Below, in pieces: positions 1 through 64,000 of a DNA stretch of 64,000 bases. The notes beneath the pieces are model-generated. The model was given only the letters and a program-made list of their open reading frames with translations. It ran no database searches and was not told the DNA's origin. The stretch spans positions 124,001 to 188,000 of the forward strand of contig JACZYG010000001.1 of NCBI GenBank assembly GCA_022571215.1. The letters run 5' to 3'. Position numbers and translations under genes: made by a program. Source of the stretch: Fidelibacterota bacterium. GTDB lineage: Bacteria > Fidelibacterota > SORT01. Numbering within the stretch: the stretch's first letter is position 1; every line of letters starts with the position of its first letter.

Positions 1-2
1 TA

Positions 3-494
3 TTATGGAACGAACGCTCAACATTCTACAGCTATGATTCCGTTTTAAACGTGCGAAAGCATCAAGTAGTAACAAACCTTGAGCCTCTGTTTTTGTGGGA
101 TATCGAATGGAGCAAAGAATCCGAAAGACCGATTCGAATCTTTCTTTTCGAACCCGAAAGAAGGAAGATTTTTTATGACCTGAATTTCTCCACTATTAAC
201 CTGAATCCGAACTCAAACCCTGTTTATATAGACGATCTGTTCCACAAAGTGAATCCACGATTGACGTATCCTGATTGGGATGATAGGCTTTGGGAGAAAA
301 TCGAGACAGAAACTATCTCGAAAAGGATGTCCCGCGAGGCAGTCCTGCTCTCTTGGGGCAACCCTATAAGGGCAGAAAGCAAGAAAGTAGATGATGATCT
401 CATTGAAACTTGGAGCTATGACAGAATACCGTTCGTTACTATTACATTTAAAAACGGTATATTAAGCGGATGGGAAAAAAGTGGGGATAACTAA
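3..494 (+). CDS. hypothetical protein, 5'-truncated by window edge
   Basis: ORF track starts at GTG 51, but the frame is open back to base 3 (tta tgg aac gaa cgc ...), so the gene probably starts outside the window. The C-terminus (VLLSWGNPIRAE..ETWSYDR..VTITFKNGILSGW) resembles SmpA/BamE-like or outer-membrane-assembly type repeats. Confidence 0.6.
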   Translation, partial: LWNERSTFYSYDSVLNVRKHQVVTNLEPLFLWDIEWSKESERPIRIFLFEPERRKIFYDLNFSTINLNPNSNPVYIDDLFHKVNPRLTYPDWDDRLWEKIETETISKRMSREAVLLSWGNPIRAESKKVDDDLIETWSYDRIPFVTITFKNGILSGWEKSGDN

Positions 495-516
495 TTAACT
501 TGACCTTAATTGAAGA

Positions 517-1428
517 TTGAACATGTATAGAGATATTCTTCTACCGACTGATTTTTCTCCGTGCGCTAATGCCGCGCTTCATCAAGCCGTGACCATAGCT
601 GAGCGTTTCCAGGGTACGGTGACGATGCTGCACGTAGTCATTGTACATGAGAGTGATCCTTCTAATCTCAAGGCTCTCATGGCAACCAGCTCTCTTTCTT
701 ATGATAAGATCATCACAAACGCCGAAGAGATGCTTCACACCAGAGAAGGGATGATAGAGACTCCTGTGCTTATCGAAAAGGTTTTATTGAGAGGAATTTC
801 ATCCACAAGCGAAATCCTCAGGTATGCGGCGGAACATCATCCCGACCTGATAGTGATGGGTACTCACGGAAGAACGGGTATCCGACGACTTGTTATGGGA
901 AGTGTCGCAGAAAAAATTATCCGGCTCTCGAGTTCTCCCGTCATGACCGTCCGGTGCGGCAGTGACGGAAAACCGCTGGACTATCCAAACTACCGTTCGA
1001 TATTGCTGCCCGTAGATTTTAGTAAAGCGTCTACAAAAGCACTCTGGACAGCATCCGAAATTGCGCGAAAGTATGGATCGAAATTGACCCTGCTCCATGT
1101 GACAGAGGCTCCCGAATTTACAGGATATTTGGAGGGCGACGACCTCTATGATGATGAACTGAGCAGCAGTCAAATAGAGGAGGCGGAGAAAACTCTCGCT
1201 GATTTTCTTTCCAAAGCGCCGCTCGACGGGATAGAAGTTTATACCAGAGTGATTTACGGAAGACCGGGCAGAAAAATCGTCGAATTCGCGCATAAAGAGG
1301 ATATTGACTTAATAATCATTCCATCTCACGGTAAAAGCGGATTCGAGAAACTCCTTATGGGAAGTAACGTAAATAAAGTGGTGCATCGAGCCGACTGTCC
1401 TGTGCTTGTCTTGAAGAATAAAGAGTGA
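517..1428 (+). CDS. tandem universal stress protein (two UspA domains)
   Basis: Two copies of the UspA pattern DILLPTDFS...GTHGRTGIRRLVMGSVAEKIIR and SILLPVDFS...PSHGKSGFEKLLMGSNVNKVVHRADCPVLVLK. Likely start is ATG at 523. Confidence 0.93.
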   Translation: MNMYRDILLPTDFSPCANAALHQAVTIAERFQGTVTMLHVVIVHESDPSNLKALMATSSLSYDKIITNAEEMLHTREGMIETPVLIEKVLLRGISSTSEILRYAAEHHPDLIVMGTHGRTGIRRLVMGSVAEKIIRLSSSPVMTVRCGSDGKPLDYPNYRSILLPVDFSKASTKALWTASEIARKYGSKLTLLHVTEAPEFTGYLEGDDLYDDELSSSQIEEAEKTLADFLSKAPLDGIEVYTRVIYGRPGRKIVEFAHKEDIDLIIIPSHGKSGFEKLLMGSNVNKVVHRADCPVLVLKNKE

Positions 1429-1518
1429 CATTCTAAATTATGATTCCCCCCCTTGCTTCTAACCCATTGATACGATAAATTATTTAGCTGAATAATAATT
1501 AGTGGAAGTGATGCAAAA

Positions 1519-2694
1519 TTGATAAAATCGAATAAGCGTATATATCTCGACCACAGCGCAACGACTCCTGTTGACCCTGAAGTCATCGAGGCGATGAATA
1601 GCGTCATGGAAAGTAGCTGGGGCAACCCTTCCAGCATTCATGCTGACGGCAGAAATGCCAAGTTTTTGATTGAAGAAGCGCGTGAAAAAGTAGCTGCTCT
1701 GATGAACGTTGCTCCGAATGAAATTCATTTTACCAGCGGTGGAACCGAAGCTGATAATTGGGCGGTGCGTGGAGTTGCTCATTCTCATAAAGAGAAGGGT
1801 AACCATATCATCACTGCGGAGACCGAACATCCTGCCCTGCTTGATTCCTGCAAGGAATTAGAAAAAGAGGGTTTTACCGTTTCCTATCTCTTCACCGACA
1901 GCAAGGGAGGCGTGCATCCTCATGACCTTGAGGCGGAGATCAGACCGGATACGATTCTAATCTCGATTATGCATTCGAACAACGAGGTCGGCACAATTAA
2001 TTTGGTGCACAAATACGTAGAAGTAGCTCATGAAGCGGGAATTTTGTTTCATACCGATATGGTTCAGTCTTATGGTAAGCTTCCGATGGATCTGAAGCAG
2101 CTCGATGTCGATTTGGCAAGCGTCTCATCGCACAAAATTTACGGTCCTAAGGGAGTGGGGGCATTATACATTCGTCAGGGAGTTGAAGTGGGACAGCTAA
2201 TGTTCGGCGGACATCAGGAACGGAACAGGCGGGGAGGAACGGAAAACGTACCCGGAATTGTCGGTTTCGGAAAGGCGGCGGAATTAAGAGCATCGCGCTT
2301 GGAAGAAGACAGCATAAAACTCAAAAATCTCGCTTCTTCCCTTTATGAACGGTTATCGGAAGAGGTCGGAGGAGTGAAAATTAACGGGCACGCAACACGT
2401 CGCATCCCCGGTCACCTTTCTCTGATGTTTGATGGCGTTGACGGAGAGGCACTGCTCATGAATCTTGACACTATGGGCATATCCGCCTCGTCGGGCGCCG
2501 CCTGTTCATCAGGCGCGGTGAAAATGTCTTCCGTGTTAAAAGCGATTGGTCTCAGCGAAGATGAGGCGCTCAGTACGTTACGGGTCTCCTTCGGCAGAGA
2601 TAACAACGAAGAGGATGTCAACAGTGTCGTGGCGGCTATTAAAGAACAAGTCGGGAGACTTAGAAAAACCATTCCTGAGGTGCTGACATCATGA
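1519..2694 (+). CDS. cysteine desulfurase (NifS/IscS family)
   Basis: YLDHSATTPVDPEV, SSHKIYGPKGVGALY (PLP lysine) and SSGAACSSG (catalytic Cys loop). ATGA overlap with mnmA. Confidence 0.95.
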   Translation: MIKSNKRIYLDHSATTPVDPEVIEAMNSVMESSWGNPSSIHADGRNAKFLIEEAREKVAALMNVAPNEIHFTSGGTEADNWAVRGVAHSHKEKGNHIITAETEHPALLDSCKELEKEGFTVSYLFTDSKGGVHPHDLEAEIRPDTILISIMHSNNEVGTINLVHKYVEVAHEAGILFHTDMVQSYGKLPMDLKQLDVDLASVSSHKIYGPKGVGALYIRQGVEVGQLMFGGHQERNRRGGTENVPGIVGFGKAAELRASRLEEDSIKLKNLASSLYERLSEEVGGVKINGHATRRIPGHLSLMFDGVDGEALLMNLDTMGISASSGAACSSGAVKMSSVLKAIGLSEDEALSTLRVSFGRDNNEEDVNSVVAAIKEQVGRLRKTIPEVLTS

Positions 2695-3779
2695 GCGCGA
2701 AGAAAGTAATCATGGCGATGAGCGGTGGAGTTGACAGCTCGGTAGCTGCTCTCCTGCTTATTGAGCAGGGATACGATGTTATCGGCGTGACCATGAAGAA
2801 CTGGGAATTTGAGGAATCGGGCGGAAATTTGAGCGCGGAAAGTTCCTGTTGTTCACTCGGTTCGATTGAAAACGCCCGGATGGTCTCCGCCCAGCTTGGA
2901 ATGCCGCATTATGTATTTGACATTTCAGATTTCTTTCGTGAGAAAGTGATAGATAACTTTACAGAAGAATACTTAATGGGGAATACTCCGAATCCATGCG
3001 TCCGATGCAACTATCTTGTTCGATGGGATACTTTACTGGATAAGGCTAATAGCTTTGACGCTGATTTTGTCTCCACGGGACATTACGTCAGAACACGCAG
3101 AAATAACCAAACCGGTGAAACCGAACTTCTTAAGGGGATAGATGCGGATAAAGATCAGTCTTATGTTCTTTGGGGACTTTCTCAGGATGATTTAGAGAGA
3201 ACGATCTTCCCGTTGGGTGAACTCACAAAAGACAAAGTAAGGGCGATGGCTGAGTCTGCCGGATTAAGGACATCGAAAACACCTGATTCGTTTGAAATAT
3301 GTTTTATTCCCGATAACGATTACAGAAGATATATAAGGGAAAATGTTGAAGGATTCGACACTTTGGTTCCCGAAGGAGAGATACTCGACCGAGACGGAAG
3401 CGTGCTCGGCATCCATAAGGGATATGTCAATTATACGATAGGTCAGAGGAAGGGTCTTGGAATTTCTTTGGGCGAACCTGCATACGTCACGGAAATAGAC
3501 CCTCAGAATAACACTGTTCGAGTCGGGAATAAAGACGATCTTCTTTCAACAGAGTTTTCACTTAAAGACGTTAATTTTATTAACAGTTTTGAAGAGGAAC
3601 GATTCCGGGTGACTGTGAAGATAAGATACCACCACGAAGGCGAAGAGGCGCTTATCTCGCGAAATCCAGACCGGACCTGGAATGTAATCTTCAAGCATCC
3701 CGTTGAAGCGGTTACACCCGGACAATCAGCCGTGTTTTATGACTCCGACCGCCTAATCGGAGGCGGAACTATACTTTGA
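2691..3779 (+). CDS. mnmA: tRNA-specific 2-thiouridylase MnmA
   Basis: AMSGGVDSSVAALLL PP-loop, TPNPCVRCNYLVRW and FEICFIPDNDYRRY motifs. Confidence 0.97.
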   Translation: MSAKKVIMAMSGGVDSSVAALLLIEQGYDVIGVTMKNWEFEESGGNLSAESSCCSLGSIENARMVSAQLGMPHYVFDISDFFREKVIDNFTEEYLMGNTPNPCVRCNYLVRWDTLLDKANSFDADFVSTGHYVRTRRNNQTGETELLKGIDADKDQSYVLWGLSQDDLERTIFPLGELTKDKVRAMAESAGLRTSKTPDSFEICFIPDNDYRRYIRENVEGFDTLVPEGEILDRDGSVLGIHKGYVNYTIGQRKGLGISLGEPAYVTEIDPQNNTVRVGNKDDLLSTEFSLKDVNFINSFEEERFRVTVKIRYHHEGEEALISRNPDRTWNVIFKHPVEAVTPGQSAVFYDSDRLIGGGTIL

Positions 3780-3800
3780 TTTTAACAGAAGGAATGAATT

Positions 3801-4610
3801 TTGTCGGATAGAAAAAAAGTCACGGTGAACACTCTAAGACGGATGAAACAGAAAGGCGAAAAGATAGTCTGCTTGACCGCTTACGATTATTCTATGGCAA
3901 GTTTTTTGGACGAGTCGGGTGTCGATTTACTGCTGGTCGGGGATTCTGCCGGCATGGTCGTAGCCGGATACGATTCGACCCTGCCGATGTCAATGGACGA
4001 GATGATATTTATCACTAAATGGGTGTCAAGAGCAAAACCAAAAGCGCTCCTTATCGGCGATATGCCGTTCGGCTCATATCAACCCGACATATCAACCGCA
4101 ATTAAAAACGCCACACGGTTCATTCAGGAGGGCGGCGCTGAAGGAGTAAAGATAGAAGGCGGAAAACGTTCTGCGGATACAGCGCGGGCGCTTGTTGAAA
4201 TTGGTATCCCCGTTATGGGACATATTGGAATGACACCTCAATCGGTCAATGAGTTCGGCGGTTACAAAGTGAAAGGGAAAACCGATGAATCACATGACGC
4301 TCTTATTGAGGACGCCAAAGAATTACAGGATGCGGGAGTGTTCAGTATAGTACTCGAGGCGGTCAAGACCAAAACCGGAACGGATATTACTAAGTCGCTT
4401 GATATTCCGACAATAGGAATCGGGGCCGGACCGGAGTGTGACGGACAGATTCTCGTCATCAACGACCTTATAGGCTCTTATAACGGATTCGAACCGACTT
4501 TCGTTCGTCGCTATGCCGATGTCGGAAACACGATTCGCAAGGCTGTTAAAAAATTCTCCGGTGATGTGAAAAACGGAGACTACCCAAGCAGCGATGAATC
4601 ATACGGATGA
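3801..4610 (+). CDS. panB: 3-methyl-2-oxobutanoate hydroxymethyltransferase
   Basis: VCLTAYDYSMA, LLVGDSAGMVVAGYDSTLPMSMDEM and GIPVMGHIGMTPQSVN. TTG start. ATGA overlap with panC. Confidence 0.96.
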   Translation: MSDRKKVTVNTLRRMKQKGEKIVCLTAYDYSMASFLDESGVDLLLVGDSAGMVVAGYDSTLPMSMDEMIFITKWVSRAKPKALLIGDMPFGSYQPDISTAIKNATRFIQEGGAEGVKIEGGKRSADTARALVEIGIPVMGHIGMTPQSVNEFGGYKVKGKTDESHDALIEDAKELQDAGVFSIVLEAVKTKTGTDITKSLDIPTIGIGAGPECDGQILVINDLIGSYNGFEPTFVRRYADVGNTIRKAVKKFSGDVKNGDYPSSDESYG

Positions 4611-5458
4611 GGATAATCAAATCCGTTTCTGAAATGCAATCTTATGCGGATTCTCTTAGAATGGCGGGAAACACGATTGGTTTCGTTCCGACTATGGGAG
4701 CTTTGCACGAAGGTCATCTTAGTCTGATTCGTAAATCCATTGAAAAAACCGATAAAACTATTCTGAGTATTTTTGTTAATCCTACACAGTTTTCTCCTTC
4801 AGAAGATTTTGGAAAATATCCCAGAGATTTTGAACGGGATGAGAAATTAGCGGAAGATTTAAACGTTGACGTTATCTTTTACCCCTCCAAAGAGGCGATC
4901 TATCACGATGGTCACAGTACTTATACAATTGTTGAGGGATTGAGCGCTCAGTTAGAGGGAGAATCACGTCCTTCACATTTCAAGGGCGTATCCACTGTGG
5001 TCAACAAACTATTTAATATCGTCAAACCCCATATTGCCTTTTTCGGACAGAAAGATGCCCAGCAGGCATTGATAATTAAGAAGATGACCGCCGACTTGAA
5101 CCTGGACATTGATATATTCGTCTGCCCGACAATCCGTGAGGATGACGGTTTAGCCATGAGCTCCAGAAATATTTATCTCTCCCCTGATTCCCGCAAACAG
5201 GCTCCCCTTATTCATCAAGCTCTTAAAGAAGCCGAATCGCTTCACCTGAATGGCGAAAAGAATCCGGAAATGTTGATACGGAAGATCACAGACACTCTGA
5301 ATTCCGCGCCGATTGCCAGGATAGACTATCTGTCAATAGTGAATTCAGAGACGCTCCTTCCTGTCGAATCCACGAACGAGGGAGCTCTTGTCGTCGTTGC
5401 GGTTTTCTTTGAAAAGACGCGGTTGATTGATAATATTCTACTGACAACCTCAAAATAA
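4607..5458 (+). CDS. panC: pantothenate synthetase
   Basis: GFVPTMGALHEGHLSLI, SIFVNPTQFSPSEDFGKYPR and FFGQKDAQQALIIKKM. Confidence 0.97.
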   Translation: MRIIKSVSEMQSYADSLRMAGNTIGFVPTMGALHEGHLSLIRKSIEKTDKTILSIFVNPTQFSPSEDFGKYPRDFERDEKLAEDLNVDVIFYPSKEAIYHDGHSTYTIVEGLSAQLEGESRPSHFKGVSTVVNKLFNIVKPHIAFFGQKDAQQALIIKKMTADLNLDIDIFVCPTIREDDGLAMSSRNIYLSPDSRKQAPLIHQALKEAESLHLNGEKNPEMLIRKITDTLNSAPIARIDYLSIVNSETLLPVESTNEGALVVVAVFFEKTRLIDNILLTTSK

Positions 5459-5476
5459 TATTGAAAATCATTTACA

Positions 5477-5800
5477 GCGCGAGTCAGGGCTTGCCCTGAC
5501 CGCACCCTATAAACTAACCACCCCTGCCTCTTTGAGGCATCCCCTCCTTAAAAAGGAGGGGAAATAAATCCTCTTCCCTTGAAATCTATATCGGGACACC
5601 CACTTCTCCTAAAGACAACTTCCACACAGTGCGAGTCAGGTTTTGCGCGACGACAACCTATTTGGAGTGCATTGACTGTGTCAATGCTGCATCAACGCAG
5701 TTGATGCACTCCATCATAACATATCTTCCCAAAAGTGCGAGTCAGGATTTATCCTGACCGCAGGTTATTCTTACAGGCGTCAGGACAAGTCCTGACTGCC
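5477..5800. repeat. intergenic palindrome-rich repeat block
   Basis: Three GTCAGG..CCTGAC hairpins (5483-5500, 5741-5758, 5779-5796), two of which (5483, 5741), plus a half copy at 5629-5640, are preceded by the GCGA leader. Also CCCCTCCTT/AAGGAGGGG (5541-5561), TGCCTC/GAGGCA (5525-5539) and a nested dyad at 5664-5712. No convincing ORF. Confidence 0.8.
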
Positions 5801-5851
5801 ACATAATTTGAAAATCGTTTTAAATTTCACCTGCAATGTAATTTATATTAC

Positions 5852-5888
5852 TTGACAGAAGCGCTTAACCCTTATATATTCTTAAGCG
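5852..5888 (+). promoter_or_regulatory. sigma70-like promoter with overlapping dyad
   Basis: TTGACA (5852-5857), 17 nt spacer, TATATT (5875-5880). Inverted repeat CGCTTAA (5862-5868) / TTAAGCG (5882-5888) surrounds the -10. Confidence 0.65.
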
Positions 5889-5922
5889 AATAGTAAGCTG
5901 TAAATCAAAAGAGGATGCGCAA

Positions 5923-6393
5923 ATGAAGAAAGCTACATTTATTTTAATTCTGTTCTTGTCACTGCCCGTAGCCGGACTCACTCAATATAAAGACCAAAAT
6001 AATTTGCCCGGCATCGCTCAAAGCCTTAGAATGCCTACGACTTACAACGGCGGTCTTCTACTCGGATTTCTTGATATGAGTAAGATACAAATGCAGCACA
6101 GCTATTCAATGGGTTTTTCATCAGGGGGCAACGGACGTTCGAGCTCATACGGAATGTATATGAACAGTCTGTTTTATCCCGTCAATGACAAGCTCCAGCT
6201 TAATTTTAACCTCGGATACATTCACAATCCGTTTCAATCTTTTCAGGCTCCATCACCGGCATTGCAACAAGGCAGTTTCGTCGGCTCGGGAGAGATCAAC
6301 TTCTTTCCTACAGAGAATACACACCTTCGATTTAGTATCAGCAATTATCCACGATATGGATATAGCCCGTATCAACGCTATAGAAGGTATTAA
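5923..6393 (+). CDS. hypothetical secreted protein
   Basis: N-terminal signal peptide MKKATFILILFLSLPVAGLTQ. Ser/Gly/Tyr-rich mature part. Promoter and purine-rich RBS upstream. Confidence 0.75.
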   Translation: MKKATFILILFLSLPVAGLTQYKDQNNLPGIAQSLRMPTTYNGGLLLGFLDMSKIQMQHSYSMGFSSGGNGRSSSYGMYMNSLFYPVNDKLQLNFNLGYIHNPFQSFQAPSPALQQGSFVGSGEINFFPTENTHLRFSISNYPRYGYSPYQRYRRY

Positions 6394-6498
6394 CTGTTCC
6401 CGGCCTGAGGATGCCTCAATATAAGAATTTATTACTTTTCAGCCCCAATCAACGCTTTTATCTGTTTCAGTCTCTCTCGAACAAGGAAATAATTTTTA

Positions 6499-7059
6499 AT
6501 GCCAAGACGTAGAGGCAGACGTAAATCCATTAAATCGGCTTCAAAAAGTAATAACGGAAAGAAAGCGGCAAGCAACCTCTTTTTGAACACTTCCCTGGTC
6601 GTACTATCTCTTTTCATCTTTGCGTTGTCATACTCCTGGCTTCACAGGCAATTCATAGCGGAACCGAACGATTCTGCGGCTTTTATCAAACTTTCCGAAA
6701 AACCGACTACTCTGACAAGTAAGATGTGGCTGGAAAAGCAATTCCGTGACATCAAGGTAGAAGTTCTCAACGGTAATGGAGTGGACGGAATCGCCGCTAC
6801 TGCTACGGACTTTCTTAGAGAGAAGGGCTTCGACGTGGTCAGAACAGATGATGCAGACAGAACCGATTATGTTTACACACTGATCAAAGACAGAGCCGGG
6901 AATTTGCATACCGCGCGGCGTCTTGCTGAAATATTAAATGTTGATACTCTTTCTGTATTCCAAGAAATAAACAGGTCATTAGTTTTGGATGCTACCGTTA
7001 TCTTAGGAAAAGATTATGCCGACCTGGCTCCATTCGCTACCCTGAAAGATATTCCCTAA
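6499..7059 (+). CDS. LytR C-terminal-domain protein, membrane anchored
   Basis: One N-terminal TM, then IKVEVLNGNGVDGIAATATDFLREKGFDVV...VYTLIKDRAGNLHTARRLAEIL, typical of LytR_C. Confidence 0.85.
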   Translation: MPRRRGRRKSIKSASKSNNGKKAASNLFLNTSLVVLSLFIFALSYSWLHRQFIAEPNDSAAFIKLSEKPTTLTSKMWLEKQFRDIKVEVLNGNGVDGIAATATDFLREKGFDVVRTDDADRTDYVYTLIKDRAGNLHTARRLAEILNVDTLSVFQEINRSLVLDATVILGKDYADLAPFATLKDIP

Positions 7060-7067
7060 TAATCATA

Positions 7068-7442
7068 TTGCCTGCAACTAAACCTAAAGCTGAAACCAAT
7101 CCTCGCCTTCTCGCCGAACTTATGGCAAATGCCGCCTTGGAAAAAAAGGCTGAAGATATTAAGATTCTCGATATTAGCGGTATCACCGACATCGCGGATC
7201 AGTTCGTGATAGCTACAGGCAACGGAGGATTACACGTTAAAGCGATCGCAGATCATATCCGGGATGAATCAAACGCTTCGGAAAAGCCATGGCATATTGA
7301 AGGTTATGACAGTTTGAAATGGGTGCTGTTGGATTATGTTGATGTTGTAATACATATTTTCGATAAAGAAACCCGGGACTATTATGATATTGAACGGCTT
7401 TGGGCAGACGCTGAAATAACCACCATTTCTGATGAAGAGTGA
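7068..7442 (+). CDS. rsfS: ribosomal silencing factor RsfS
   Basis: ALEKKAEDIKILDISGITDIADQFVIATGNGGLHVKAIADHI and WVLLDYVDVVIHIFDKETRDYYDIERLWADAE. Confidence 0.94.
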   Translation: MPATKPKAETNPRLLAELMANAALEKKAEDIKILDISGITDIADQFVIATGNGGLHVKAIADHIRDESNASEKPWHIEGYDSLKWVLLDYVDVVIHIFDKETRDYYDIERLWADAEITTISDEE

Positions 7443-9073
7443 TGAAAAAACAGATATTAAAAATATTATCGGAGGCTTCTGAGAGCTTCGGTCATAAAAT
7501 TTCACCCTCTGAAATAACTTTAGAAAAACCCAAAAATCCTAATCACGGCGACCTCTCCTCAAACATTGCTTTACTATTAGCCGGAAAAACCAATCAAAAG
7601 CCTTTAGATATTGCGAACAGTCTTAAGGATAATATTTCTTTCGATAAAAATTTCGTTGAGAAAATTGAAGTTGCCCCTCCCGGTTTTTTGAATTTCACTT
7701 ATGGCGCCGGATATAGAGCGGAGGTTATCGAAAAGATCCTTTCCGATAAAAGCGACTACGGAAGGTCCGCTATCGGGAAGAGCAAAACTGTAAACGTGGA
7801 ATTCGTCAGCGCAAACCCCACAGGTCCTCTCAATATCGGTCATGGTAGAAATGCGGTAATCGGCGACTGCGTTGCTCGTATATTAGAATTTAACGGTTTC
7901 GAAGTTACGAGAGAATATTATTTCAACAATGCCGGAAGGCAGATGAGACTGCTCGGCGAAAGTGTCAGATTTCATTACCTGTCTAAGTTGAAAAAGGAAA
8001 CGTCTTTCCCGGAAGACGGGTATCAAGGAGAATATCTTGCCGACATTGCCGAACAACTGATAGAGGAAAAAGGAGACAGTCTTGTTGATGGTGAGGACGT
8101 TTCTCCATTTAAAGAAATCGCCGAACGAGTTATATTTGAGGATATAAAAATCACGCTCGATAATATCGGAATCCGAATGGACAAATATTTCAATGAGGAT
8201 AGTCTCTACAAATCCGGCGCAATTGAAAGTGTTTTAGAGCGGTTCTTTGAAAAAGATCTCGCATATGAAAAAGACGGCGCCGTATGGTTGAGATTGACAA
8301 AACTCGGATTGGAAGAAGATAGAGTAATGAAAAAAAGCAGCGGAGAGCCTACATACCGATTGCCCGATATAGCTTATCATGAAGATAAACTTAACCGAAA
8401 TTATGACATGATAATTGACATACTCGGAGCGGATCACCATGCTTCATTCCCGGATGTGGTTGCGGGCGTGGAAGCGCTTGGGTATGACGCTCAAAAAATT
8501 TCTGTTTTGTTGCATCAATTCGTCACCCTCACAAAAGGCGGAAAAAAGATCAAAATGTCTACCCGGAAGGCGAATTATGTGACTCTTGACGAACTTCGAG
8601 AGGAAGTCGGACAAGATGTGCTTCGGTATTTTTTCCTTATGAGGAGCATCAATAGTCATTTGAATTTTGAAATGGATCTTGCAAAAAAGGAGACAGACGA
8701 AAATCCTGTCTATTACATTCAGTACGCCCATGCGAGGATATCCAGTATCATCCGATTGGCAGCCGAGCGGGACGAGAACTATGATCAATCTGATCTCTCG
8801 TTACTCAACTCCGTTGAAGAGAAAGCGCTGATCACATATCTTGGTGAATTTCCCGAGATGGTGGTCAAACTTCATCTGCTGTTCCAGCCGCATCTTCTTA
8901 CGGTATTTCTGAGTGAGTTAGCAAAACTCTTTTCAAGATTCTATACCGAACATAAGGTGGTTTCGGACGATAACGAGCTGACCGCCTCCCGGCTTGCTTT
9001 ATGTCTATCAACCGCTTTTGTAATCAAAAATGGTCTCGGTTTACTCGGTATCAAAGCCCCGGAATCAATGTGA
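7439..9073 (+). CDS. argS: arginyl-tRNA synthetase
   Basis: VEFVSANPTGPLNIGHGRNAVIGD (HIGH-type), MSTRKANYVTLDEL (KMSK-type) and the C-terminal anticodon-binding domain. Confidence 0.97.
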   Translation: MMKKQILKILSEASESFGHKISPSEITLEKPKNPNHGDLSSNIALLLAGKTNQKPLDIANSLKDNISFDKNFVEKIEVAPPGFLNFTYGAGYRAEVIEKILSDKSDYGRSAIGKSKTVNVEFVSANPTGPLNIGHGRNAVIGDCVARILEFNGFEVTREYYFNNAGRQMRLLGESVRFHYLSKLKKETSFPEDGYQGEYLADIAEQLIEEKGDSLVDGEDVSPFKEIAERVIFEDIKITLDNIGIRMDKYFNEDSLYKSGAIESVLERFFEKDLAYEKDGAVWLRLTKLGLEEDRVMKKSSGEPTYRLPDIAYHEDKLNRNYDMIIDILGADHHASFPDVVAGVEALGYDAQKISVLLHQFVTLTKGGKKIKMSTRKANYVTLDELREEVGQDVLRYFFLMRSINSHLNFEMDLAKKETDENPVYYIQYAHARISSIIRLAAERDENYDQSDLSLLNSVEEKALITYLGEFPEMVVKLHLLFQPHLLTVFLSELAKLFSRFYTEHKVVSDDNELTASRLALCLSTAFVIKNGLGLLGIKAPESM

Positions 9074-9116
9074 ATTCAATTTTAAACTTTAAAAGTGTTA
9101 TTATATATATTAATCT

Positions 9117-9136
9117 GTTACATTGTTCTATGTAAC
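9117..9136. promoter_or_regulatory. candidate Crp/Fnr-family operator
   Basis: Perfect 7-bp inverted repeat GTTACAT-TGTTCT-ATGTAAC, 51 bp upstream of the Crp/Fnr-type regulator start. Confidence 0.6.
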
Positions 9137-9186
9137 TACACTTACATTTTTCGACCTAAAGATTGATAAGTTTGGAGCAATGTTAA

Positions 9187-9879
9187 ATGGAAAAAACATG
9201 GTATTTAAAAAGAATAAACATTTTTCAGGGTATGTCGGACAAAGAAATGAAACAACTCAACGACATCACCCATATGAAGCATTACGACAAGAAATCCCTG
9301 ATATATCTTCCGGGAGATGCGAGCGATCAGGTTTATTTACTGAAGGAAGGCCGTGTTAAGATATCAAAATTATCGGAAGATGGAAGAGAGATCACCCTCG
9401 TTATTCTTGAACCGGGAGAAATTTTCGGCGAAAGCGCTATTGTCGATGATGACGAAACAAGGTCATCTGTTGCGGAGGCATTAGAAAATGCGTATCTATG
9501 TATCATCAGTCGAAAAGATTTTGAAGAGTTCATCAATAATAAACCCGGACTTGCTCTCAGCATTACGAAACTCATGGGTTTCAGACGGCGCCAGATCGAA
9601 ACTATGCTCGAAGACCTCGTATTTCGTGGAGTACATGAAAGGCTTGCCCTCCTTCTCCTTCGACTTGCAGACCGGCATGGCAAAGCTGTCGGAGATAAAA
9701 AGCTCATCGATATCAGTCTTACTCATTATGATTACGCAAACCTTATCGGTTCTACTCGGGAAACAACCACAGCCTGCCTTAATGATTTTAAAAGAGAGGA
9801 TCTGATTGAATTCCAAAAACGTAAAGTTGTCATCCTTAGTGAAAGAGGACTTAAAAAAAGAGCGAAATACGAAGATTGA
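9187..9879 (+). CDS. Crp/Fnr family transcriptional regulator
   Basis: cNMP-binding fold (YLPGDASDQVYLLKEGRVKISKLSEDGREITLVILEPGEIFGE) and C-terminal HTH (LTHYDYANLIGSTRETTTACLNDFKRE). Confidence 0.94.
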   Translation: MEKTWYLKRINIFQGMSDKEMKQLNDITHMKHYDKKSLIYLPGDASDQVYLLKEGRVKISKLSEDGREITLVILEPGEIFGESAIVDDDETRSSVAEALENAYLCIISRKDFEEFINNKPGLALSITKLMGFRRRQIETMLEDLVFRGVHERLALLLLRLADRHGKAVGDKKLIDISLTHYDYANLIGSTRETTTACLNDFKREDLIEFQKRKVVILSERGLKKRAKYED

Positions 9880-10132
9880 CGTTAAGCTTTTCGTTACAAA
9901 TTTATGCCCGCAGTGTGTAATAGCCATAGATCGAATAGATAGAATCGTCGAGGATAACAATCACATCGATGTTGAAATCATTAATGTAGCCAATGGCGGC
10001 ATCAACGCTCAACAATATGAGAAGCTTACTGATACCCCTTATTTTCTTATTCAAGGAAAATATGTCGTTCCGGGAACGTCAAGCGAGAGCTATATCAGAA
10101 ACGTATTAATAACCGCCGGAGTGACTTTTTAA
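9806..10132 (+). CDS. thioredoxin/glutaredoxin-like protein (CPQC active site)
   Basis: KLFVTNLCPQCVIAIDRI plus cis-Pro loop TDTPYFLI. Overlaps the end of the regulator in another frame. The real start may be GTG at 9839. Confidence 0.72.
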   Translation: MNSKNVKLSSLVKEDLKKERNTKIDVKLFVTNLCPQCVIAIDRIDRIVEDNNHIDVEIINVANGGINAQQYEKLTDTPYFLIQGKYVVPGTSSESYIRNVLITAGVTF

Positions 10133-10140
10133 ATCAGTAG

Positions 10141-11403
10141 TTAGCCGACTACTCTCCTAAACACTCGAAGTAAATTTTCGCCTAAGATCTTTTTAATGTC
10201 CTGTTTTGAATAACCTCGAATTAAAAGCGCTTGAGTAATTTTTGGAAGATCTCTGACGTCATCCATACCTTTTGGCATAGACGATACCCCGTCAAAATCA
10301 GATCCCAACCCCACATGCCCGACTCCAACTAACTTTGCCACGTAATCTATGTGGTCAATGAGAGCTTCGAACGGCGGACGAATTTCTTCAATATCATCCT
10401 TAAGAAAACGATTACGCTCATCCCAAAATTCCTCTCCCCTACCGAGAAATTCCAATTCTTCTTTTATGGAATCAAGCTCACTCTTTCGCGTTTCAAGCAA
10501 GGCATCGAACTTGTCCTGATACGTACTATCAAGATAACCGGAGTAGAAATTTATGAATACGACTCCGCCACCCGCGGCGATTGCCCTCAATTGGTCATCT
10601 TTCAGATTCCTGAAATGAGGAGTAAGGCTCCATACCGATGAATGTGAAGCGATTATAGGGTCTTCTGTAATTTCCAATATATCTTTTACCGTCTGATCTC
10701 CGGCGTGTGATATATCTATCAGGATACCGAGTTCATTACATTTTCTAATTACTGCTTGACCGAATTTTGTAAGTCCTAAAACCGAATTGGTCGTATCTGT
10801 GGTCTCAAATTCCGCGGAGGTAGCCCACGACGTGCTGTTATTCCATACGGGAGCAAAATATCGAACTCCTCGTTCGTAGAAATGTTCGAGTTTTGACAGG
10901 TCGTTCTCAATCGGATAGCCGCCCTCCATTCCAAAAGTTCCCGCTAACATTCCCTCTTCTACCGTCGAAATCGCCTCATCCGCCGTTCGTATCAATCTCA
11001 ACTGAGCAGGATATTTTTGTTCAACACTTTCCACGGCATCGATTATTTCATTAGCCTTTTGAAACGCCAGGTCTTTCTCTAAATAATCACTCGGGAAGAG
11101 CCACACGGAGAAAAATATAAGATCCATCCCTCCGTCCCGCATTCGAGGCATATCTATTTGACCACCGCTATTTCGTACTCCGATGTCAAATCCGTTCAGG
11201 ATGGATATTGGAGTATCATCATGTAGGTCAGCGACAAATGCCGCCTGGTGAAAAGCTATATATTCCTCGTTTTTGTTGCATGAAACCAACAAAGGAATCA
11301 GTACGAGAAATGAGAGTAGAAATTTATTCGCCAAATTGAATCCGAGTTTGTCTGTTATCAAATTCAAAGGGATTAAGAACATTGATCTCTTTGAACTTTT
11401 CAT
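10141..11403 (-). CDS. membrane dipeptidase (peptidase M19), lipoprotein
   Basis: FVADLHDDTPISIL, EGGYPIENDLSKLEHFYERGVRYFAP, LIDISHAGDQTVKDIL, IASHSS and VGLGSDFDGV. Lipobox LVSC. A TTG at 11334 gives a more normal signal peptide (MANKFLLSFLVLIPLLVSC). Confidence 0.93.
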   Translation of the reverse strand: MKSSKRSMFLIPLNLITDKLGFNLANKFLLSFLVLIPLLVSCNKNEEYIAFHQAAFVADLHDDTPISILNGFDIGVRNSGGQIDMPRMRDGGMDLIFFSVWLFPSDYLEKDLAFQKANEIIDAVESVEQKYPAQLRLIRTADEAISTVEEGMLAGTFGMEGGYPIENDLSKLEHFYERGVRYFAPVWNNSTSWATSAEFETTDTTNSVLGLTKFGQAVIRKCNELGILIDISHAGDQTVKDILEITEDPIIASHSSVWSLTPHFRNLKDDQLRAIAAGGGVVFINFYSGYLDSTYQDKFDALLETRKSELDSIKEELEFLGRGEEFWDERNRFLKDDIEEIRPPFEALIDHIDYVAKLVGVGHVGLGSDFDGVSSMPKGMDDVRDLPKITQALLIRGYSKQDIKKILGENLLRVFRRVVG

Positions 11404-11809
11404 ATTCTTCCTGTCTGAATGTGCAGATTATATGCACCCTATTGTCTATCATTGTAGCTATATGTTCCGCCAATTTTACGTCACTCCCCGTCAGACCATA
11501 TTCCTTTATAATCAGGTTCAGAGTTTTAAAGGTTTCCGGTAACTGCATGATCTTTGTTATCGATTTCAGATTAACATATTTTTCATATTCTCCGATTGCA
11601 TCCGTTATGCCTAAAGGATTCTGGACATGAAAATTGCTTGTGAACGCCAACAGCAATTCACAAAGCACATCGTAACTTACGCATGCCTTTATATCGCCCC
11701 TTACAGCCATCTCTCTGACGGCATAGGCTTGTTGATGAAGCCGCGATGTGGAATCAGCCGCATGAAGCAAAACATCCGTATTCAATAATATTTTATCCGT
11801 GATTGCCAT
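11324..11809 (-). CDS. PIN-domain protein (VapC-like)
   Basis: Spaced acidic residues of a PIN fold: LLNTDVLLHA, LCELLLAF, LTGSDVKLAEHIATM, IICTFRQEEYEKF. Partner of the upstream HTH gene. Confidence 0.7.
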   Translation of the reverse strand: MAITDKILLNTDVLLHAADSTSRLHQQAYAVREMAVRGDIKACVSYDVLCELLLAFTSNFHVQNPLGITDAIGEYEKYVNLKSITKIMQLPETFKTLNLIIKEYGLTGSDVKLAEHIATMIDNRVHIICTFRQEEYEKFKEINVLNPFEFDNRQTRIQFGE

Positions 11810-12083
11810 AAAACGCTTCTTTTGAAAGGTTACTTCTCAAGCGCAACTCAAAGGTTCTGAATTCTACCGTTTCCAATGTCCCAATGCTTTTTTCAAGACT
11901 GCCCTTAAAGTTCTCTTCAGAGCTGTTCTTCAGCCAGATATCTATAGCATCTTTAGAAAAACGCCAGACGTTTTCAAATTTTATGGCGGGTATGAAACCT
12001 TCCCGCGCCATTTTATAGATCGTTGATCTACTGAACTGCAAGTACCCGGCTAATTCCTCCGCTGTCATGACTTTATTTATCAT
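11793..12083 (-). CDS. excisionase-family (HTH_17/MerR-like) DNA-binding protein
   Basis: MTAEELAGYLQFSRSTIYKMAREGFIPAIKFENVWRFSKDAIDIWL is a typical helix_turn_helix excisionase signature. Overlaps the PIN gene by 17 bp. Confidence 0.85.
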   Translation of the reverse strand: MINKVMTAEELAGYLQFSRSTIYKMAREGFIPAIKFENVWRFSKDAIDIWLKNSSEENFKGSLEKSIGTLETVEFRTFELRLRSNLSKEAFYGNHG

Positions 12084-12122
12084 AATTACGATCTCATCAG
12101 AAGTATGTTTACTTCTCCGCCT

Positions 12123-12548
12123 TTAACTGTTCCGGGCAATAAACGATTCCGCCTCTCTCAATTGCCGTTTGATATTTTCGAATTTTAGAATATTCATCGC
12201 TTCATCAAATGTTGACCATTTAAATCTTTTATGCTCTTGCGAGATAAGTACATCGCCGTTAAGATAATATGCTAAAAACATTTTTACTAACTTCTTTATT
12301 TTTTTGCTTCCGGCGTTGAAAGTATAATCGTAAGTACAGCTGAATCCGTCCACTATCCTGATCTTTGTTATTCCTGTTTCTTCTTCGAGTTCCCTTACGG
12401 CTGCGTCTATTTCTGATTCCCCGGATTCAAGCTTCCCTTTTGGAAAGTTCCAGTAGCTGCCTCCATGAAGAAGAAGCAAGTATTTTTGTTCACCATTCTT
12501 TTTACAAAGAATGATTCCGGCAGACTTTTCGTCATAATCAGCTGTCAA
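12123..12548 (-). CDS. NUDIX hydrolase
   Basis: Nudix box GKLESGESEIDAAVRELEEETGI. Confidence 0.93.
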   Translation of the reverse strand: MTADYDEKSAGIILCKKNGEQKYLLLLHGGSYWNFPKGKLESGESEIDAAVRELEEETGITKIRIVDGFSCTYDYTFNAGSKKIKKLVKMFLAYYLNGDVLISQEHKRFKWSTFDEAMNILKFENIKRQLREAESFIARNS

Positions 12549-13636
12549 TAGAAATTTCCGCTTAGGCTTACCTGTAAAGATTGAAGCCTCTCTTTATCTA
12601 TTCCGCCTATCACATCAGTATGAACGATCTCGATAACGCCATAATCGATACTTAGTCCTTCCCCGCCTACACCCAAACCAAATGAGCGATTTTCTCCGTA
12701 TGATCCTGATCGAATCCTCAATCCCCGTAGCGTATATTCAACTCCCGCGCGTATGCCGGTCGTAGAGAACCTCCCGTCTTCATCCTTAATGTCTACGGCA
12801 TTGAACTCAATGAGCAAATTGCGGAGCGGCACAACCGCGATACCGACGTTCAGATAAAAAGGCACAGTTTTTCCTTTGAATTCACTCGATAAGACATTAA
12901 TAAGGGAGAATCCTAAAGTAATCGGTCTTTTTAAGACGGACAGAGCTAACAGTCCGCCAATATCAATACCCACAGTTGTCTCTTTGGATGATCCTTCTTT
13001 GTCTAAGAATCTATCGACTTCCTCCCTGTTACGAATTGTTGATGCAAAGGTCTTCCTAACGCCGGTGTCAAGAAATTGAAAATTCTTGAGCAAGAATCCG
13101 ATTCTCCCTTTTCTACCAAATTTAATATTGTATCCGGCGAATAGAAGGTCGGATTCTACATGCCTTCCATAAAATTCTGAGGTGGTCTCAAACAAGCCTA
13201 CATCTCTGAACAGAAATTCATCACGGTTCGAGTGAATAAAACCAAGCGTTATTCCCCTTCCCTGAATTACACCGCCAAGATATCTTGACGTCAGACCCGG
13301 GTCGATACTCACATTGTCAGATGACACCGTTTCGGAACTGCCATTCAGTTGTTGGGGAATGCGAGTGACTTCATCCCATTCGTTGTTTCCTATCCATTCA
13401 AAGAATGGCTTTATCGTCACATGCCTACCGGCCCTGTTCAAAGCAGGATTTCTCAGGACCGATAAGGGACCATAAGCGTCAATGATACCTGTTAGTCCCA
13501 TTCCAATGGAACGGCTGCTGTATTCGGAAATGCCAAAATGTTGGATCTCTTGTGCATTGATAAATTTTACTTGAGTAATGATCGCTAAGCAAAAAATTAC
13601 CAGCTTACTGAACGTAGTATATTTATTGTGTCTAAT
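12545..13636 (-). CDS. outer-membrane beta-barrel protein (PorV/UPF0164-like)
   Basis: Body: IGMGLTGIIDAYGPLSVLRNPALN...GFSLINVLSSEF...VEYTLRGLRIRSG. ORF track starts at 13501, but the frame is open upstream and encodes a signal peptide NKYTTFSKLVIFCLAIITQVKFINAQ. The best start is ATT at 13634-13636, overlapping the TAG of the upstream gene. Confidence 0.7.
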   Translation of the reverse strand: MRHNKYTTFSKLVIFCLAIITQVKFINAQEIQHFGISEYSSRSIGMGLTGIIDAYGPLSVLRNPALNRAGRHVTIKPFFEWIGNNEWDEVTRIPQQLNGSSETVSSDNVSIDPGLTSRYLGGVIQGRGITLGFIHSNRDEFLFRDVGLFETTSEFYGRHVESDLLFAGYNIKFGRKGRIGFLLKNFQFLDTGVRKTFASTIRNREEVDRFLDKEGSSKETTVGIDIGGLLALSVLKRPITLGFSLINVLSSEFKGKTVPFYLNVGIAVVPLRNLLIEFNAVDIKDEDGRFSTTGIRAGVEYTLRGLRIRSGSYGENRSFGLGVGGEGLSIDYGVIEIVHTDVIGGIDKERLQSLQVSLSGNFY

Positions 13637-14027
13637 TATTTTGCGCTCCTTGATCTATCCAATTTTTGATTAATCTGATTTCAGTTATGTTAAGCTGTGA
13701 AAATCCTGTTGGCGGCATAGGACTCACCGGAATACCGAGAGCGTTTTGTCCTTCTACGCTCCAAACCAACGGACTCTCTTCCGCATTACCCGAGATTACT
13801 ACCGGACCGTTATCTCCACCCTCCATCAGCGTCTCCCACGAAGTAAGTTCTAATCCGGCTTGTCGTGTGCCGTCATGGCAACCGATAAGACATGAAAAAT
13901 TAAAGATCGATGCCTGTATGTTCTCTTGGTAACTCACATCTACAGGCGCGACACTATCTTCGCACGCGCCTAATAAAAGAATAAAAGCTGAAGTTATAAA
14001 GAACGATGATCGGATGGCGGTCTCCAC
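13632..14027 (-). CDS. lipoprotein with planctomycete-type cytochrome c-like (C-x3-CH) motif
   Basis: Lipobox LLGAC. SCLIGCHDGTRQAGLELTSWETLMEGGDNGPVVISGNAEESPLV and MPPTGFSQLNITEIRLIKNWIDQGA, as in PSCyt1-type domains. Confidence 0.75.
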   Translation of the reverse strand: METAIRSSFFITSAFILLLGACEDSVAPVDVSYQENIQASIFNFSCLIGCHDGTRQAGLELTSWETLMEGGDNGPVVISGNAEESPLVWSVEGQNALGIPVSPMPPTGFSQLNITEIRLIKNWIDQGAQNN

Positions 14028-14030
14028 ACC

Positions 14031-14741
14031 TTAGATTTCCCGCCTTAACGCTGCTTTTTTCAGCTGTGAAATATGCCACGTAATATCTATTTCTTTTGGA
14101 CAAGCTTCCACACAATTAAATATAGTATGGCAGCGCCAGAGACCATCAGTCGTATCAATGAGGTCGAGTCGTTCAGCCGTTGCGTCATCACGCGTATCAA
14201 AGATGAACCTGTACGCTTTCAGAAAGGCCGCCGGACCTATGTAATTTTCGTTTACCCAGAGTGACGGACAAGACGTTGAACAGCTTCCACACTGTATACA
14301 TTTAGCCGATTCAAAAAGTAGTTCGGCATCCTCGTTGGTCTGGTATCGCTCTCTTTCAGGAGGAGCATCCTTCGGGATCAGATAAGGCTTCACAATTTCA
14401 TATTTTTCAAAGAAAGAAGACATGTCCACCAAAAGATCCTTTTCAAGCGGGAGAGCGGGTATAGGCTCTATCTGAATCGTGGATTTACTTATTTTCAAAT
14501 CCTGTACCAGCACCGAACATGCGAGGCGGTTTCTTCCGTTTATCTTGACAGCGTCTGAACCGCAAATCCCATGAGTGCATGATCTACGGTATGTCAATCC
14601 ACCGTCTATCTCCCATTTAATTCTGTTGAGAAGATCTAATATTCGATCGGTCTTATTGACATTTTCGAGTTTATAGTTCTCAAAATGCGGCGCGCTGTCC
14701 TTTTCGGGATCGTACCGTTGTATTCTGACGGTCAGTTCCAT
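14031..14741 (-). CDS. sdhB: succinate dehydrogenase/fumarate reductase iron-sulfur subunit
   Basis: RRSCTHGICGSDAVKING and CIQCGSCSTSCP cysteine clusters. Confidence 0.96.
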   Translation of the reverse strand: MELTVRIQRYDPEKDSAPHFENYKLENVNKTDRILDLLNRIKWEIDGGLTYRRSCTHGICGSDAVKINGRNRLACSVLVQDLKISKSTIQIEPIPALPLEKDLLVDMSSFFEKYEIVKPYLIPKDAPPERERYQTNEDAELLFESAKCIQCGSCSTSCPSLWVNENYIGPAAFLKAYRFIFDTRDDATAERLDLIDTTDGLWRCHTIFNCVEACPKEIDITWHISQLKKAALRREI

Positions 14742-16477
14742 CAGTATACCCTTTCCTTAGGTTCAAACTGTTTGATAATTACCGGCTTGTAGCGGATATC
14801 GGGTGTTGAACCGGTTGTGGCGAATATCAAAGAATGTTTAAGCCAATCGGTGTCATCTCTTTTTGGATAATCGTCTCTCGAATGAGCTCCCCGGCTCTCT
14901 TTTCGATTGATAGCGCACGTTATAATAGTTTCAGCCGTGTTCAGCAGAGAACCTAATTCGGCGACTTCAAGCAGATCGGTGTTAAAGCCTTTTGATTTAT
15001 CATCAATGCCAACCAATAAGTATTTTTCCTGCAATTCCTTGATCTTTTGAAGTCCCTCTTTCATCGTGTTTTCTACCCTGAAAACCGAGCAGGTGTCCAT
15101 CATCGTTTTTTGCATTTTACTTCTGACATCGATCATTTTTACATTGTTGTCGTTGTTTCGGATTCGTTCAATCGTTTCGTGAGTCCAAGCGGAAGCGTCA
15201 TCGGGCAGTTCGGGATAATCGGCGTTAACTATGAACTTTGCTATTTTTTTACCGCCCCTCCTGCCGAACACAAGAATATCGAGGAGTGAATTGGTTCCAA
15301 GCCTGTTGGCGCCGTGAACCGAAACACATGCGCATTCGCCCGCTGCGTAAAAACCTGGCATAGTTGTGTTATTTTCATCTACGATAACTTCCGCATCTAT
15401 TGTAGTTGGTATTCCGCCCATAGCATAATGAGTCGTCGGTTGGACAGGTATCCATTCCTCATTCGCATCGACACCGAGATATGTTTTGGCAAATCCGGTG
15501 ATCTCAGGGAGCTTTTCCTCTATAAGTTCTTTCCCAAGATGAGTCAGGTCCAGTCCCACATAAAAAGAGCCGTCAGGCGCTTCTATACCTCTCCCCTCTT
15601 TAATTTCAGTGAATATCGCGCGAGACACCATATCCCTCGGAGCAAGATCTTTGATGCTCGGAGCATATCGTTCCATGAACCGTTCGCCGTCTTTATTCCT
15701 TAAAATTCCGCCTTCACCTCTTGCCGCCTCCGAGACAAGTATCCCCAACTTCCATAATCCGGTCGGATGAAACTGCACAAACTCCATATCCTCAAGCGGT
15801 ACTCCGTTTCGGTATGCCATCTCAAAACCGTCGCCGGTTCCCGCCATAGCGTTTGAAGTAATCTGAAAGACTCTGCCGTAGCCGCCCGTTGCGAACATTA
15901 CCGCCTTGGCATGGAAGATATGGATTTCTCCCGTTTTAATCTCAATTGCCACTAATCCGCGGCACACGCCGTCCCTGATTATAAGATCCATGACATGAAA
16001 CTCACTGAAAAATGTCACATCATTTTTGATGCACTGCTCATAGAGCGTTTGGAGCATGACATGTCCGGTCCGGTCCGCCGAATAGCAAGCGCGTCTTACC
16101 GGCTTTTTACCAAAGTTAGCCGTATGACCGCCGAACATACGTTGAGCGATCTTCCCCTCAGGAGTCCTGTTGAACGGCATTCCCATATGTTCAAGCTCTA
16201 TGATAGCGCGGATAGCGTCTTTACACATCGTCTCGATAGCATCCTGATCGCCTAAGTAATCTCCGCCCTTAACGGTATCGAACGCGTGCCATTCCCAGGA
16301 ATCCTCCTCCTCGTTCCCAAGCGCCGCGCTCACCCCACCTTGCGCCGTACCCGTATGAGAACGGGTCGGAAAGACTTTCGTCAGTACCGCGCAGCTGCTC
16401 TCAGTGGGAATCTCAATAGCTGCCTGCAATCCCGCTCCGCCTGCGCCGACTATTACCACGTCATATTTATGTATCAA
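14741..16477 (-). CDS. sdhA: succinate dehydrogenase flavoprotein subunit
   Basis: VVIVGAGGAGLQAAIE, FPTRSHTGTAQGGVSAALGN, HGANRLGTNSLLDILVFGRRGG. Confidence 0.98.
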   Translation of the reverse strand: MIHKYDVVIVGAGGAGLQAAIEIPTESSCAVLTKVFPTRSHTGTAQGGVSAALGNEEEDSWEWHAFDTVKGGDYLGDQDAIETMCKDAIRAIIELEHMGMPFNRTPEGKIAQRMFGGHTANFGKKPVRRACYSADRTGHVMLQTLYEQCIKNDVTFFSEFHVMDLIIRDGVCRGLVAIEIKTGEIHIFHAKAVMFATGGYGRVFQITSNAMAGTGDGFEMAYRNGVPLEDMEFVQFHPTGLWKLGILVSEAARGEGGILRNKDGERFMERYAPSIKDLAPRDMVSRAIFTEIKEGRGIEAPDGSFYVGLDLTHLGKELIEEKLPEITGFAKTYLGVDANEEWIPVQPTTHYAMGGIPTTIDAEVIVDENNTTMPGFYAAGECACVSVHGANRLGTNSLLDILVFGRRGGKKIAKFIVNADYPELPDDASAWTHETIERIRNNDNNVKMIDVRSKMQKTMMDTCSVFRVENTMKEGLQKIKELQEKYLLVGIDDKSKGFNTDLLEVAELGSLLNTAETIITCAINRKESRGAHSRDDYPKRDDTDWLKHSLIFATTGSTPDIRYKPVIIKQFEPKERVY

Positions 16478-16487
16478 TTATTCTTCC

Positions 16488-16841
16488 TTAGAAAGACATC
16501 AGTGTTGTTATTCCAACAAGACCGAACACGACTCCTGAAATAACTAATAGAGCGTATATAGTCCATGAAACCGATTTGTTAAGATCAAAATCCCTTACTA
16601 CCGACCAAGTTCCGTTCACGCCGTGATAAATTCCTAAAACCACGAAAGTCATTTGCAATCCTTTGTAAAATGGATTCTGCATTCGGCTTAGAACCGCATC
16701 GTAAGTGTGTCCGGAATCTATGTTATAGTGCATTAAGATATAATGACCTATCATTACGAAAAGGAGAACAATACCCGTAACTCTTTGGAGAAACCAGGAT
16801 AAGGCGCCTCCTGATCTTGAACTTACCTGCTTATAAGCCAT
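16488..16841 (-). CDS. sdhD: succinate dehydrogenase membrane anchor subunit
   Basis: Small three-TM protein (SGGALSWFLQRVTGIVLLFVMIGHYILMHY) directly upstream of sdhA. Confidence 0.85.
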   Translation of the reverse strand: MAYKQVSSRSGGALSWFLQRVTGIVLLFVMIGHYILMHYNIDSGHTYDAVLSRMQNPFYKGLQMTFVVLGIYHGVNGTWSVVRDFDLNKSVSWTIYALLVISGVVFGLVGITTLMSF

Positions 16842-16864
16842 CTTGTCTCATCCCATAAATCCGA

Positions 16865-17236
16865 TTAGTGAAAAACGCCTGAAAAAATCACGTAACCCAT
16901 CCCCGCAAATAGCGCGATACTAATCCCCGTTAACCAGTATAACATCTTTTTGTGGTATTTTGCTCCCTGAGCGAGGTCAATTAAAACAATCCTAAATCCG
17001 TTAAATGAATGGAAAAGCACTAACCCGAATAACGCCCATTCGAGCAACATGAATACAGGAGACTTGAACAATTCCATCTCCGCATTGAAGGCTTCAGGTC
17101 CTTCTTGAAGCGCCGTCAGTGCAAAAATATGAAGATATAAATAAAACATCAATCCTAACCCGGTTATCCTGTGAAGCCCCCAAGACCAAGCGCCGGGCGC
17201 TTTTTCGTACGTTAGAAGTGTTTTTATCCAGGACAT
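16865..17236 (-). CDS. sdhC: succinate dehydrogenase cytochrome b subunit
   Basis: GAWSWGLHRITGLGLMFYLYLHIFAL and FHSFNGFRIVLIDL, typical of SdhC. Confidence 0.85.
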   Translation of the reverse strand: MSWIKTLLTYEKAPGAWSWGLHRITGLGLMFYLYLHIFALTALQEGPEAFNAEMELFKSPVFMLLEWALFGLVLFHSFNGFRIVLIDLAQGAKYHKKMLYWLTGISIALFAGMGYVIFSGVFH

Positions 17237-17396
17237 TGTTCATTCTCTCCGGCGATGTTGATTGCCTGTTATTTAATGATACAAAATTATCATGGAACCC
17301 GCAAAATGGCAACCTTTTTATCTATTTTGGGATAGCTTATACGGCGTTGTTCAGATGATTATTTCATCGGTAATCAGCTGTTGCCTCAGATTTTTG

Positions 17397-18335
17397 TCAT
17401 AAACTGCTCGACAATCCAAAACGCTGAATTGACCCGGCGCCTCCGTAAGACGTAATCGCATAATCTACCCGCCATGCATCGAACATCAGTCCGAAACCAA
17501 GAGAACCGCCCGAAAAGAAATCCTCTCCCAATGCAGAAGTGTCAAGGTCTAACCGATTGGAGTTCATTCCAATAACCAGATTAAAGTTTGGCGATATTAT
17601 GATTTCTCCGCTCGCAAGCGCTTTCCAATTACCGTATGTGAGCCATATCCCCTCTAAATTCAATCTAAGCGGTAGATGCGCCAATAGTTTAGTAATCCCG
17701 AGTTTGAAGTTTGTGGGCAATGGATCTTTCGTGGTTATAAACGCGTTGGATCTGCCAAGATTGAAAATTCCACCGCCTATAGTCAGGTCGAGATCGGAGT
17801 TTTCGAATACGAAACCGGCATCCAATGCGAATGCGTTCGCGGAATACTCATCGATGTTTGAACTCGCCCATTTCAAGTTTGTTCCGACCGAAATGAACGA
17901 AGCGATCTGATAGCCGTAGCCGAAAGAAAAAAGAAGATCTGACGCGCCAAAATTTTCACCAATGCTATTCCCTCTGTCATCTAACCGTTCAAAACTTCCA
18001 TAATCCATTGTGGCGAACCCTATTCCAAGCCTGCCAATCCCCGTGCTCTTCGCCATCATCAGATTTCCCCCTCCCATATCGAGAAGATGATTCAGATAAT
18101 TCGTACTCCAGGCTAATCCGTTGATACCGGCAAGTGAAGCGGGATTATGAAAAAGCCCGTGCACTTCTCCGATTTTTGCGACCATAGCTCCGGACAAGGC
18201 GGCTCCCCGCGCGCTCATTTCTGTATTCAGGAATGCAAATCCGGGGCGTTCCCCGGCGTATGTGATCTGAAAGAGAACCGTCAGAATCAAAAAAAAGAGT
18301 ATAAATTTACTCAAATTCATCTTGCTCTTCTTCAA
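17397..18335 (-). CDS. PorV/PorQ (UPF0164) family outer-membrane protein
   Basis: Signal peptide, then FAFLNTEMSARGAALSGAMVAKIGEVHGLFHNPASLAG. Confidence 0.85.
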   Translation of the reverse strand: MKKSKMNLSKFILFFLILTVLFQITYAGERPGFAFLNTEMSARGAALSGAMVAKIGEVHGLFHNPASLAGINGLAWSTNYLNHLLDMGGGNLMMAKSTGIGRLGIGFATMDYGSFERLDDRGNSIGENFGASDLLFSFGYGYQIASFISVGTNLKWASSNIDEYSANAFALDAGFVFENSDLDLTIGGGIFNLGRSNAFITTKDPLPTNFKLGITKLLAHLPLRLNLEGIWLTYGNWKALASGEIIISPNFNLVIGMNSNRLDLDTSALGEDFFSGGSLGFGLMFDAWRVDYAITSYGGAGSIQRFGLSSSL

Positions 18336-19224
18336 CCCTCCATCTTCTTATAGTTTGCCAGTTTCTTAATTTGACTGCTAAGTAAGCCAATATGAATAAA
18401 CCCGGAATTAAAAACCATATATAATCTGCAGCCGCGGCAAGGAAGTAATATCTGTATCGCTGACGAATCTTAGTTCTGAACTCAATTTCGAAATCAATAA
18501 GATCAATCCCTGTCACCTTTGTGAACGCTGAATCGAATGATTTGTTCAAATATAATTCTGCTAAGATCATTTTTATTGAACTCTCTTCATTAATTTCAAT
18601 CAGATATTCCAAAGCGGCGCGTGATTCGGCATAAGCGAGGTTTGCCCTTTCGCTGGAGAATGTCATAACATATTCAATCTCGTTTAGCGATATAATTGAA
18701 TTTGTATGTATAGCCGACGAAATATTGATCTTAGAGCGAAACGTTTCTCCTCCTCCTAAATACATAGCGGTTCCTTCGTTAAACCATCGCGGAATACTGC
18801 TCGGAGGCGCAACAGCCCCTATCAAAAAATGTGTAAGTTCATGAATGACGGTTCTCGTGAGCTCCGAACCTCCACTGCCGGTAAACGAAGGCGATTTGAG
18901 CACAATCCTGCTTTTTTCATAGTTTGTAGAACCTTGGCTCCATTTCGGCATAATATTTCCGGTAAATTGATTGTACTCGTCTTCGCTTCCGCTTATAATT
19001 ATGTTAGCTATTGGCGGACCCCCATAACCTACCATATCAGCCGTTCTGTCGAAATTTTTCTTTATAGCTAAAAACACAAGATCGGCAATATCGGAATCGT
19101 ATGCATGATATTGAATCCTTATAAAACCTTCGTTGAGTACCTTCCAGTCGGATTCCGGGTATGCGTTTTGCGGCGGAACCAATAGAACTATTAAGGAATA
19201 AACAAATATTAATAGCGCGCTCAA
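18307..19224 (-). CDS. peptidase MA-like (gluzincin) membrane protein
   Basis: HELTHFLIGAVAPPSSIPRWFNEGTAMYLGG (HExxH plus downstream E), with a C-terminal TM. Confidence 0.82.
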   Translation of the reverse strand: MSALLIFVYSLIVLLVPPQNAYPESDWKVLNEGFIRIQYHAYDSDIADLVFLAIKKNFDRTADMVGYGGPPIANIIISGSEDEYNQFTGNIMPKWSQGSTNYEKSRIVLKSPSFTGSGGSELTRTVIHELTHFLIGAVAPPSSIPRWFNEGTAMYLGGGETFRSKINISSAIHTNSIISLNEIEYVMTFSSERANLAYAESRAALEYLIEINEESSIKMILAELYLNKSFDSAFTKVTGIDLIDFEIEFRTKIRQRYRYYFLAAAADYIWFLIPGLFILAYLAVKLRNWQTIRRWRVEEEQDEFE

Positions 19225-21461
19225 AGCATATTTACCGGATCAACATCAACAGAAAGTCTTAAATCTTTCCTCATTTTTTTTCTTATCTCTTTCGTCATGC
19301 TTCTTAGCGTCAGCTTTATCTCCCGAAATTTCTTATTTCCCATTCCGGACAGCAAAATCATTACCCGCCATCGGTATCTCTTACGAAGTTTTTCTATAAC
19401 CGCCGGAGCGGGTCCAAAAAGCTTTGTGCCATTCGACAGCCGTTTCAACGTGGAATGAATGATTTTTGCGCTACTCTCCGCCAATTCCCTGCTCTCCGAA
19501 GAGGTTTCAAACACTATCAATTTACCTATTGGAGGATAAGATTGTAACTTCCGCTCCTTCATAATTTTTCTATAAAATTTTTCCTGCTCTTCTTCACCCA
19601 CTCCTTGGATAGGAAGATTTTCTGGCGCAAAGGACTGTACGACTACTTCACCCGAAATCTTCCTTCTACCCGCTCTTCCCGCTACCTGCGAGATCAATTG
19701 AAATGTCCTTTCGCTCGCTCTAAAATCAGGTAAATAGAGTCCCGTGTCGGCGGAGATTATACCTACGAGCGTTACATTTTCAAAGTCTAAACCTTTTGCT
19801 ATCATCTGAGTGCCGAGAAGAATATCAAATTTTCCTTTCTTAAAATCGTTCAGTATCTTCCAGTGAGAGTTTTTTTTGTTTGTTGTGTCCATATCCATCC
19901 GCTGGACTCTGACCTTTGGAAACAAATCGGATAACTCCTTTTCAACCCTTTGAGTTCCTATTCCCTGAAACAATAGATTTCTGTTTCCGCACTTCGGACA
20001 TTTGATCGGGACTGCCGTTCTTCTTCCGCAATAATGGCAATTCATCGCATTCGTGGCGGCGTGATAGGTGAACGTGACGTTGCAATCGGGACACTCCTCC
20101 GCATGACCGCATTCAGTGCATCTAATGAGAGGAGAATAGCCCCGCCGGTTTTGAAGAAGCACTATTTGTTCGCCTCTGCTCAACCGTTCAGCTATCTTTG
20201 TTTTCAAGAGAGATGAAATTACAACGCTTGAAAAGCCGCCCTTAATTTTTTCCGACTCTGAATTTATCAAATAGAGCGTAGGAGTGGCTGCCTTACCGTA
20301 ACGTTCAGTTAATCGGAGATAAGTATACTTTCCCTTTTTCGCATTGTACATCGATTCCAGGCTTGGAGTCGCGGAGCCGAGCAGCAGTGTAGCGCCTTCA
20401 AATTTAGCGCGCATCACCGCGGCATCACGGGCATTATATCTCGGATCGGGTTCCGCTTGCTTATAGGAAGGTTCCTGCTCTTCATCGACTATCAATAATT
20501 TGAGATTTTTAAGCGGCGCAAAAATCGAACTTCGCGTTCCCACTACTACATTCGATTCACCTCTTTTTATCGCTTCCCAAGCTTTTCTCCGGGCAGACTC
20601 CGATTGATTACTGTGGAAAATACTGACATTATCGCCGAAAAACTGACCAAACCGCTCGGCTATCTGGGGAGTAAGAGCTATCTCGGGAACCAGTATCAAT
20701 ACATCACCCTTATTGGCGAGAGTTTCACGCGCCGCACGGAGATATATTTCCGTTTTTCCGCTTCCCGTTACTCCATGCAATAGAAATGCTTTCGGCCTCG
20801 ATCCGTTCAAGGATTTGTGTATAGGTGAATAAACTTCTGCCTGAGCTTTTGTCAAAAGTATCTCTTCCATCTGGAAATCGCTTTTCCCGGTTCTATCCTG
20901 AGACAGAGCATCATAACCTGAATAACTGATTTCAACCTTAATAGCTCCCGCTTTCAGCAAAGCTTCCATCGCGGAATCGAATCCTTCCGGACCGATAAAA
21001 TTCTTAAGATGAGAATAGCTGTAGCTCTCCTTTCTAAGAAGCTTTTTGTAGATCAGCTCCATTACTTCAGAGAGCCGCTTACCCTTCAACGCATCGCTAT
21101 TGATAAGCCTTACTTTCTTGGTCTTTTTCACTCCCATCCCCGCCGGGAGCGCCGCCTTCATTACCAGTCCATGGGGAGAAAGATAATATTCGCTCATCCA
21201 TTTGAGAAACTTCAACATCTTGCTTGAAAAGGGAGAAGTGCTGTCTATCAATGAAATTGCCTGTTTCATCCGACCGCTGTACCCACCCGAACCCGTCAAG
21301 TTTTCAATGACGAAGCCCACTTCAGTCTTGTTCCTCAGCGGCAGAGTCACACGACACCCTAACTCTATTTCATTCCATTCTGAAGGCACCTTATAACTAT
21401 AAATTTCATCTAAAAGAAGAGGAAACACTACGCCGATAGTTTGAATTTTCGGACTGTTCAT
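19221..21461 (-). CDS. priA: primosomal protein N' (PriA helicase)
   Basis: LLHGVTGSGKTEIYLRA, DEEQEPSYKQAEPDPRYNARDAAVMRA, zinc-binding CTECGHAEECPDCNVTFTYH and GTQRVEKEL. Confidence 0.97.
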   Translation of the reverse strand: MNSPKIQTIGVVFPLLLDEIYSYKVPSEWNEIELGCRVTLPLRNKTEVGFVIENLTGSGGYSGRMKQAISLIDSTSPFSSKMLKFLKWMSEYYLSPHGLVMKAALPAGMGVKKTKKVRLINSDALKGKRLSEVMELIYKKLLRKESYSYSHLKNFIGPEGFDSAMEALLKAGAIKVEISYSGYDALSQDRTGKSDFQMEEILLTKAQAEVYSPIHKSLNGSRPKAFLLHGVTGSGKTEIYLRAARETLANKGDVLILVPEIALTPQIAERFGQFFGDNVSIFHSNQSESARRKAWEAIKRGESNVVVGTRSSIFAPLKNLKLLIVDEEQEPSYKQAEPDPRYNARDAAVMRAKFEGATLLLGSATPSLESMYNAKKGKYTYLRLTERYGKAATPTLYLINSESEKIKGGFSSVVISSLLKTKIAERLSRGEQIVLLQNRRGYSPLIRCTECGHAEECPDCNVTFTYHAATNAMNCHYCGRRTAVPIKCPKCGNRNLLFQGIGTQRVEKELSDLFPKVRVQRMDMDTTNKKNSHWKILNDFKKGKFDILLGTQMIAKGLDFENVTLVGIISADTGLYLPDFRASERTFQLISQVAGRAGRRKISGEVVVQSFAPENLPIQGVGEEEQEKFYRKIMKERKLQSYPPIGKLIVFETSSESRELAESSAKIIHSTLKRLSNGTKLFGPAPAVIEKLRKRYRWRVMILLSGMGNKKFREIKLTLRSMTKEIRKKMRKDLRLSVDVDPVNML

Positions 21462-21601
21462 GGAGAATTAAGTTATAGCAATGCCTTAGTAAATGCAAAT
21501 TAAAATGGAAAATTGTTCAACTAAGGCTAAAAACGGAGGAATTATCCTACGCTTTTATCATCACTTGGGCATAACCTTTTATGGAACTATTAACCGCTGA
21601 C

Positions 21602-22057
21602 TTATTCTTTTATCACCCAGAGTTTGATTTCCGCTTCTACATCCTGCGCAACCTTGATCGCAACATTATAAATGCCGAGCGCTTTTATGGGTTCTTCGAG
21701 AATTATATCTCTTTTATCAATAGTGAATCCTTTTTCGGAAAGGAGTTTCGATATATCCTGGGATGTAATTGCTCCGAAAACTTTTTCGTCCTCCCCGACC
21801 TGAACGCTTGCCGTTAACGATACTTTGCTTATTTCGGTGGCTATTGTCGCTACATGATCTTGCTCACGATTCTTTTTCGCGCTCTTTTGTTTTTTGCTCT
21901 CTTCGTATATCTTGGTGTTTGCTTGCGTAGCTGCAAGTCCTAAACTTCTCGGGATTAGGTAATTACGGGCATAGCCGTCTTTAACCTTGACGATATCCCC
22001 TGCTTCGCCAAGAGTTTCATGATCTTTAGTAAGTATAACTTTCATAAGCTCTCCCAA
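21602..22057 (-). CDS. rplI: 50S ribosomal protein L9
   Basis: MKVILTKDHETLGEAGDIVKVKDGYARNYLIPRSLGLAAT. Confidence 0.97.
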   Translation of the reverse strand: MGELMKVILTKDHETLGEAGDIVKVKDGYARNYLIPRSLGLAATQANTKIYEESKKQKSAKKNREQDHVATIATEISKVSLTASVQVGEDEKVFGAITSQDISKLLSEKGFTIDKRDIILEEPIKALGIYNVAIKVAQDVEAEIKLWVIKE

Positions 22058-22279
22058 CTATACCACTGATACTGAATATGGGATCAGAGAGATATTCCTT
22101 GCTCTCTTGATTGCCCTCGTCATTTCACGCTGATGCCTTGCGCAGTTCCCCGAAACTCTGCGAGGAATTATTTTACCTTGCTCGGTGATATATTTTCTTA
22201 ACATCTTGACATCTTTGTAATCAATTTCCAGACCCCGCGTATCGCAGAATCTGCATATCTTTTTCTTTGAAATCGCCAT
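22058..22279 (-). CDS. rpsR: 30S ribosomal protein S18
   Basis: [61 protein letters not shown]. Confidence 0.97.
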
Positions 22280-22296
22280 TTATTTTTCTCCGATAA

Positions 22297-22812
22297 TTAA
22301 ATCTCTAATCCTTTATATCCAAATTCATTAGTTCCGTCTCCGCTTTCGATTGCCTCATCCATATTGGACAATTCAACAACCTGTTCTCCGTTGCCGTCAT
22401 TCGGTTTCGCATCCCCGGATGTTTCCTTTTTCTTCTCGGTTTCAACTTCATCTTTCTTTTCATTAGTGAACTTATCAAGAAATTGAATCTTCCGCGCCTT
22501 TATCTCCACGATCGTCCTGTTATGACCATCTTCAGATTTCCATTTTCTTGATTGTAATTCTCCTGATATAACTACAGAACTACCCTTGACCAGCTTCCCC
22601 TTGCAACTTCGCGCCAGAGAATCCCACGCAACCACGCCAACGAAACATACATCTTCCTTAACTTGTCCTTTGTTATCCCTAAACCTTCTATTCGATGCAA
22701 GATGAAAATTTACGACAGGTGTTTTATCGCCTGTCTCACCGAAAGTCGGATCGTTGGTAAGATTTCCGGCAATGATTACCGTATTCAAATCCGGCATTCG
22801 CAAGTCTGACAT
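22297..22812 (-). CDS. ssb: single-stranded DNA-binding protein
   Basis: LNTVIIAGNLTNDPTFGET..VVNFHLASNRRF..CFVGVVAWDSLARSCKGKLVKGSSVVISGELQSRKW. Confidence 0.95.
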   Translation of the reverse strand: MSDLRMPDLNTVIIAGNLTNDPTFGETGDKTPVVNFHLASNRRFRDNKGQVKEDVCFVGVVAWDSLARSCKGKLVKGSSVVISGELQSRKWKSEDGHNRTIVEIKARKIQFLDKFTNEKKDEVETEKKKETSGDAKPNDGNGEQVVELSNMDEAIESGDGTNEFGYKGLEI

Positions 22813-23277
22813 TTATGCGGGTTCCTCTACATCATCAGTTTTTGATTCTTCTTCTTTTTCTGACTTTTCCTCAGGCTTTTCATCTTTCGGGACCGCCGTT
22901 TCATAATCCTTCGTCTCTTTAACCGGAGTTGATTCAGGAACGGTAGCTATTTTTTTTCTTTCAATTTCCTCTTCATCAATCCGTTCAGGTTCTTCGTCAA
23001 GAGAAACGCATAAGTGAGAAAGTACCGCATCCATCAATCCGAATTTTTCTCTTAATTGTTTTATAAGGTTTGGTCTCGCAGAAAACCGCAGCACAATATA
23101 ATGACCATACTTTTGCTTTTCTATCTCATAAGCTAACCGGGTTCTACCCCAGTCGGATTTACTGTAAATATCAGATCCTTCGGAAGTAAGAAAATCATCC
23201 ACTTCTTTCTTCACCCGAGATATATCTTCCGATTCTAATGAAGAATCAATGATATACATTAATTCATAGTAATTCAA
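22813..23277 (-). CDS. rpsF: 30S ribosomal protein S6 with acidic C-terminal extension
   Basis: MNYYELMYIIDSSLESEDISRVKKEVDDFL and WGRTRLAYEIEKQKYGHYIVLRFSA. Glu/Lys-rich tail. Confidence 0.95.
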   Translation of the reverse strand: MNYYELMYIIDSSLESEDISRVKKEVDDFLTSEGSDIYSKSDWGRTRLAYEIEKQKYGHYIVLRFSARPNLIKQLREKFGLMDAVLSHLCVSLDEEPERIDEEEIERKKIATVPESTPVKETKDYETAVPKDEKPEEKSEKEEESKTDDVEEPA

Positions 23278-23298
23278 TGCAGCCTCCGTTTCGTTTTC

Positions 23299-25320
23299 TT
23301 AAAGTAATGGTGCTATCACCAGAGATACAACAGCCATTAGCTTTATCAATATATTCATTGAAGGTCCGGCGGTATCCTTGAAAGGATCGCCGATGGTATC
23401 GCCTACCACCGCTGCCTTGTGCGCATCGGAACCTTTTCCGCCTAAATTTCCCTCTTCTATGTACTTCTTGGCATTGTCCCATGCAGCGCCGCCGTTTGAC
23501 ATAAAGAGAGCAAGAAATACGCCCGCCAATAAACTTCCGGCGAGTAATCCGCCTAAAGACTCTTTTCCAAGCACGAATCCGATCAGCACAGGAACAAAGA
23601 CAGCTATCAGACCGGGAAGGATCATCTCCCTCAGAGCCGCTCGAGTGCTGATGTCCACGCATCGCGCGTAATCCGGGTCGGCAGTACCTTCCATAAGTCC
23701 CGGTATTTCCCTGAATTGTCTGCGAATCTCTTCCACCATTTTAAACGCCGCCTTACCGACAGACGATATTGTGAGGGCTGCGACTAAAAACGGAACAGCG
23801 CCTCCCAACAAAAAGCCTATCACAACTATAGGTTTAGATATGTCTATGCCTATATCTTCGAGTCCAACCGCCCTCGTATACGCTGAAAAAAGCGCCAACG
23901 CGGTTAGCGCGGCGGAGCCGATGGCGAAACCTTTTCCAAGAGCCGCAGTTGTATTTCCCAGCGAATCAAGCCCGTCGGTTATCTTCCTCACATCATCACC
24001 TAATCCTGCCATTTCAGTTATCCCGCCGGCATTATCCGCTATCGGTCCGTATGCATCAACCGACATCGTAATTCCGACTGTCGCAAGCATACCAACGGCT
24101 GCTAAACCTATTCCGTAAAGCCCCGCGAACTCTGAAGAGGCATAAATGGCAGCGCAAATTATCAGTATCGGCAAAGTAGTACTTTCAAATCCTACAGCCA
24201 ATCCGGTGATAACGTTCGTCGCAGGTCCTGTTTTGGATGATTCGGCGATTCTCATTATAGGGCTTGCGCCCGTATAATATTCCGTGGCTAATCCGATAAA
24301 GATTCCCGCAAGACTTCCGGCAACTACCGACCAGAATAAAGAAATTCCTGTTACATCACCGGTGCTTAGACTACCTCTGAATCCGAGCATATCTGTCGCA
24401 AAATATGTGGCTACGATAAAAAGAGCGGCGGCGATTATCGTTGAATAGCGCAGCGCGCCTGCCGGACTTCCCTTACTTAAAAATTTTATAGTTCCTATAC
24501 CCAATAATGAAGCTACTAATCCGAGCATCGCCAAAATCAGCGGCAGCGCCATGAATTTTATCGGCATTGATTGAGTCATTGCGGATGTTGCCCCGATCGC
24601 TATGGTCGCTATTATCGAGCCTACATAAGACTCGAAGATATCGGCGCCCATTCCGGCTGTATCACCGACATTATCGCCGACCATGTCCGCAATCACACCG
24701 GGATTTCGAGGATCATCTTCAGGTATTCCCGCTTCTATCTTCCCTACTAAATCAGCTCCTATGTCAGCCGTTTTGGTGAAGATGCCTCCGCCCACTCTCG
24801 CAAACAGCGCTATCGAGCTGGCTCCCATTGCGAATCCGCTTATATAATGCGCCGTCTCCGTAGATTGACCAAAGAGCAGGAAAAAAACGCCAACGCCGAG
24901 TAATCCAAGGCTCGCAACGGATAGTCCCATAACCGACCCCCCAAAGAAAGAAACCGAGAGAGCTTTTGCTTCACCATCGGTTAAAGCTGCTTGAGCAGTC
25001 CTTACATTCGCTTTCGTAGCTCCTTTCATTCCAAAGAAGCCGGCAAACATCGAACATATTGCGCCTGCAACGTATGCGAGGGCGGTTTGCGGCGCTATCA
25101 TCAGATATAGAAATATCGTCACCAAAAGAATGAATCCTGAGAGAATAGTATATTCTCTTTTTAAAAATACCATCGCTCCGTCATGAATTAATTTGGCAAG
25201 CTCTTTCATCTTATCATTTCCTGCATCCTGCTTCGAAATATAAAGGTAGATGAAAAACGCTACCGCCAAACCACCTACTCCAAACCACGGCGCCAACTTT
25301 ACAAAACCCGGTATATCCAA
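23299..25320 (-). CDS. hppA: membrane-bound ion-translocating pyrophosphatase
   Basis: [57 protein letters not shown] and [23 protein letters not shown]. Confidence 0.98.
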
Positions 25321-25322
25321 AT

Positions 25323-25910
25323 CTAAATATCCTCTTTGTTCATCATGTTTTTATTTTCACGTTTATTGTATTTATTCATGCTCGTATTAATACCGTTATA
25401 AATAAATTCTAACGCTCCTTCAGCTGCGTAACTCAGCGTTTTTTCTACTTCGTCTAATTGAACTTCTTCAAATCGGGACAATACAAAATCTACATCGTCC
25501 GAGCGATTATCGTCATCAATACCCAACCTTATACGGGAAAAATCCTCACTGTTGAGATGGTAAATGATTGATTCCATGCCGTGATGTCCACCGGCGCTTC
25601 CCCTTTCTCTTATGCGAACACTGCCAAAGGGCAGGTCAAGATCATCATAAATTACCATCATGTTCGAGGCAGGAAAACCATACCGTTCTTTCAACTCTTT
25701 AACCGCTAATCCACTCTCATTCATAAAGGTTGTGGGTTTCATAAGCAAAAGCGATCCGCTTTTGTCTTTTGATTCCCAATATTTTCCCTTCCCCGGTTTG
25801 AACTCCATTCTCCTCAATTTAGCCACTCTGTCAACTACCATAAATCCAAAATTGTGCCTTGTTCCTTCGTATTCCGCTCCCGGGTTTCCTAATCCTATCA
25901 AACATTTCAA
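25323..25910 (-). CDS. pth: peptidyl-tRNA hydrolase
   Basis: [65 protein letters not shown]. Confidence 0.96.
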
Positions 25911-25928
25911 AATGAATTAGAAAACAAC

Positions 25929-26621
25929 TTATTCTTTGTCAGATGGAGTATCGCCGGAATCTTCTTTAGCTTTATCACCTGCTTCTTTACCCTCAACCCC
26001 TTCTTCGCCCTCAGCCGCTTCTTCACCTTCAACCGCTTCTTCACCTTCTAATTCCTCTTCCACGACCTCTTCAACTATCTTCGGTGTAACGACAGAAACA
26101 ATAGCTAATTCAGACTCAGTCAGTATTGTAACCTTTGGAATAGTTATTTCATTCACGTGTATGGAATCACCTATATCAAGTCTAGCAATTTCCAAATTAA
26201 TAACTTCAGGAATATCTGCCGGTAATCCCTTAAGAGTAAGTTCCCTCAAAATAGACTGCTGTAATCCGCCCAATTTCACTCCTTCGGGAACTCCCTCAAA
26301 ATGGATAGGAATCGAAATTTCAATTTCCTTATCCATGCGAATCCCCATTAGATCCACATGAACAATTTTATCCGTAACCGGATGAATTTGCACATCTTTT
26401 ATGATAATCTTCTGTGATTCAGATTCATTCAATTTCATATTAATAATTACATTACCGGATGCAATGATAGCCATTAACTCTCTTTCATTGATATTCACAG
26501 AGACCGGATCTTTCCCCACCGTATAGTATATCGCAGGAATCACCCCCTGTTTTCTTCCTGTACTGAGATCGCTTTTTCGTTCAGTTACTCGCGATTGCAC
26601 ATTAAGTACATCATTTGCCAT
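25929..26621 (-). CDS. rplY: 50S ribosomal protein L25/CTC
   Basis: GRKQGVIPAIYYTVGKDPVSVNI...VQIHPVTDKIVHVDLMGI. Acidic repeat tail. Confidence 0.93.
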   Translation of the reverse strand: MANDVLNVQSRVTERKSDLSTGRKQGVIPAIYYTVGKDPVSVNINERELMAIIASGNVIINMKLNESESQKIIIKDVQIHPVTDKIVHVDLMGIRMDKEIEISIPIHFEGVPEGVKLGGLQQSILRELTLKGLPADIPEVINLEIARLDIGDSIHVNEITIPKVTILTESELAIVSVVTPKIVEEVVEEELEGEEAVEGEEAAEGEEGVEGKEAGDKAKEDSGDTPSDKE

Positions 26622-26641
26622 TTTGTTACTCCTTTATAAAA

Positions 26642-27592
26642 TCAATAATCCTGGCTATCAAACAAGGTACTGATAGAGCGTTCTTCGTGTATTGCCATGA
26701 TAGCCTTACCAAAAATATTTGCGACCGATACCACTTCCGTTATACCGGAATCCCCGTTATCAGCTAACGGAATAGTATCAGTAACGATAAGTTTTTTTAT
26801 CGTTGATTCCTTCAACTTTTCAATTGCGCCACCCGAAAGAACCGGATGCGCTGCCGCTGCATAGACGTTTATCGCCCCCCTCTCAACAGCCGCTTCCGCA
26901 GCGTTGATAAGAGTCCCGGCTGTATCAACCAGATCATCAAGCAGAATTACATTTTTCCCTTCAATATCACCGATGATATTCATTACTTCGGATTTATTGA
27001 CTTTTTCCCTTCTTTTATCAATTACCGCAAGATCAAGGTCGAGACGGCGGGCATATGCTCTTGCCATTTTTATTCCACCTATGTCAGGAGCCATAACTAC
27101 CGCGTTCTTAATAAAATCCATCTTTGATAAATGATCTATCAATACCATTGACGAATATAAATGATCAAAAGGCACATCGAAAAATCCCTGTATCTGAGGT
27201 GAATGCAAGTCCATAGCCATCACCCTGTCTGCGCCGGCTACAATTATCATGTTAGCGAATAATTTTGCGGAAAGCGCCACTCGCGGCGTATTTTTCCTGT
27301 CTTGCCTTGCATATCCGTAGTAGGGTATTACCGCCGTTATCCGCTTAGCCGAAGCTCTTCTTGCCGCATCCATCATCAGAAATAGTTCGAGAAAATTTTT
27401 GGCGGGGGGATTGGTGGATTGTATTATGAAAACATCGCATCCACGGATACTTTCCTCATACTTTACATAAATTTCACCGTCTTTAAATTCGACTATCTCA
27501 AGTTTACCTAACGGTTTACCGAGAGAAGCCGCGATCCCCTCAGCTAATTTCATGTTCGACCTACCGCTAAATATTTTTAAATTACTTTCCAT
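26642..27592 (-). CDS. prs: ribose-phosphate pyrophosphokinase
   Basis: KIFSGRSNMKLAEGIAASLG, YYGYARQDRKNTPRVALSAKLFANMI and VILLDDLVDTAGTLINAA (PRPP loop). Confidence 0.97.
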   Translation of the reverse strand: MESNLKIFSGRSNMKLAEGIAASLGKPLGKLEIVEFKDGEIYVKYEESIRGCDVFIIQSTNPPAKNFLELFLMMDAARRASAKRITAVIPYYGYARQDRKNTPRVALSAKLFANMIIVAGADRVMAMDLHSPQIQGFFDVPFDHLYSSMVLIDHLSKMDFIKNAVVMAPDIGGIKMARAYARRLDLDLAVIDKRREKVNKSEVMNIIGDIEGKNVILLDDLVDTAGTLINAAEAAVERGAINVYAAAAHPVLSGGAIEKLKESTIKKLIVTDTIPLADNGDSGITEVVSVANIFGKAIMAIHEERSISTLFDSQDY

Positions 27593-27609
27593 TATACCCT
27601 ATATTTTTG

Positions 27610-27681
27610 CTGGGGTGGGAGGATTCGAACCTCCGAATGCAGGAATCAAAGTCCTGTGCCTTGCCACTTGGCGACACCCCA
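27610..27681 (-). tRNA. tRNA-Gln (anticodon TTG)
   Basis: Reverse complement TGGGGTGTCGCCAAGTGGCAAGGCACAGGACTTTGATTCCTGCATTCGGAGGTTCGAATCCTCCCACCCCAG folds as a cloverleaf. Anticodon loop CTTTGAT. Confidence 0.95.
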
Positions 27682-27685
27682 AATT

Positions 27686-28549
27686 TCAGTCCTTGAATTC
27701 CGGAATCAGTTTCAAAATATGACAACGGTAATATTTACCAAGCTTTTCTTTTCCGTTCTCCGCTTCATCCAAAGAGTCATAAAATCCAAACACCGCCGAA
27801 CCACTGCCTGATAATGACGCGAAAGCAGCTCCCGAATCAGATATTCTTCTTTTTATCTCTCCGATCTCAGCATATTTTGAAAACACTAAATTTTCAAAAT
27901 CATTCCTAAAATAACTTCTCTTTTTTGATTCCCCGTTATGTGGGAAAAGCGCTAAATTAATGTCTTCCGTATCGCTTGTCAAGCTTAAATAGTCAAGATT
28001 TTTATAGGCCCAGCCCGTGTCAATATAAATCTGCGGAATCACTAAAAGAACTATGAAATCGTTCTCTATACCCCCGGGACGCAACAGCTCACCGATTCCT
28101 TCAGCATATTGACATCCGCCTCGAATGAAAAACGGGATATCCGCGCCTAATTCAAGCGCAATATTCTCCAAATCAGAATTATCGAGATTAAGCTGCAGTA
28201 ATTTATTCAACCCTCGTATTACAGTAGCCGCATCGCTGCTGCCACCACCGAGACCGGAACCCACTGCTATATTTTTTTCGAGTCTGATTTTTATGCCGCT
28301 CTTCTGATTTCCCATATCCAACACTTTCTGAGCGGCAATTACACAAATATTGTCATCACCGGTAGGGACCTTTAAGCCGGTTGTAAAAAAATCTATTCCC
28401 GGTTTATTCTGTAATTCCAACGTCAGATTATCATGAATGCTAATGGTCTGAAAAAGAGTTTTCAAAGTATGGTAGCCGTCATCCCTTATGCCGTTAATTC
28501 GCAACCCTATGTTCACCTTGGCATAAGCCTTCAAGCTGATTGTTTTCAT
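27686..28549 (-). CDS. ispE: 4-diphosphocytidyl-2-C-methyl-D-erythritol kinase
   Basis: AYAKVNIGLRINGIRDDGYHTLKTLFQTI and VGSGLGGGSSDAATVIRGLN (GHMP kinase). Confidence 0.96.
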   Translation of the reverse strand: MKTISLKAYAKVNIGLRINGIRDDGYHTLKTLFQTISIHDNLTLELQNKPGIDFFTTGLKVPTGDDNICVIAAQKVLDMGNQKSGIKIRLEKNIAVGSGLGGGSSDAATVIRGLNKLLQLNLDNSDLENIALELGADIPFFIRGGCQYAEGIGELLRPGGIENDFIVLLVIPQIYIDTGWAYKNLDYLSLTSDTEDINLALFPHNGESKKRSYFRNDFENLVFSKYAEIGEIKRRISDSGAAFASLSGSGSAVFGFYDSLDEAENGKEKLGKYYRCHILKLIPEFKD

Positions 28550-29985
28550 TAAATTTCCATCACCTTGTTTATGCGGGCAACTACTTTCTCTTTGCCAAAA
28601 TATTCTATCAGCATCGGAAGTTCCGGACCATGACTCTGACCCGTTATCGCTATTCTAATAGGCATCCAGAGATCTTTACCTTTAACACCCGTATCATTCT
28701 GAACTTTCTTCATTATCTCTTTGAAACCTTCCGCGCTGATCTCCTCATAATCTTCTATGCTATTGATAAAACCGCTAAAGACCTGTTTTGATTCATCTCT
28801 TTTAATTAACTCCATTTCGGCAGCTCCATCCGGCTCTACCTCTGTTTTGTAAAAAACCTCTACATACTGAGGAAGATCTGACATTTTTGTCAAGTTTCCC
28901 TGTACGGCTTCTACTATCAGTGATGTAGTCTCAAAATTTTCTGTCTGGTAGCCTGATTTCTCAAGTATTGGAAGCGACAAATTCAATAGTTCTTTGCTTG
29001 TTAATGCTCGTATATATTGACCGTTCATCCATAAGAGCTTATCATCGTCAAAAACCGCTGCCGAAGACGACATGCGGCTAAAACTGAATTCACTTATTAT
29101 TCTTTCTTTACTGAGCAGCTCATCCCCGCTCTTTGACGACCAGGAAAGTAAGCTTAGGTAGTTCACAAGGGCTTCCGGAATATAACCCTCTTCGCGATAA
29201 CGCCTAATTGACAGAGCGCCATTTCTCTTTGACAATGTCTTTTTCTCTTTGTTCAAAATTGTTGGAGTATGAGCGAACTTCGGAACCATAAAACCCAACG
29301 CTTCATAAATCAACAGTTGTCTCGGCGTATTGGAAACATGTCCTTCTCCTCTTATGACATGACTGATTTTCATCAATGCATCGTCAATAACTACTGCGAA
29401 ATTATATGACGGCATTCCATTTGACCTCAGAATTATGAAATCTCCGATATTAGATAACTTCCAACTGATCTCACCCTTTATAAGATCAACAAAACTAACT
29501 TCTCCATCTCTGACCTCAAACCGTAAAACAGGTTTAATTCCCTCTGATATTTTTTTATTTTCTTCTTCAGCGGAAAGGTCTCTACACTTACCGTTATATT
29601 TGGGAGGCAATCCTTTTGCCAAAGTTTCCTCCCGTTCCTTTTTCAATTCATCCTCACTACAATAACATTTGTACGCCTTGCCCTCCCTTAATAACCGCTC
29701 TGCGTATTCTCCGTGAATTTCTGATCTATCTGACTGACGGTAGGGTCCAAAATCTCCTCCGATATCCGGTCCTTCGCTCCATTTTATGCCCAGCCAATTC
29801 AAATCGTTTACGATCCCCTCTTCGGAGTCAATCACATGTCTATCCTGGTCGGTATCCTCTATCCTGAGAATCAACACACCGTTTTGCTGCTTCGCAAATA
29901 TCCAGTTCAAGAGCGCGGTTCGGACATTTCCGGCGTGTAGATTACCCGTGGGACTCGGGGCAAATCTAACTCTCACTTCAGACAC
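28549..29985 (-). CDS. gltX: glutamyl-tRNA synthetase
   Basis: VRFAPSPTGNLHAGNVRTALLNWIFA, RIEDTDQDR and LSKRNGALSI. Confidence 0.97.
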   Translation of the reverse strand: MSEVRVRFAPSPTGNLHAGNVRTALLNWIFAKQQNGVLILRIEDTDQDRHVIDSEEGIVNDLNWLGIKWSEGPDIGGDFGPYRQSDRSEIHGEYAERLLREGKAYKCYCSEDELKKEREETLAKGLPPKYNGKCRDLSAEEENKKISEGIKPVLRFEVRDGEVSFVDLIKGEISWKLSNIGDFIILRSNGMPSYNFAVVIDDALMKISHVIRGEGHVSNTPRQLLIYEALGFMVPKFAHTPTILNKEKKTLSKRNGALSIRRYREEGYIPEALVNYLSLLSWSSKSGDELLSKERIISEFSFSRMSSSAAVFDDDKLLWMNGQYIRALTSKELLNLSLPILEKSGYQTENFETTSLIVEAVQGNLTKMSDLPQYVEVFYKTEVEPDGAAEMELIKRDESKQVFSGFINSIEDYEEISAEGFKEIMKKVQNDTGVKGKDLWMPIRIAITGQSHGPELPMLIEYFGKEKVVARINKVMEI

Positions 29986-29987
29986 TG

Positions 29988-30611
29988 TTAATTTCCCCCT
30001 GATGTTTGGACTGCGCTTTTTCTTCTTTTGTATAATATTACGCCCGCTGAAATTGCCAATACGATGATCACCGAAATAAATATGTTATAATTTTGAAGCA
30101 TACTCTCTACATAGCTCCAGTTCTTACCGGCATAGTATCCCGCTGTTATGAGCATTCCATTCCAAACAAGACTTGAAATAAATGCCAGTACGGTGACCTT
30201 TATCCAGCCTAATCTTGCAAAACCAGCAAAGATCGAAACTACCGACCTTGTTCCGGCAAGGAACCGGTTTGTCAGGATTATCCAGAGACCTTTTTTCTGT
30301 ATCCAATCCTCGACCTTATCCATTCTGTTCTTATCAAACCATTTAAACTTTTTATTCTCGAAATATTCTCTTCCGCCATACCTTCCAATGGCATAAAAGG
30401 TCATAAAACCGGTTACGCTTCCAATGGTCGTGATCATTAAACTTGGGAGGAATTCAATTTTGCCCAAACCGACTAAATAGGCGCCGAATATTACAACACT
30501 GTCTCCCGGGATTGGCGGAACTACATTTTCCATATAGGCAGCTAACAGAAGCATTCCGTAAAGCCACGCTGTATTCATTTCGGTAACACTGTTCATAAAT
30601 TCTTCGAACAT
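29988..30611 (-). CDS. DedA family membrane protein
   Basis: YMENVVPPIPGDSVVIFGAYLVGLG, GRYGGREYFE and NRFLAGTRSVVSIFAGFARL. Confidence 0.93.
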   Translation of the reverse strand: MFEEFMNSVTEMNTAWLYGMLLLAAYMENVVPPIPGDSVVIFGAYLVGLGKIEFLPSLMITTIGSVTGFMTFYAIGRYGGREYFENKKFKWFDKNRMDKVEDWIQKKGLWIILTNRFLAGTRSVVSIFAGFARLGWIKVTVLAFISSLVWNGMLITAGYYAGKNWSYVESMLQNYNIFISVIIVLAISAGVILYKRRKSAVQTSGGN

Positions 30612-31111
30612 TATTTTTTCTCGGCCTTTTTTAGCAGAGCCACCGAAAAAACTGCTATCCCTTCACCTCTGCCGATTGTGCCTAATTTTTCATTAGTGGT
30701 TGCTTTAATGGAAATGGAGTTCAGATCGCAATTCATGGCATTAGAGATATTATCTCTCATTTCTTTCTTATACGGATTCAGTTTCGGCTCCTCCGCCACT
30801 ACCGAAACATCCACGTTCACCACTTCCCAGCCATTCTTTTTAATAAGCAGCACGGATTCACTGAGAAGCTTGAGAGACGATATACCTTTATATCGCTCGT
30901 CCGTGTCGGGGAAATGCTCTCCAATGTCACCGATATTCGCCGCGCCTAAAAGGGCATCGGTGATGGAATGACATACCACATCAGCATCCGAATGACCCCT
31001 CAAACCAAGCGGGTGCTGTATATTCACACCGCCTAAAATTAAGGGAATCCCTTCTTCAAGCGGATGCACGTCATAACCTAATCCGACTCTATACACTCTG
31101 TTCTTTCCCAT
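30611..31111 (-). CDS. ispF: 2-C-methyl-D-erythritol 2,4-cyclodiphosphate synthase
   Basis: VGLGYDVHPLEEGIPLILGGVNI, GHSDADVVCHSITDALLGAANIGDIGEHFPDTD. Confidence 0.97.
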   Translation of the reverse strand: MGKNRVYRVGLGYDVHPLEEGIPLILGGVNIQHPLGLRGHSDADVVCHSITDALLGAANIGDIGEHFPDTDERYKGISSLKLLSESVLLIKKNGWEVVNVDVSVVAEEPKLNPYKKEMRDNISNAMNCDLNSISIKATTNEKLGTIGRGEGIAVFSVALLKKAEKK

Positions 31112-31781
31112 TGAGGAGAGATTGCGCTACTCCGATATCTGACGAGACCGTTACCTTGATATTACTGCTATGACCCTCTACGATCGCCACATCTTTTCCT
31201 ATTCGCTCGACCAACGAAGCTTCATCGGTGCCGATATATCCTTCTTTTTCAGCTGAGGAAAATGCCTCTTGCAACAGCTCTTTTCTGAATCCTTGAGGTG
31301 TCTGCGCGAGCCAGACCGAATCTCGCGGCAACGTTTGCGCAACCATCCCGTTCCGGACTTCTTTGACCGTATCCTTACTGGGAACAGCTAACAGCGCAGC
31401 TCCATATTCCTGAGCGCTCTCCACGATTTTTTTAATATCTGAAGTTCTAATTAATGGTCTTGCGCCATCGTGAATCAACACCACTTTTGAATTGTTTGAG
31501 ATAGCGTTTAAGCCATTCCGCGTTGACTGCTGACGATATGCTCCGCCCTTAACAACAGTAATGACTTTCCCGAAGCCTTCCGATTTTGTCATTACTTTCA
31601 CCTTTGCGATCTCATCCTCCCTCGCTACCACGATTATCTCGTCGATAATTTCTGTAGACTCGAAACGAGAGATCGTCCATGCAAGTAGCGGTCTGCCACT
31701 TAGATGAACAAAGAGCTTATCTACTCCGTCGTTCATTCTTTTCGAAGTGCCCGCAGCTACTATTACGGCCGAAACTGACAC
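31089..31781 (-). CDS. ispD: 2-C-methyl-D-erythritol 4-phosphate cytidylyltransferase
   Basis: VSAVIVAAGTSKRMNDGVDKLFVHLSGRPLLAWTI, VLIHDGARPLI. Overlaps ispF by 23 bp. Confidence 0.96.
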   Translation of the reverse strand: MSVSAVIVAAGTSKRMNDGVDKLFVHLSGRPLLAWTISRFESTEIIDEIIVVAREDEIAKVKVMTKSEGFGKVITVVKGGAYRQQSTRNGLNAISNNSKVVLIHDGARPLIRTSDIKKIVESAQEYGAALLAVPSKDTVKEVRNGMVAQTLPRDSVWLAQTPQGFRKELLQEAFSSAEKEGYIGTDEASLVERIGKDVAIVEGHSSNIKVTVSSDIGVAQSLLNGKEQSV

Positions 31782-31790
31782 CGTTTCTAC

Positions 31791-32828
31791 CTAAAGGATC
31801 AACATCGCATCGCCATAACTATAAAAGCGATACTTATGTTTTTTCGCTACTTCGTAAGCGTGAAAAATCAAATCTCTTGAAGCAAAGGCTGAGACAAGCA
31901 TCAGCAAGGTGGAGCCGGGCATATGAAAGTTCGTTATCAATTTGTTTATCACTTTAAAATCATAAGGTGGAAAAATGAATTTATCCGTCCAGCCCATGCC
32001 CGGATTAATTCTATTCTCAGTGATAAATACCGATTCCAAAGCCCTGGCGGATGTCGTCCCGATTCCCATGATTTTCTTACCTTTCATCATAGTTTCATTA
32101 ACTATATCCGCCGCGCTCACAGGTATTTCAAAATATTCCGAATCCATTCTGTGCCTGGACAGATCTTCGACTTGAACCGGTTTAAAGGTTCCAAGACCGA
32201 CATTGAGAATTATCGGAACAATATTCACGCCTTTCTGTCTGATCTTTTCTAAAAGCGGTAAAGTAAAATGCAGCCCTGCTGTTGGCGCTGCTACAGCTCC
32301 CGTATGCCGCGCATAGACTGTTTGATAACGTCTCTTATCTACCGCGGTAGCTTTACGTTTTATGTATGGCGGTAACGGAGCTGCGCCGACCTTGTCGATT
32401 ATCTTATATACATCATCACCGTTGCAGGAAAAACGCACGACCCTGCCGCCCGATATTGTATTATCAATAACATCGCATGATACTTCTTTGGTAATACTCA
32501 GCTTGTTTCCTATTCTCACTTTACGAGCGGGTTTTACCAATACCTCCCACATGTTGCTCTCAAGTTCTCTTAACAAAAACAGTTCTACTTTGGCATTGGT
32601 TTTTTCTTTTATCGCCTGTACTCTTGCGGGAAACACTTTTGTCTCATTTAGGACGATTGTATCTTCCTTGTCAAGGTAGTCCACTATATTTGTGAATTTT
32701 CTGTGCTCAATTTTCCCCGAATCCTTATGAAGAACCATCAATTTCGCTGAGTCTCTCCTTGGAAGAGGTTTTTGCGCTATAAACCGTTCCGGCAAATTAT
32801 ATTGGAATTCTACTAATCTCATCCCCAT
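31791..32828 (-). CDS. queA: S-adenosylmethionine:tRNA ribosyltransferase-isomerase
   Basis: YNLPERFIAQKPLPRRDSAKLMVL, YARHTGAVAAPTAGLHFT and ITNFHMPGSTLLMLVSAFA. Confidence 0.97.
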   Translation of the reverse strand: MGMRLVEFQYNLPERFIAQKPLPRRDSAKLMVLHKDSGKIEHRKFTNIVDYLDKEDTIVLNETKVFPARVQAIKEKTNAKVELFLLRELESNMWEVLVKPARKVRIGNKLSITKEVSCDVIDNTISGGRVVRFSCNGDDVYKIIDKVGAAPLPPYIKRKATAVDKRRYQTVYARHTGAVAAPTAGLHFTLPLLEKIRQKGVNIVPIILNVGLGTFKPVQVEDLSRHRMDSEYFEIPVSAADIVNETMMKGKKIMGIGTTSARALESVFITENRINPGMGWTDKFIFPPYDFKVINKLITNFHMPGSTLLMLVSAFASRDLIFHAYEVAKKHKYRFYSYGDAMLIL

Positions 32829-32841
32829 AGTTATCTATCTC

Positions 32842-33885
32842 CTAATCTGTAAATAATGTTCCTTGGTCTTTCACTGGCATATCTAAACCAAAATGTTTAT
32901 ATGCATGGTCTGTAGCTTCCCTGCCTCTTTGTGTGCGGTGAAGAAATCCTTCCTTGATTAGAAATGGCTCATAAACTTCTTCGATAGTATTGCCTTCCTC
33001 GCCCACTGCCACTGCAAGACTGCTTAACCCAACAGGACCACCATTGAACTTTTCTATTATTGTCGATATTATTCTTTTGTCCATATCATCCAACCCTATT
33101 TCGTCAACCTGGAGCTTCTTCAAAGCTCCTTTAGACAGTTCAAGAGTTATGATTCCGGACCCCTCCACTTGCGCGAAGTCCCTGACTCTCCTTAATAGCC
33201 TGTTGGCTATTCTCGGAGTACCCCTGGATCTTCTTGCGATTTCCCAAGACGCTTTTTCCTCGATCTCGACTTGAAGGATTTTCGCTGAACGATTGATAAC
33301 ATCCCGCAAATTTTCTGCCTCATAAAAATCAAGCCGTTCCACCACTCCGAAACGCGCTCTTAACGGCGAGGTCAGTAATCCTGCTCTCGTAGTTGCTCCT
33401 ATCAGCGTGAATCCGGGAAGGCTGAGCTGTACGCTCCTCGCGTTCGGTCCCTTGTCTATCATTATATCAATGTGATAATCTTCCATTGCCGAATATAAAT
33501 ATTCTTCCACGTTAGAATTCAACCGGTGTATCTCGTCTATAAACAAGACGTCCCGCTCCGCTAATTTGGTCAGAATTCCCGCGAGATCACCCGCTTTATC
33601 GAGTGTGGGACCTGATGTCATTGTAATATTCACATCCAGCTCTTTCGCAATAATACTCGCGACCGTCGTTTTTCCGAGACCCGGGGGACCGAAAAGTAAC
33701 ACATGATCAAGCGGTTCGTTTCTTCCGAGAGCAGCCTTGATATATAATTTCAGGTTGTCAACAACCTTTTTCTGCCCGATAAAATCACGGAAGAACTGAG
33801 GACGTAATGACACCTCAATTTCACGCTCTTCAATAATCCCGTCGGGACTCGATATATCAGCTCTTAAATTTTCTTTTTTTGTCAT
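32842..33885 (-). CDS. ruvB: Holliday junction helicase RuvB
   Basis: [41 protein letters not shown] and IDEIHRLN. Confidence 0.98.
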
Positions 33886-34883
33886 TTTCTCTTGAGAATT
33901 TTTCTGACCGACTTGACGATATTGGCTGACGTTAAACCGTATTTTTCCATCAGTTCGCCCGATTCCCCTGATTCTCCAAACCGATCCTCAATTCCTATCA
34001 GCTCCATAGGAACATTCTCCGACTCCACGAGAACTTCGGCTACCGCGCTTCCCATTCCGCCGATTTTTTGATGTTCTTCAGCAGTCACAACAGCGCCGCA
34101 CTCTTTTGCGACTTCTATCAAGGTCTCGGCATCTATCGGTTTGATAGTATGGCAGTTCAACACGCTTGCTTCAATTCCGTTCTTTGATAATTCTTCCGCC
34201 GCAAGAAGGGATTCGTATACCATAACTCCGCATGCGACTATCGCCACATCTTTTCCGTCTCTAAGTCTGTTTATTTTACCGATCTCGAAGGGAGTATCTT
34301 CCGTGGTATAGACAGGCGCGTTCTGCCTTCCAAATCGCAGATAAACAGGTCCGCTTATCTTTGCGGCGCTTATCGTCGCCTTCTTGGTCTCATTAGCGTC
34401 CGCAGGCACAATTACCTTCATTTTAGGCAGTACACGCATTACGGCAATATCTTCTAAGGCTTGATGCGTTGCGCCATCAGGTCCGACGCTGATTCCCGTA
34501 TGCGAGGCGGCAAGTTTAACGTTTGCGTTATTGTAACAAACGGAGATTCGTATTTGATCTAAGGTCCTCATCGGCATAAAAACACCGAAACTTGTAGCAA
34601 ACGGGATTTTACCTGAAAGAGCCAATCCGACTGCCATGTTCACCATATTTTGCTCCGCCACTCCGCTTTGGAAAAACCTGTCAGGCCATTTACTAATGAA
34701 ATCTCCCAACTTCAAACTACCCGATAGATCCGCGCAAAGAGCAACGATATTCTCGTCAGCTTCGCCGAGCGCGGTCATACCCTCTCCAAAGCCCGCTCTG
34801 GTTGCTTTCATCTCAGGATTCGTGAATAAGTTCGGCGCCAGTTTCATCTCTGCTCTAATCCCTTTAATACGCAACCTCTTCAA
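33882..34883 (-). CDS. transketolase, C-terminal subunit
   Basis: [48 protein letters not shown] and [16 protein letters not shown]. Separate ORF from the N-terminal half. Confidence 0.95.
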
Positions 34884-35706
34884 GTCCCAACTCCGCTAAA
34901 CCCTCCATCAATTCCATTCTATTCGGCGCAATTCCGTGCCACTCATGTTTATCCTCCATGAAGGAGACACCTTTTCCGGGTGTAGTATGCGCGATAATAC
35001 ATACAGGCTGCCCTTTCATTTCTAAGGCGCTTTCAATCACCTGAAGAATATGTGCCATATCGTTTCCGTTTATCTCAAGTACGGTCCAGTTGAACGCCTC
35101 GAACTTATCCCGCACCGGCTCAATCGGAAATATATCCTCGGTTTGACCGTCTATCTGGATGTTGTTTCTGTCTACAATGGCTATCAGATTATCCAATTGC
35201 CACTTGGAAGCTGCGTTGGCGGCTTCCCAGCTTGAGCCTTCCTGTAATTCCCCGTCGCTCATTAACGCGTATATCTTGTGGTCTTCGTCATCCAATCGCG
35301 CTGCGAGAGCCATGCCTACAGATATGCTCAGCCCTTGACCCAGCGAAGCGGCGCTCGTTTCAATACCCGGAAGATCGAGTCTGTTTGGATGTCCCTGCAA
35401 GCGTGACCCAAAAGCTCTCAGAGTTTTCAATTCTTCCAGATCAAAATATCCTGCCCTCGCCAGGGTTGAATAAAGTACGGGACATATATGCCCGTTCGAT
35501 AATACAACTCTATCCCTCTCTTCCCACAAAGGATCTTCAGGACTATGATTGAGAATGTTAAAATACAGCGCCGTGAAAATATCAGCCATTCCGAGCGGTC
35601 CTGCTGTATGACCAGAGCCTGCTTTTTCGAGCATACGGAGAATATCACCCCTGATCTCTTTGGCTGTGTGGGTCAAAGTATCTATATCAAATTGGTGAGG
35701 ATTCAT
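34864..35706 (-). CDS. transketolase, N-terminal subunit
   Basis: EKAGSGHTAGPLGMADIFTALYF, LSNGHICPVLYSTLA and GDEDH..MSDGELQEGSSWEA (TPP binding). Confidence 0.95.
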   Translation of the reverse strand: MNPHQFDIDTLTHTAKEIRGDILRMLEKAGSGHTAGPLGMADIFTALYFNILNHSPEDPLWEERDRVVLSNGHICPVLYSTLARAGYFDLEELKTLRAFGSRLQGHPNRLDLPGIETSAASLGQGLSISVGMALAARLDDEDHKIYALMSDGELQEGSSWEAANAASKWQLDNLIAIVDRNNIQIDGQTEDIFPIEPVRDKFEAFNWTVLEINGNDMAHILQVIESALEMKGQPVCIIAHTTPGKGVSFMEDKHEWHGIAPNRMELMEGLAELGLEEVAY

Positions 35707-35768
35707 AAATAATAATTGCTATAAGTTATTGTAATATAAGAAATAATAGGCTCCATTCCAAGCATTTT

Positions 35769-38603
35769 TTATGACCGTTCATTCAGCACTTTTCTTAAAA
35801 ATTGTCCCGTATATGAACCTTTTACCTTGGCGACCTCTTCAGGCGTTCCTGTCGCGACTATCGTACCGCCGGCATCTCCCCCTTCAGGTCCTAAATCGAT
35901 CAGATAGTCCGCAACTTTGATAACGTCAAGGTTGTGCTCAATTATTAGAACGGTATTTCCAAGATCAACAAGACGGTTTAATACTTTGAGAAGCATTTTA
36001 ATATCTTCGAAGTGCAGTCCGGTTGTCGGTTCATCAAGAATATATATCGTGTTTCCGGTGTCTAATTTGCTTAACTCGGAAGCAAGCTTTACTCTTTGAG
36101 CCTCTCCGCCGGAAAGGGTCGTGGCTTGCTGACCGAGGTGGATATATCCGAGTCCCACGTCATATAATGTTTGAAGCCTCTTTTTTATTCGAGGCACCTT
36201 ATCAAAGAATTGGAGCGCATCACTCACCGTCATATCAAGTATATCCGATATATTCATCCCTTTATAGCGGATTTCGAGCGTTTCCCTGTTGTAACGTTTT
36301 CCCTCACACACTTCGCATCGGACGTATACATCGGCTAAAAAGTGCATCTCTATCTTTTTTACGCCGTCGCCTTCGCACGTCTCGCACCTTCCCCCTTTTA
36401 CGTTGAAGCTAAAGCGACCCGGTTTATATCCAGCTATTTTAGATTCCGGAAGGTTGCTGAACAGCTCTCTGATATACGTAAATGTGCCGGTGTAAGTCGC
36501 GGGATTTGAGCGGGGCGTTCTTCCTATGGGAGACTGATCAATATCCACCACTTTATCTACATACTTCATTCCTTCAATCGCGCTATGAGCGAGAGGGCGA
36601 GATTTTGTCGAATATATCTCCCTCATCAGCGCCGGATAAAGCGTCTCATTTATCAATGTACTCTTACCTGAACCCGATACCCCTGTCACCGCCGTAAATG
36701 TTCCTAAGGGTATCATAATATCCACTTCTTTTAAATTATGTCCGCTTGCGCCCTTTAAATAAAGAGCTCTTCCGTTGTGCTCACGTCTCTTTTTGGGAAT
36801 ATTGATCTTTCTTTTTCCTGAAAGATACATTCCGGTGATAGATTTGGCAGACCGCTTCAGAGACGCGGGGGTTCCCTTGGCTACCACATGCCCGCCGTTC
36901 TTTCCTGCCCCGGGTCCCATATCCACCACCCAGTCAGCCGCTTCGATGATCTCCCGGTCATGCTCGACAATCAATACAGTATTCCCCATATCTCTGAGTT
37001 TCATCAAAGCTTTGATAAGTCGCAGATTGTCCCGCTGATGGAGACCGATGGAAGGCTCGTCAAGTATATATAATACGCCCATAAGTTGTGAACCGATCTG
37101 AGTCGCCAGCCGGATTCGCTGCGATTCCCCGCCTGATAAAGTGCTCGAACGCCTGTTTAGCGAGAGATAGTCGAGCCCGACGTTGATAAGAAACTTGAGG
37201 CGTCCCTTGACCTCTCCGATTATCTGATTTGCGATTTCCGTATCGGTTTTATTTAACTTCAACGAACGGATAAAATCGTATGCGCCTTTTATTGGCATCG
37301 CGGTAACGTCCCGTATGTTCAATTCCCCTATCCTGACCGCAAGGCTCTCTTTTTTTAATTTACTTCCCAGGCATACAGGGCACGCGTTGATGGACATGAA
37401 TTTTTCTATCCACTGCCTGATGCCGGCAGAGCCTGTTTGATTATACCTTCTTTTGAGATTAGGAATAACTCCCTCAAACTTTGTCTGATATTCACCTTTG
37501 GCTTTTCCATTGCTGTGGACATATGTAACGCTTATCTCTTTATCCCCCGAACCGTTAAGCAAAATATCCTTTGCCTCTTCGGATAGATCCCGCCACGGAG
37601 TGACAAAATCAAATCCGTATTCTCTGGCTACGCTCTTCAGGATGGAAGAAAACCAATTGCCACGCGGCTGACCGCCAATAGGCTCCATTGCTCCCTGAGC
37701 GAGAGATTTTGATTTGTCAGGAACGACCATTTCAATATCGATATCCATCTGCGTTCCGAGACCATGACAATGATGACACGCGCCGTATGGGCTATTGAAA
37801 GAGAACATCCTCGGCGTTAACTCTTCATAGGATATTTCACAATCAACACATGCGAATTGCTCGCTGAATGTCTGCATTTCAGCTCCGATGACATCAACAT
37901 ATATCAATCCGTTGCTGAGATGCAGCGCCGTCTCGACCGAATCGGTCAAACGCTCCTTAATCTCCGGCTTTACTACGAGTCTGTCTACAACAATTTCTAT
38001 ATTATGTTTTTTATTTTTTTCAATCTTCGGCAGCTTATCCAATTCGGTGACATTTCCGTCAATACGCACACGAACAAACCCTTTTTTCTGAATCTCTTTC
38101 AGTGACTCCCGGTACTCGCCCTTTCGACCCCTGACGATTGGAGAGAGAATAAGTATCCGTTTCCCGTCCGGAAGTTTTAGAATGGCATCCACAATCTGCT
38201 GTACTGTTTGTTTCTCGACTCGTTTTCCGCAATTGTAACAATAAGGAATTCCAATGCGCGCGAAAAGCAACCGGAGATAGTCGTAAATTTCGGTTACCGT
38301 GCCGACCGTAGAGCGTGGATTCTTTGATGTCCCTTTTTGTTCTATCGAAATAGCGGGTGAAAGACCCTCGATGTATTCCACGTCAGGTTTCTCCATAATT
38401 CCGAGAAATTGACGGGCATATGAAGATAATGATTCGACGTATCTTCTTTGTCCTTCGGCGTATATCGTATCGAAAGCGAGTGATGATTTACCTGAACCGG
38501 AGAGTCCCGTGATTACAACCAACTTCTCTCTTGGTATATCTATATCTATGTTTTGAAGGTTATGTTCCTTCGCTCCGCGTACTATTATCTTGTTAGCTGC
38601 CAC
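35769..38603 (-). CDS. uvrA: excinuclease ABC subunit A
   Basis: Two ABC ATPase units ([57 protein letters not shown]), [24 protein letters not shown] and zinc fingers. Confidence 0.98.
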
Positions 38604-38870
38604 CGTTCTCCGTTATTTGCCGAGCACGGAATATACACAATTTATGGCGCGATTTCAAGTGTTATTTAACGAATTTTCCTTATTTATCAGTGATTTAGAG
38701 GTAATGCTTGAAATTTTTAAGTGCTCGTAAAACAGATGCGAATACTTGGATGCATTACTATACGATGGTACCAACAAGATGTACCTGTAGGATTCAACTT
38801 TCTGATCAGAGATTGACTCGGTAGAGGTTCGTTTTTCCTTAAAATATTCAGACTGCCGGAATAAAACCGA

Positions 38871-39701
38871 CTACAGCTTAGACAAAAATTCCGTTGCCTC
38901 TTCCTGCCTGCCTTCATCCTTGCGTTCTACTAAATCCATGGACAGAGTTTTTTCGAAATTCATCCTGGCATTCTCTTTATCGCCCATATATTTGTAAGTA
39001 ACGCCTAACTCAAAATAATGAAGCATCCTGTCAGGTCGGAGCTCTATCGCCGTTTTGAAATTCTTGACGGCTTCTTCGTTTGAAGCCTTGGGAAGTCCGC
39101 CATAAACTATCTTGACCACGGCTTTTTTATACCATGGGAGCGCTACGACTTCTCTGTTCCAACGGGCAAGCACATGATATGCGCCGTCAAGATTCGGATT
39201 GAGATCTATCGATTTAATCGCTTCGCTTCTAACCTCTTTCGAAAGTTTTATCTTTGTATTCCCCCCTTCGAACAGCGCAACTCTGCCAACCGCTATGGCG
39301 AGATATAGATGGCAATGACTGTCTTCCGGCGCCATAGCCACGCACTTTCTTGCCCAGGTCTCTGCTTCGCTATAAGCAGCTTTTATCTCATCGTCTTCGT
39401 CGGCGAAAACTCCCTTGTCAGCATATTCACGCACTATTTTCCAGATATATGTAGTATTATCAGGGTCCTCTTCGTTCGCCTTTAAATAAGCTTTTAACGC
39501 GCCGTCGGTATCAAAGGCGGCACGCAACGAATCTCCCTCTGATTCGGACATCGAACCGGCTGTCATTTCCATCGCCGTCTCGTGCATGGAAGAGTCGCTC
39601 TCCACCATTGAAGAATCACTCTCTCCCATATCCTGCGCAATTACCGTCATAGGGATCAGTAACATTCCTACGATCACTACTAAGTTTTTTAGCCCCAGCA
39701 T
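38871..39701 (-). CDS. secreted TPR protein resembling the eukaryotic RMDN family
   Basis: Signal peptide. TKIKLSKEVRSEAIKSIDLNPNLDGAYHVLARWNREVVALPWYKKAVVKIVYGGLPKASNEEAVKNFKTAIELRP and the following TPR. Confidence 0.78.
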   Translation of the reverse strand: MLGLKNLVVIVGMLLIPMTVIAQDMGESDSSMVESDSSMHETAMEMTAGSMSESEGDSLRAAFDTDGALKAYLKANEEDPDNTTYIWKIVREYADKGVFADEDDEIKAAYSEAETWARKCVAMAPEDSHCHLYLAIAVGRVALFEGGNTKIKLSKEVRSEAIKSIDLNPNLDGAYHVLARWNREVVALPWYKKAVVKIVYGGLPKASNEEAVKNFKTAIELRPDRMLHYFELGVTYKYMGDKENARMNFEKTLSMDLVERKDEGRQEEATEFLSKL

Positions 39702-39720
39702 GATTTTACACTCCTGTTGT

Positions 39721-40476
39721 TTAGAAAAATTCCACGTAAATGATTTTTAGCTCTCTGCTTGCGGAATCTGTATCTTCTCTGTTGCCGAGCAGATTATTAA
39801 CATTTAATTCGATTATTAATTCTTCTACGAAAGCCCAACGCAATGCTGCGTTCAAATATCCTTTTCCCGAACCGAGAGCGTTGTCGTGATTATCGTTAAT
39901 TGCGAAATCATATTCTCCTAAAAACGATATTTCTTCATTAATGCTTTTATCAAAGCCGACCCAAAAATTCACGTCTTCATCACCATCATCCTTTTCCAAG
40001 CTCAGATTAACGCCTGCATGAAAGCCGAGATTACCGACCATTGTGTAATTTTTGCTTAGCGCGGCATACACTCCCGGCGATTTAATTTGATAACGATTCA
40101 AGGTTTCATCCCATTTCCCGAACCCCTGCCCGCTGAAGCCGATGGACAATGCGGGCGCCGAATATGTTTCCTCCATCAATCTGTATTTTATATTCACTTC
40201 AGGTCTCGGATTCCAGATGACTTCCCCCTCGCCGATAATATTCAAACCGCCGTAAGAAGCGCCGAACGTGATTCTTTCGGTCAATCCGACCGATATTCCC
40301 CCGAGCAGACCGCCACCGGGATACATACGCAATTCGATGTCGTAGCTTCCTCTTTCGAGAGACCCTGCCGTCGGTCTGTTTATAAGCGTTCTTTGCTCAG
40401 AAATTGCAATATCCTGCGCATATAATAGTGCGGGTAAAGCCAACAACGTAAGTAAGACTCTCATCTTTCTATACAT
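39721..40476 (-). CDS. outer-membrane beta-barrel-like protein
   Basis: Signal peptide, then alternating amphipathic segments (GLTERITFGASYGG..PEVNIKYRLM..FLGEYDFAIND..LNAALRWAFVEELIIELNVNNLLG) and a C-terminal aromatic residue. Confidence 0.6.
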   Translation of the reverse strand: MYRKMRVLLTLLALPALLYAQDIAISEQRTLINRPTAGSLERGSYDIELRMYPGGGLLGGISVGLTERITFGASYGGLNIIGEGEVIWNPRPEVNIKYRLMEETYSAPALSIGFSGQGFGKWDETLNRYQIKSPGVYAALSKNYTMVGNLGFHAGVNLSLEKDDGDEDVNFWVGFDKSINEEISFLGEYDFAINDNHDNALGSGKGYLNAALRWAFVEELIIELNVNNLLGNREDTDSASRELKIIYVEFF

Positions 40477-40654
40477 AAATTAGAGCTCCTAAGATGAATT
40501 AAACCTAATATAAACAAGCATCTCTCAGAAAAACAAGAAAAAGAGACTTTCTTTTTACACTCATGTCGCATTCAGGGCGCCGGATTTTTGTCAATGTATA
40601 ATTGATGCTTACCACTGCTAAGATTAAAGAATTAATTATTAAAATATCAATTAA

Positions 40655-41641
40655 TCACTCTCCGTTGACTTCTATACCCCCTACAATTATTCCCATGTGG
40701 TTTTTCAGTTCCGGATTTCTGATCTGGTCATAGTTTCCGTCGGGTGTCAACCCGAATTTATCCAGCATGTATAAAACTGCCGGAAGAACTGCCCTGCGCG
40801 TTCCGTCATGCACTTTCACTGCCAAGCCGACAGGACCGTCCGAAGTCTTAAAGGACATACACTGTACACCCTCTGCTCCCATCTTGGACAGAATAGTTCC
40901 CTTCCCATCTTCCATTGCCTTGCTGTCGAATCTTCCGCTTCCCGCTATCATCAGCGGATTTGACGTCATCTTGTCCCATACCTCGCCTATGACGGTATTA
41001 TCATTCGCCAAAGCTAATTTTTGATACATCAAAGCAATACTTCTGAGTTGAAGGTAATATACAGGCGCCGAACAACCGTCCACTCCCACATGTATATTTT
41101 CTTCCTCCGAATATTCTTCAATGATACCAAGTATCCTCTGTTGAACAGGATGAGCGGGATTCAGATAGTCTTCAAGGGACTCCCCGTTGATTTTTGCGGT
41201 CGCGAGCATCGCCGAGTGTTTCCCGGAACAGTTGTTATGAAGCACGGTCGCACTCTCGCCCGATTCTTTCATCAGCCGCCTCACTTCCGCCCCTAAGGGA
41301 GGATGAATTCCGCATTTAAGTAAAGATGAATCTATTTCCGTTTTTTGCAAAACACTCCGCACTCTCTCTATATGAATATTTTCGCCGGAATGCGAAGAAC
41401 AACAAACGGCTATCTCATCGTCACTCAAACCGAATTTTGATTGAACAGCCGACTCAAGCGCCGGGATGATCTGGAACGGTTTCGCGGCTGACCGAATATA
41501 ACTGCGCATCTGACCATCGCCATACTCCGCAAGGATTTCACCTCCTGAGCCTATCATTACCGCGCTTGCGGCGTGACTACTCTCCACTACATCATTACGA
41601 TATACACTGATTTTCAGATTTGGTTTTTTCTTGGAAGTCAA
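40655..41641 (-). CDS. asparaginase (Asparaginase_II family)
   Basis: VYRNDVVESSHAASAVMIGSGG, IAVCCSSHSGENIHIERV, VLHNNCSGKHSAMLATAKI and DGCSAPVYYLQLRSIALMY. Confidence 0.93.
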   Translation of the reverse strand: MTSKKKPNLKISVYRNDVVESSHAASAVMIGSGGEILAEYGDGQMRSYIRSAAKPFQIIPALESAVQSKFGLSDDEIAVCCSSHSGENIHIERVRSVLQKTEIDSSLLKCGIHPPLGAEVRRLMKESGESATVLHNNCSGKHSAMLATAKINGESLEDYLNPAHPVQQRILGIIEEYSEEENIHVGVDGCSAPVYYLQLRSIALMYQKLALANDNTVIGEVWDKMTSNPLMIAGSGRFDSKAMEDGKGTILSKMGAEGVQCMSFKTSDGPVGLAVKVHDGTRRAVLPAVLYMLDKFGLTPDGNYDQIRNPELKNHMGIIVGGIEVNGE

Positions 41642-42327
41642 TTAACCAGATCAATCGCATCCCGGACCGCATTCTCCAATCCGATAAGCATCCCCCGGCT
41701 GATAATAGATTTGCCCATTGATACGGTGTCTACCTGTTCTATCTCCGCAATATAAGCCGCATTCTGGTATGAAAGATTTCCACCGGCAGAGACCATAAGA
41801 TCAAATTTGAACGCTGCGCGGGCGACTACGGCAATCCGTTCCAACTCCATCGTTCTGTCATGATAATCTTTGGTCACCGCAAAACGTGACGTATCTATAT
41901 CAACATAATCCGCCCCTAAACGTGATGCCGTTTTTGCTTCCGAGACTTCAGGGTTGATCCTAATCGATATGGCAAGATTCTTGTTATTTTTCAATACTGA
42001 TATTGCTTCTCTCATAGAGGCGGCGGCTTTAGAATCCGTCAACCCTAATTCGTCATATAGGGTAACCATGGCGGATGAAACGGAAAGAGCTTTATCTACC
42101 TGTCTCTTTGATGAATTTATGATCAAATTCAATCGTGAGTTTACAACTTCCTGTAATAAAGAAAGGTCTCTCATCCTTTCTTCCTCTCTATCGTCGGAAA
42201 GTTTGATCCCTATCCCGTCTGCTCCGGCGAGTTCAGCGACTACGGCCGACTTCACCGGGTCTACCGAATCACCTATCAAGTCCCTTATCTCCGCCACTGC
42301 GTCCAACCTTACTTCCAATAATGCCAT
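41638..42327 (-). CDS. pdxJ: pyridoxine 5'-phosphate synthase
   Basis: LAGADGIGIKLSDDREEERMRDLSLLQEVV...LGADYVDIDTSRFA...VSAGGNLSYQNAAYIAEI. Confidence 0.8.
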   Translation of the reverse strand: MALLEVRLDAVAEIRDLIGDSVDPVKSAVVAELAGADGIGIKLSDDREEERMRDLSLLQEVVNSRLNLIINSSKRQVDKALSVSSAMVTLYDELGLTDSKAAASMREAISVLKNNKNLAISIRINPEVSEAKTASRLGADYVDIDTSRFAVTKDYHDRTMELERIAVVARAAFKFDLMVSAGGNLSYQNAAYIAEIEQVDTVSMGKSIISRGMLIGLENAVRDAIDLVN

Positions 42328-42348
42328 TTTATACCTCTAATAGATCTG

Positions 42349-43404
42349 TTAGTTTACCAATTGTGATGGATATACGAATACGAATCCCTCTTCGATCAAA
42401 AAGGGAATTCGGTTTTTCAATGCCACGATAGTCTCACTATTAATATGACCTATGCCGATAGCGTTACCATTTTCCCGGGCTTTATCTTTTAATTGTTCTA
42501 TCCTGTAATCTATTGTCTTTTCATCCTCTGAATCATCTAAAAAAACAGTTCTTCTTCCTGCTGGTACACCCGCTATCTGCGCATCCCTGAACGCCACGCT
42601 TGAGGAGTGAGTCACGCTGTCAATAAAATATAAGTTATATGGACGTATTACAGCAAGAAATCTCTGAAAAGTTTCCGTATCAGATGTCACCAGTGAACCT
42701 TGATGGTTGTTTATTCCCGATGCTCCCGGTACGCTCGCTAACGCCTTCGAGACACGCGATTCTATCTCCCCTTTATCCATCTTATATTTAATTATATATT
42801 CATCCTCACCACCCTTATGATCGAATGCTTCCATCGGAAGATGCAGCAATACCTCTTTCATATTTGATCGAGCGCTTTTTGCTATTCTTTCCGAGTATTC
42901 ATGTCCTGGGATTACGGCAAATGTTATAGGAGTATCAAAACTCATCAGCTCCTCTACACGCTCATCCCAAAAATATCCGAAATCATCAATGATTATGCAA
43001 ATCAGACCGCTTATTATATTCTCATCCACTCTGAATTTCAGAGTACGGGTTCCATCTGTAGGATGGGTCAATTTTAAGTTAAACCCGTTTTTGACACTCC
43101 AGTCAAATTCCGGTTTTAATCCTGATGGCAATAGCGATTGTTCAATCACCTTTTCAAGCCAAACATTGCCGTATCCTTTGGCGTATAAAACACTGAGATT
43201 GCCGTTGGTTGATTCTGATTCAATAATTAAACCTTGATCTTTTAATGAAGCGCTGAATTCTCCTTTTATATAGCCCTCCAAATTTCCGAAGTTGCTAAAT
43301 GGAGCGGAATCATCTTTCAGATAAATTATCGCGATTATTGCAATATCAATAATCAGGAATAGAACTACCCATATAATTATCTTCTTCTTAGAAGATCGAT
43401 TCAT
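42349..43404 (-). CDS. divergent polysaccharide deacetylase family protein
   Basis: ICIIIDDFGYFWDERVEELMSFDTPITFAVIPGHEYSERIAKSA..EVLLHLPMEA and INNHQGSLVTSD. Confidence 0.9.
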   Translation of the reverse strand: MNRSSKKKIIIWVVLFLIIDIAIIAIIYLKDDSAPFSNFGNLEGYIKGEFSASLKDQGLIIESESTNGNLSVLYAKGYGNVWLEKVIEQSLLPSGLKPEFDWSVKNGFNLKLTHPTDGTRTLKFRVDENIISGLICIIIDDFGYFWDERVEELMSFDTPITFAVIPGHEYSERIAKSARSNMKEVLLHLPMEAFDHKGGEDEYIIKYKMDKGEIESRVSKALASVPGASGINNHQGSLVTSDTETFQRFLAVIRPYNLYFIDSVTHSSSVAFRDAQIAGVPAGRRTVFLDDSEDEKTIDYRIEQLKDKARENGNAIGIGHINSETIVALKNRIPFLIEEGFVFVYPSQLVN

Positions 43405-43939
43405 CTATCCACCTCACTATCCTCCAGCCATCTCCCCTGTTCTCCTTTTCAAATGAAAACGAGGCTGTACCGGTCAGCTGTATTTCAGAACCGAGTTTCA
43501 GTTGAAAACCCTTGGATATTTTTGCCCTTACCGCTTCTTCAAAATTTACAGTCATTATAACCGAATCGGGAGCCTGTGACCAATACTTCTCTTCAACGGT
43601 ACTGTTCCACTCAAGGCTTATATTGCGTACAGACCTGAAAAGTCCTCCTGTCGCTTTTAGTTCGGTATCCCTTCCCCAGCTGTCAAATCTTCCGGTACCC
43701 TCTACGCTTGGGTCGAAGAAAATAAATACGAACCCCGTATCTATTAACTCGCTGTAAACGAGAGAATCAGTGAATATATATGCGAATCTAAAGTTCTCTA
43801 AAACCTCATTCGGACTAAGGCGGTCTGTTAATATAGCCGTGGTTCCTTTTTCAACTTCGCCTAATTTTGGAGCGAATGGATTCGCGCATCCATAGGTCAG
43901 TGATAGAAACATCATTCCGAATAAAAAAATTTGCCTCAC
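43388..43939 (-). CDS. lipoprotein, hypothetical (paralogue of next gene)
   Basis: Lipobox LTYGC. Shares the SPNEVLENFRFAY..FVFIFFDP..RFDSWGRD..W.I.RWID layout with 43936-44547. Confidence 0.8.
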   Translation of the reverse strand: MRQIFLFGMMFLSLTYGCANPFAPKLGEVEKGTTAILTDRLSPNEVLENFRFAYIFTDSLVYSELIDTGFVFIFFDPSVEGTGRFDSWGRDTELKATGGLFRSVRNISLEWNSTVEEKYWSQAPDSVIMTVNFEEAVRAKISKGFQLKLGSEIQLTGTASFSFEKENRGDGWRIVRWIDESIF

Positions 43940-44547
43940 TGGGCTCGAGCCTTCAATTCACTCCACGTAGGCAGTTTCAGTGTGTCGTTATCGCCGCTGA
44001 ATGTAAGATCCTCCCATCTGTATATAGACCAATTGCCGTCACTCCCTCGCGCCATCCTGAACTTAGCGATTCCCCTCATTTTTGTGGGCACATTTTCCAA
44101 CGTATGTTCAAGTTCAAGATCATAAATCTCTTCAAATAAAGCGCTGTCCGTAGGTATTGACGGCTCCTCGAAACGGGTGAATTCCAACGATGATAAAACT
44201 CCATCCGGTAGAGATGCCTCAGAAAAAAGCAAATTAATATGTACCCTTTCCTCGTTTAATCCCCATCCTTCGAATCTGCCGGGATTATTCACCGCTGTTT
44301 CCTGATTGGGAATATAAACGAATACCCTGGTTGAAATTGTGGAATCTGTCAACGAACGCAGATAGTTCTCCTCGTTCCGCTGCAAAAAAGCGTTCTGAAG
44401 ATTTTCCAAAACAATCCCCGGAGAGGTCGGTTGCTGCCACAGACTCCTGCTGACATCATCTTTCGGAACCTCAGGTTCTCTCGTACCGAAAATGGCATCG
44501 CAGCCGGTGAGTAATAAAGGTATAAATAAGCAAAGGAGCTTGTTCAT
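43936..44547 (-). CDS. lipoprotein, hypothetical
   Basis: Lipobox LLTGC. SPGIVLENLQNAFLQRNEENYLRSLTD..RFEGWGLNEE..W.IYRWED. Confidence 0.8.
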   Translation of the reverse strand: MNKLLCLFIPLLLTGCDAIFGTREPEVPKDDVSRSLWQQPTSPGIVLENLQNAFLQRNEENYLRSLTDSTISTRVFVYIPNQETAVNNPGRFEGWGLNEERVHINLLFSEASLPDGVLSSLEFTRFEEPSIPTDSALFEEIYDLELEHTLENVPTKMRGIAKFRMARGSDGNWSIYRWEDLTFSGDNDTLKLPTWSELKARAQ

Positions 44548-44684
44548 CCTAAAAACTTACATAAGCAGCTGCCGAATGTCAACGAATCCGGCTTGTCTCT
44601 TTCTTTGAAAGAAGCCGTTATACTGAAGATAAAATCGGAACATTTGGTCCGTCTCATTTTTTGTCAGTAAGTACTGTCTTAATT

Positions 44685-44789
44685 AAACCGTTAAAACGGT
44701 TTTCCTGCTACGGAGGCATTTTCCTGACCCCTGACTTTAGTCAGGGGTTAATGAAACTAATTCTACGGGATAAACCATTTTAATGGTTT
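44685..44789. repeat. three-hairpin intergenic element
   Basis: AAACCGTT-AA-AACGGTTT (44685-44702), ACCCCTGAC-TTTA-GTCAGGGGT (44727-44748), AAACCATT-TT-AATGGTTT (44772-44789). Confidence 0.75.
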
Positions 44790-44968
44790 TCCATGGCAGT
44801 CAGAGCTTCCCGAAACCTAATCGAATTCATCTTGAATATGAGTCGGAAAATTTGTAGTCTATAGACATCTTACACAGCTAAATATACTTAGATTTGGAGA
44901 AACCGATTTAATCATTTTTACTACTTTTGTCTATATTCGGTTGTAATGACAATTCGGAGGATAAAACA

Positions 44969-45430
44969 ATGAGCCTTTCAATTTCAAGCGCCGCCTTTAC
45001 CGAGGGAGAAAGAATCCCGGAGCAATACACCTGCGAGGGTGAGGACATCTCCCCGCCGCTCAGCTGGAGCGACCCGCCCGAAGGAACAAAAAGTTTCGCC
45101 CTCATCTGCGACGACCCCGACGCGCCTATGGGTACGTGGGACCATTGGCTGATTTATAACATCCCGGCGGACTCCGGAGGATTATCCGAAGCGGTTCCGA
45201 CCGACGAGTCATTAGCCGACGGCTCGAAGCATGGACTTAACTCGTGGGAGAAAACACACTACGGCGGACCGTGCCCGCCACCCGGAGACCCGCATCGTTA
45301 CTTCTTCAAGCTCTACGCACTCGACACTATGTTGACGCTCACGGGCGATGTAAACAAGAACTCGCTCGAAAACGCCATGCAGAGTCATATTCTCGCCGAA
45401 GCGCAGCTCATGGGGACTTTTTCGAGGTAG
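44969..45430 (+). CDS. PEBP family (YbhB/YbcL, Raf kinase inhibitor-like) protein
   Basis: CEGEDISPPLSWSDPPEGTKSFALICDDPDAPMGTWDHWLIYNIPA and GPCPPPGDPHRYFFKLYALD. GGAGG RBS precedes the ATG at 44969 (ORF track starts at TTG 44927). Confidence 0.95.
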   Translation: MSLSISSAAFTEGERIPEQYTCEGEDISPPLSWSDPPEGTKSFALICDDPDAPMGTWDHWLIYNIPADSGGLSEAVPTDESLADGSKHGLNSWEKTHYGGPCPPPGDPHRYFFKLYALDTMLTLTGDVNKNSLENAMQSHILAEAQLMGTFSR

Positions 45431-45479
45431 CTCACTAGACGAATGTATTCGCTGGTCGGGACAAACATATGAATTGCAC

Positions 45480-46247
45480 TTATTTCTGAGTGAATCTCCA
45501 TTCGTGTTCTGAATCAAACTCAATTGGTCCATAAAGTGTTTCGTGTGAATTTCCGTCCATATATGGTTTGATAGATTTTTTGTATATCTTTATGAAAGAT
45601 CTAACGTAATCTAAACTCATTTCAAATTTACACTCTATATCTTCATAAGTATACATAGATTGAACTTTTTTCGATTTACTCGTTGTTGAAAATGTAGTAG
45701 ATATATTTTTTGTATTTTCTAAGTCTCCTGACGGATATAAATAATATTGAGAATGCGAAAACGCATTTCTCAAATTACTATCGAAAAATTTATTGTATAG
45801 ACTTTCTATATCAATATTTATTTCATGACCAATATCTTGAAGGCATTTAATTTTCTGAGAGGGATATATAGCTTCTGTTTCTTCATTTTTTTTATTTAGA
45901 TATTTTACATATGGAGAATATTCCTTTTTTCTGATGGTATTTATCATGTTGTAGAGGATCAAATATATCAAATCCACCTCAATTATGTGCGTATAAATCA
46001 AAAGATACATCCGTGCTTTGGTAGTTTTATTTATATTTTCGGATTCTTTCACATCAATTAAATCGCTAATTAATTCTAAAACCTCTCGAAATTCATCATC
46101 TAAATAATATGTAAGAATATTATGATTCCATTTATTATGGAAAGCAAAACAATTAGTCAGAAATTTCTTTTCATCTGTATTCTTAGCCCTATTAAATATT
46201 TCAGCAAAAGTTTCTTCACAAATTTCTTCAAACGTGGATGACTTCAT
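45480..46247 (-). CDS. hypothetical AT-rich gene; candidate HEPN-domain protein
   Basis: Helical protein with LRNAFSHSQY (R160-x4-H165; codons 45768-45770 and 45753-45755), matching the HEPN Rx4-6H motif with a polar residue after R. Strongly AT-rich compared with both neighbours. Confidence 0.6.
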   Translation of the reverse strand: MKSSTFEEICEETFAEIFNRAKNTDEKKFLTNCFAFHNKWNHNILTYYLDDEFREVLELISDLIDVKESENINKTTKARMYLLIYTHIIEVDLIYLILYNMINTIRKKEYSPYVKYLNKKNEETEAIYPSQKIKCLQDIGHEINIDIESLYNKFFDSNLRNAFSHSQYYLYPSGDLENTKNISTTFSTTSKSKKVQSMYTYEDIECKFEMSLDYVRSFIKIYKKSIKPYMDGNSHETLYGPIEFDSEHEWRFTQK

Positions 46248-46250
46248 TCT

Positions 46251-47402
46251 CTAAAACCCGCCTTTTTTAAGCGTCTCGCGGGCGATGACTATACGTTGTA
46301 TCTCGCTGGTACCTTCGAATATCTTATTGATACGGGCATCACGGTACATCCGTTCTATCTTCAGCTCGCGTGAATAGCCCATTCCGCCGTGTATCTGAAC
46401 CGCATGGTCTACTATTCTGTCAAGCGCTTCCGAGCAATATAGCTTAACTATCGAGGCTTCTCTTGTAACTCTTTTCCCCGCGTCATAGTCCGCCGCAGTC
46501 CGGTAAAGCATACTTTCCATAGCGTATATATCGGTTGTCATGTCTGCGAGTTTCCACTGAATAGCCTGAAATTCTCCTATAGGTTGACCGAATTGCTCAC
46601 GTTGTTTCGCGTATTCAGTACTCAGTCGCAGCGCTTCTTTGGCTTGTCCGAGCGTAGTAGCGCCTAATCCGAGCCTGCCGACATCGAGAATACTGAGCGC
46701 GATCTTGAAACCCTGACCCGGTTCGCCCAACAGATTTTCCTTCGGGATATGAAAATCGTGGAAACTTATAGCCGCTGTTTCCGAACCCCTAATCCCCATC
46801 TTCTCTTCCTTTTTGTCTACCTTAAATCCTTCCTTCCTCGTTTCTATAACAAATGCGCCCGGTCCCAAATCCTCACCGTCTTTTTCCATTTTGGCATAAA
46901 CGACTATGACGTCGGCAATCGACCCGTTGGTCACCCACATCTTCGTACCGTTCAAAACCCAATCGTTTCCGTCGAAAACCGCCTTTGCCTTCATAGCTGC
47001 CGCGTCCGAACCCGAACCCGCTTCCGTAAGAGAATAAGCCGCAATAAATTCGCCTGTCGCGAGACTTGGCAGATATTTTTTCTTAGTCTCTTCGGAGCCG
47101 AACAGAATAATAGTCTGCGCGCCGATGGACAAATGCGCGCCGAGAAAAGTAGCCGTAGAAGCGCACCCTTGAGCAATCTCTTCCTGCATGGCACAATAAC
47201 CGAGTTCCCCGAATCCGCCTCCCCCATATTCCGGGGGAATGAGAACGCTCATTAATCCGGTCTCGCTTAATTTCTTTATCAACTCCTTCGGAATCTTCTC
47301 TTCGCGGTCGATTTGATCAGCTAAGGGACGAATTTCTTTGTCGGTGAATTTCTTAGCCATGTCTCGAAGCATCTCTATCTCTTCGGATAATTTAAAGTCC
47401 AT
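46251..47402 (-). CDS. acyl-CoA dehydrogenase
   Basis: AAYSLTEAGSGSDAAAMKAKAV, WVLNGTKMWVTNG, VQIHGGMGYSRELKIERMYRDARINKIFEGTSEIQRIVIARE. Confidence 0.97.
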   Translation of the reverse strand: MDFKLSEEIEMLRDMAKKFTDKEIRPLADQIDREEKIPKELIKKLSETGLMSVLIPPEYGGGGFGELGYCAMQEEIAQGCASTATFLGAHLSIGAQTIILFGSEETKKKYLPSLATGEFIAAYSLTEAGSGSDAAAMKAKAVFDGNDWVLNGTKMWVTNGSIADVIVVYAKMEKDGEDLGPGAFVIETRKEGFKVDKKEEKMGIRGSETAAISFHDFHIPKENLLGEPGQGFKIALSILDVGRLGLGATTLGQAKEALRLSTEYAKQREQFGQPIGEFQAIQWKLADMTTDIYAMESMLYRTAADYDAGKRVTREASIVKLYCSEALDRIVDHAVQIHGGMGYSRELKIERMYRDARINKIFEGTSEIQRIVIARETLKKGGF

Positions 47403-47450
47403 AAAACTGTTTCCTTTTATTTAAACTTTTTTCGATCCTTAGTTTCCGCC

Positions 47451-47900
47451 TCAGGAATTTTCCGCTCCTGCTTCCCCTCTTGTCACACGGAAGGTCCAGC
47501 GATCATTCACAACGTAATTTATGATTATCCCTACGCCTATTCCTGCCAAATTAGCCAGCAAATAATTCCAACCGAAATACTCCTTGAAAGCGGCGAGCAC
47601 TATTAAATTTCCGATAACGGCGGCGACGCTCGCAGAAAGGTTATACTTCAGCAATCGTCTGAAGTAACCCCAACCCCCAGATTTTGCCCGGTCACCCCAA
47701 GTCCACAAATCGTTCCAGACAAAGTTATTTATTACCGACAACTCTATTGAGATCAGAGAGGCGATCATATAGTACAATCCGATTATTTCTTTAAAAAACC
47801 AGAGTAAGAACATGTTGACTAAAAGACCCGAAAACCCGACAGCGCCAAACTTCACTATCCGAAGCGATAATAATTTTGATCTGATCATTTGGAGATCCAT
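47451..47900 (-). CDS. GtrA-like membrane protein
   Basis: VKFGAVGFSGLLVNMFLLWFF..ELSVINNFVWNDLWTW..LAGIGVGIIINYVVNDRWTFR. Confidence 0.9.
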   Translation of the reverse strand: MDLQMIRSKLLSLRIVKFGAVGFSGLLVNMFLLWFFKEIIGLYYMIASLISIELSVINNFVWNDLWTWGDRAKSGGWGYFRRLLKYNLSASVAAVIGNLIVLAAFKEYFGWNYLLANLAGIGVGIIINYVVNDRWTFRVTRGEAGAENS

Positions 47901-48027
47901 TCAGCTTCAAACTTAAGAGCCGAAGTTGTATAACATCAAGAGGTAATAGATTTAGCGTTACCCATTTATGTTATTACTACTTACACTTTAAAGCCGTATA
48001 CAATTCCCTGCTGCGGATAATTAGGTG

Positions 48028-48852
48028 TCACGTCTTCAACAAAAACCGTTCTCTCAGATTCTTGAACAATCCCGCTCCGGCTATTATTAATCCAAACGTA
48101 GCCACAATCGCCGCGCCCGTTGGCAGGTCGAACTGTACGGAAAAAAACATTCCAAGAAAATTTCCCAACAATCCAAGCGACCATCCTATAATAAGCCGTT
48201 TCTTGAAATCGCTCGTGAACAGCATTGCGCTGACTGCGGGAACGACCAGATAGGCGAAAACGAGGAGTACTCCCGCAACCTGCACCGCAGTTGTTACAAC
48301 GAAACCAAACGAAATGTAAAATATAAAATCCCACAATCGGACGTTAATACCCTCTTTGAATGCGCCTTCAGGATCTCGTGAGATTTTTATCATCCGTTTG
48401 CGAACAATGAAATGAAAAACTCCGATTACCGTATACAGAGAAGCCAATCTGATTATATCATCCCAGTTAACGAGAAGAATATATCCGACAAGCATACCCT
48501 TGACCTCTTCGGCTCCGTTAGGAGCTCTATCCATCAGTAGGATGAAGATCGCCGCCGATACCGCATAGACTATTCCTATTATCGCTTCCTGCGGCACCGT
48601 TTCTTTTCGCATTCGAGTTGACGCGAAGATTCCTGCTCCGATGAATGTGAAAAACAAAGCGATGATATAAGTTTCTATCTCTCCTAATTCATATCCGAGC
48701 AGCACACCGATACCTGCCCCGGCAGCAGCGATTTGAGCAAGCGCAAGATCCACGAATATCACTTTCCGTTCCACGATGTGAATTCCGAGATATGAATGAA
48801 TGGCAACCAGGATAAATCCTGCTAATAGTGGTAATGAAATTAGTTCGAGCAA
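48028..48852 (-). CDS. metal (zinc/manganese) ABC transporter permease, ZnuB-like
   Basis: LLAGFILVAIHSYLGIHIVERKVIFVDLALAQIAAAGAGIGVLLG and VAGVLLVFAYLVVPAVSAML. Confidence 0.92.
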   Translation of the reverse strand: MLELISLPLLAGFILVAIHSYLGIHIVERKVIFVDLALAQIAAAGAGIGVLLGYELGEIETYIIALFFTFIGAGIFASTRMRKETVPQEAIIGIVYAVSAAIFILLMDRAPNGAEEVKGMLVGYILLVNWDDIIRLASLYTVIGVFHFIVRKRMIKISRDPEGAFKEGINVRLWDFIFYISFGFVVTTAVQVAGVLLVFAYLVVPAVSAMLFTSDFKKRLIIGWSLGLLGNFLGMFFSVQFDLPTGAAIVATFGLIIAGAGLFKNLRERFLLKT

Positions 48853-48885
48853 TATTGTCTCCTATTTATTTCGGTGTTCAAACTT

Positions 48886-49857
48886 TTAGTCAATACTATC
48901 TTCCCATTTAAACGCCTCTTTCAAATTTTTCAGATTATAATCGAACAGGTCAAAATAATCCTGCACTTCGTCGAATGCCCCAACTGAAGGCGCCATTTTG
49001 ACAACCCTGCCACCGATTTTATCTGAGATAACATTTGCGGGTTTAGCATTAAAATACGGTGAAACGATTATTACCCTTATCTCGTCGTTTCTTATCTGTT
49101 TGATAAGCTTAACAAGATGCCTCGGACTCGGAGGAATGCCAGGTTTTGGTTCTATGAATCCGGCTATTTCAAATCCGAACCGAGCTTCCAAATATGGCCA
49201 TGAATTATGATATGCAATTATCTTTCGTCCTGCATATGGCTTCATTAGCTCTTCCCATTTGATAATTTTAGCTTCCAATTTTGTTATGAAGTCATTTTTT
49301 CTATTTTTAAAATAATCTTTATCCGAAGGCGAAGCTTCTATGAACGCATCAGTAATATTCTCAGCTATTATTTTGGCGTTGTACGGGTCCATCCAATAAT
49401 GCGGATTACCGTAAATATGAATGTCGCCTCCGGCTCTGAGCTGCGCGGCAGGGATGTTGGGCACTTCGAGAAGGGGTACACCCCTTGAGGCATCAACATT
49501 TCCCGGCGCTCCCCAAAGTATTTTTGAATTTCTCGAATTTTCGAGTAGCGGCGGCAACCATCCGACTTCAAGGTCAAGCCCTGCCCAGATAAGTATGTCC
49601 GCTTTTCTCATTTTTACAATAAAACTTGGTTTCGGGTCAACGAAATGCGGGTCCTGATAACCTTTCGCTATCACCGTTACATCAACTTTGTCTCCACCCA
49701 ACTCCTTCGCAATTGAAGCAAAGTTCGGCAGAGTTGCCACTACCTTGACTTTTGCGTCTAAATTTCCAAATGTTATGGCTGAGAGAAATAGTATCATTAA
49801 ATATTTATTTATGTGGTTCATATTGTACTCCATTAAATTAATAAGTATGAGCGCCAT
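48886..49857 (-). CDS. metal ABC transporter substrate-binding protein, ZnuA-like
   Basis: VVATLPNFASIAKELGGDKVDVTVIAKGYQDPHFVDPKPSFIVKMRKADILIWAGLDLE; NPHYWMDPYNAKIIAENI; YHNSWPYLEARFGFEIAGFIEPKPGIPPSPRHL. Confidence 0.95.
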   Translation of the reverse strand: MALILINLMEYNMNHINKYLMILFLSAITFGNLDAKVKVVATLPNFASIAKELGGDKVDVTVIAKGYQDPHFVDPKPSFIVKMRKADILIWAGLDLEVGWLPPLLENSRNSKILWGAPGNVDASRGVPLLEVPNIPAAQLRAGGDIHIYGNPHYWMDPYNAKIIAENITDAFIEASPSDKDYFKNRKNDFITKLEAKIIKWEELMKPYAGRKIIAYHNSWPYLEARFGFEIAGFIEPKPGIPPSPRHLVKLIKQIRNDEIRVIIVSPYFNAKPANVISDKIGGRVVKMAPSVGAFDEVQDYFDLFDYNLKNLKEAFKWEDSID

Positions 49858-51040
49858 GAGCGCCTATCGCAAAATTCAATTGAAACGAAAGAATAGTATT
49901 GGTAGTACCGTTGAATTCTTTCGTCGTGGTTGATTGAAATCTCACCGTCTGAAAATTGCTCGGAAAGAACGTAAGCGCTGCAACGTATTTTTCTTCTAAA
50001 TCATTATCATTTTCTATCGATTCAGCCCGGTCATACCGCCCGGACATATACCATCTTCTGCCTAGCTGCCACCTTAGATAAGAATAGAATCCCACGGCAT
50101 TGGATTTTTCAGGCGCGCCTATATCTTTATTCACTAAAAAAAATTCGCTTTGCCATGTGAATGATTTGTAAAGTCCTCTGTCGAGCGGTCTCCATTTATA
50201 GGTTAAATCTACCCCATATATACTGGTTCTCCGATTTCCCAAGAGATCGTTTTTACCCGAAATGACAGAACCGCCAAGTTCTAATGTGGAGTTATCATTG
50301 ATATCGAAAAATGTGATAAAATGCCCTGTGTAGGCAAGATCGTTAGTGGCGTTGCCATTGAACGCAGTTTCGTTATCTCCGTTTGTCAGTTCCAAAACTG
50401 CTTCCCAGAATTGGTCCCATGGATTTGGTATAAGAGCGCTCAAGGAGATTCCGGTCTCAACCAACCCTTCCCCTCCAAAGTACATCTCCAACGGGAGCGG
50501 ATAATCCACGAAAATTACTTCAGGCGGATGAATTTGATTTAACTTTCCAAACCTCGACCTAAAAACACCTGCTTCAGCTTTTAACCCCCCCGGAAGCGAA
50601 AAAAACGTGATAAACGCTTCTTCCAATTCAGCCGTCTCCTCCTCCGGAACCACTGCCACAAAAATATCTGCCCTCGCGTAGGGGTCTATGACCATCTGAA
50701 AAGATGTTTCTATTTCATGAAGACTGAAACCCTCCTTTTCATCAGAATCTCCCGATACTATGGCATCTCCTGTGAATTTGGTTATTATTCCAATGTTTGG
50801 ATTCATATTGGAACTACCGCCACCGAACACTATTATGGGCACTATACTCTGTGAGATCGTTACATCCAACTTATCTTCAGATAGCATTTTCGCTAACTCT
50901 GCTTCGAGAGCGGCATCGCTGCTGTCCGTCGAAGTGCTGTCACTGTCGCCTTGTTGAGCTAACAGCGCTGTTGAACTCCAAAACAGGACTGATAATATTA
51001 TAAATATTTGCTTCAAAATATTACTCCGTTTGATCCGCAT
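49838..51040 (-). CDS. outer-membrane porin-like protein, zinc-locus associated
   Basis: Signal peptide and barrel segments. C-terminus LNFAIGAHGAHTY. Overlaps the ZnuA-like gene. Confidence 0.75.
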   Translation of the reverse strand: MRIKRSNILKQIFIILSVLFWSSTALLAQQGDSDSTSTDSSDAALEAELAKMLSEDKLDVTISQSIVPIIVFGGGSSNMNPNIGIITKFTGDAIVSGDSDEKEGFSLHEIETSFQMVIDPYARADIFVAVVPEEETAELEEAFITFFSLPGGLKAEAGVFRSRFGKLNQIHPPEVIFVDYPLPLEMYFGGEGLVETGISLSALIPNPWDQFWEAVLELTNGDNETAFNGNATNDLAYTGHFITFFDINDNSTLELGGSVISGKNDLLGNRRTSIYGVDLTYKWRPLDRGLYKSFTWQSEFFLVNKDIGAPEKSNAVGFYSYLRWQLGRRWYMSGRYDRAESIENDNDLEEKYVAALTFFPSNFQTVRFQSTTTKEFNGTTNTILSFQLNFAIGAHGAHTY

Positions 51041-51097
51041 TACATGACGCGGACAATTAAAAAATCAATTAATTATTTGCAAGATATAAGAGTAATA

Positions 51098-51415
51098 CTA
51101 AGCTGGGGGGGCTCTCTCAACAAAGAGAGATGCAAAAAAACGGTCATTCAGGATCAGATTTTCGGAATAAACCGATTGTCTTAATTCATTGATTCGGTAC
51201 GCAAGATGTTCCGAAACGAGAATACCATCTGCCTGATGCCTTCTCAATAACAAGCAAACGTGCGCTCTAACATTGTTAGGATGACTATGTTCCTCGTTTT
51301 CACAACTGGACAGTGTTAATTCATCATTTCCCAAAAGAGAATGATGATCGAGAAACTGCAACGCACCCATTGCAATGATTACCAGAATAAGAAATATGTG
51401 TAGTAAATTTTTCAT
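51098..51415 (-). CDS. small His/Cys-containing membrane-anchored protein
   Basis: MKNLLHIFLILVIIAMGALQFLDHHSLLGNDELTLSSCENEEHSHPNNVRAHVCLLL. First gene of the metal-uptake cluster. Confidence 0.55.
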   Translation of the reverse strand: MKNLLHIFLILVIIAMGALQFLDHHSLLGNDELTLSSCENEEHSHPNNVRAHVCLLLRRHQADGILVSEHLAYRINELRQSVYSENLILNDRFFASLFVERAPPA

Positions 51416-51568
51416 AATGAACTATTTTGTAAAATCAGTCAGGAGAGTTTACCCCTTTTGGTTGCATTACGCAAGCTATAATGAAATTGGGCTTATTTAA
51501 GACATCAAATGGAAAATACATATTGTATATCTCATTCGGCTTGACAAATCCAATAACTCCACGTATAT

Positions 51569-52387
51569 TTGCCCGAAATTTTTACGATGAATAATACATA
51601 TTTTAACAGTCAAGCGCGAACTTTTTTCGCGCTGATTTCGCTATTTATATTAGTCAGTTCCTGTGAGGAGAATTTCCCTGTCGAAATAGAAGGCACTGAC
51701 ACTCTATCCATATCACCATCCATTGACAGTGTGCGGGCGGTGTATAATGACATTACACAGCGTTTTTTCTTGGAAGCTCTCTTATCAGACCCGCAGGGTC
51801 TGTTAAATATTGATGCCGTAAAATTCGTTGCAATCAAAGTAGGGCGAACCGATTCACTTAGCGGCACGCTGAATGACAGCGCTGTCAACGGGGATATCAT
51901 CCGCGGAGACGGACGCTATTCGGCTCTACTTTCACTATCGCTCACCAACGCCGGATCCGGAAGCTTCCGGTTTATTATTTCAGCTAACGATCTTGATTCG
52001 AACAAAGCGGAAGAGCGTGAAATTTTATTTGATATCATGAACTATCCGCCTGATGTGACTCTTTTCTCGGTAACGGATTCTGTTGCTGTTGGCGATAGCA
52101 TTTTTATTGAGGTAGCTGTCACTGATTTGAACGGTCTGTCCGATATTCGGAAGGTCGGTTATGACATATTCCGCAACAGTGATTCGACTCTCATAGAAGA
52201 TGACAGTTTTGCTATGAGAGATGATGGATTATTTGGTGATAGAACTTCCGGCGACGGCATTTATTCCGTAATACAACCCACCAACCCGACGGGTGATACC
52301 GGAGTCTTTGATTTCCTGATTACAGCTGAAGATTTTGCAGGTCTAAAAAGCGATGCCCTTAAAGTTAAAGTGACGCTTACTAACTGA
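51569..52387 (+). CDS. hypothetical lipoprotein with repeated Ig-like segments
   Basis: Lipobox LVSSC. Two similar units: FVAIKVGRTDSLSGTLNDSAVNGDIIRGDGRYSALLSLS and VGYDIFRNSDSTLIEDDSFAMRDDGLFGDRTSGDGIYSVI. Confidence 0.8.
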   Translation: MPEIFTMNNTYFNSQARTFFALISLFILVSSCEENFPVEIEGTDTLSISPSIDSVRAVYNDITQRFFLEALLSDPQGLLNIDAVKFVAIKVGRTDSLSGTLNDSAVNGDIIRGDGRYSALLSLSLTNAGSGSFRFIISANDLDSNKAEEREILFDIMNYPPDVTLFSVTDSVAVGDSIFIEVAVTDLNGLSDIRKVGYDIFRNSDSTLIEDDSFAMRDDGLFGDRTSGDGIYSVIQPTNPTGDTGVFDFLITAEDFAGLKSDALKVKVTLTN

Positions 52388-52389
52388 GC

Positions 52390-53979
52390 ATGATCATATT
52401 CATTAAAATTCTATCGCTCGCATCTCTCCTGATTCTCACTTCGCTGAGTCGGTTGTCTTTTGCGCAAAAGATATTGGACTTTGAATTAGAAGGGCGTTCA
52501 TCTTTCAACAAAAGTGCCCGGTTGCTCGGCAATTCGGTCACCGATCTGAAATTTGGAGGTCTTAATACAATTTGGGTCGGAACGGGTAATGGTCTGAATT
52601 CTACGTTAGACAACGGAAACACCTTTGAAGAATACGCTCCCGGTGATGAAATCGACATTGGTAAGGGTGGAGTTTCAGCTCTTGGTGTTTTGGGCAATAT
52701 TGTGATCGTCGCAAACGCATTTGACGATCCTGACGTAGACGAATCGAACGCCACGGGAAGCGGTCTTACCATCTCTGTTGACAACGGATTCAGCTGGACT
52801 CACATAGGTCAGCCAAAAGACGCAGAAGATGCCGTGTTTGAAATTATATTTGGCGACACAATTGATGCGCTCCCAACCGTTATAAACATTGATAACGTCA
52901 CGTTCGATATTGCAATTACGGAAGACACAACTATTTATATAACTTCGTTTGCTGGCGGAGTCCGTTCATCAACCGACCTCGGCGTCACATGGAAACGGAT
53001 CGTACTACCCCCTGACGAAGAAGACTCGCTGACCGCCACATCGAATCACGATTTCGATCTAAGCCCCGTAAATAACAATGTCTTCAACGTTACGGGTAAT
53101 TTAAACCACAGACCCTTCTCCGTGATCGCCTGGGGAGATACAATAATAGTAGGAACGGCGGGAGGTATAAATCGTTCTACCGACGGTGGCGTTTCTTGGT
53201 ACAAATTTACCAGCCGTAACAGAAATGGCATTAGCGGAGATTGGGCGGTTGCCCTTCACCGTCATCAGTGGAAGGGCAATGAAACTATTCTTGCGGCAAC
53301 TCGGCCTACCGTCACCGGTGAATTTCTCGGCGTCTCCCTTACCAAAGACGGGGGAGTTACTTGGCGAACGGTCTTACACGGTCAAAGGGTCTGGAACTTC
53401 GCATCCTTTGATTCTGTAATTTATGCGGCGGCGGATAGCGGCCTCTTTAAGTCCGTTGACGGAGGAATCACATGGGCTTCCTTCCCTGAAATTAAAGATT
53501 CAGAAACAGGTCTTCCGCTGCTTACTCAAACGGTCTATTCGGCTATAGTGCCTCCCGATAAAAGACTCTGGGCTGGAACTGCGGACGGACTCGTTTACAC
53601 TGACAATGACGGTTTCACATGGACTATTCTTCGAGCGATCAAATCAATTTCTGAAACGGGAAGCGTACGGACTTATTCATTTCCAAATCCGTTTTCTCCC
53701 GCAAGACACAATATATTTGACGGGGATGGTCACGTCCGGTTTCATTACTCGCTTTCTGAAAAATCTACCGTCTCAATCAGTGTATATGATTTTTCCATGA
53801 CTTTAGTCGCCGAACTGCCCCGGGTCGAACGGGATGCCAACGAATGGGATGAGGTATGGGACGGCAAGAACGGATTCCGAAATATCGTTGCCAACGGAAC
53901 TTATTTCTATAAGATAACTACCAAAACGATTTCAGGAAAAGAAGAAGTACTTTGGGGGAAGGTCATGGTGATCGAATAA
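52390..53979 (+). CDS. secreted beta-propeller (BNR/VPS10-like) protein with FlgD/T9SS-like C-terminal domain
   Basis: Repeats of the type GINRSTDGGVSWYKF, GLFKSVDGGITWASF and GLVYTDNDGFTWTIL. C-terminus SFPNPFSPARHN..LSEKSTVSISVYDFSM..VWDGKNGFRNIVANGTYFYKI. Confidence 0.85.
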   Translation: MIIFIKILSLASLLILTSLSRLSFAQKILDFELEGRSSFNKSARLLGNSVTDLKFGGLNTIWVGTGNGLNSTLDNGNTFEEYAPGDEIDIGKGGVSALGVLGNIVIVANAFDDPDVDESNATGSGLTISVDNGFSWTHIGQPKDAEDAVFEIIFGDTIDALPTVINIDNVTFDIAITEDTTIYITSFAGGVRSSTDLGVTWKRIVLPPDEEDSLTATSNHDFDLSPVNNNVFNVTGNLNHRPFSVIAWGDTIIVGTAGGINRSTDGGVSWYKFTSRNRNGISGDWAVALHRHQWKGNETILAATRPTVTGEFLGVSLTKDGGVTWRTVLHGQRVWNFASFDSVIYAAADSGLFKSVDGGITWASFPEIKDSETGLPLLTQTVYSAIVPPDKRLWAGTADGLVYTDNDGFTWTILRAIKSISETGSVRTYSFPNPFSPARHNIFDGDGHVRFHYSLSEKSTVSISVYDFSMTLVAELPRVERDANEWDEVWDGKNGFRNIVANGTYFYKITTKTISGKEEVLWGKVMVIE

Positions 53980-53980
53980 G

Positions 53981-54904
53981 ATGTTAAAAATATTTTCAAT
54001 CCTTTTACTTCTTCTGCCCGCCACTCTGTTCGCTCAGGGCGAAGGCGGGTTTGCCGCTCCGTTTCTGCGAATGGGTCTCGGCGCCCGCGGAATATCAATG
54101 GGCGGAGCGCATACGGCTGTGGCTGACGACGGTTTTGCGGCGTACTACAATCCTGCGGGGCTGCCATTCTTAAATGGGCGGCATTTTGTCACAACGTATT
54201 CGTTTCTATCGCTCGACAGGCAATTACATTTTATTTCTTACTCCCAGAACCTAAAACCGACTGCGGGACTTTCCATATATTGGCTCGGAGCGGGTACGGA
54301 CAATATTGACGGACGAGACCTTTCGGGAAACCATACATCCGATTTCAGTGAGACCATGAACGCTTTTGGAATCTCTTTTTCAAATAAATTTCGGGAAAAA
54401 TTAGCGTTAGGTCTTACAATGAAAATTGTGACTCAATCACTTGACTTGGTTGACGATAAACTTAACGCTAACGACCTGGCATTCGATTTTGGTATTATGG
54501 TTATTCCATTCGACGCTCTGAAATTTGGCGTAACATTAAAGGACTTTAAGGGTGGTCTGAAATGGGATACACAAAATATTTTTGAATTCGGGACAACATC
54601 TACAGATGAGTTTCCCTATAGCGTTCACCTTGGCGCTTCGTACGCTCTCGATAACGGATTATTGCTCGCATCCTCTTTTGAGTTCAACCAATGGCAGGAG
54701 GAACGTTTCCGTTTCGGGGTCGAGTATCAACGGAACGAGCTGTATTCAGTGCGGATCGGCGCCGATGACACTGATCTCTCTTTTGGAGGAGGTCTATATT
54801 ATTTCGTTTCGGAGGGAATTTACACCAATATCGATTACGCTTTTCAGCCGGAATTCGCCGGCGAAGGGGGAACCCACCTCTTCAGTTGGGAGTTTATCTT
54901 TTAA
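53981..54904 (+). CDS. PorV/UPF0164 family outer-membrane protein
   Basis: FLRMGLGARGISMGGAHTAVADDGFAAYYNPAGLPFL after a signal peptide. Confidence 0.9.
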   Translation: MLKIFSILLLLLPATLFAQGEGGFAAPFLRMGLGARGISMGGAHTAVADDGFAAYYNPAGLPFLNGRHFVTTYSFLSLDRQLHFISYSQNLKPTAGLSIYWLGAGTDNIDGRDLSGNHTSDFSETMNAFGISFSNKFREKLALGLTMKIVTQSLDLVDDKLNANDLAFDFGIMVIPFDALKFGVTLKDFKGGLKWDTQNIFEFGTTSTDEFPYSVHLGASYALDNGLLLASSFEFNQWQEERFRFGVEYQRNELYSVRIGADDTDLSFGGGLYYFVSEGIYTNIDYAFQPEFAGEGGTHLFSWEFIF

Positions 54905-55816
54905 ATGAACTGTTCAGTTACGATTGTCGCGGTGAATCTGCTCCTGTTCACGAACTTTCTTTATGCCGGAGATGGTTCCGCTACCGGTATGTCATTTCTG
55001 AAAATCGGTGTGGATGCCGCTTCTTCGGCAATGGGTGGAGCAGCTGTCTCCAACTCTTCAGACGCATCGGCAGCATACTGGAACCCCGCAGGATTAGCCG
55101 ACTCCGACGGGATGAACATCATGTTTTCTAATCAAGAGTGGCTCGCTGGCTCAAACAATCAGTATCTCGGACTTTCAATTCCAACATCAAAATTCAATCT
55201 CGGACTCACTATCGCTCTTTCTGGAGTAGGCGATATTGAAAGGCGGGATGAACGTCCCACCGTTGAACCGTTGGGTTATTTTAGTTCGAATTCTTTGGCA
55301 ATGGCATTTTCAGCGGCGACTAATTTGAATGGCAATTTGAAAATCGGAGTTACCGCAAAGTTTCTCTACGAAAAAATCCATATTTACTCCGCAAATGGAT
55401 TCGCTCTCGATCTCGGTCTGATTAAAACTCTTAATTTTTTAAATCTTAAATCCGCTTTAGTTCTAAAAGACATCGGAAGCATGACGACACTTAATAACGA
55501 ATCAACAGCGTTGCCGACACGAATTACTGGTGGTCTGAGCGGTGGTTTTGACAAAGGAGCGTCTCACACTTTTAATTGGGCAATTGATGTCGGTAAATAT
55601 CTTGATTCCGGTTCATTCGTACGGCTTGGCGGTGAATTGGTCCTCAACGACAGGCTCAGTCTTCGCAGCGGTTACAGACGTAACTCCGAAAATTCTTCCG
55701 GCATCACGGCGGGTATCGGCATCAGACTAAACCGCTACTCGTTTGATTACGCATACCTCCCGTTCGATTTCAACCTCGGCGATACGCACCAGATAAGCTT
55801 CGGGATAGATCTATAG
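54905..55816 (+). CDS. PorV/UPF0164 family outer-membrane protein
   Basis: FLKIGVDAASSAMGGAAVSNSSDASAAYWNPAGLADSDG after a signal peptide. Directly abuts the preceding paralogue. Confidence 0.9.
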   Translation: MNCSVTIVAVNLLLFTNFLYAGDGSATGMSFLKIGVDAASSAMGGAAVSNSSDASAAYWNPAGLADSDGMNIMFSNQEWLAGSNNQYLGLSIPTSKFNLGLTIALSGVGDIERRDERPTVEPLGYFSSNSLAMAFSAATNLNGNLKIGVTAKFLYEKIHIYSANGFALDLGLIKTLNFLNLKSALVLKDIGSMTTLNNESTALPTRITGGLSGGFDKGASHTFNWAIDVGKYLDSGSFVRLGGELVLNDRLSLRSGYRRNSENSSGITAGIGIRLNRYSFDYAYLPFDFNLGDTHQISFGIDL

Positions 55817-55818
55817 AT

Positions 55819-56247
55819 TCAAACATTTTGTTTAGAAAAATATTTCCGCACCGAATAATATCCCATCCCGATATAGTTCGTAAGTAAGATCATATATGAT
55901 AGTTCCAGGAAGCGGACGCTCTGACCTTCACCGAAGAAAACTATCCACTCTTTTAGCGAAATTAGGATATTTCCGGTTATAATTCCGGTTAAGATCGAAA
56001 TCACGGTGATAACTATTGTAACGGGATAAACAGCATTGTTATCGAGCCTTGAGAGAGTCGCCGTAATCAGATAAGGTAAAGAGAGCAAAAGGAAAAAACC
56101 GGCATTGTCCGCATATATAAAAGCGAGAATCAACTGTGTTATCAGTGTTAGAAGAGAGAAATCGAATATCGCTCTTCGGTTCAGTCTGTCCGGGCTTACC
56201 GGTAACTGTGATTTGCTTACTCTGTCATGAGGTTCAGTATATTTCAT
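55819..56247 (-). CDS. hypothetical membrane protein
   Basis: About four hydrophobic helices. Convergent with the PorV pair. Confidence 0.65.
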   Translation of the reverse strand: MKYTEPHDRVSKSQLPVSPDRLNRRAIFDFSLLTLITQLILAFIYADNAGFFLLLSLPYLITATLSRLDNNAVYPVTIVITVISILTGIITGNILISLKEWIVFFGEGQSVRFLELSYMILLTNYIGMGYYSVRKYFSKQNV

Positions 56248-56388
56248 AATTTGGAAATATTATGAAATTCAAAACCCAAACAAAAGAACTAATAAATCTT
56301 GCCCGTTTATGAGTAAATAGAATATCTTGTTCAAAAATAAAACTTTTCATTCGGAAATAGCGTCATAAATAGTGTAAAATAGGACGAT

Positions 56389-56991
56389 ATGGAAGACAGC
56401 CGACTAATACTAAGGTTCATTGACGGAGACGTGCAGGCGTTTAACGCATTGGTGAACCGTTGGCAGGACAGAATATTCAACTTTGTCTTTAAAGTGCTCG
56501 GTAAGAGAGAAGACGCAAAAGATGTTACGCAAAAAACGTTCATTAAGGTTTATAAGAATTTGAGAAAACTACAAGACAGGGAGAAATTTTCGGCATGGAT
56601 CCATCAAATCGCAATGAACCTTTGTCGCGACGATATGAGGAAGAATAAACGCTCACCGACCGTATCCATGCATGAAAAGATTAGGACCAGCTCCGGAGAG
56701 GATATGGAACTGCAGGATTTTCTCTCGGACGGTTCTAACGAGATGTTAGACGATCTTCATCAGGGGGAGGTAGTAGAAATAATCCGCAAGGGTTTGAATA
56801 TGATACCGGAGGAACAACGGATAGTTATTATTATGAAGGAATATCAGGGATTGAAATTCAGGGAGATTTCTGAAATATTACAGGAGCCGCTCAACACTGT
56901 TAAGTCAAGAATGTATTACGGATTGAACGCTCTCAGGAAGGCATTAGCGGAACTCGAAATCGATAAGGAGGTTTTTCAATATGAATTGTGA
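56389..56991 (+). CDS. ECF-type RNA polymerase sigma factor
   Basis: AFNALVNRWQDRIFNFVFKVLGKREDAKDVTQKTFIKVYKNL and the sigma70 region 4 motif LKFREISEILQEPLNTVKSRMYYGLNALRKAL. Confidence 0.95.
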   Translation: MEDSRLILRFIDGDVQAFNALVNRWQDRIFNFVFKVLGKREDAKDVTQKTFIKVYKNLRKLQDREKFSAWIHQIAMNLCRDDMRKNKRSPTVSMHEKIRTSSGEDMELQDFLSDGSNEMLDDLHQGEVVEIIRKGLNMIPEEQRIVIIMKEYQGLKFREISEILQEPLNTVKSRMYYGLNALRKALAELEIDKEVFQYEL

Positions 56992-57685
56992 AAAAATGGA
57001 GTTGCTGTTCAGCGATCTCCTTTACGGTGAGATAAACGAACAAGACAAGGAATCAGCGCTTGAGCATATAGCTACTTGTAATTCTTGTGAAGTGAAATTC
57101 AAAAATCTTCGGGAAACGTCCACCGCTCTCGGCAGGTGGAAAGAAGAATCTGCGGAGATGAATCTTGTATTCATCGAAGAGAAAGTTCCTTTTCTTGAAA
57201 GACTCTTCGGCAAACTCAATTCAGCAGGAATAAGTCCAAGACAAATTGTGTTCGGAGCTGTCGCCACGCTTGTTCTTTTAGTTCTATTTGCCGGTATATT
57301 TCGAACCGACGCAATTTATAGTAACGGCTCCTGGTATATATCATTCGGCGGCGACGCTGAGACTGAAAATCAGTTGGCGGTAAGCGCCTTGCTTGCGGAT
57401 TTCAAACAATCGCAACAGGAAAATCTTCTGCTTATGAACCGGCTTCTTCTTGCAAGCGAAGAGCGGGTGAGAAACCAAAATATCGCAGTGGTAAACAATC
57501 TCGCTAATCAGTTTGTGATACAGAGGAGACAGGATCTTTCTCTTATAGGACGCTCCATCAACGAGATGTCTCAACGGAGCGAAGGACGTTACGTCAGAAC
57601 AAATCAACTCCTTGACGGGCTTTACAGGCTCTCCGCTTATCAACCGGGAAGATTAAACGGCGCAAGGAGCATAAAAGGAAATTGA
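56981..57685 (+). CDS. anti-sigma factor with zinc-finger (ZAS) motif and TM helix
   Basis: N-terminal LEHIATCNSCEVKF (H-x3-C-x2-C), TM IVFGAVATLVLLVLFAGIF. Overlaps the sigma gene. Confidence 0.88.
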   Translation: MNCEKMELLFSDLLYGEINEQDKESALEHIATCNSCEVKFKNLRETSTALGRWKEESAEMNLVFIEEKVPFLERLFGKLNSAGISPRQIVFGAVATLVLLVLFAGIFRTDAIYSNGSWYISFGGDAETENQLAVSALLADFKQSQQENLLLMNRLLLASEERVRNQNIAVVNNLANQFVIQRRQDLSLIGRSINEMSQRSEGRYVRTNQLLDGLYRLSAYQPGRLNGARSIKGN

Positions 57686-58965
57686 AAGAGGATATTATGA
57701 AAAAAATATTGAATATAGTTTTATTATCGCTTGTTTTGGGTTTCTCATTCGATGCTTTAAAGGCGCAGAACATTCGCAAAATGGATCACGATCGGTTGGT
57801 AAACGATCTTCGAATTATGGAAGGAATAATAGACAAACTTCTTACTCCATCCAGGAATGTCTTTTGGTCGTCCGGTGGCGGCAGCCAGGGTTTTTATCTG
57901 CCTGATTACGGCGTAATATTCGCGGTGCCTATTTCAAAACCGTTCAGGGATTCTTTTTTCGTTTTACCGAAGATTGCTAATATACGAGTTCCAAGAGCCG
58001 CAGTTAATACTGATGACGAAGTCGGAGATGCTTTTTCGTTTACCTTTAGCTTTGATGAAAGCGAAGACGATGATAAACGAACCCAAAAAATGGAAGAGAA
58101 AGAGAAAAAGGAACTCGAACGGACATCATCTAAAATCAGAGATTTTCTTGGAATTTATGCGGATGCGATTGGCCAGTTGAGCGGGAAAGATAAGATAGCT
58201 GTCTATCTTTATAACTCTTCGAATCAGATGCCGGAACATCTGTATCACGTGTTAAAGAAAGATATAATCGAATTCAAATCCGGCAAAATCAAATCAAAGA
58301 CTTTTAATAAAAGGATCAGATATTCTTCGCTGTTAAAAAATGACGATATGAGCTCTCAAATCGATATTATGGCGTACGTCTTGAATACGTCATTGAGGTC
58401 TCCATCATCCCGAGGTTATAATTTCCGAATGTCCGATAACGGCGTTAACGGTCTCTACCTTGATGGATTTGGAGCCTTGTTCATTGTAACCGGACATCAA
58501 TTTTCATCTGCAAATGAGTTTTATGCCATAGATTCCCAATTAAGTTATGTCAACGAAGAACTTGCTATGGCGAAGGAAGAACTTGAATTATTTAGATTTG
58601 AATATGAAACTTCTTCCGTTAAAAAAGCCCGTAAGGAGAAACTATCAAAAAGAAAAAAGAATAGAGTATCAGCCCGGAAAAAAGCCATAGAAGACCGGAT
58701 GGAAGAGTATAAAAAATCAATAGCGGATTACAAACGGTCATTCTCTACGCTACTTGGGAATTACGGACATACGCTTCGATTAGTGAACGACACCGAATGG
58801 ATAGGAGTTATTACGAACTGGCAAAATTCCGTTAGACATGGTCATGATTCAGGAAGAAATAACGCGCTCATCATGAAAGTCTTAAAAAGAGACGTAGATA
58901 AATTCAATTCAGGTCGAATTTCTAAAGAAGATTTCTTCAAAAAGATTGGCTATACGGAATATTAG
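57682..58965 (+). CDS. hypothetical secreted protein with internal duplication
   Basis: Signal peptide. Repeated modules: GSQGFYLPDYGVIFAVP / GVNGLYLDGFGALFIV and VLKKDIIEFKSGKIKSKTFNKRIRYS / VLKRDVDKFNSGRISKEDFFKKIGYT. Confidence 0.85.
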   Translation: MKEDIMKKILNIVLLSLVLGFSFDALKAQNIRKMDHDRLVNDLRIMEGIIDKLLTPSRNVFWSSGGGSQGFYLPDYGVIFAVPISKPFRDSFFVLPKIANIRVPRAAVNTDDEVGDAFSFTFSFDESEDDDKRTQKMEEKEKKELERTSSKIRDFLGIYADAIGQLSGKDKIAVYLYNSSNQMPEHLYHVLKKDIIEFKSGKIKSKTFNKRIRYSSLLKNDDMSSQIDIMAYVLNTSLRSPSSRGYNFRMSDNGVNGLYLDGFGALFIVTGHQFSSANEFYAIDSQLSYVNEELAMAKEELELFRFEYETSSVKKARKEKLSKRKKNRVSARKKAIEDRMEEYKKSIADYKRSFSTLLGNYGHTLRLVNDTEWIGVITNWQNSVRHGHDSGRNNALIMKVLKRDVDKFNSGRISKEDFFKKIGYTEY

Positions 58966-59060
58966 AATAAAAATATTAGTCAAAAATGGCTAATTAATTG
59001 GATAATAAGGCGTTTAAGAAACTTCTTGACATACGAAAAGAGTGCGTATATATTTGATAC

Positions 59061-59180
59061 TAAATTAGTACTTTAAAGCAGGGGTTACGTGGAATATGTG
59101 TTTCCCCCACACCTATTTCGATACGTGCTCCTGCCCCCTTTAAGAATAAAAAAGCCTTCTCACTAAAGAAGGCTTTTTTT
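59061..59180 (+). ncRNA. candidate structured small RNA
   Basis: Promoter TTGACA (59026-59031), 17 nt, TATATT (59049-59054). Rod-like hairpin TTAAAG (59073-59078) / CTTTAA (59138-59143) with internal pairings. Strong terminator at 59151-59180. No ORF. Confidence 0.55.
59151..59180. terminator. Rho-independent (bidirectional) terminator
   Basis: AAAGCCTTCT-CACTAA-AGAAGGCTTT followed by TTTT on + and a T-rich flank on -. Confidence 0.85.
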
Positions 59181-59201
59181 ATTTAAGGCTGATAACTCTT
59201 T

Positions 59202-59546
59202 TTAAAGCGACTTTAAAGCAATTCCTTCATTATCATAAATATAAAACACCTTATCAAGACGGGCAATTTTCATAAGTGACATCACCTTCGGCTGGGGATT
59301 TATTATCAGACATTTACCCTGCCGGTCAGCAACCATCCTCCTGCCGAAAAGCAAGGAACTTAATCCGCTGCTATCTATAGATTTTACCATTGCCAGATTG
59401 AAAAGCAGATTCTTTACTTTTTTATTTTGTAACAGCTCAGATAATTTTTCCTTTACCTCTACTGACAAAGGAGTATCAAGTTTGTGTTCTTCTATTCTGA
59501 AAATCAGTGTATCGTTTACTTGATCATGGCTAAATTCCATATTCAT
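59202..59546 (-). CDS. STAS-domain anti-sigma factor antagonist
   Basis: LFNLAMVKSIDSSGLSSLLFGRRMVADRQGKCLIINPQPKVMSLMKIARLDKVFYIYD. Confidence 0.92.
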   Translation of the reverse strand: MNMEFSHDQVNDTLIFRIEEHKLDTPLSVEVKEKLSELLQNKKVKNLLFNLAMVKSIDSSGLSSLLFGRRMVADRQGKCLIINPQPKVMSLMKIARLDKVFYIYDNEGIALKSL

Positions 59547-59574
59547 ATGTCCGGGGTTCAGATTTCATGTTGTT

Positions 59575-60543
59575 TTAACTATTAAGATTTTTAATTGCCT
59601 CAACCATCTTAGGTACCACTTCAAATAGGTCGCCGACGATACCATAAGTCGCAATTTTGAAAATTGGGGCCTCGGGATCTTTATTTATGGCTACAATCAC
59701 CTTTGATGAAGACATCCCCGCTAAGTGTTGTATCGCGCCAGAGATACCGCAAGCGATATACAGATTGGGAGAAACTGTCTTGCCTGTTTGCCCGACTTGT
59801 TCAGAGTGAGGTCTCCATCCTGCATCTACCACCGCTCTACTCGCCCCAACCGCCGCGCCGAGCGCATCGGCTAACTCTTCCGTTACGTGAAAATTTTCCG
59901 GTCCTCCTAATCCCCGTCCGCCGGAAACTACTATTGAAGCTTCCGTGAGTTCCGGTCTTTCGCTTTTAATATTTTGTACTTCTGATACGGGATATTTCTT
60001 CTTACCGATTTGTAATTCAACAACTTCCGGGTCTGTGTCACCCTCTGTTTTTTGAGGAAACACATTAGGTCTAATGGTAAGTATTTGAAGATCGGTGTCA
60101 ATTCTTACCTTCACAAACGCCTTACCTGCATACACAGGTCGTGTGGCAATGATTTTCCCACCGCTGACTTCCACCCCGGTACAGTCAGTCGCCAATCCTG
60201 CGTCAAGAGATGATGCTATCCTCGGGGCAATATCCTTTCCCATTGCAGACGCGACCGCTATCAATACGGAGGGCTGAGCTTTCGAAACAGCTTCCGTTAA
60301 GATGGCTGAATACCGTTCTCCATCATAGTATTTTAGCTCTTCACTTTCAGCAACGTACACTCTGTCAACACCGTATTGTTTGAATTCGGAAGATAAACTT
60401 GAACTCTTTGCGCCGATTACGGCAACGCTTAGGTCTCCGCCAATCTGATTTTTTAGCTCCCTGCCGAGCGTGACCGCTTCCAACGAGGCAGGTTTTAAAT
60501 CTCCCTCTCTTTGTTCGGCAAATATGAGTACTCCTTGCGACAC
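59575..60543 (-). CDS. etfA: electron transfer flavoprotein alpha subunit
   Basis: [73 protein letters not shown]. Confidence 0.97.
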
Positions 60544-60556
60544 CTTACCACTCCTT

Positions 60557-61309
60557 CTATATTATTTTCGCTTCTTCTCTAAGTATACGCACTAACTCGC
60601 CCGCAGCTTCCGGCCCTTCTCCGACTATTCTTCCTTCCGCTGTCGGGGGCGGCAGTTCAATAGACAGGATCGTTAATTTTTCATCGCCCAAAGAAACTTG
60701 CCGTTCTTCAAAAGGTTTCTTTTTAGCGGCCATAATACCGGGAAGTGACGCATATCTCGGTTCGTTCAATCCTTTTTCAGCGGAGAAAAGAGCGGGAAGA
60801 TTCACGGTCACCAACTCTGTTCCTCCTTCAATTTCCCTTTTAGCGCTTCCGCTCTCGGTCGTCAATACAAGATTGAAAATCGCCGTTACAGCAGGAATGT
60901 CGAGCAGTTGAGCGAGCCTGTTGGGTACCTGATGATTGTCACAATCGATGGCTTTCTTTCCGCAGAAAATAACGTCAAACTCCATTTCCTTTATTGATGA
61001 TGATAGAAGCTCGGCTACCGCCGAAGAATCGGCTAATTCTACATTTTCACAGATAAGATGCACTGCCTCGTCGCAACCCATCGCAAGGGCTTTTCTTATA
61101 TTCTGAGACGCGGTAGATGGTCCCAAGGTCAGAACGGTTACCTTTCCACCATGTGCTTCTTTGGCTCTTATAGCCTCTTCTATTGCAATTTCGTCATATG
61201 GATTTATCTCGTAAACGACATCGGTCTGCTCTATGGACACCCCGTCCGAATCAACTTTAACCTTTGTCTCGCTGCTCGGAACAGATTTCATGCATACTAC
61301 AATATTCAA
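60557..61309 (-). CDS. etfB: electron transfer flavoprotein beta subunit
   Basis: VYEINPYDEIAIEEAIRAKEAHGGKVTVLTLGP and CGKKAIDCDNHQVPNRLAQLLDIPAVTAI. Confidence 0.97.
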   Translation of the reverse strand: MNIVVCMKSVPSSETKVKVDSDGVSIEQTDVVYEINPYDEIAIEEAIRAKEAHGGKVTVLTLGPSTASQNIRKALAMGCDEAVHLICENVELADSSAVAELLSSSIKEMEFDVIFCGKKAIDCDNHQVPNRLAQLLDIPAVTAIFNLVLTTESGSAKREIEGGTELVTVNLPALFSAEKGLNEPRYASLPGIMAAKKKPFEERQVSLGDEKLTILSIELPPPTAEGRIVGEGPEAAGELVRILREEAKII

Positions 61310-61433
61310 CTATCCCTCCGTGGATTTATCTACTTCCGTAGCTTGAAAATTCGGTTTAAAATTACTCTTTGAGCTCACTGAAATGCAAGCTTAGAATAGT
61401 GTTCATATTATTGTTAATGACCAGAAAGGCAGC

Positions 61434-61481
61434 GCCCTACTAATAGGGCAACGCTCTCACTGAATATTTTCAATGAGAGCG
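61434..61481. repeat. double hairpin between etfB and the small ORF
   Basis: GCCCTA-CTAA-TAGGGC (61434-61449) and CGCTCTCA-C-TGAA-TATT-TTCA-A-TGAGAGCG (61452-61481). Confidence 0.7.
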
Positions 61482-61532
61482 CTTAGTGAGGGCCCCAAAA
61501 CATGGTATAGGTAACAAATCCTTTTGGTACCC

Positions 61533-61802
61533 TCATGCATCTGATACCTGTTTTGGTTCCCATAATTCAATCGAATTGATCGGTTTTTCCGCCGATGAGT
61601 TCTCCGAACTCTCTGTTAGCGCGTTCCAAATCAAAGCGACTGCTCTATCAAAATCCTCCGCACTCGGTTTCCCTATCTCATCCATCTTTCTCGTTGACGA
61701 ACTATGCACAGGAATTAAATCCTCTATAATCAAAGGATACTCCTCTCCGTTTGAACTGTTCCTCAATATTATTATGTTTTTTTTGTTCGTCATTTTATTC
61801 AT
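61533..61802 (-). CDS. small acidic hypothetical protein
   Basis: 89 aa, hydrophilic, MNKMTNKKNIIILRNSSNGEEYPLIIEDL... Preferred over the overlapping + strand ORF. Confidence 0.4.
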   Translation of the reverse strand: MNKMTNKKNIIILRNSSNGEEYPLIIEDLIPVHSSSTRKMDEIGKPSAEDFDRAVALIWNALTESSENSSAEKPINSIELWEPKQVSDA

Positions 61803-61889
61803 CTCGTCTCTATACTAAATTATCGGGGATGCAGAGTTAAACTGAACATTATTGAGAACTCTTTATGAATTTAATCAGAAATGCTAAAA

Positions 61890-61912
61890 TTTTGGGGTGA
61901 TATGCCCCAAAA
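61890..61912 (-). terminator. terminator-like hairpin downstream of the DUF4249 gene
   Basis: TTTTGGGG-TGATATG-CCCCAAAA. On the minus strand it is followed by TTTTA. Confidence 0.5.
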
Positions 61913-61991
61913 GTGCCTATTACAGCCATTTTTTTAGTTATTTAGATAATTTTGTTAATGTTTTTCAAGTAGAATCCCTAACGATATATTC

Positions 61992-62924
61992 TTAGGGGCG
62001 TTCGAGAAAAAAAGTGATATTAACCCGATAGGAGGAAACCAGTAAACCATATCCCCCGATTACGTTACTTTGTGGAAGAAAGTTCGGGTCGGTAGGAGAA
62101 TCCTCTATGTTCCTGATATTATAATTGTAATATGCCCGGTCAAGGGCGTACACCTCGAAAGACTGCCAGCCGTAAAATGTGTAGTATATCCAACCCATCT
62201 TATACTCTGCATCGGGATCCACGCTGTTGAAGATTACTCTGTTTTTGGTACGTATTCTTTCGTTTATATCATCTTCATTATCATCTCCGATACCATGCCA
62301 TTTGAATAGAAGAGCTTTCAATTCATTGTCTTCGGTGATCATAGTTTCTTTACTTGGCTCTAATGCCCTGTTTACGAGTCGTATCATCGGCGGGAATTTG
62401 CCATCAATCGCCGGGTCTACCTTAAAGGAGAAAAGGTAAGGATCAAGAAACTGCGCATTGTCGCCCGCAGGAATATAAACAAGGGTATCACCGGATTTTA
62501 ACTCCGGTGAGATATCTACTAAGCTGATAGGATAAGGTACGATGGTAGTAGCCGTTATCGGATCGTGCACGCCATCGGATACCTCAATCGTGTATGATTT
62601 TCCGCTCATTATCAGAAATGAACTATCCCTATATTCGTACGAACCCACCGTAGTCTCTTCAAGCATAAGCTCGGTAGAATCAAACTTCAATTTCACTGTT
62701 GCGCCACTCAGTGCTGTGCTTAGCGTATCAAAATTGTCTTCTATCGCCGTCGCAACATCCAACCTGATAATAACAGTTGAGCTTCCCAAAACAAGATTGC
62801 CGTTTAGCACGATCTTCTCCTGGAATTGCACCGGATCCGGTAGGTCTATTATCGAATCACACGAGAACAGACTGAATAAACTAAACAGAATGAAATTCAG
62901 CGCTATAAAATTCTTTTTGATCAA
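61992..62924 (-). CDS. DUF4249-like lipoprotein
   Basis: Lipobox LFSC. LPDPVQFQEKIVLNGNLVLGSSTVIIRLDVATAIEDNFDTLSTALSGATVKL. Located directly after a TonB receptor, as usual for this family. Confidence 0.8.
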   Translation of the reverse strand: MIKKNFIALNFILFSLFSLFSCDSIIDLPDPVQFQEKIVLNGNLVLGSSTVIIRLDVATAIEDNFDTLSTALSGATVKLKFDSTELMLEETTVGSYEYRDSSFLIMSGKSYTIEVSDGVHDPITATTIVPYPISLVDISPELKSGDTLVYIPAGDNAQFLDPYLFSFKVDPAIDGKFPPMIRLVNRALEPSKETMITEDNELKALLFKWHGIGDDNEDDINERIRTKNRVIFNSVDPDAEYKMGWIYYTFYGWQSFEVYALDRAYYNYNIRNIEDSPTDPNFLPQSNVIGGYGLLVSSYRVNITFFLERP

Positions 62925-64000
62925 AATTCCATCCTTATACCAATCGTGGGAAACAATGGAATACCCCTAAAATCGTTCCTTTCGGCAACTTTCCCGTTCT
63001 CTATATCCACTATATCCCAGCTGACAGCAAATATATTTTTTCTATTTAATACGTTAATTATCTGAAAATAATAATCTACCTTAGCTCCCTTAATTTTCTT
63101 ATGTTTGGTAATGCTGAAGTCAATTCTATTGTTATACGGTAACCGTGAATTATTTCTTGAACCCGGTATCAGGTCATATTCCGGTCGCAGTTGTTCAGGT
63201 TGCCAGTATACATAGGTTCCTAACTGCTGAGTAAAAGGAAATCCTGTGGTGTAAACCCAGCTAAATCCGAATTGAGTTGATTTGGATTTATGATAGTTCA
63301 TCACGCCTTTAAATGTATGCCTTCTGTCCCAATTCGCCCAATACCTCGGTTCGTTCTCAATCTGTTTAATAACATAAGAATGTACATACGAGAAATTACC
63401 GTTCATCGAGCCTACCTTTTTTTCGAAAAATAGTTCGATACCAAATGCTTCCGCTTCAGTTACATCGAATACATCCGCAACGGTAGGATTGAGCAATTGT
63501 TCATCAAATGTTGCTAATTCCGGTCTTCCAACCAATAAATTATGCATCTTCTTATAATAGGATTCTACAGTTACCCGGTCAAATCCCGAAAACGATGTCT
63601 CATACCCGAACATTATCTGGTCTGCGTACTGATTAGGCACTGACTTGTCTATCGCGAACCATTGGTCAATTATTTGAAATGAAAATTCATCGTTGAATGT
63701 ATAGATATATTGAAAATATCTGCCAATTGAAAAGTTGAACGCATTAAAATTACTTATGACTTTTTTAACCGCTACTCTCGGCGCAAAAGCCAATTTATCG
63801 GATGAGTCATCGTAGTAGGTTGACCTCAGCCCTGTTTGCATGACCCAACCCGGAAGTGACATTCTGGAATTAACATAAAAAGCAAAAAATTTAGGACTTT
63901 GGTCAATTCGTATGAGCTCTCTACCGTCAAAACTCTGAAAGAATTCTACTTTCAGATCTTTGAGTTCTGTACCGAAACTTATCTCATGATCCTCGGTTCT
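62921..64000 (-). CDS. TonB-dependent receptor, C-terminal part (truncated by window edge)
   Basis: FFEKKVGSMNGNFSYVHSYVIKQIENEPRYWANWDRRHTFKGVMNY...RLPYNNRIDFSITKHKKIKGAKVDYYFQIINVLNRKNIFAV. The minus frame stays open to base 64000, past the ORF-track start at 63862. Confidence 0.88.
   Translation of the reverse strand, partial: RTEDHEISFGTELKDLKVEFFQSFDGRELIRIDQSPKFFAFYVNSRMSLPGWVMQTGLRSTYYDDSSDKLAFAPRVAVKKVISNFNAFNFSIGRYFQYIYTFNDEFSFQIIDQWFAIDKSVPNQYADQIMFGYETSFSGFDRVTVESYYKKMHNLLVGRPELATFDEQLLNPTVADVFDVTEAEAFGIELFFEKKVGSMNGNFSYVHSYVIKQIENEPRYWANWDRRHTFKGVMNYHKSKSTQFGFSWVYTTGFPFTQQLGTYVYWQPEQLRPEYDLIPGSRNNSRLPYNNRIDFSITKHKKIKGAKVDYYFQIINVLNRKNIFAVSWDIVDIENGKVAERNDFRGIPLFPTIGIRMEF

Follow-up and report, generated by a model that had tools for sequence, protein, structure and literature searches.

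A recently inserted, AT-rich gene of a Fidelibacterota bacterium encodes a candidate HEPN-type ribonuclease with relatives in restriction-modification operons, prophages and plasmids

We analysed a 64,000-nucleotide stretch of contig JACZYG010000001.1 from a Fidelibacterota bacterium (positions 124,001 to 188,000, hereafter the window), in which the gene P0001 lies between an acyl-CoA dehydrogenase gene and a PEBP-family gene (Table 1). An earlier inspection without database searches (the sequence-only reading) had reported a 255-aa frame carrying the peptide LRNAFSHSQY at this place. Both are exact, the peptide being residues 159-168 of the product, and the strand, which that reading left unstated, is minus. 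The start codon of P0001 lies 3 nt past the stop codon of the dehydrogenase gene, in the same direction, and no promoter-like site beyond chance was found for P0001. It is probably read through from the dehydrogenase gene. No sensor or regulator gene is visible alongside P0001 in its neighbourhood.

Table 1. Features of the P0001 locus, in positions of the window.
Feature	Position	Strand	Evidence
P0001, candidate HEPN-like RNase gene, 255 aa	45480..46247	-	single open frame with ATG start; 13 homologous loci
R160-N161-x3-H165 motif, predicted catalytic	45753..45770	-	invariant in 13 aligned sequences
E90, acidic residue conserved where the predicted second core helix ends	45978..45980	-	invariant; model helix 74-89
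R79...Y85 conserved helix, family signature R-x2-L-x2-Y-x4-E	45993..46013	-	invariant columns
Inserted stretch replacing the 45-150 bp PEBP/acyl-CoA dehydrogenase gap of two same-genus genomes	45431..46250	.	synteny and sequence comparison with G001/G002
Acyl-CoA dehydrogenase gene, upstream, co-directional; host backbone, outside the system	46251..47402	-	84-96% identical orthologues in G001-G004
PEBP-family gene, downstream, convergent; host backbone	44927..45430	+	83-87% identical in G001/G002

P0001 is far more AT-rich than its flanks, as had been noticed earlier. Its GC content is 0.273, against 0.55 in the PEBP ORF, 0.485 in the dehydrogenase gene and 0.436±0.033 (minimum 0.374) in 64 other long non-overlapping ORFs of the window, which served as the composition reference in place of genome-wide codon statistics. 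Its GC3 is 0.234, against 0.439±0.052 (minimum 0.303) in the same ORFs. The dehydrogenase locus is orthologous in two same-genus genomes (G001 and G002) and two same-family genomes (G003 and G004), and P0001 is absent from all four. The two same-genus genomes have the dehydrogenase gene next to the PEBP gene, about 150 bp apart in G001 and about 45 bp in G002, and no gene lies between them. In G004 the dehydrogenase gene is followed by a lipoprotein gene, and in G003 a different insert occupies the site behind it. Insertions seem to recur at the 3' end of the dehydrogenase gene. Because the composition of P0001 is aberrant and its site is empty in relatives, P0001 is a recent insertion, as the sequence-only reading had proposed; a single inserted gene of foreign composition is the straightforward reading of the site. 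P0001 lies within a 355-kb contig with conserved flanks and is therefore not a contaminating fragment. Terminal repeats, a terminator, an integrase and a known RNA family were all searched for at the insert and not found. As for the insert in G003 (L055 7540-8764), it carries a Y1/RAYT-like transposase ORF and a small MNT-like nucleotidyltransferase ORF (domain names assigned by eye), and it repeats part of the 3' end of the dehydrogenase gene, IRRLVIARETLQKGGC.

Of about 245 genomes in the phylum sample, sequence search and profile search each found P0001 in 1 only. Weak matches elsewhere in the phylum were noise, as they contained internal stops or reached only E values near 0.01, and a profile match in G165 (E=0.007) was rejected since the frame reads as an unrelated protein. 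The gene had been called an orphan. This holds in the phylum sample but not in general, as 13 homologues (12 distinct) were found in rhizobial plasmids, Proteobacteria, two candidate-phylum bacteria, a Microcystis phage and other viral contigs. Searches with tblastn matched two Agrobacterium plasmids (E about 1e-9) and two phage-collection records, and later Rhizobium sullae. Pattern searches added a homologue in the IMG/VR contig L014, homologues in six genomes (Uhrbacteria, Doudnabacteria, Bradyrhizobium, Pseudomonas edaphica, Stutzerimonas and Eoetvoesiella) and later one in the prophage contig L066. One viral record may be bacterial DNA rather than phage: the homologue at 135-1241 of the 4.4-kb "Bacteriophage sp." scaffold MT839340.1 (L012) is 94% identical to that of Pseudomonas edaphica and lies near an apparent IS3-type transposase.

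The homologues are 16-23% identical to P0001 over aligned columns and the family ranges from 255 to 488 aa in length, with variable C-terminal regions. Nevertheless, W40, R79, L82, Y85, E90, P112, R160, N161 and H165 are invariant in 13 of 13 aligned rows. Conservation of R160 and H165 was a check proposed by the sequence-only reading; both residues passed it, and N161 with them. The pattern R[NDH]x3-5H is present in 8% of shuffles of P0001, and the motif alone is weak evidence; R-N-x3-H is significant because it is fully conserved in homologues of such low identity. Scans of P0001 against Pfam, NCBIfam, PADLOC and PHROGs gave nothing above noise; a PDB sequence search gave no match, and the family is named in none of these libraries. 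No Pfam or PADLOC model recognises the family members scanned, and none of these has an ATPase domain. A PDB profile-search match to a repeat protein was spurious.

AlphaFold2 modelled P0001 with a pLDDT of 68.5 and a pTM of 0.71, and the 268-aa Bradyrhizobium homologue (m30c1609f8980) with a pLDDT of 83 and a pTM of 0.82. The Bradyrhizobium model has helices at 53-70, 76-91, 93-106, 134-147, 151-160 and 163-170. R166-x4-H171 closes the last of these, H171 lying just after it, and is followed by a beta-hairpin and a long helix (196-223). In the P0001 model the motif is placed in the same way, at a helix end ahead of a hairpin and a last helix, and the core is all-helical. HEPN RNases carry Rx4-6H with a polar residue (N, D or H) after R, a pattern that R160-N161-x3-H165 matches, and the motif stands at the end of helix 3 or the start of the loop before helix 4, as it does in both models. 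The acidic residue of HEPN helix 2, often in the form Ex3[KR], may have a counterpart in E90, which lacks K or R at +4. Thus, the predicted helical layout is compatible with HEPN topology.

Database comparisons returned no HEPN match. Foldseek searches of the PDB with both models gave best E values of 0.74 and 0.19, none below 0.1 and none to HEPN proteins; Foldseek matches to viral models were noise. The Pfam HEPN families (HEPN, DUF4145, ApeA, pEK499_p136, RiboL-PSP and others) did not match P0001 up to E=10, and the Pfam HEPN models did not match eight family members up to E=1. Alignment by hhalign with RiboL-PSP HEPN, an LRNKAAHG protein, Tha and ApeA gave probabilities of about 0.1-1.5%, and known HEPN controls also missed each other. 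These hhalign blanks are not evidence against HEPN, because the control HEPN families did not detect one another. From the invariant residues and the models, the family likely belongs to the HEPN superfamily. The HEPN assignment of the sequence-only reading therefore stands as regards the invariant motif, the helical core and the motif at a helix end, and is no more than likely as regards the fold, for which neither Foldseek nor Pfam gave a HEPN match. None of the three outcomes by which that reading was to be judged wrong (a non-HEPN fold, unconserved R160/H165 or vertical inheritance) arose.

The genomic contexts of the relatives revealed a link to restriction-modification (R-M). In the Uhrbacteria and Doudnabacteria contigs (L016 and L017), a 488-aa homologue lies in line between hsdS and hsdR of a type I operon, in the order hsdM-hsdS-[homologue]-hsdR with gaps of about 8-12 nt. 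The R-M genes were confirmed by Pfam (HsdM_N/N6_Mtase, Methylase_S and HSDR_N). A Fic gene precedes the operon in L016 and an AbiEii gene precedes it in L017. Between L016 5126-12538 and L017 4912-12359, identity across the two phyla is 73-77% for HsdM, the homologue and HsdR and 33% for HsdS. Therefore, the operon, homologue included, apparently moved as a unit, the sequences indicating an inter-phylum transfer with a change of specificity.

Other relatives reside on phages and plasmids. In the L066 prophage the homologue is on the opposite strand, between the integrase side and a minor-tail gene, and in the Microcystis phage (L013) it lies opposite to the tail genes and adjoins a Dam gene. 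In an Agrobacterium pusense plasmid (L011) KAP-NTPase and TIR genes come after it; in a rhizobial plasmid (L010) MNT-HEPN, HipA and integrase genes are near it; and in Stutzerimonas (L020) a TrwC relaxase precedes it and an AbiJ_NTD4 gene comes next. Thus, the defence association proposed earlier was upheld by the neighbourhoods, with relatives in R-M operons, prophages and plasmids. A constant partner gene beside the homologues was not found among the loci read. Two rhizobial plasmids have a nucleotidyltransferase-plus-HEPN gene not far from the homologue, at L010 3294-4208 (annotated) and at L015 6826-7827 (read from the sequence). Uncharacterised genes adjoin homologues in two rhizobial loci, L018 8585-9376 (without a Pfam match) and L014 1-909; these could be partners or chance neighbours.

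The family resembles several known systems. PrrC is the anticodon nuclease of the E. coli prr/hsd locus. Its R-M partner holds this RNase silent until a phage peptide that blocks restriction sets it free (PMC3710099, PMC2610378). Like PrrC, the family has a HEPN-type active site, here a predicted one, and its L016 and L017 members likewise lie inside a type I hsd operon (PMC3710099, PMC2610378). Unlike PrrC, which has an N-terminal ABC-ATPase and a link to type Ic R-M, the P0001 family is without the ATPase: none of the members scanned has the ABC/SMC-like domain that PrrC and RloC carry fused N-terminally to HEPN. P0001 further differs from PrrC and RloC in lying outside any hsd operon, in a genome in which no type I HsdR was found, placement in hsd operons being seen only in its L016 and L017 relatives. 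Tha is a solitary HEPN RNase encoded by S. aureus prophages and triggered by tail proteins (PMC11087260). It shares with the family a single gene of about 300 aa, an R-N-x3-H motif (RNSIMH) and carriage by prophages, and it is a stand-alone defence RNase (PMC11087260), as solitary members of the family are proposed to be, but Tha has a C-terminal HEPN domain and a separate inhibitor, Ith. An hhalign comparison of the P0001 family with Tha-1 gave a probability of 0.2-0.3%, the test being insensitive at such depth, and tblastn matches of Tha and of the P0001 family in the phage collection do not overlap. ApeA (HEPN_Apea, PF18739) is also an R-N-x3-H HEPN defence protein and is sometimes found in R-M operons (PMC3710099); the top, non-significant hhalign alignment to it sets RNYLTH against RNAFSH. 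However, ApeA has another N-terminal domain and P0001 has no ApeA Pfam match. R-M-linked HEPN genes form at least 16 clades (Anantharaman et al. 2013, PMC3710099). They have in common with the P0001 family R-x4-6H with a polar residue after R, the R-M linkage and perhaps the acidic residue of helix 2, but none of the listed families matches it by Pfam, and it differs from them in carrying a beta-hairpin that separates the motif from the last helix, and variable C-terminal extensions that bring the total length to as much as 488 aa.

We consider it likely, from the sequences and predicted structures, that P0001 is a solitary, horizontally acquired, metal-independent endoribonuclease of HEPN type that acts as an anti-phage (abortive-infection) effector. 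This role is suggested because the motif is conserved and relatives occur in type I R-M operons, prophages and plasmids. In the mechanism that we propose, dimerisation would place two R-N-x3-H motifs along one cleft, where H165 and R160, aided by N161 and E90, would cut host and/or phage RNA and leave 2',3'-cyclic phosphate ends. The RNase would be off until infection is sensed. In the R-M-linked relatives, the neighbouring HsdMSR complex might sense infection, as for PrrC, and solitary copies such as P0001 might be triggered directly by the phage, as for Tha. P0001 would have to act alone, because its host lacks type I HsdR and coupling to R-M cannot hold. The outcome would be growth arrest that halts phage spread.

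P0001 might instead be the HEPN-type toxin of a toxin-antitoxin (TA) or addiction module whose antitoxin was lost, is encoded elsewhere or is an RNA, as in AbiF-type systems, and would then be selfish rather than defensive. We regard this as unlikely. TA systems often have HEPN toxins (PMC3710099), relatives are on plasmids, and MNT-HEPN genes lie near homologues in L010 and L015; however, the homologues have no constant partner, no Rfam match lies near P0001 and there is no space upstream of it for an RNA gene, and the position in R-M operons points to defence. It is still less likely that the protein is a non-RNase accessory factor of prophages or plasmids (antirestriction, superinfection exclusion or an RNA-binding regulator) whose R-N-x3-H binds nucleic acid. 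Such a factor would fit the phage copy beside the Dam gene, and an antirestriction or modifier protein could also occupy R-M operons. In line with this, Foldseek gave no HEPN match. Nevertheless, the catalytic R, N and H and the glutamate are invariant amid near-total divergence, whereas non-catalytic HEPN domains usually lose the motif (PMC3710099). That the motif arose by chance in some unrelated all-helical protein of other function (metabolic or DNA-related) is very improbable: its frequency among shuffles and the blank fold and profile searches would allow this, but it is fully invariant over 13 deeply diverged proteins, is placed at a helix end in the structural models and belongs to relatives whose contexts are defence or mobile, not metabolic.

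Returning to P0001 as an anti-phage RNase, we tentatively suggest a wider scheme, which we think possible though doubtful, in which the family consists of guard RNases without sensors of their own. HsdMSR would hold the HEPN protein off and free the RNase when a phage disables restriction, and copies that escaped to prophages, plasmids and the P0001 locus would now stand alone through exchange of the C-terminal region.

HEPN RNases are well known and R-M-linked HEPN genes occur in many clades; thus, the P0001 family adds a new member to a well-known kind of defence RNase, not a new principle. No description of the family was found in the open-licence literature searched, and it is probably an undescribed HEPN-like family. 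A guess from a motif has now become a conserved, mobile and defence-linked family. If our reading is true, defence systems gain a family that goes undetected by the libraries now in use (PADLOC, Pfam and NCBIfam), and the same RNase would occur in two forms: inserted into type I R-M operons in the manner of PrrC, and on its own as a single gene. This would offer a testable pair, an RNase restrained by restriction enzymes in one setting and working alone in another.
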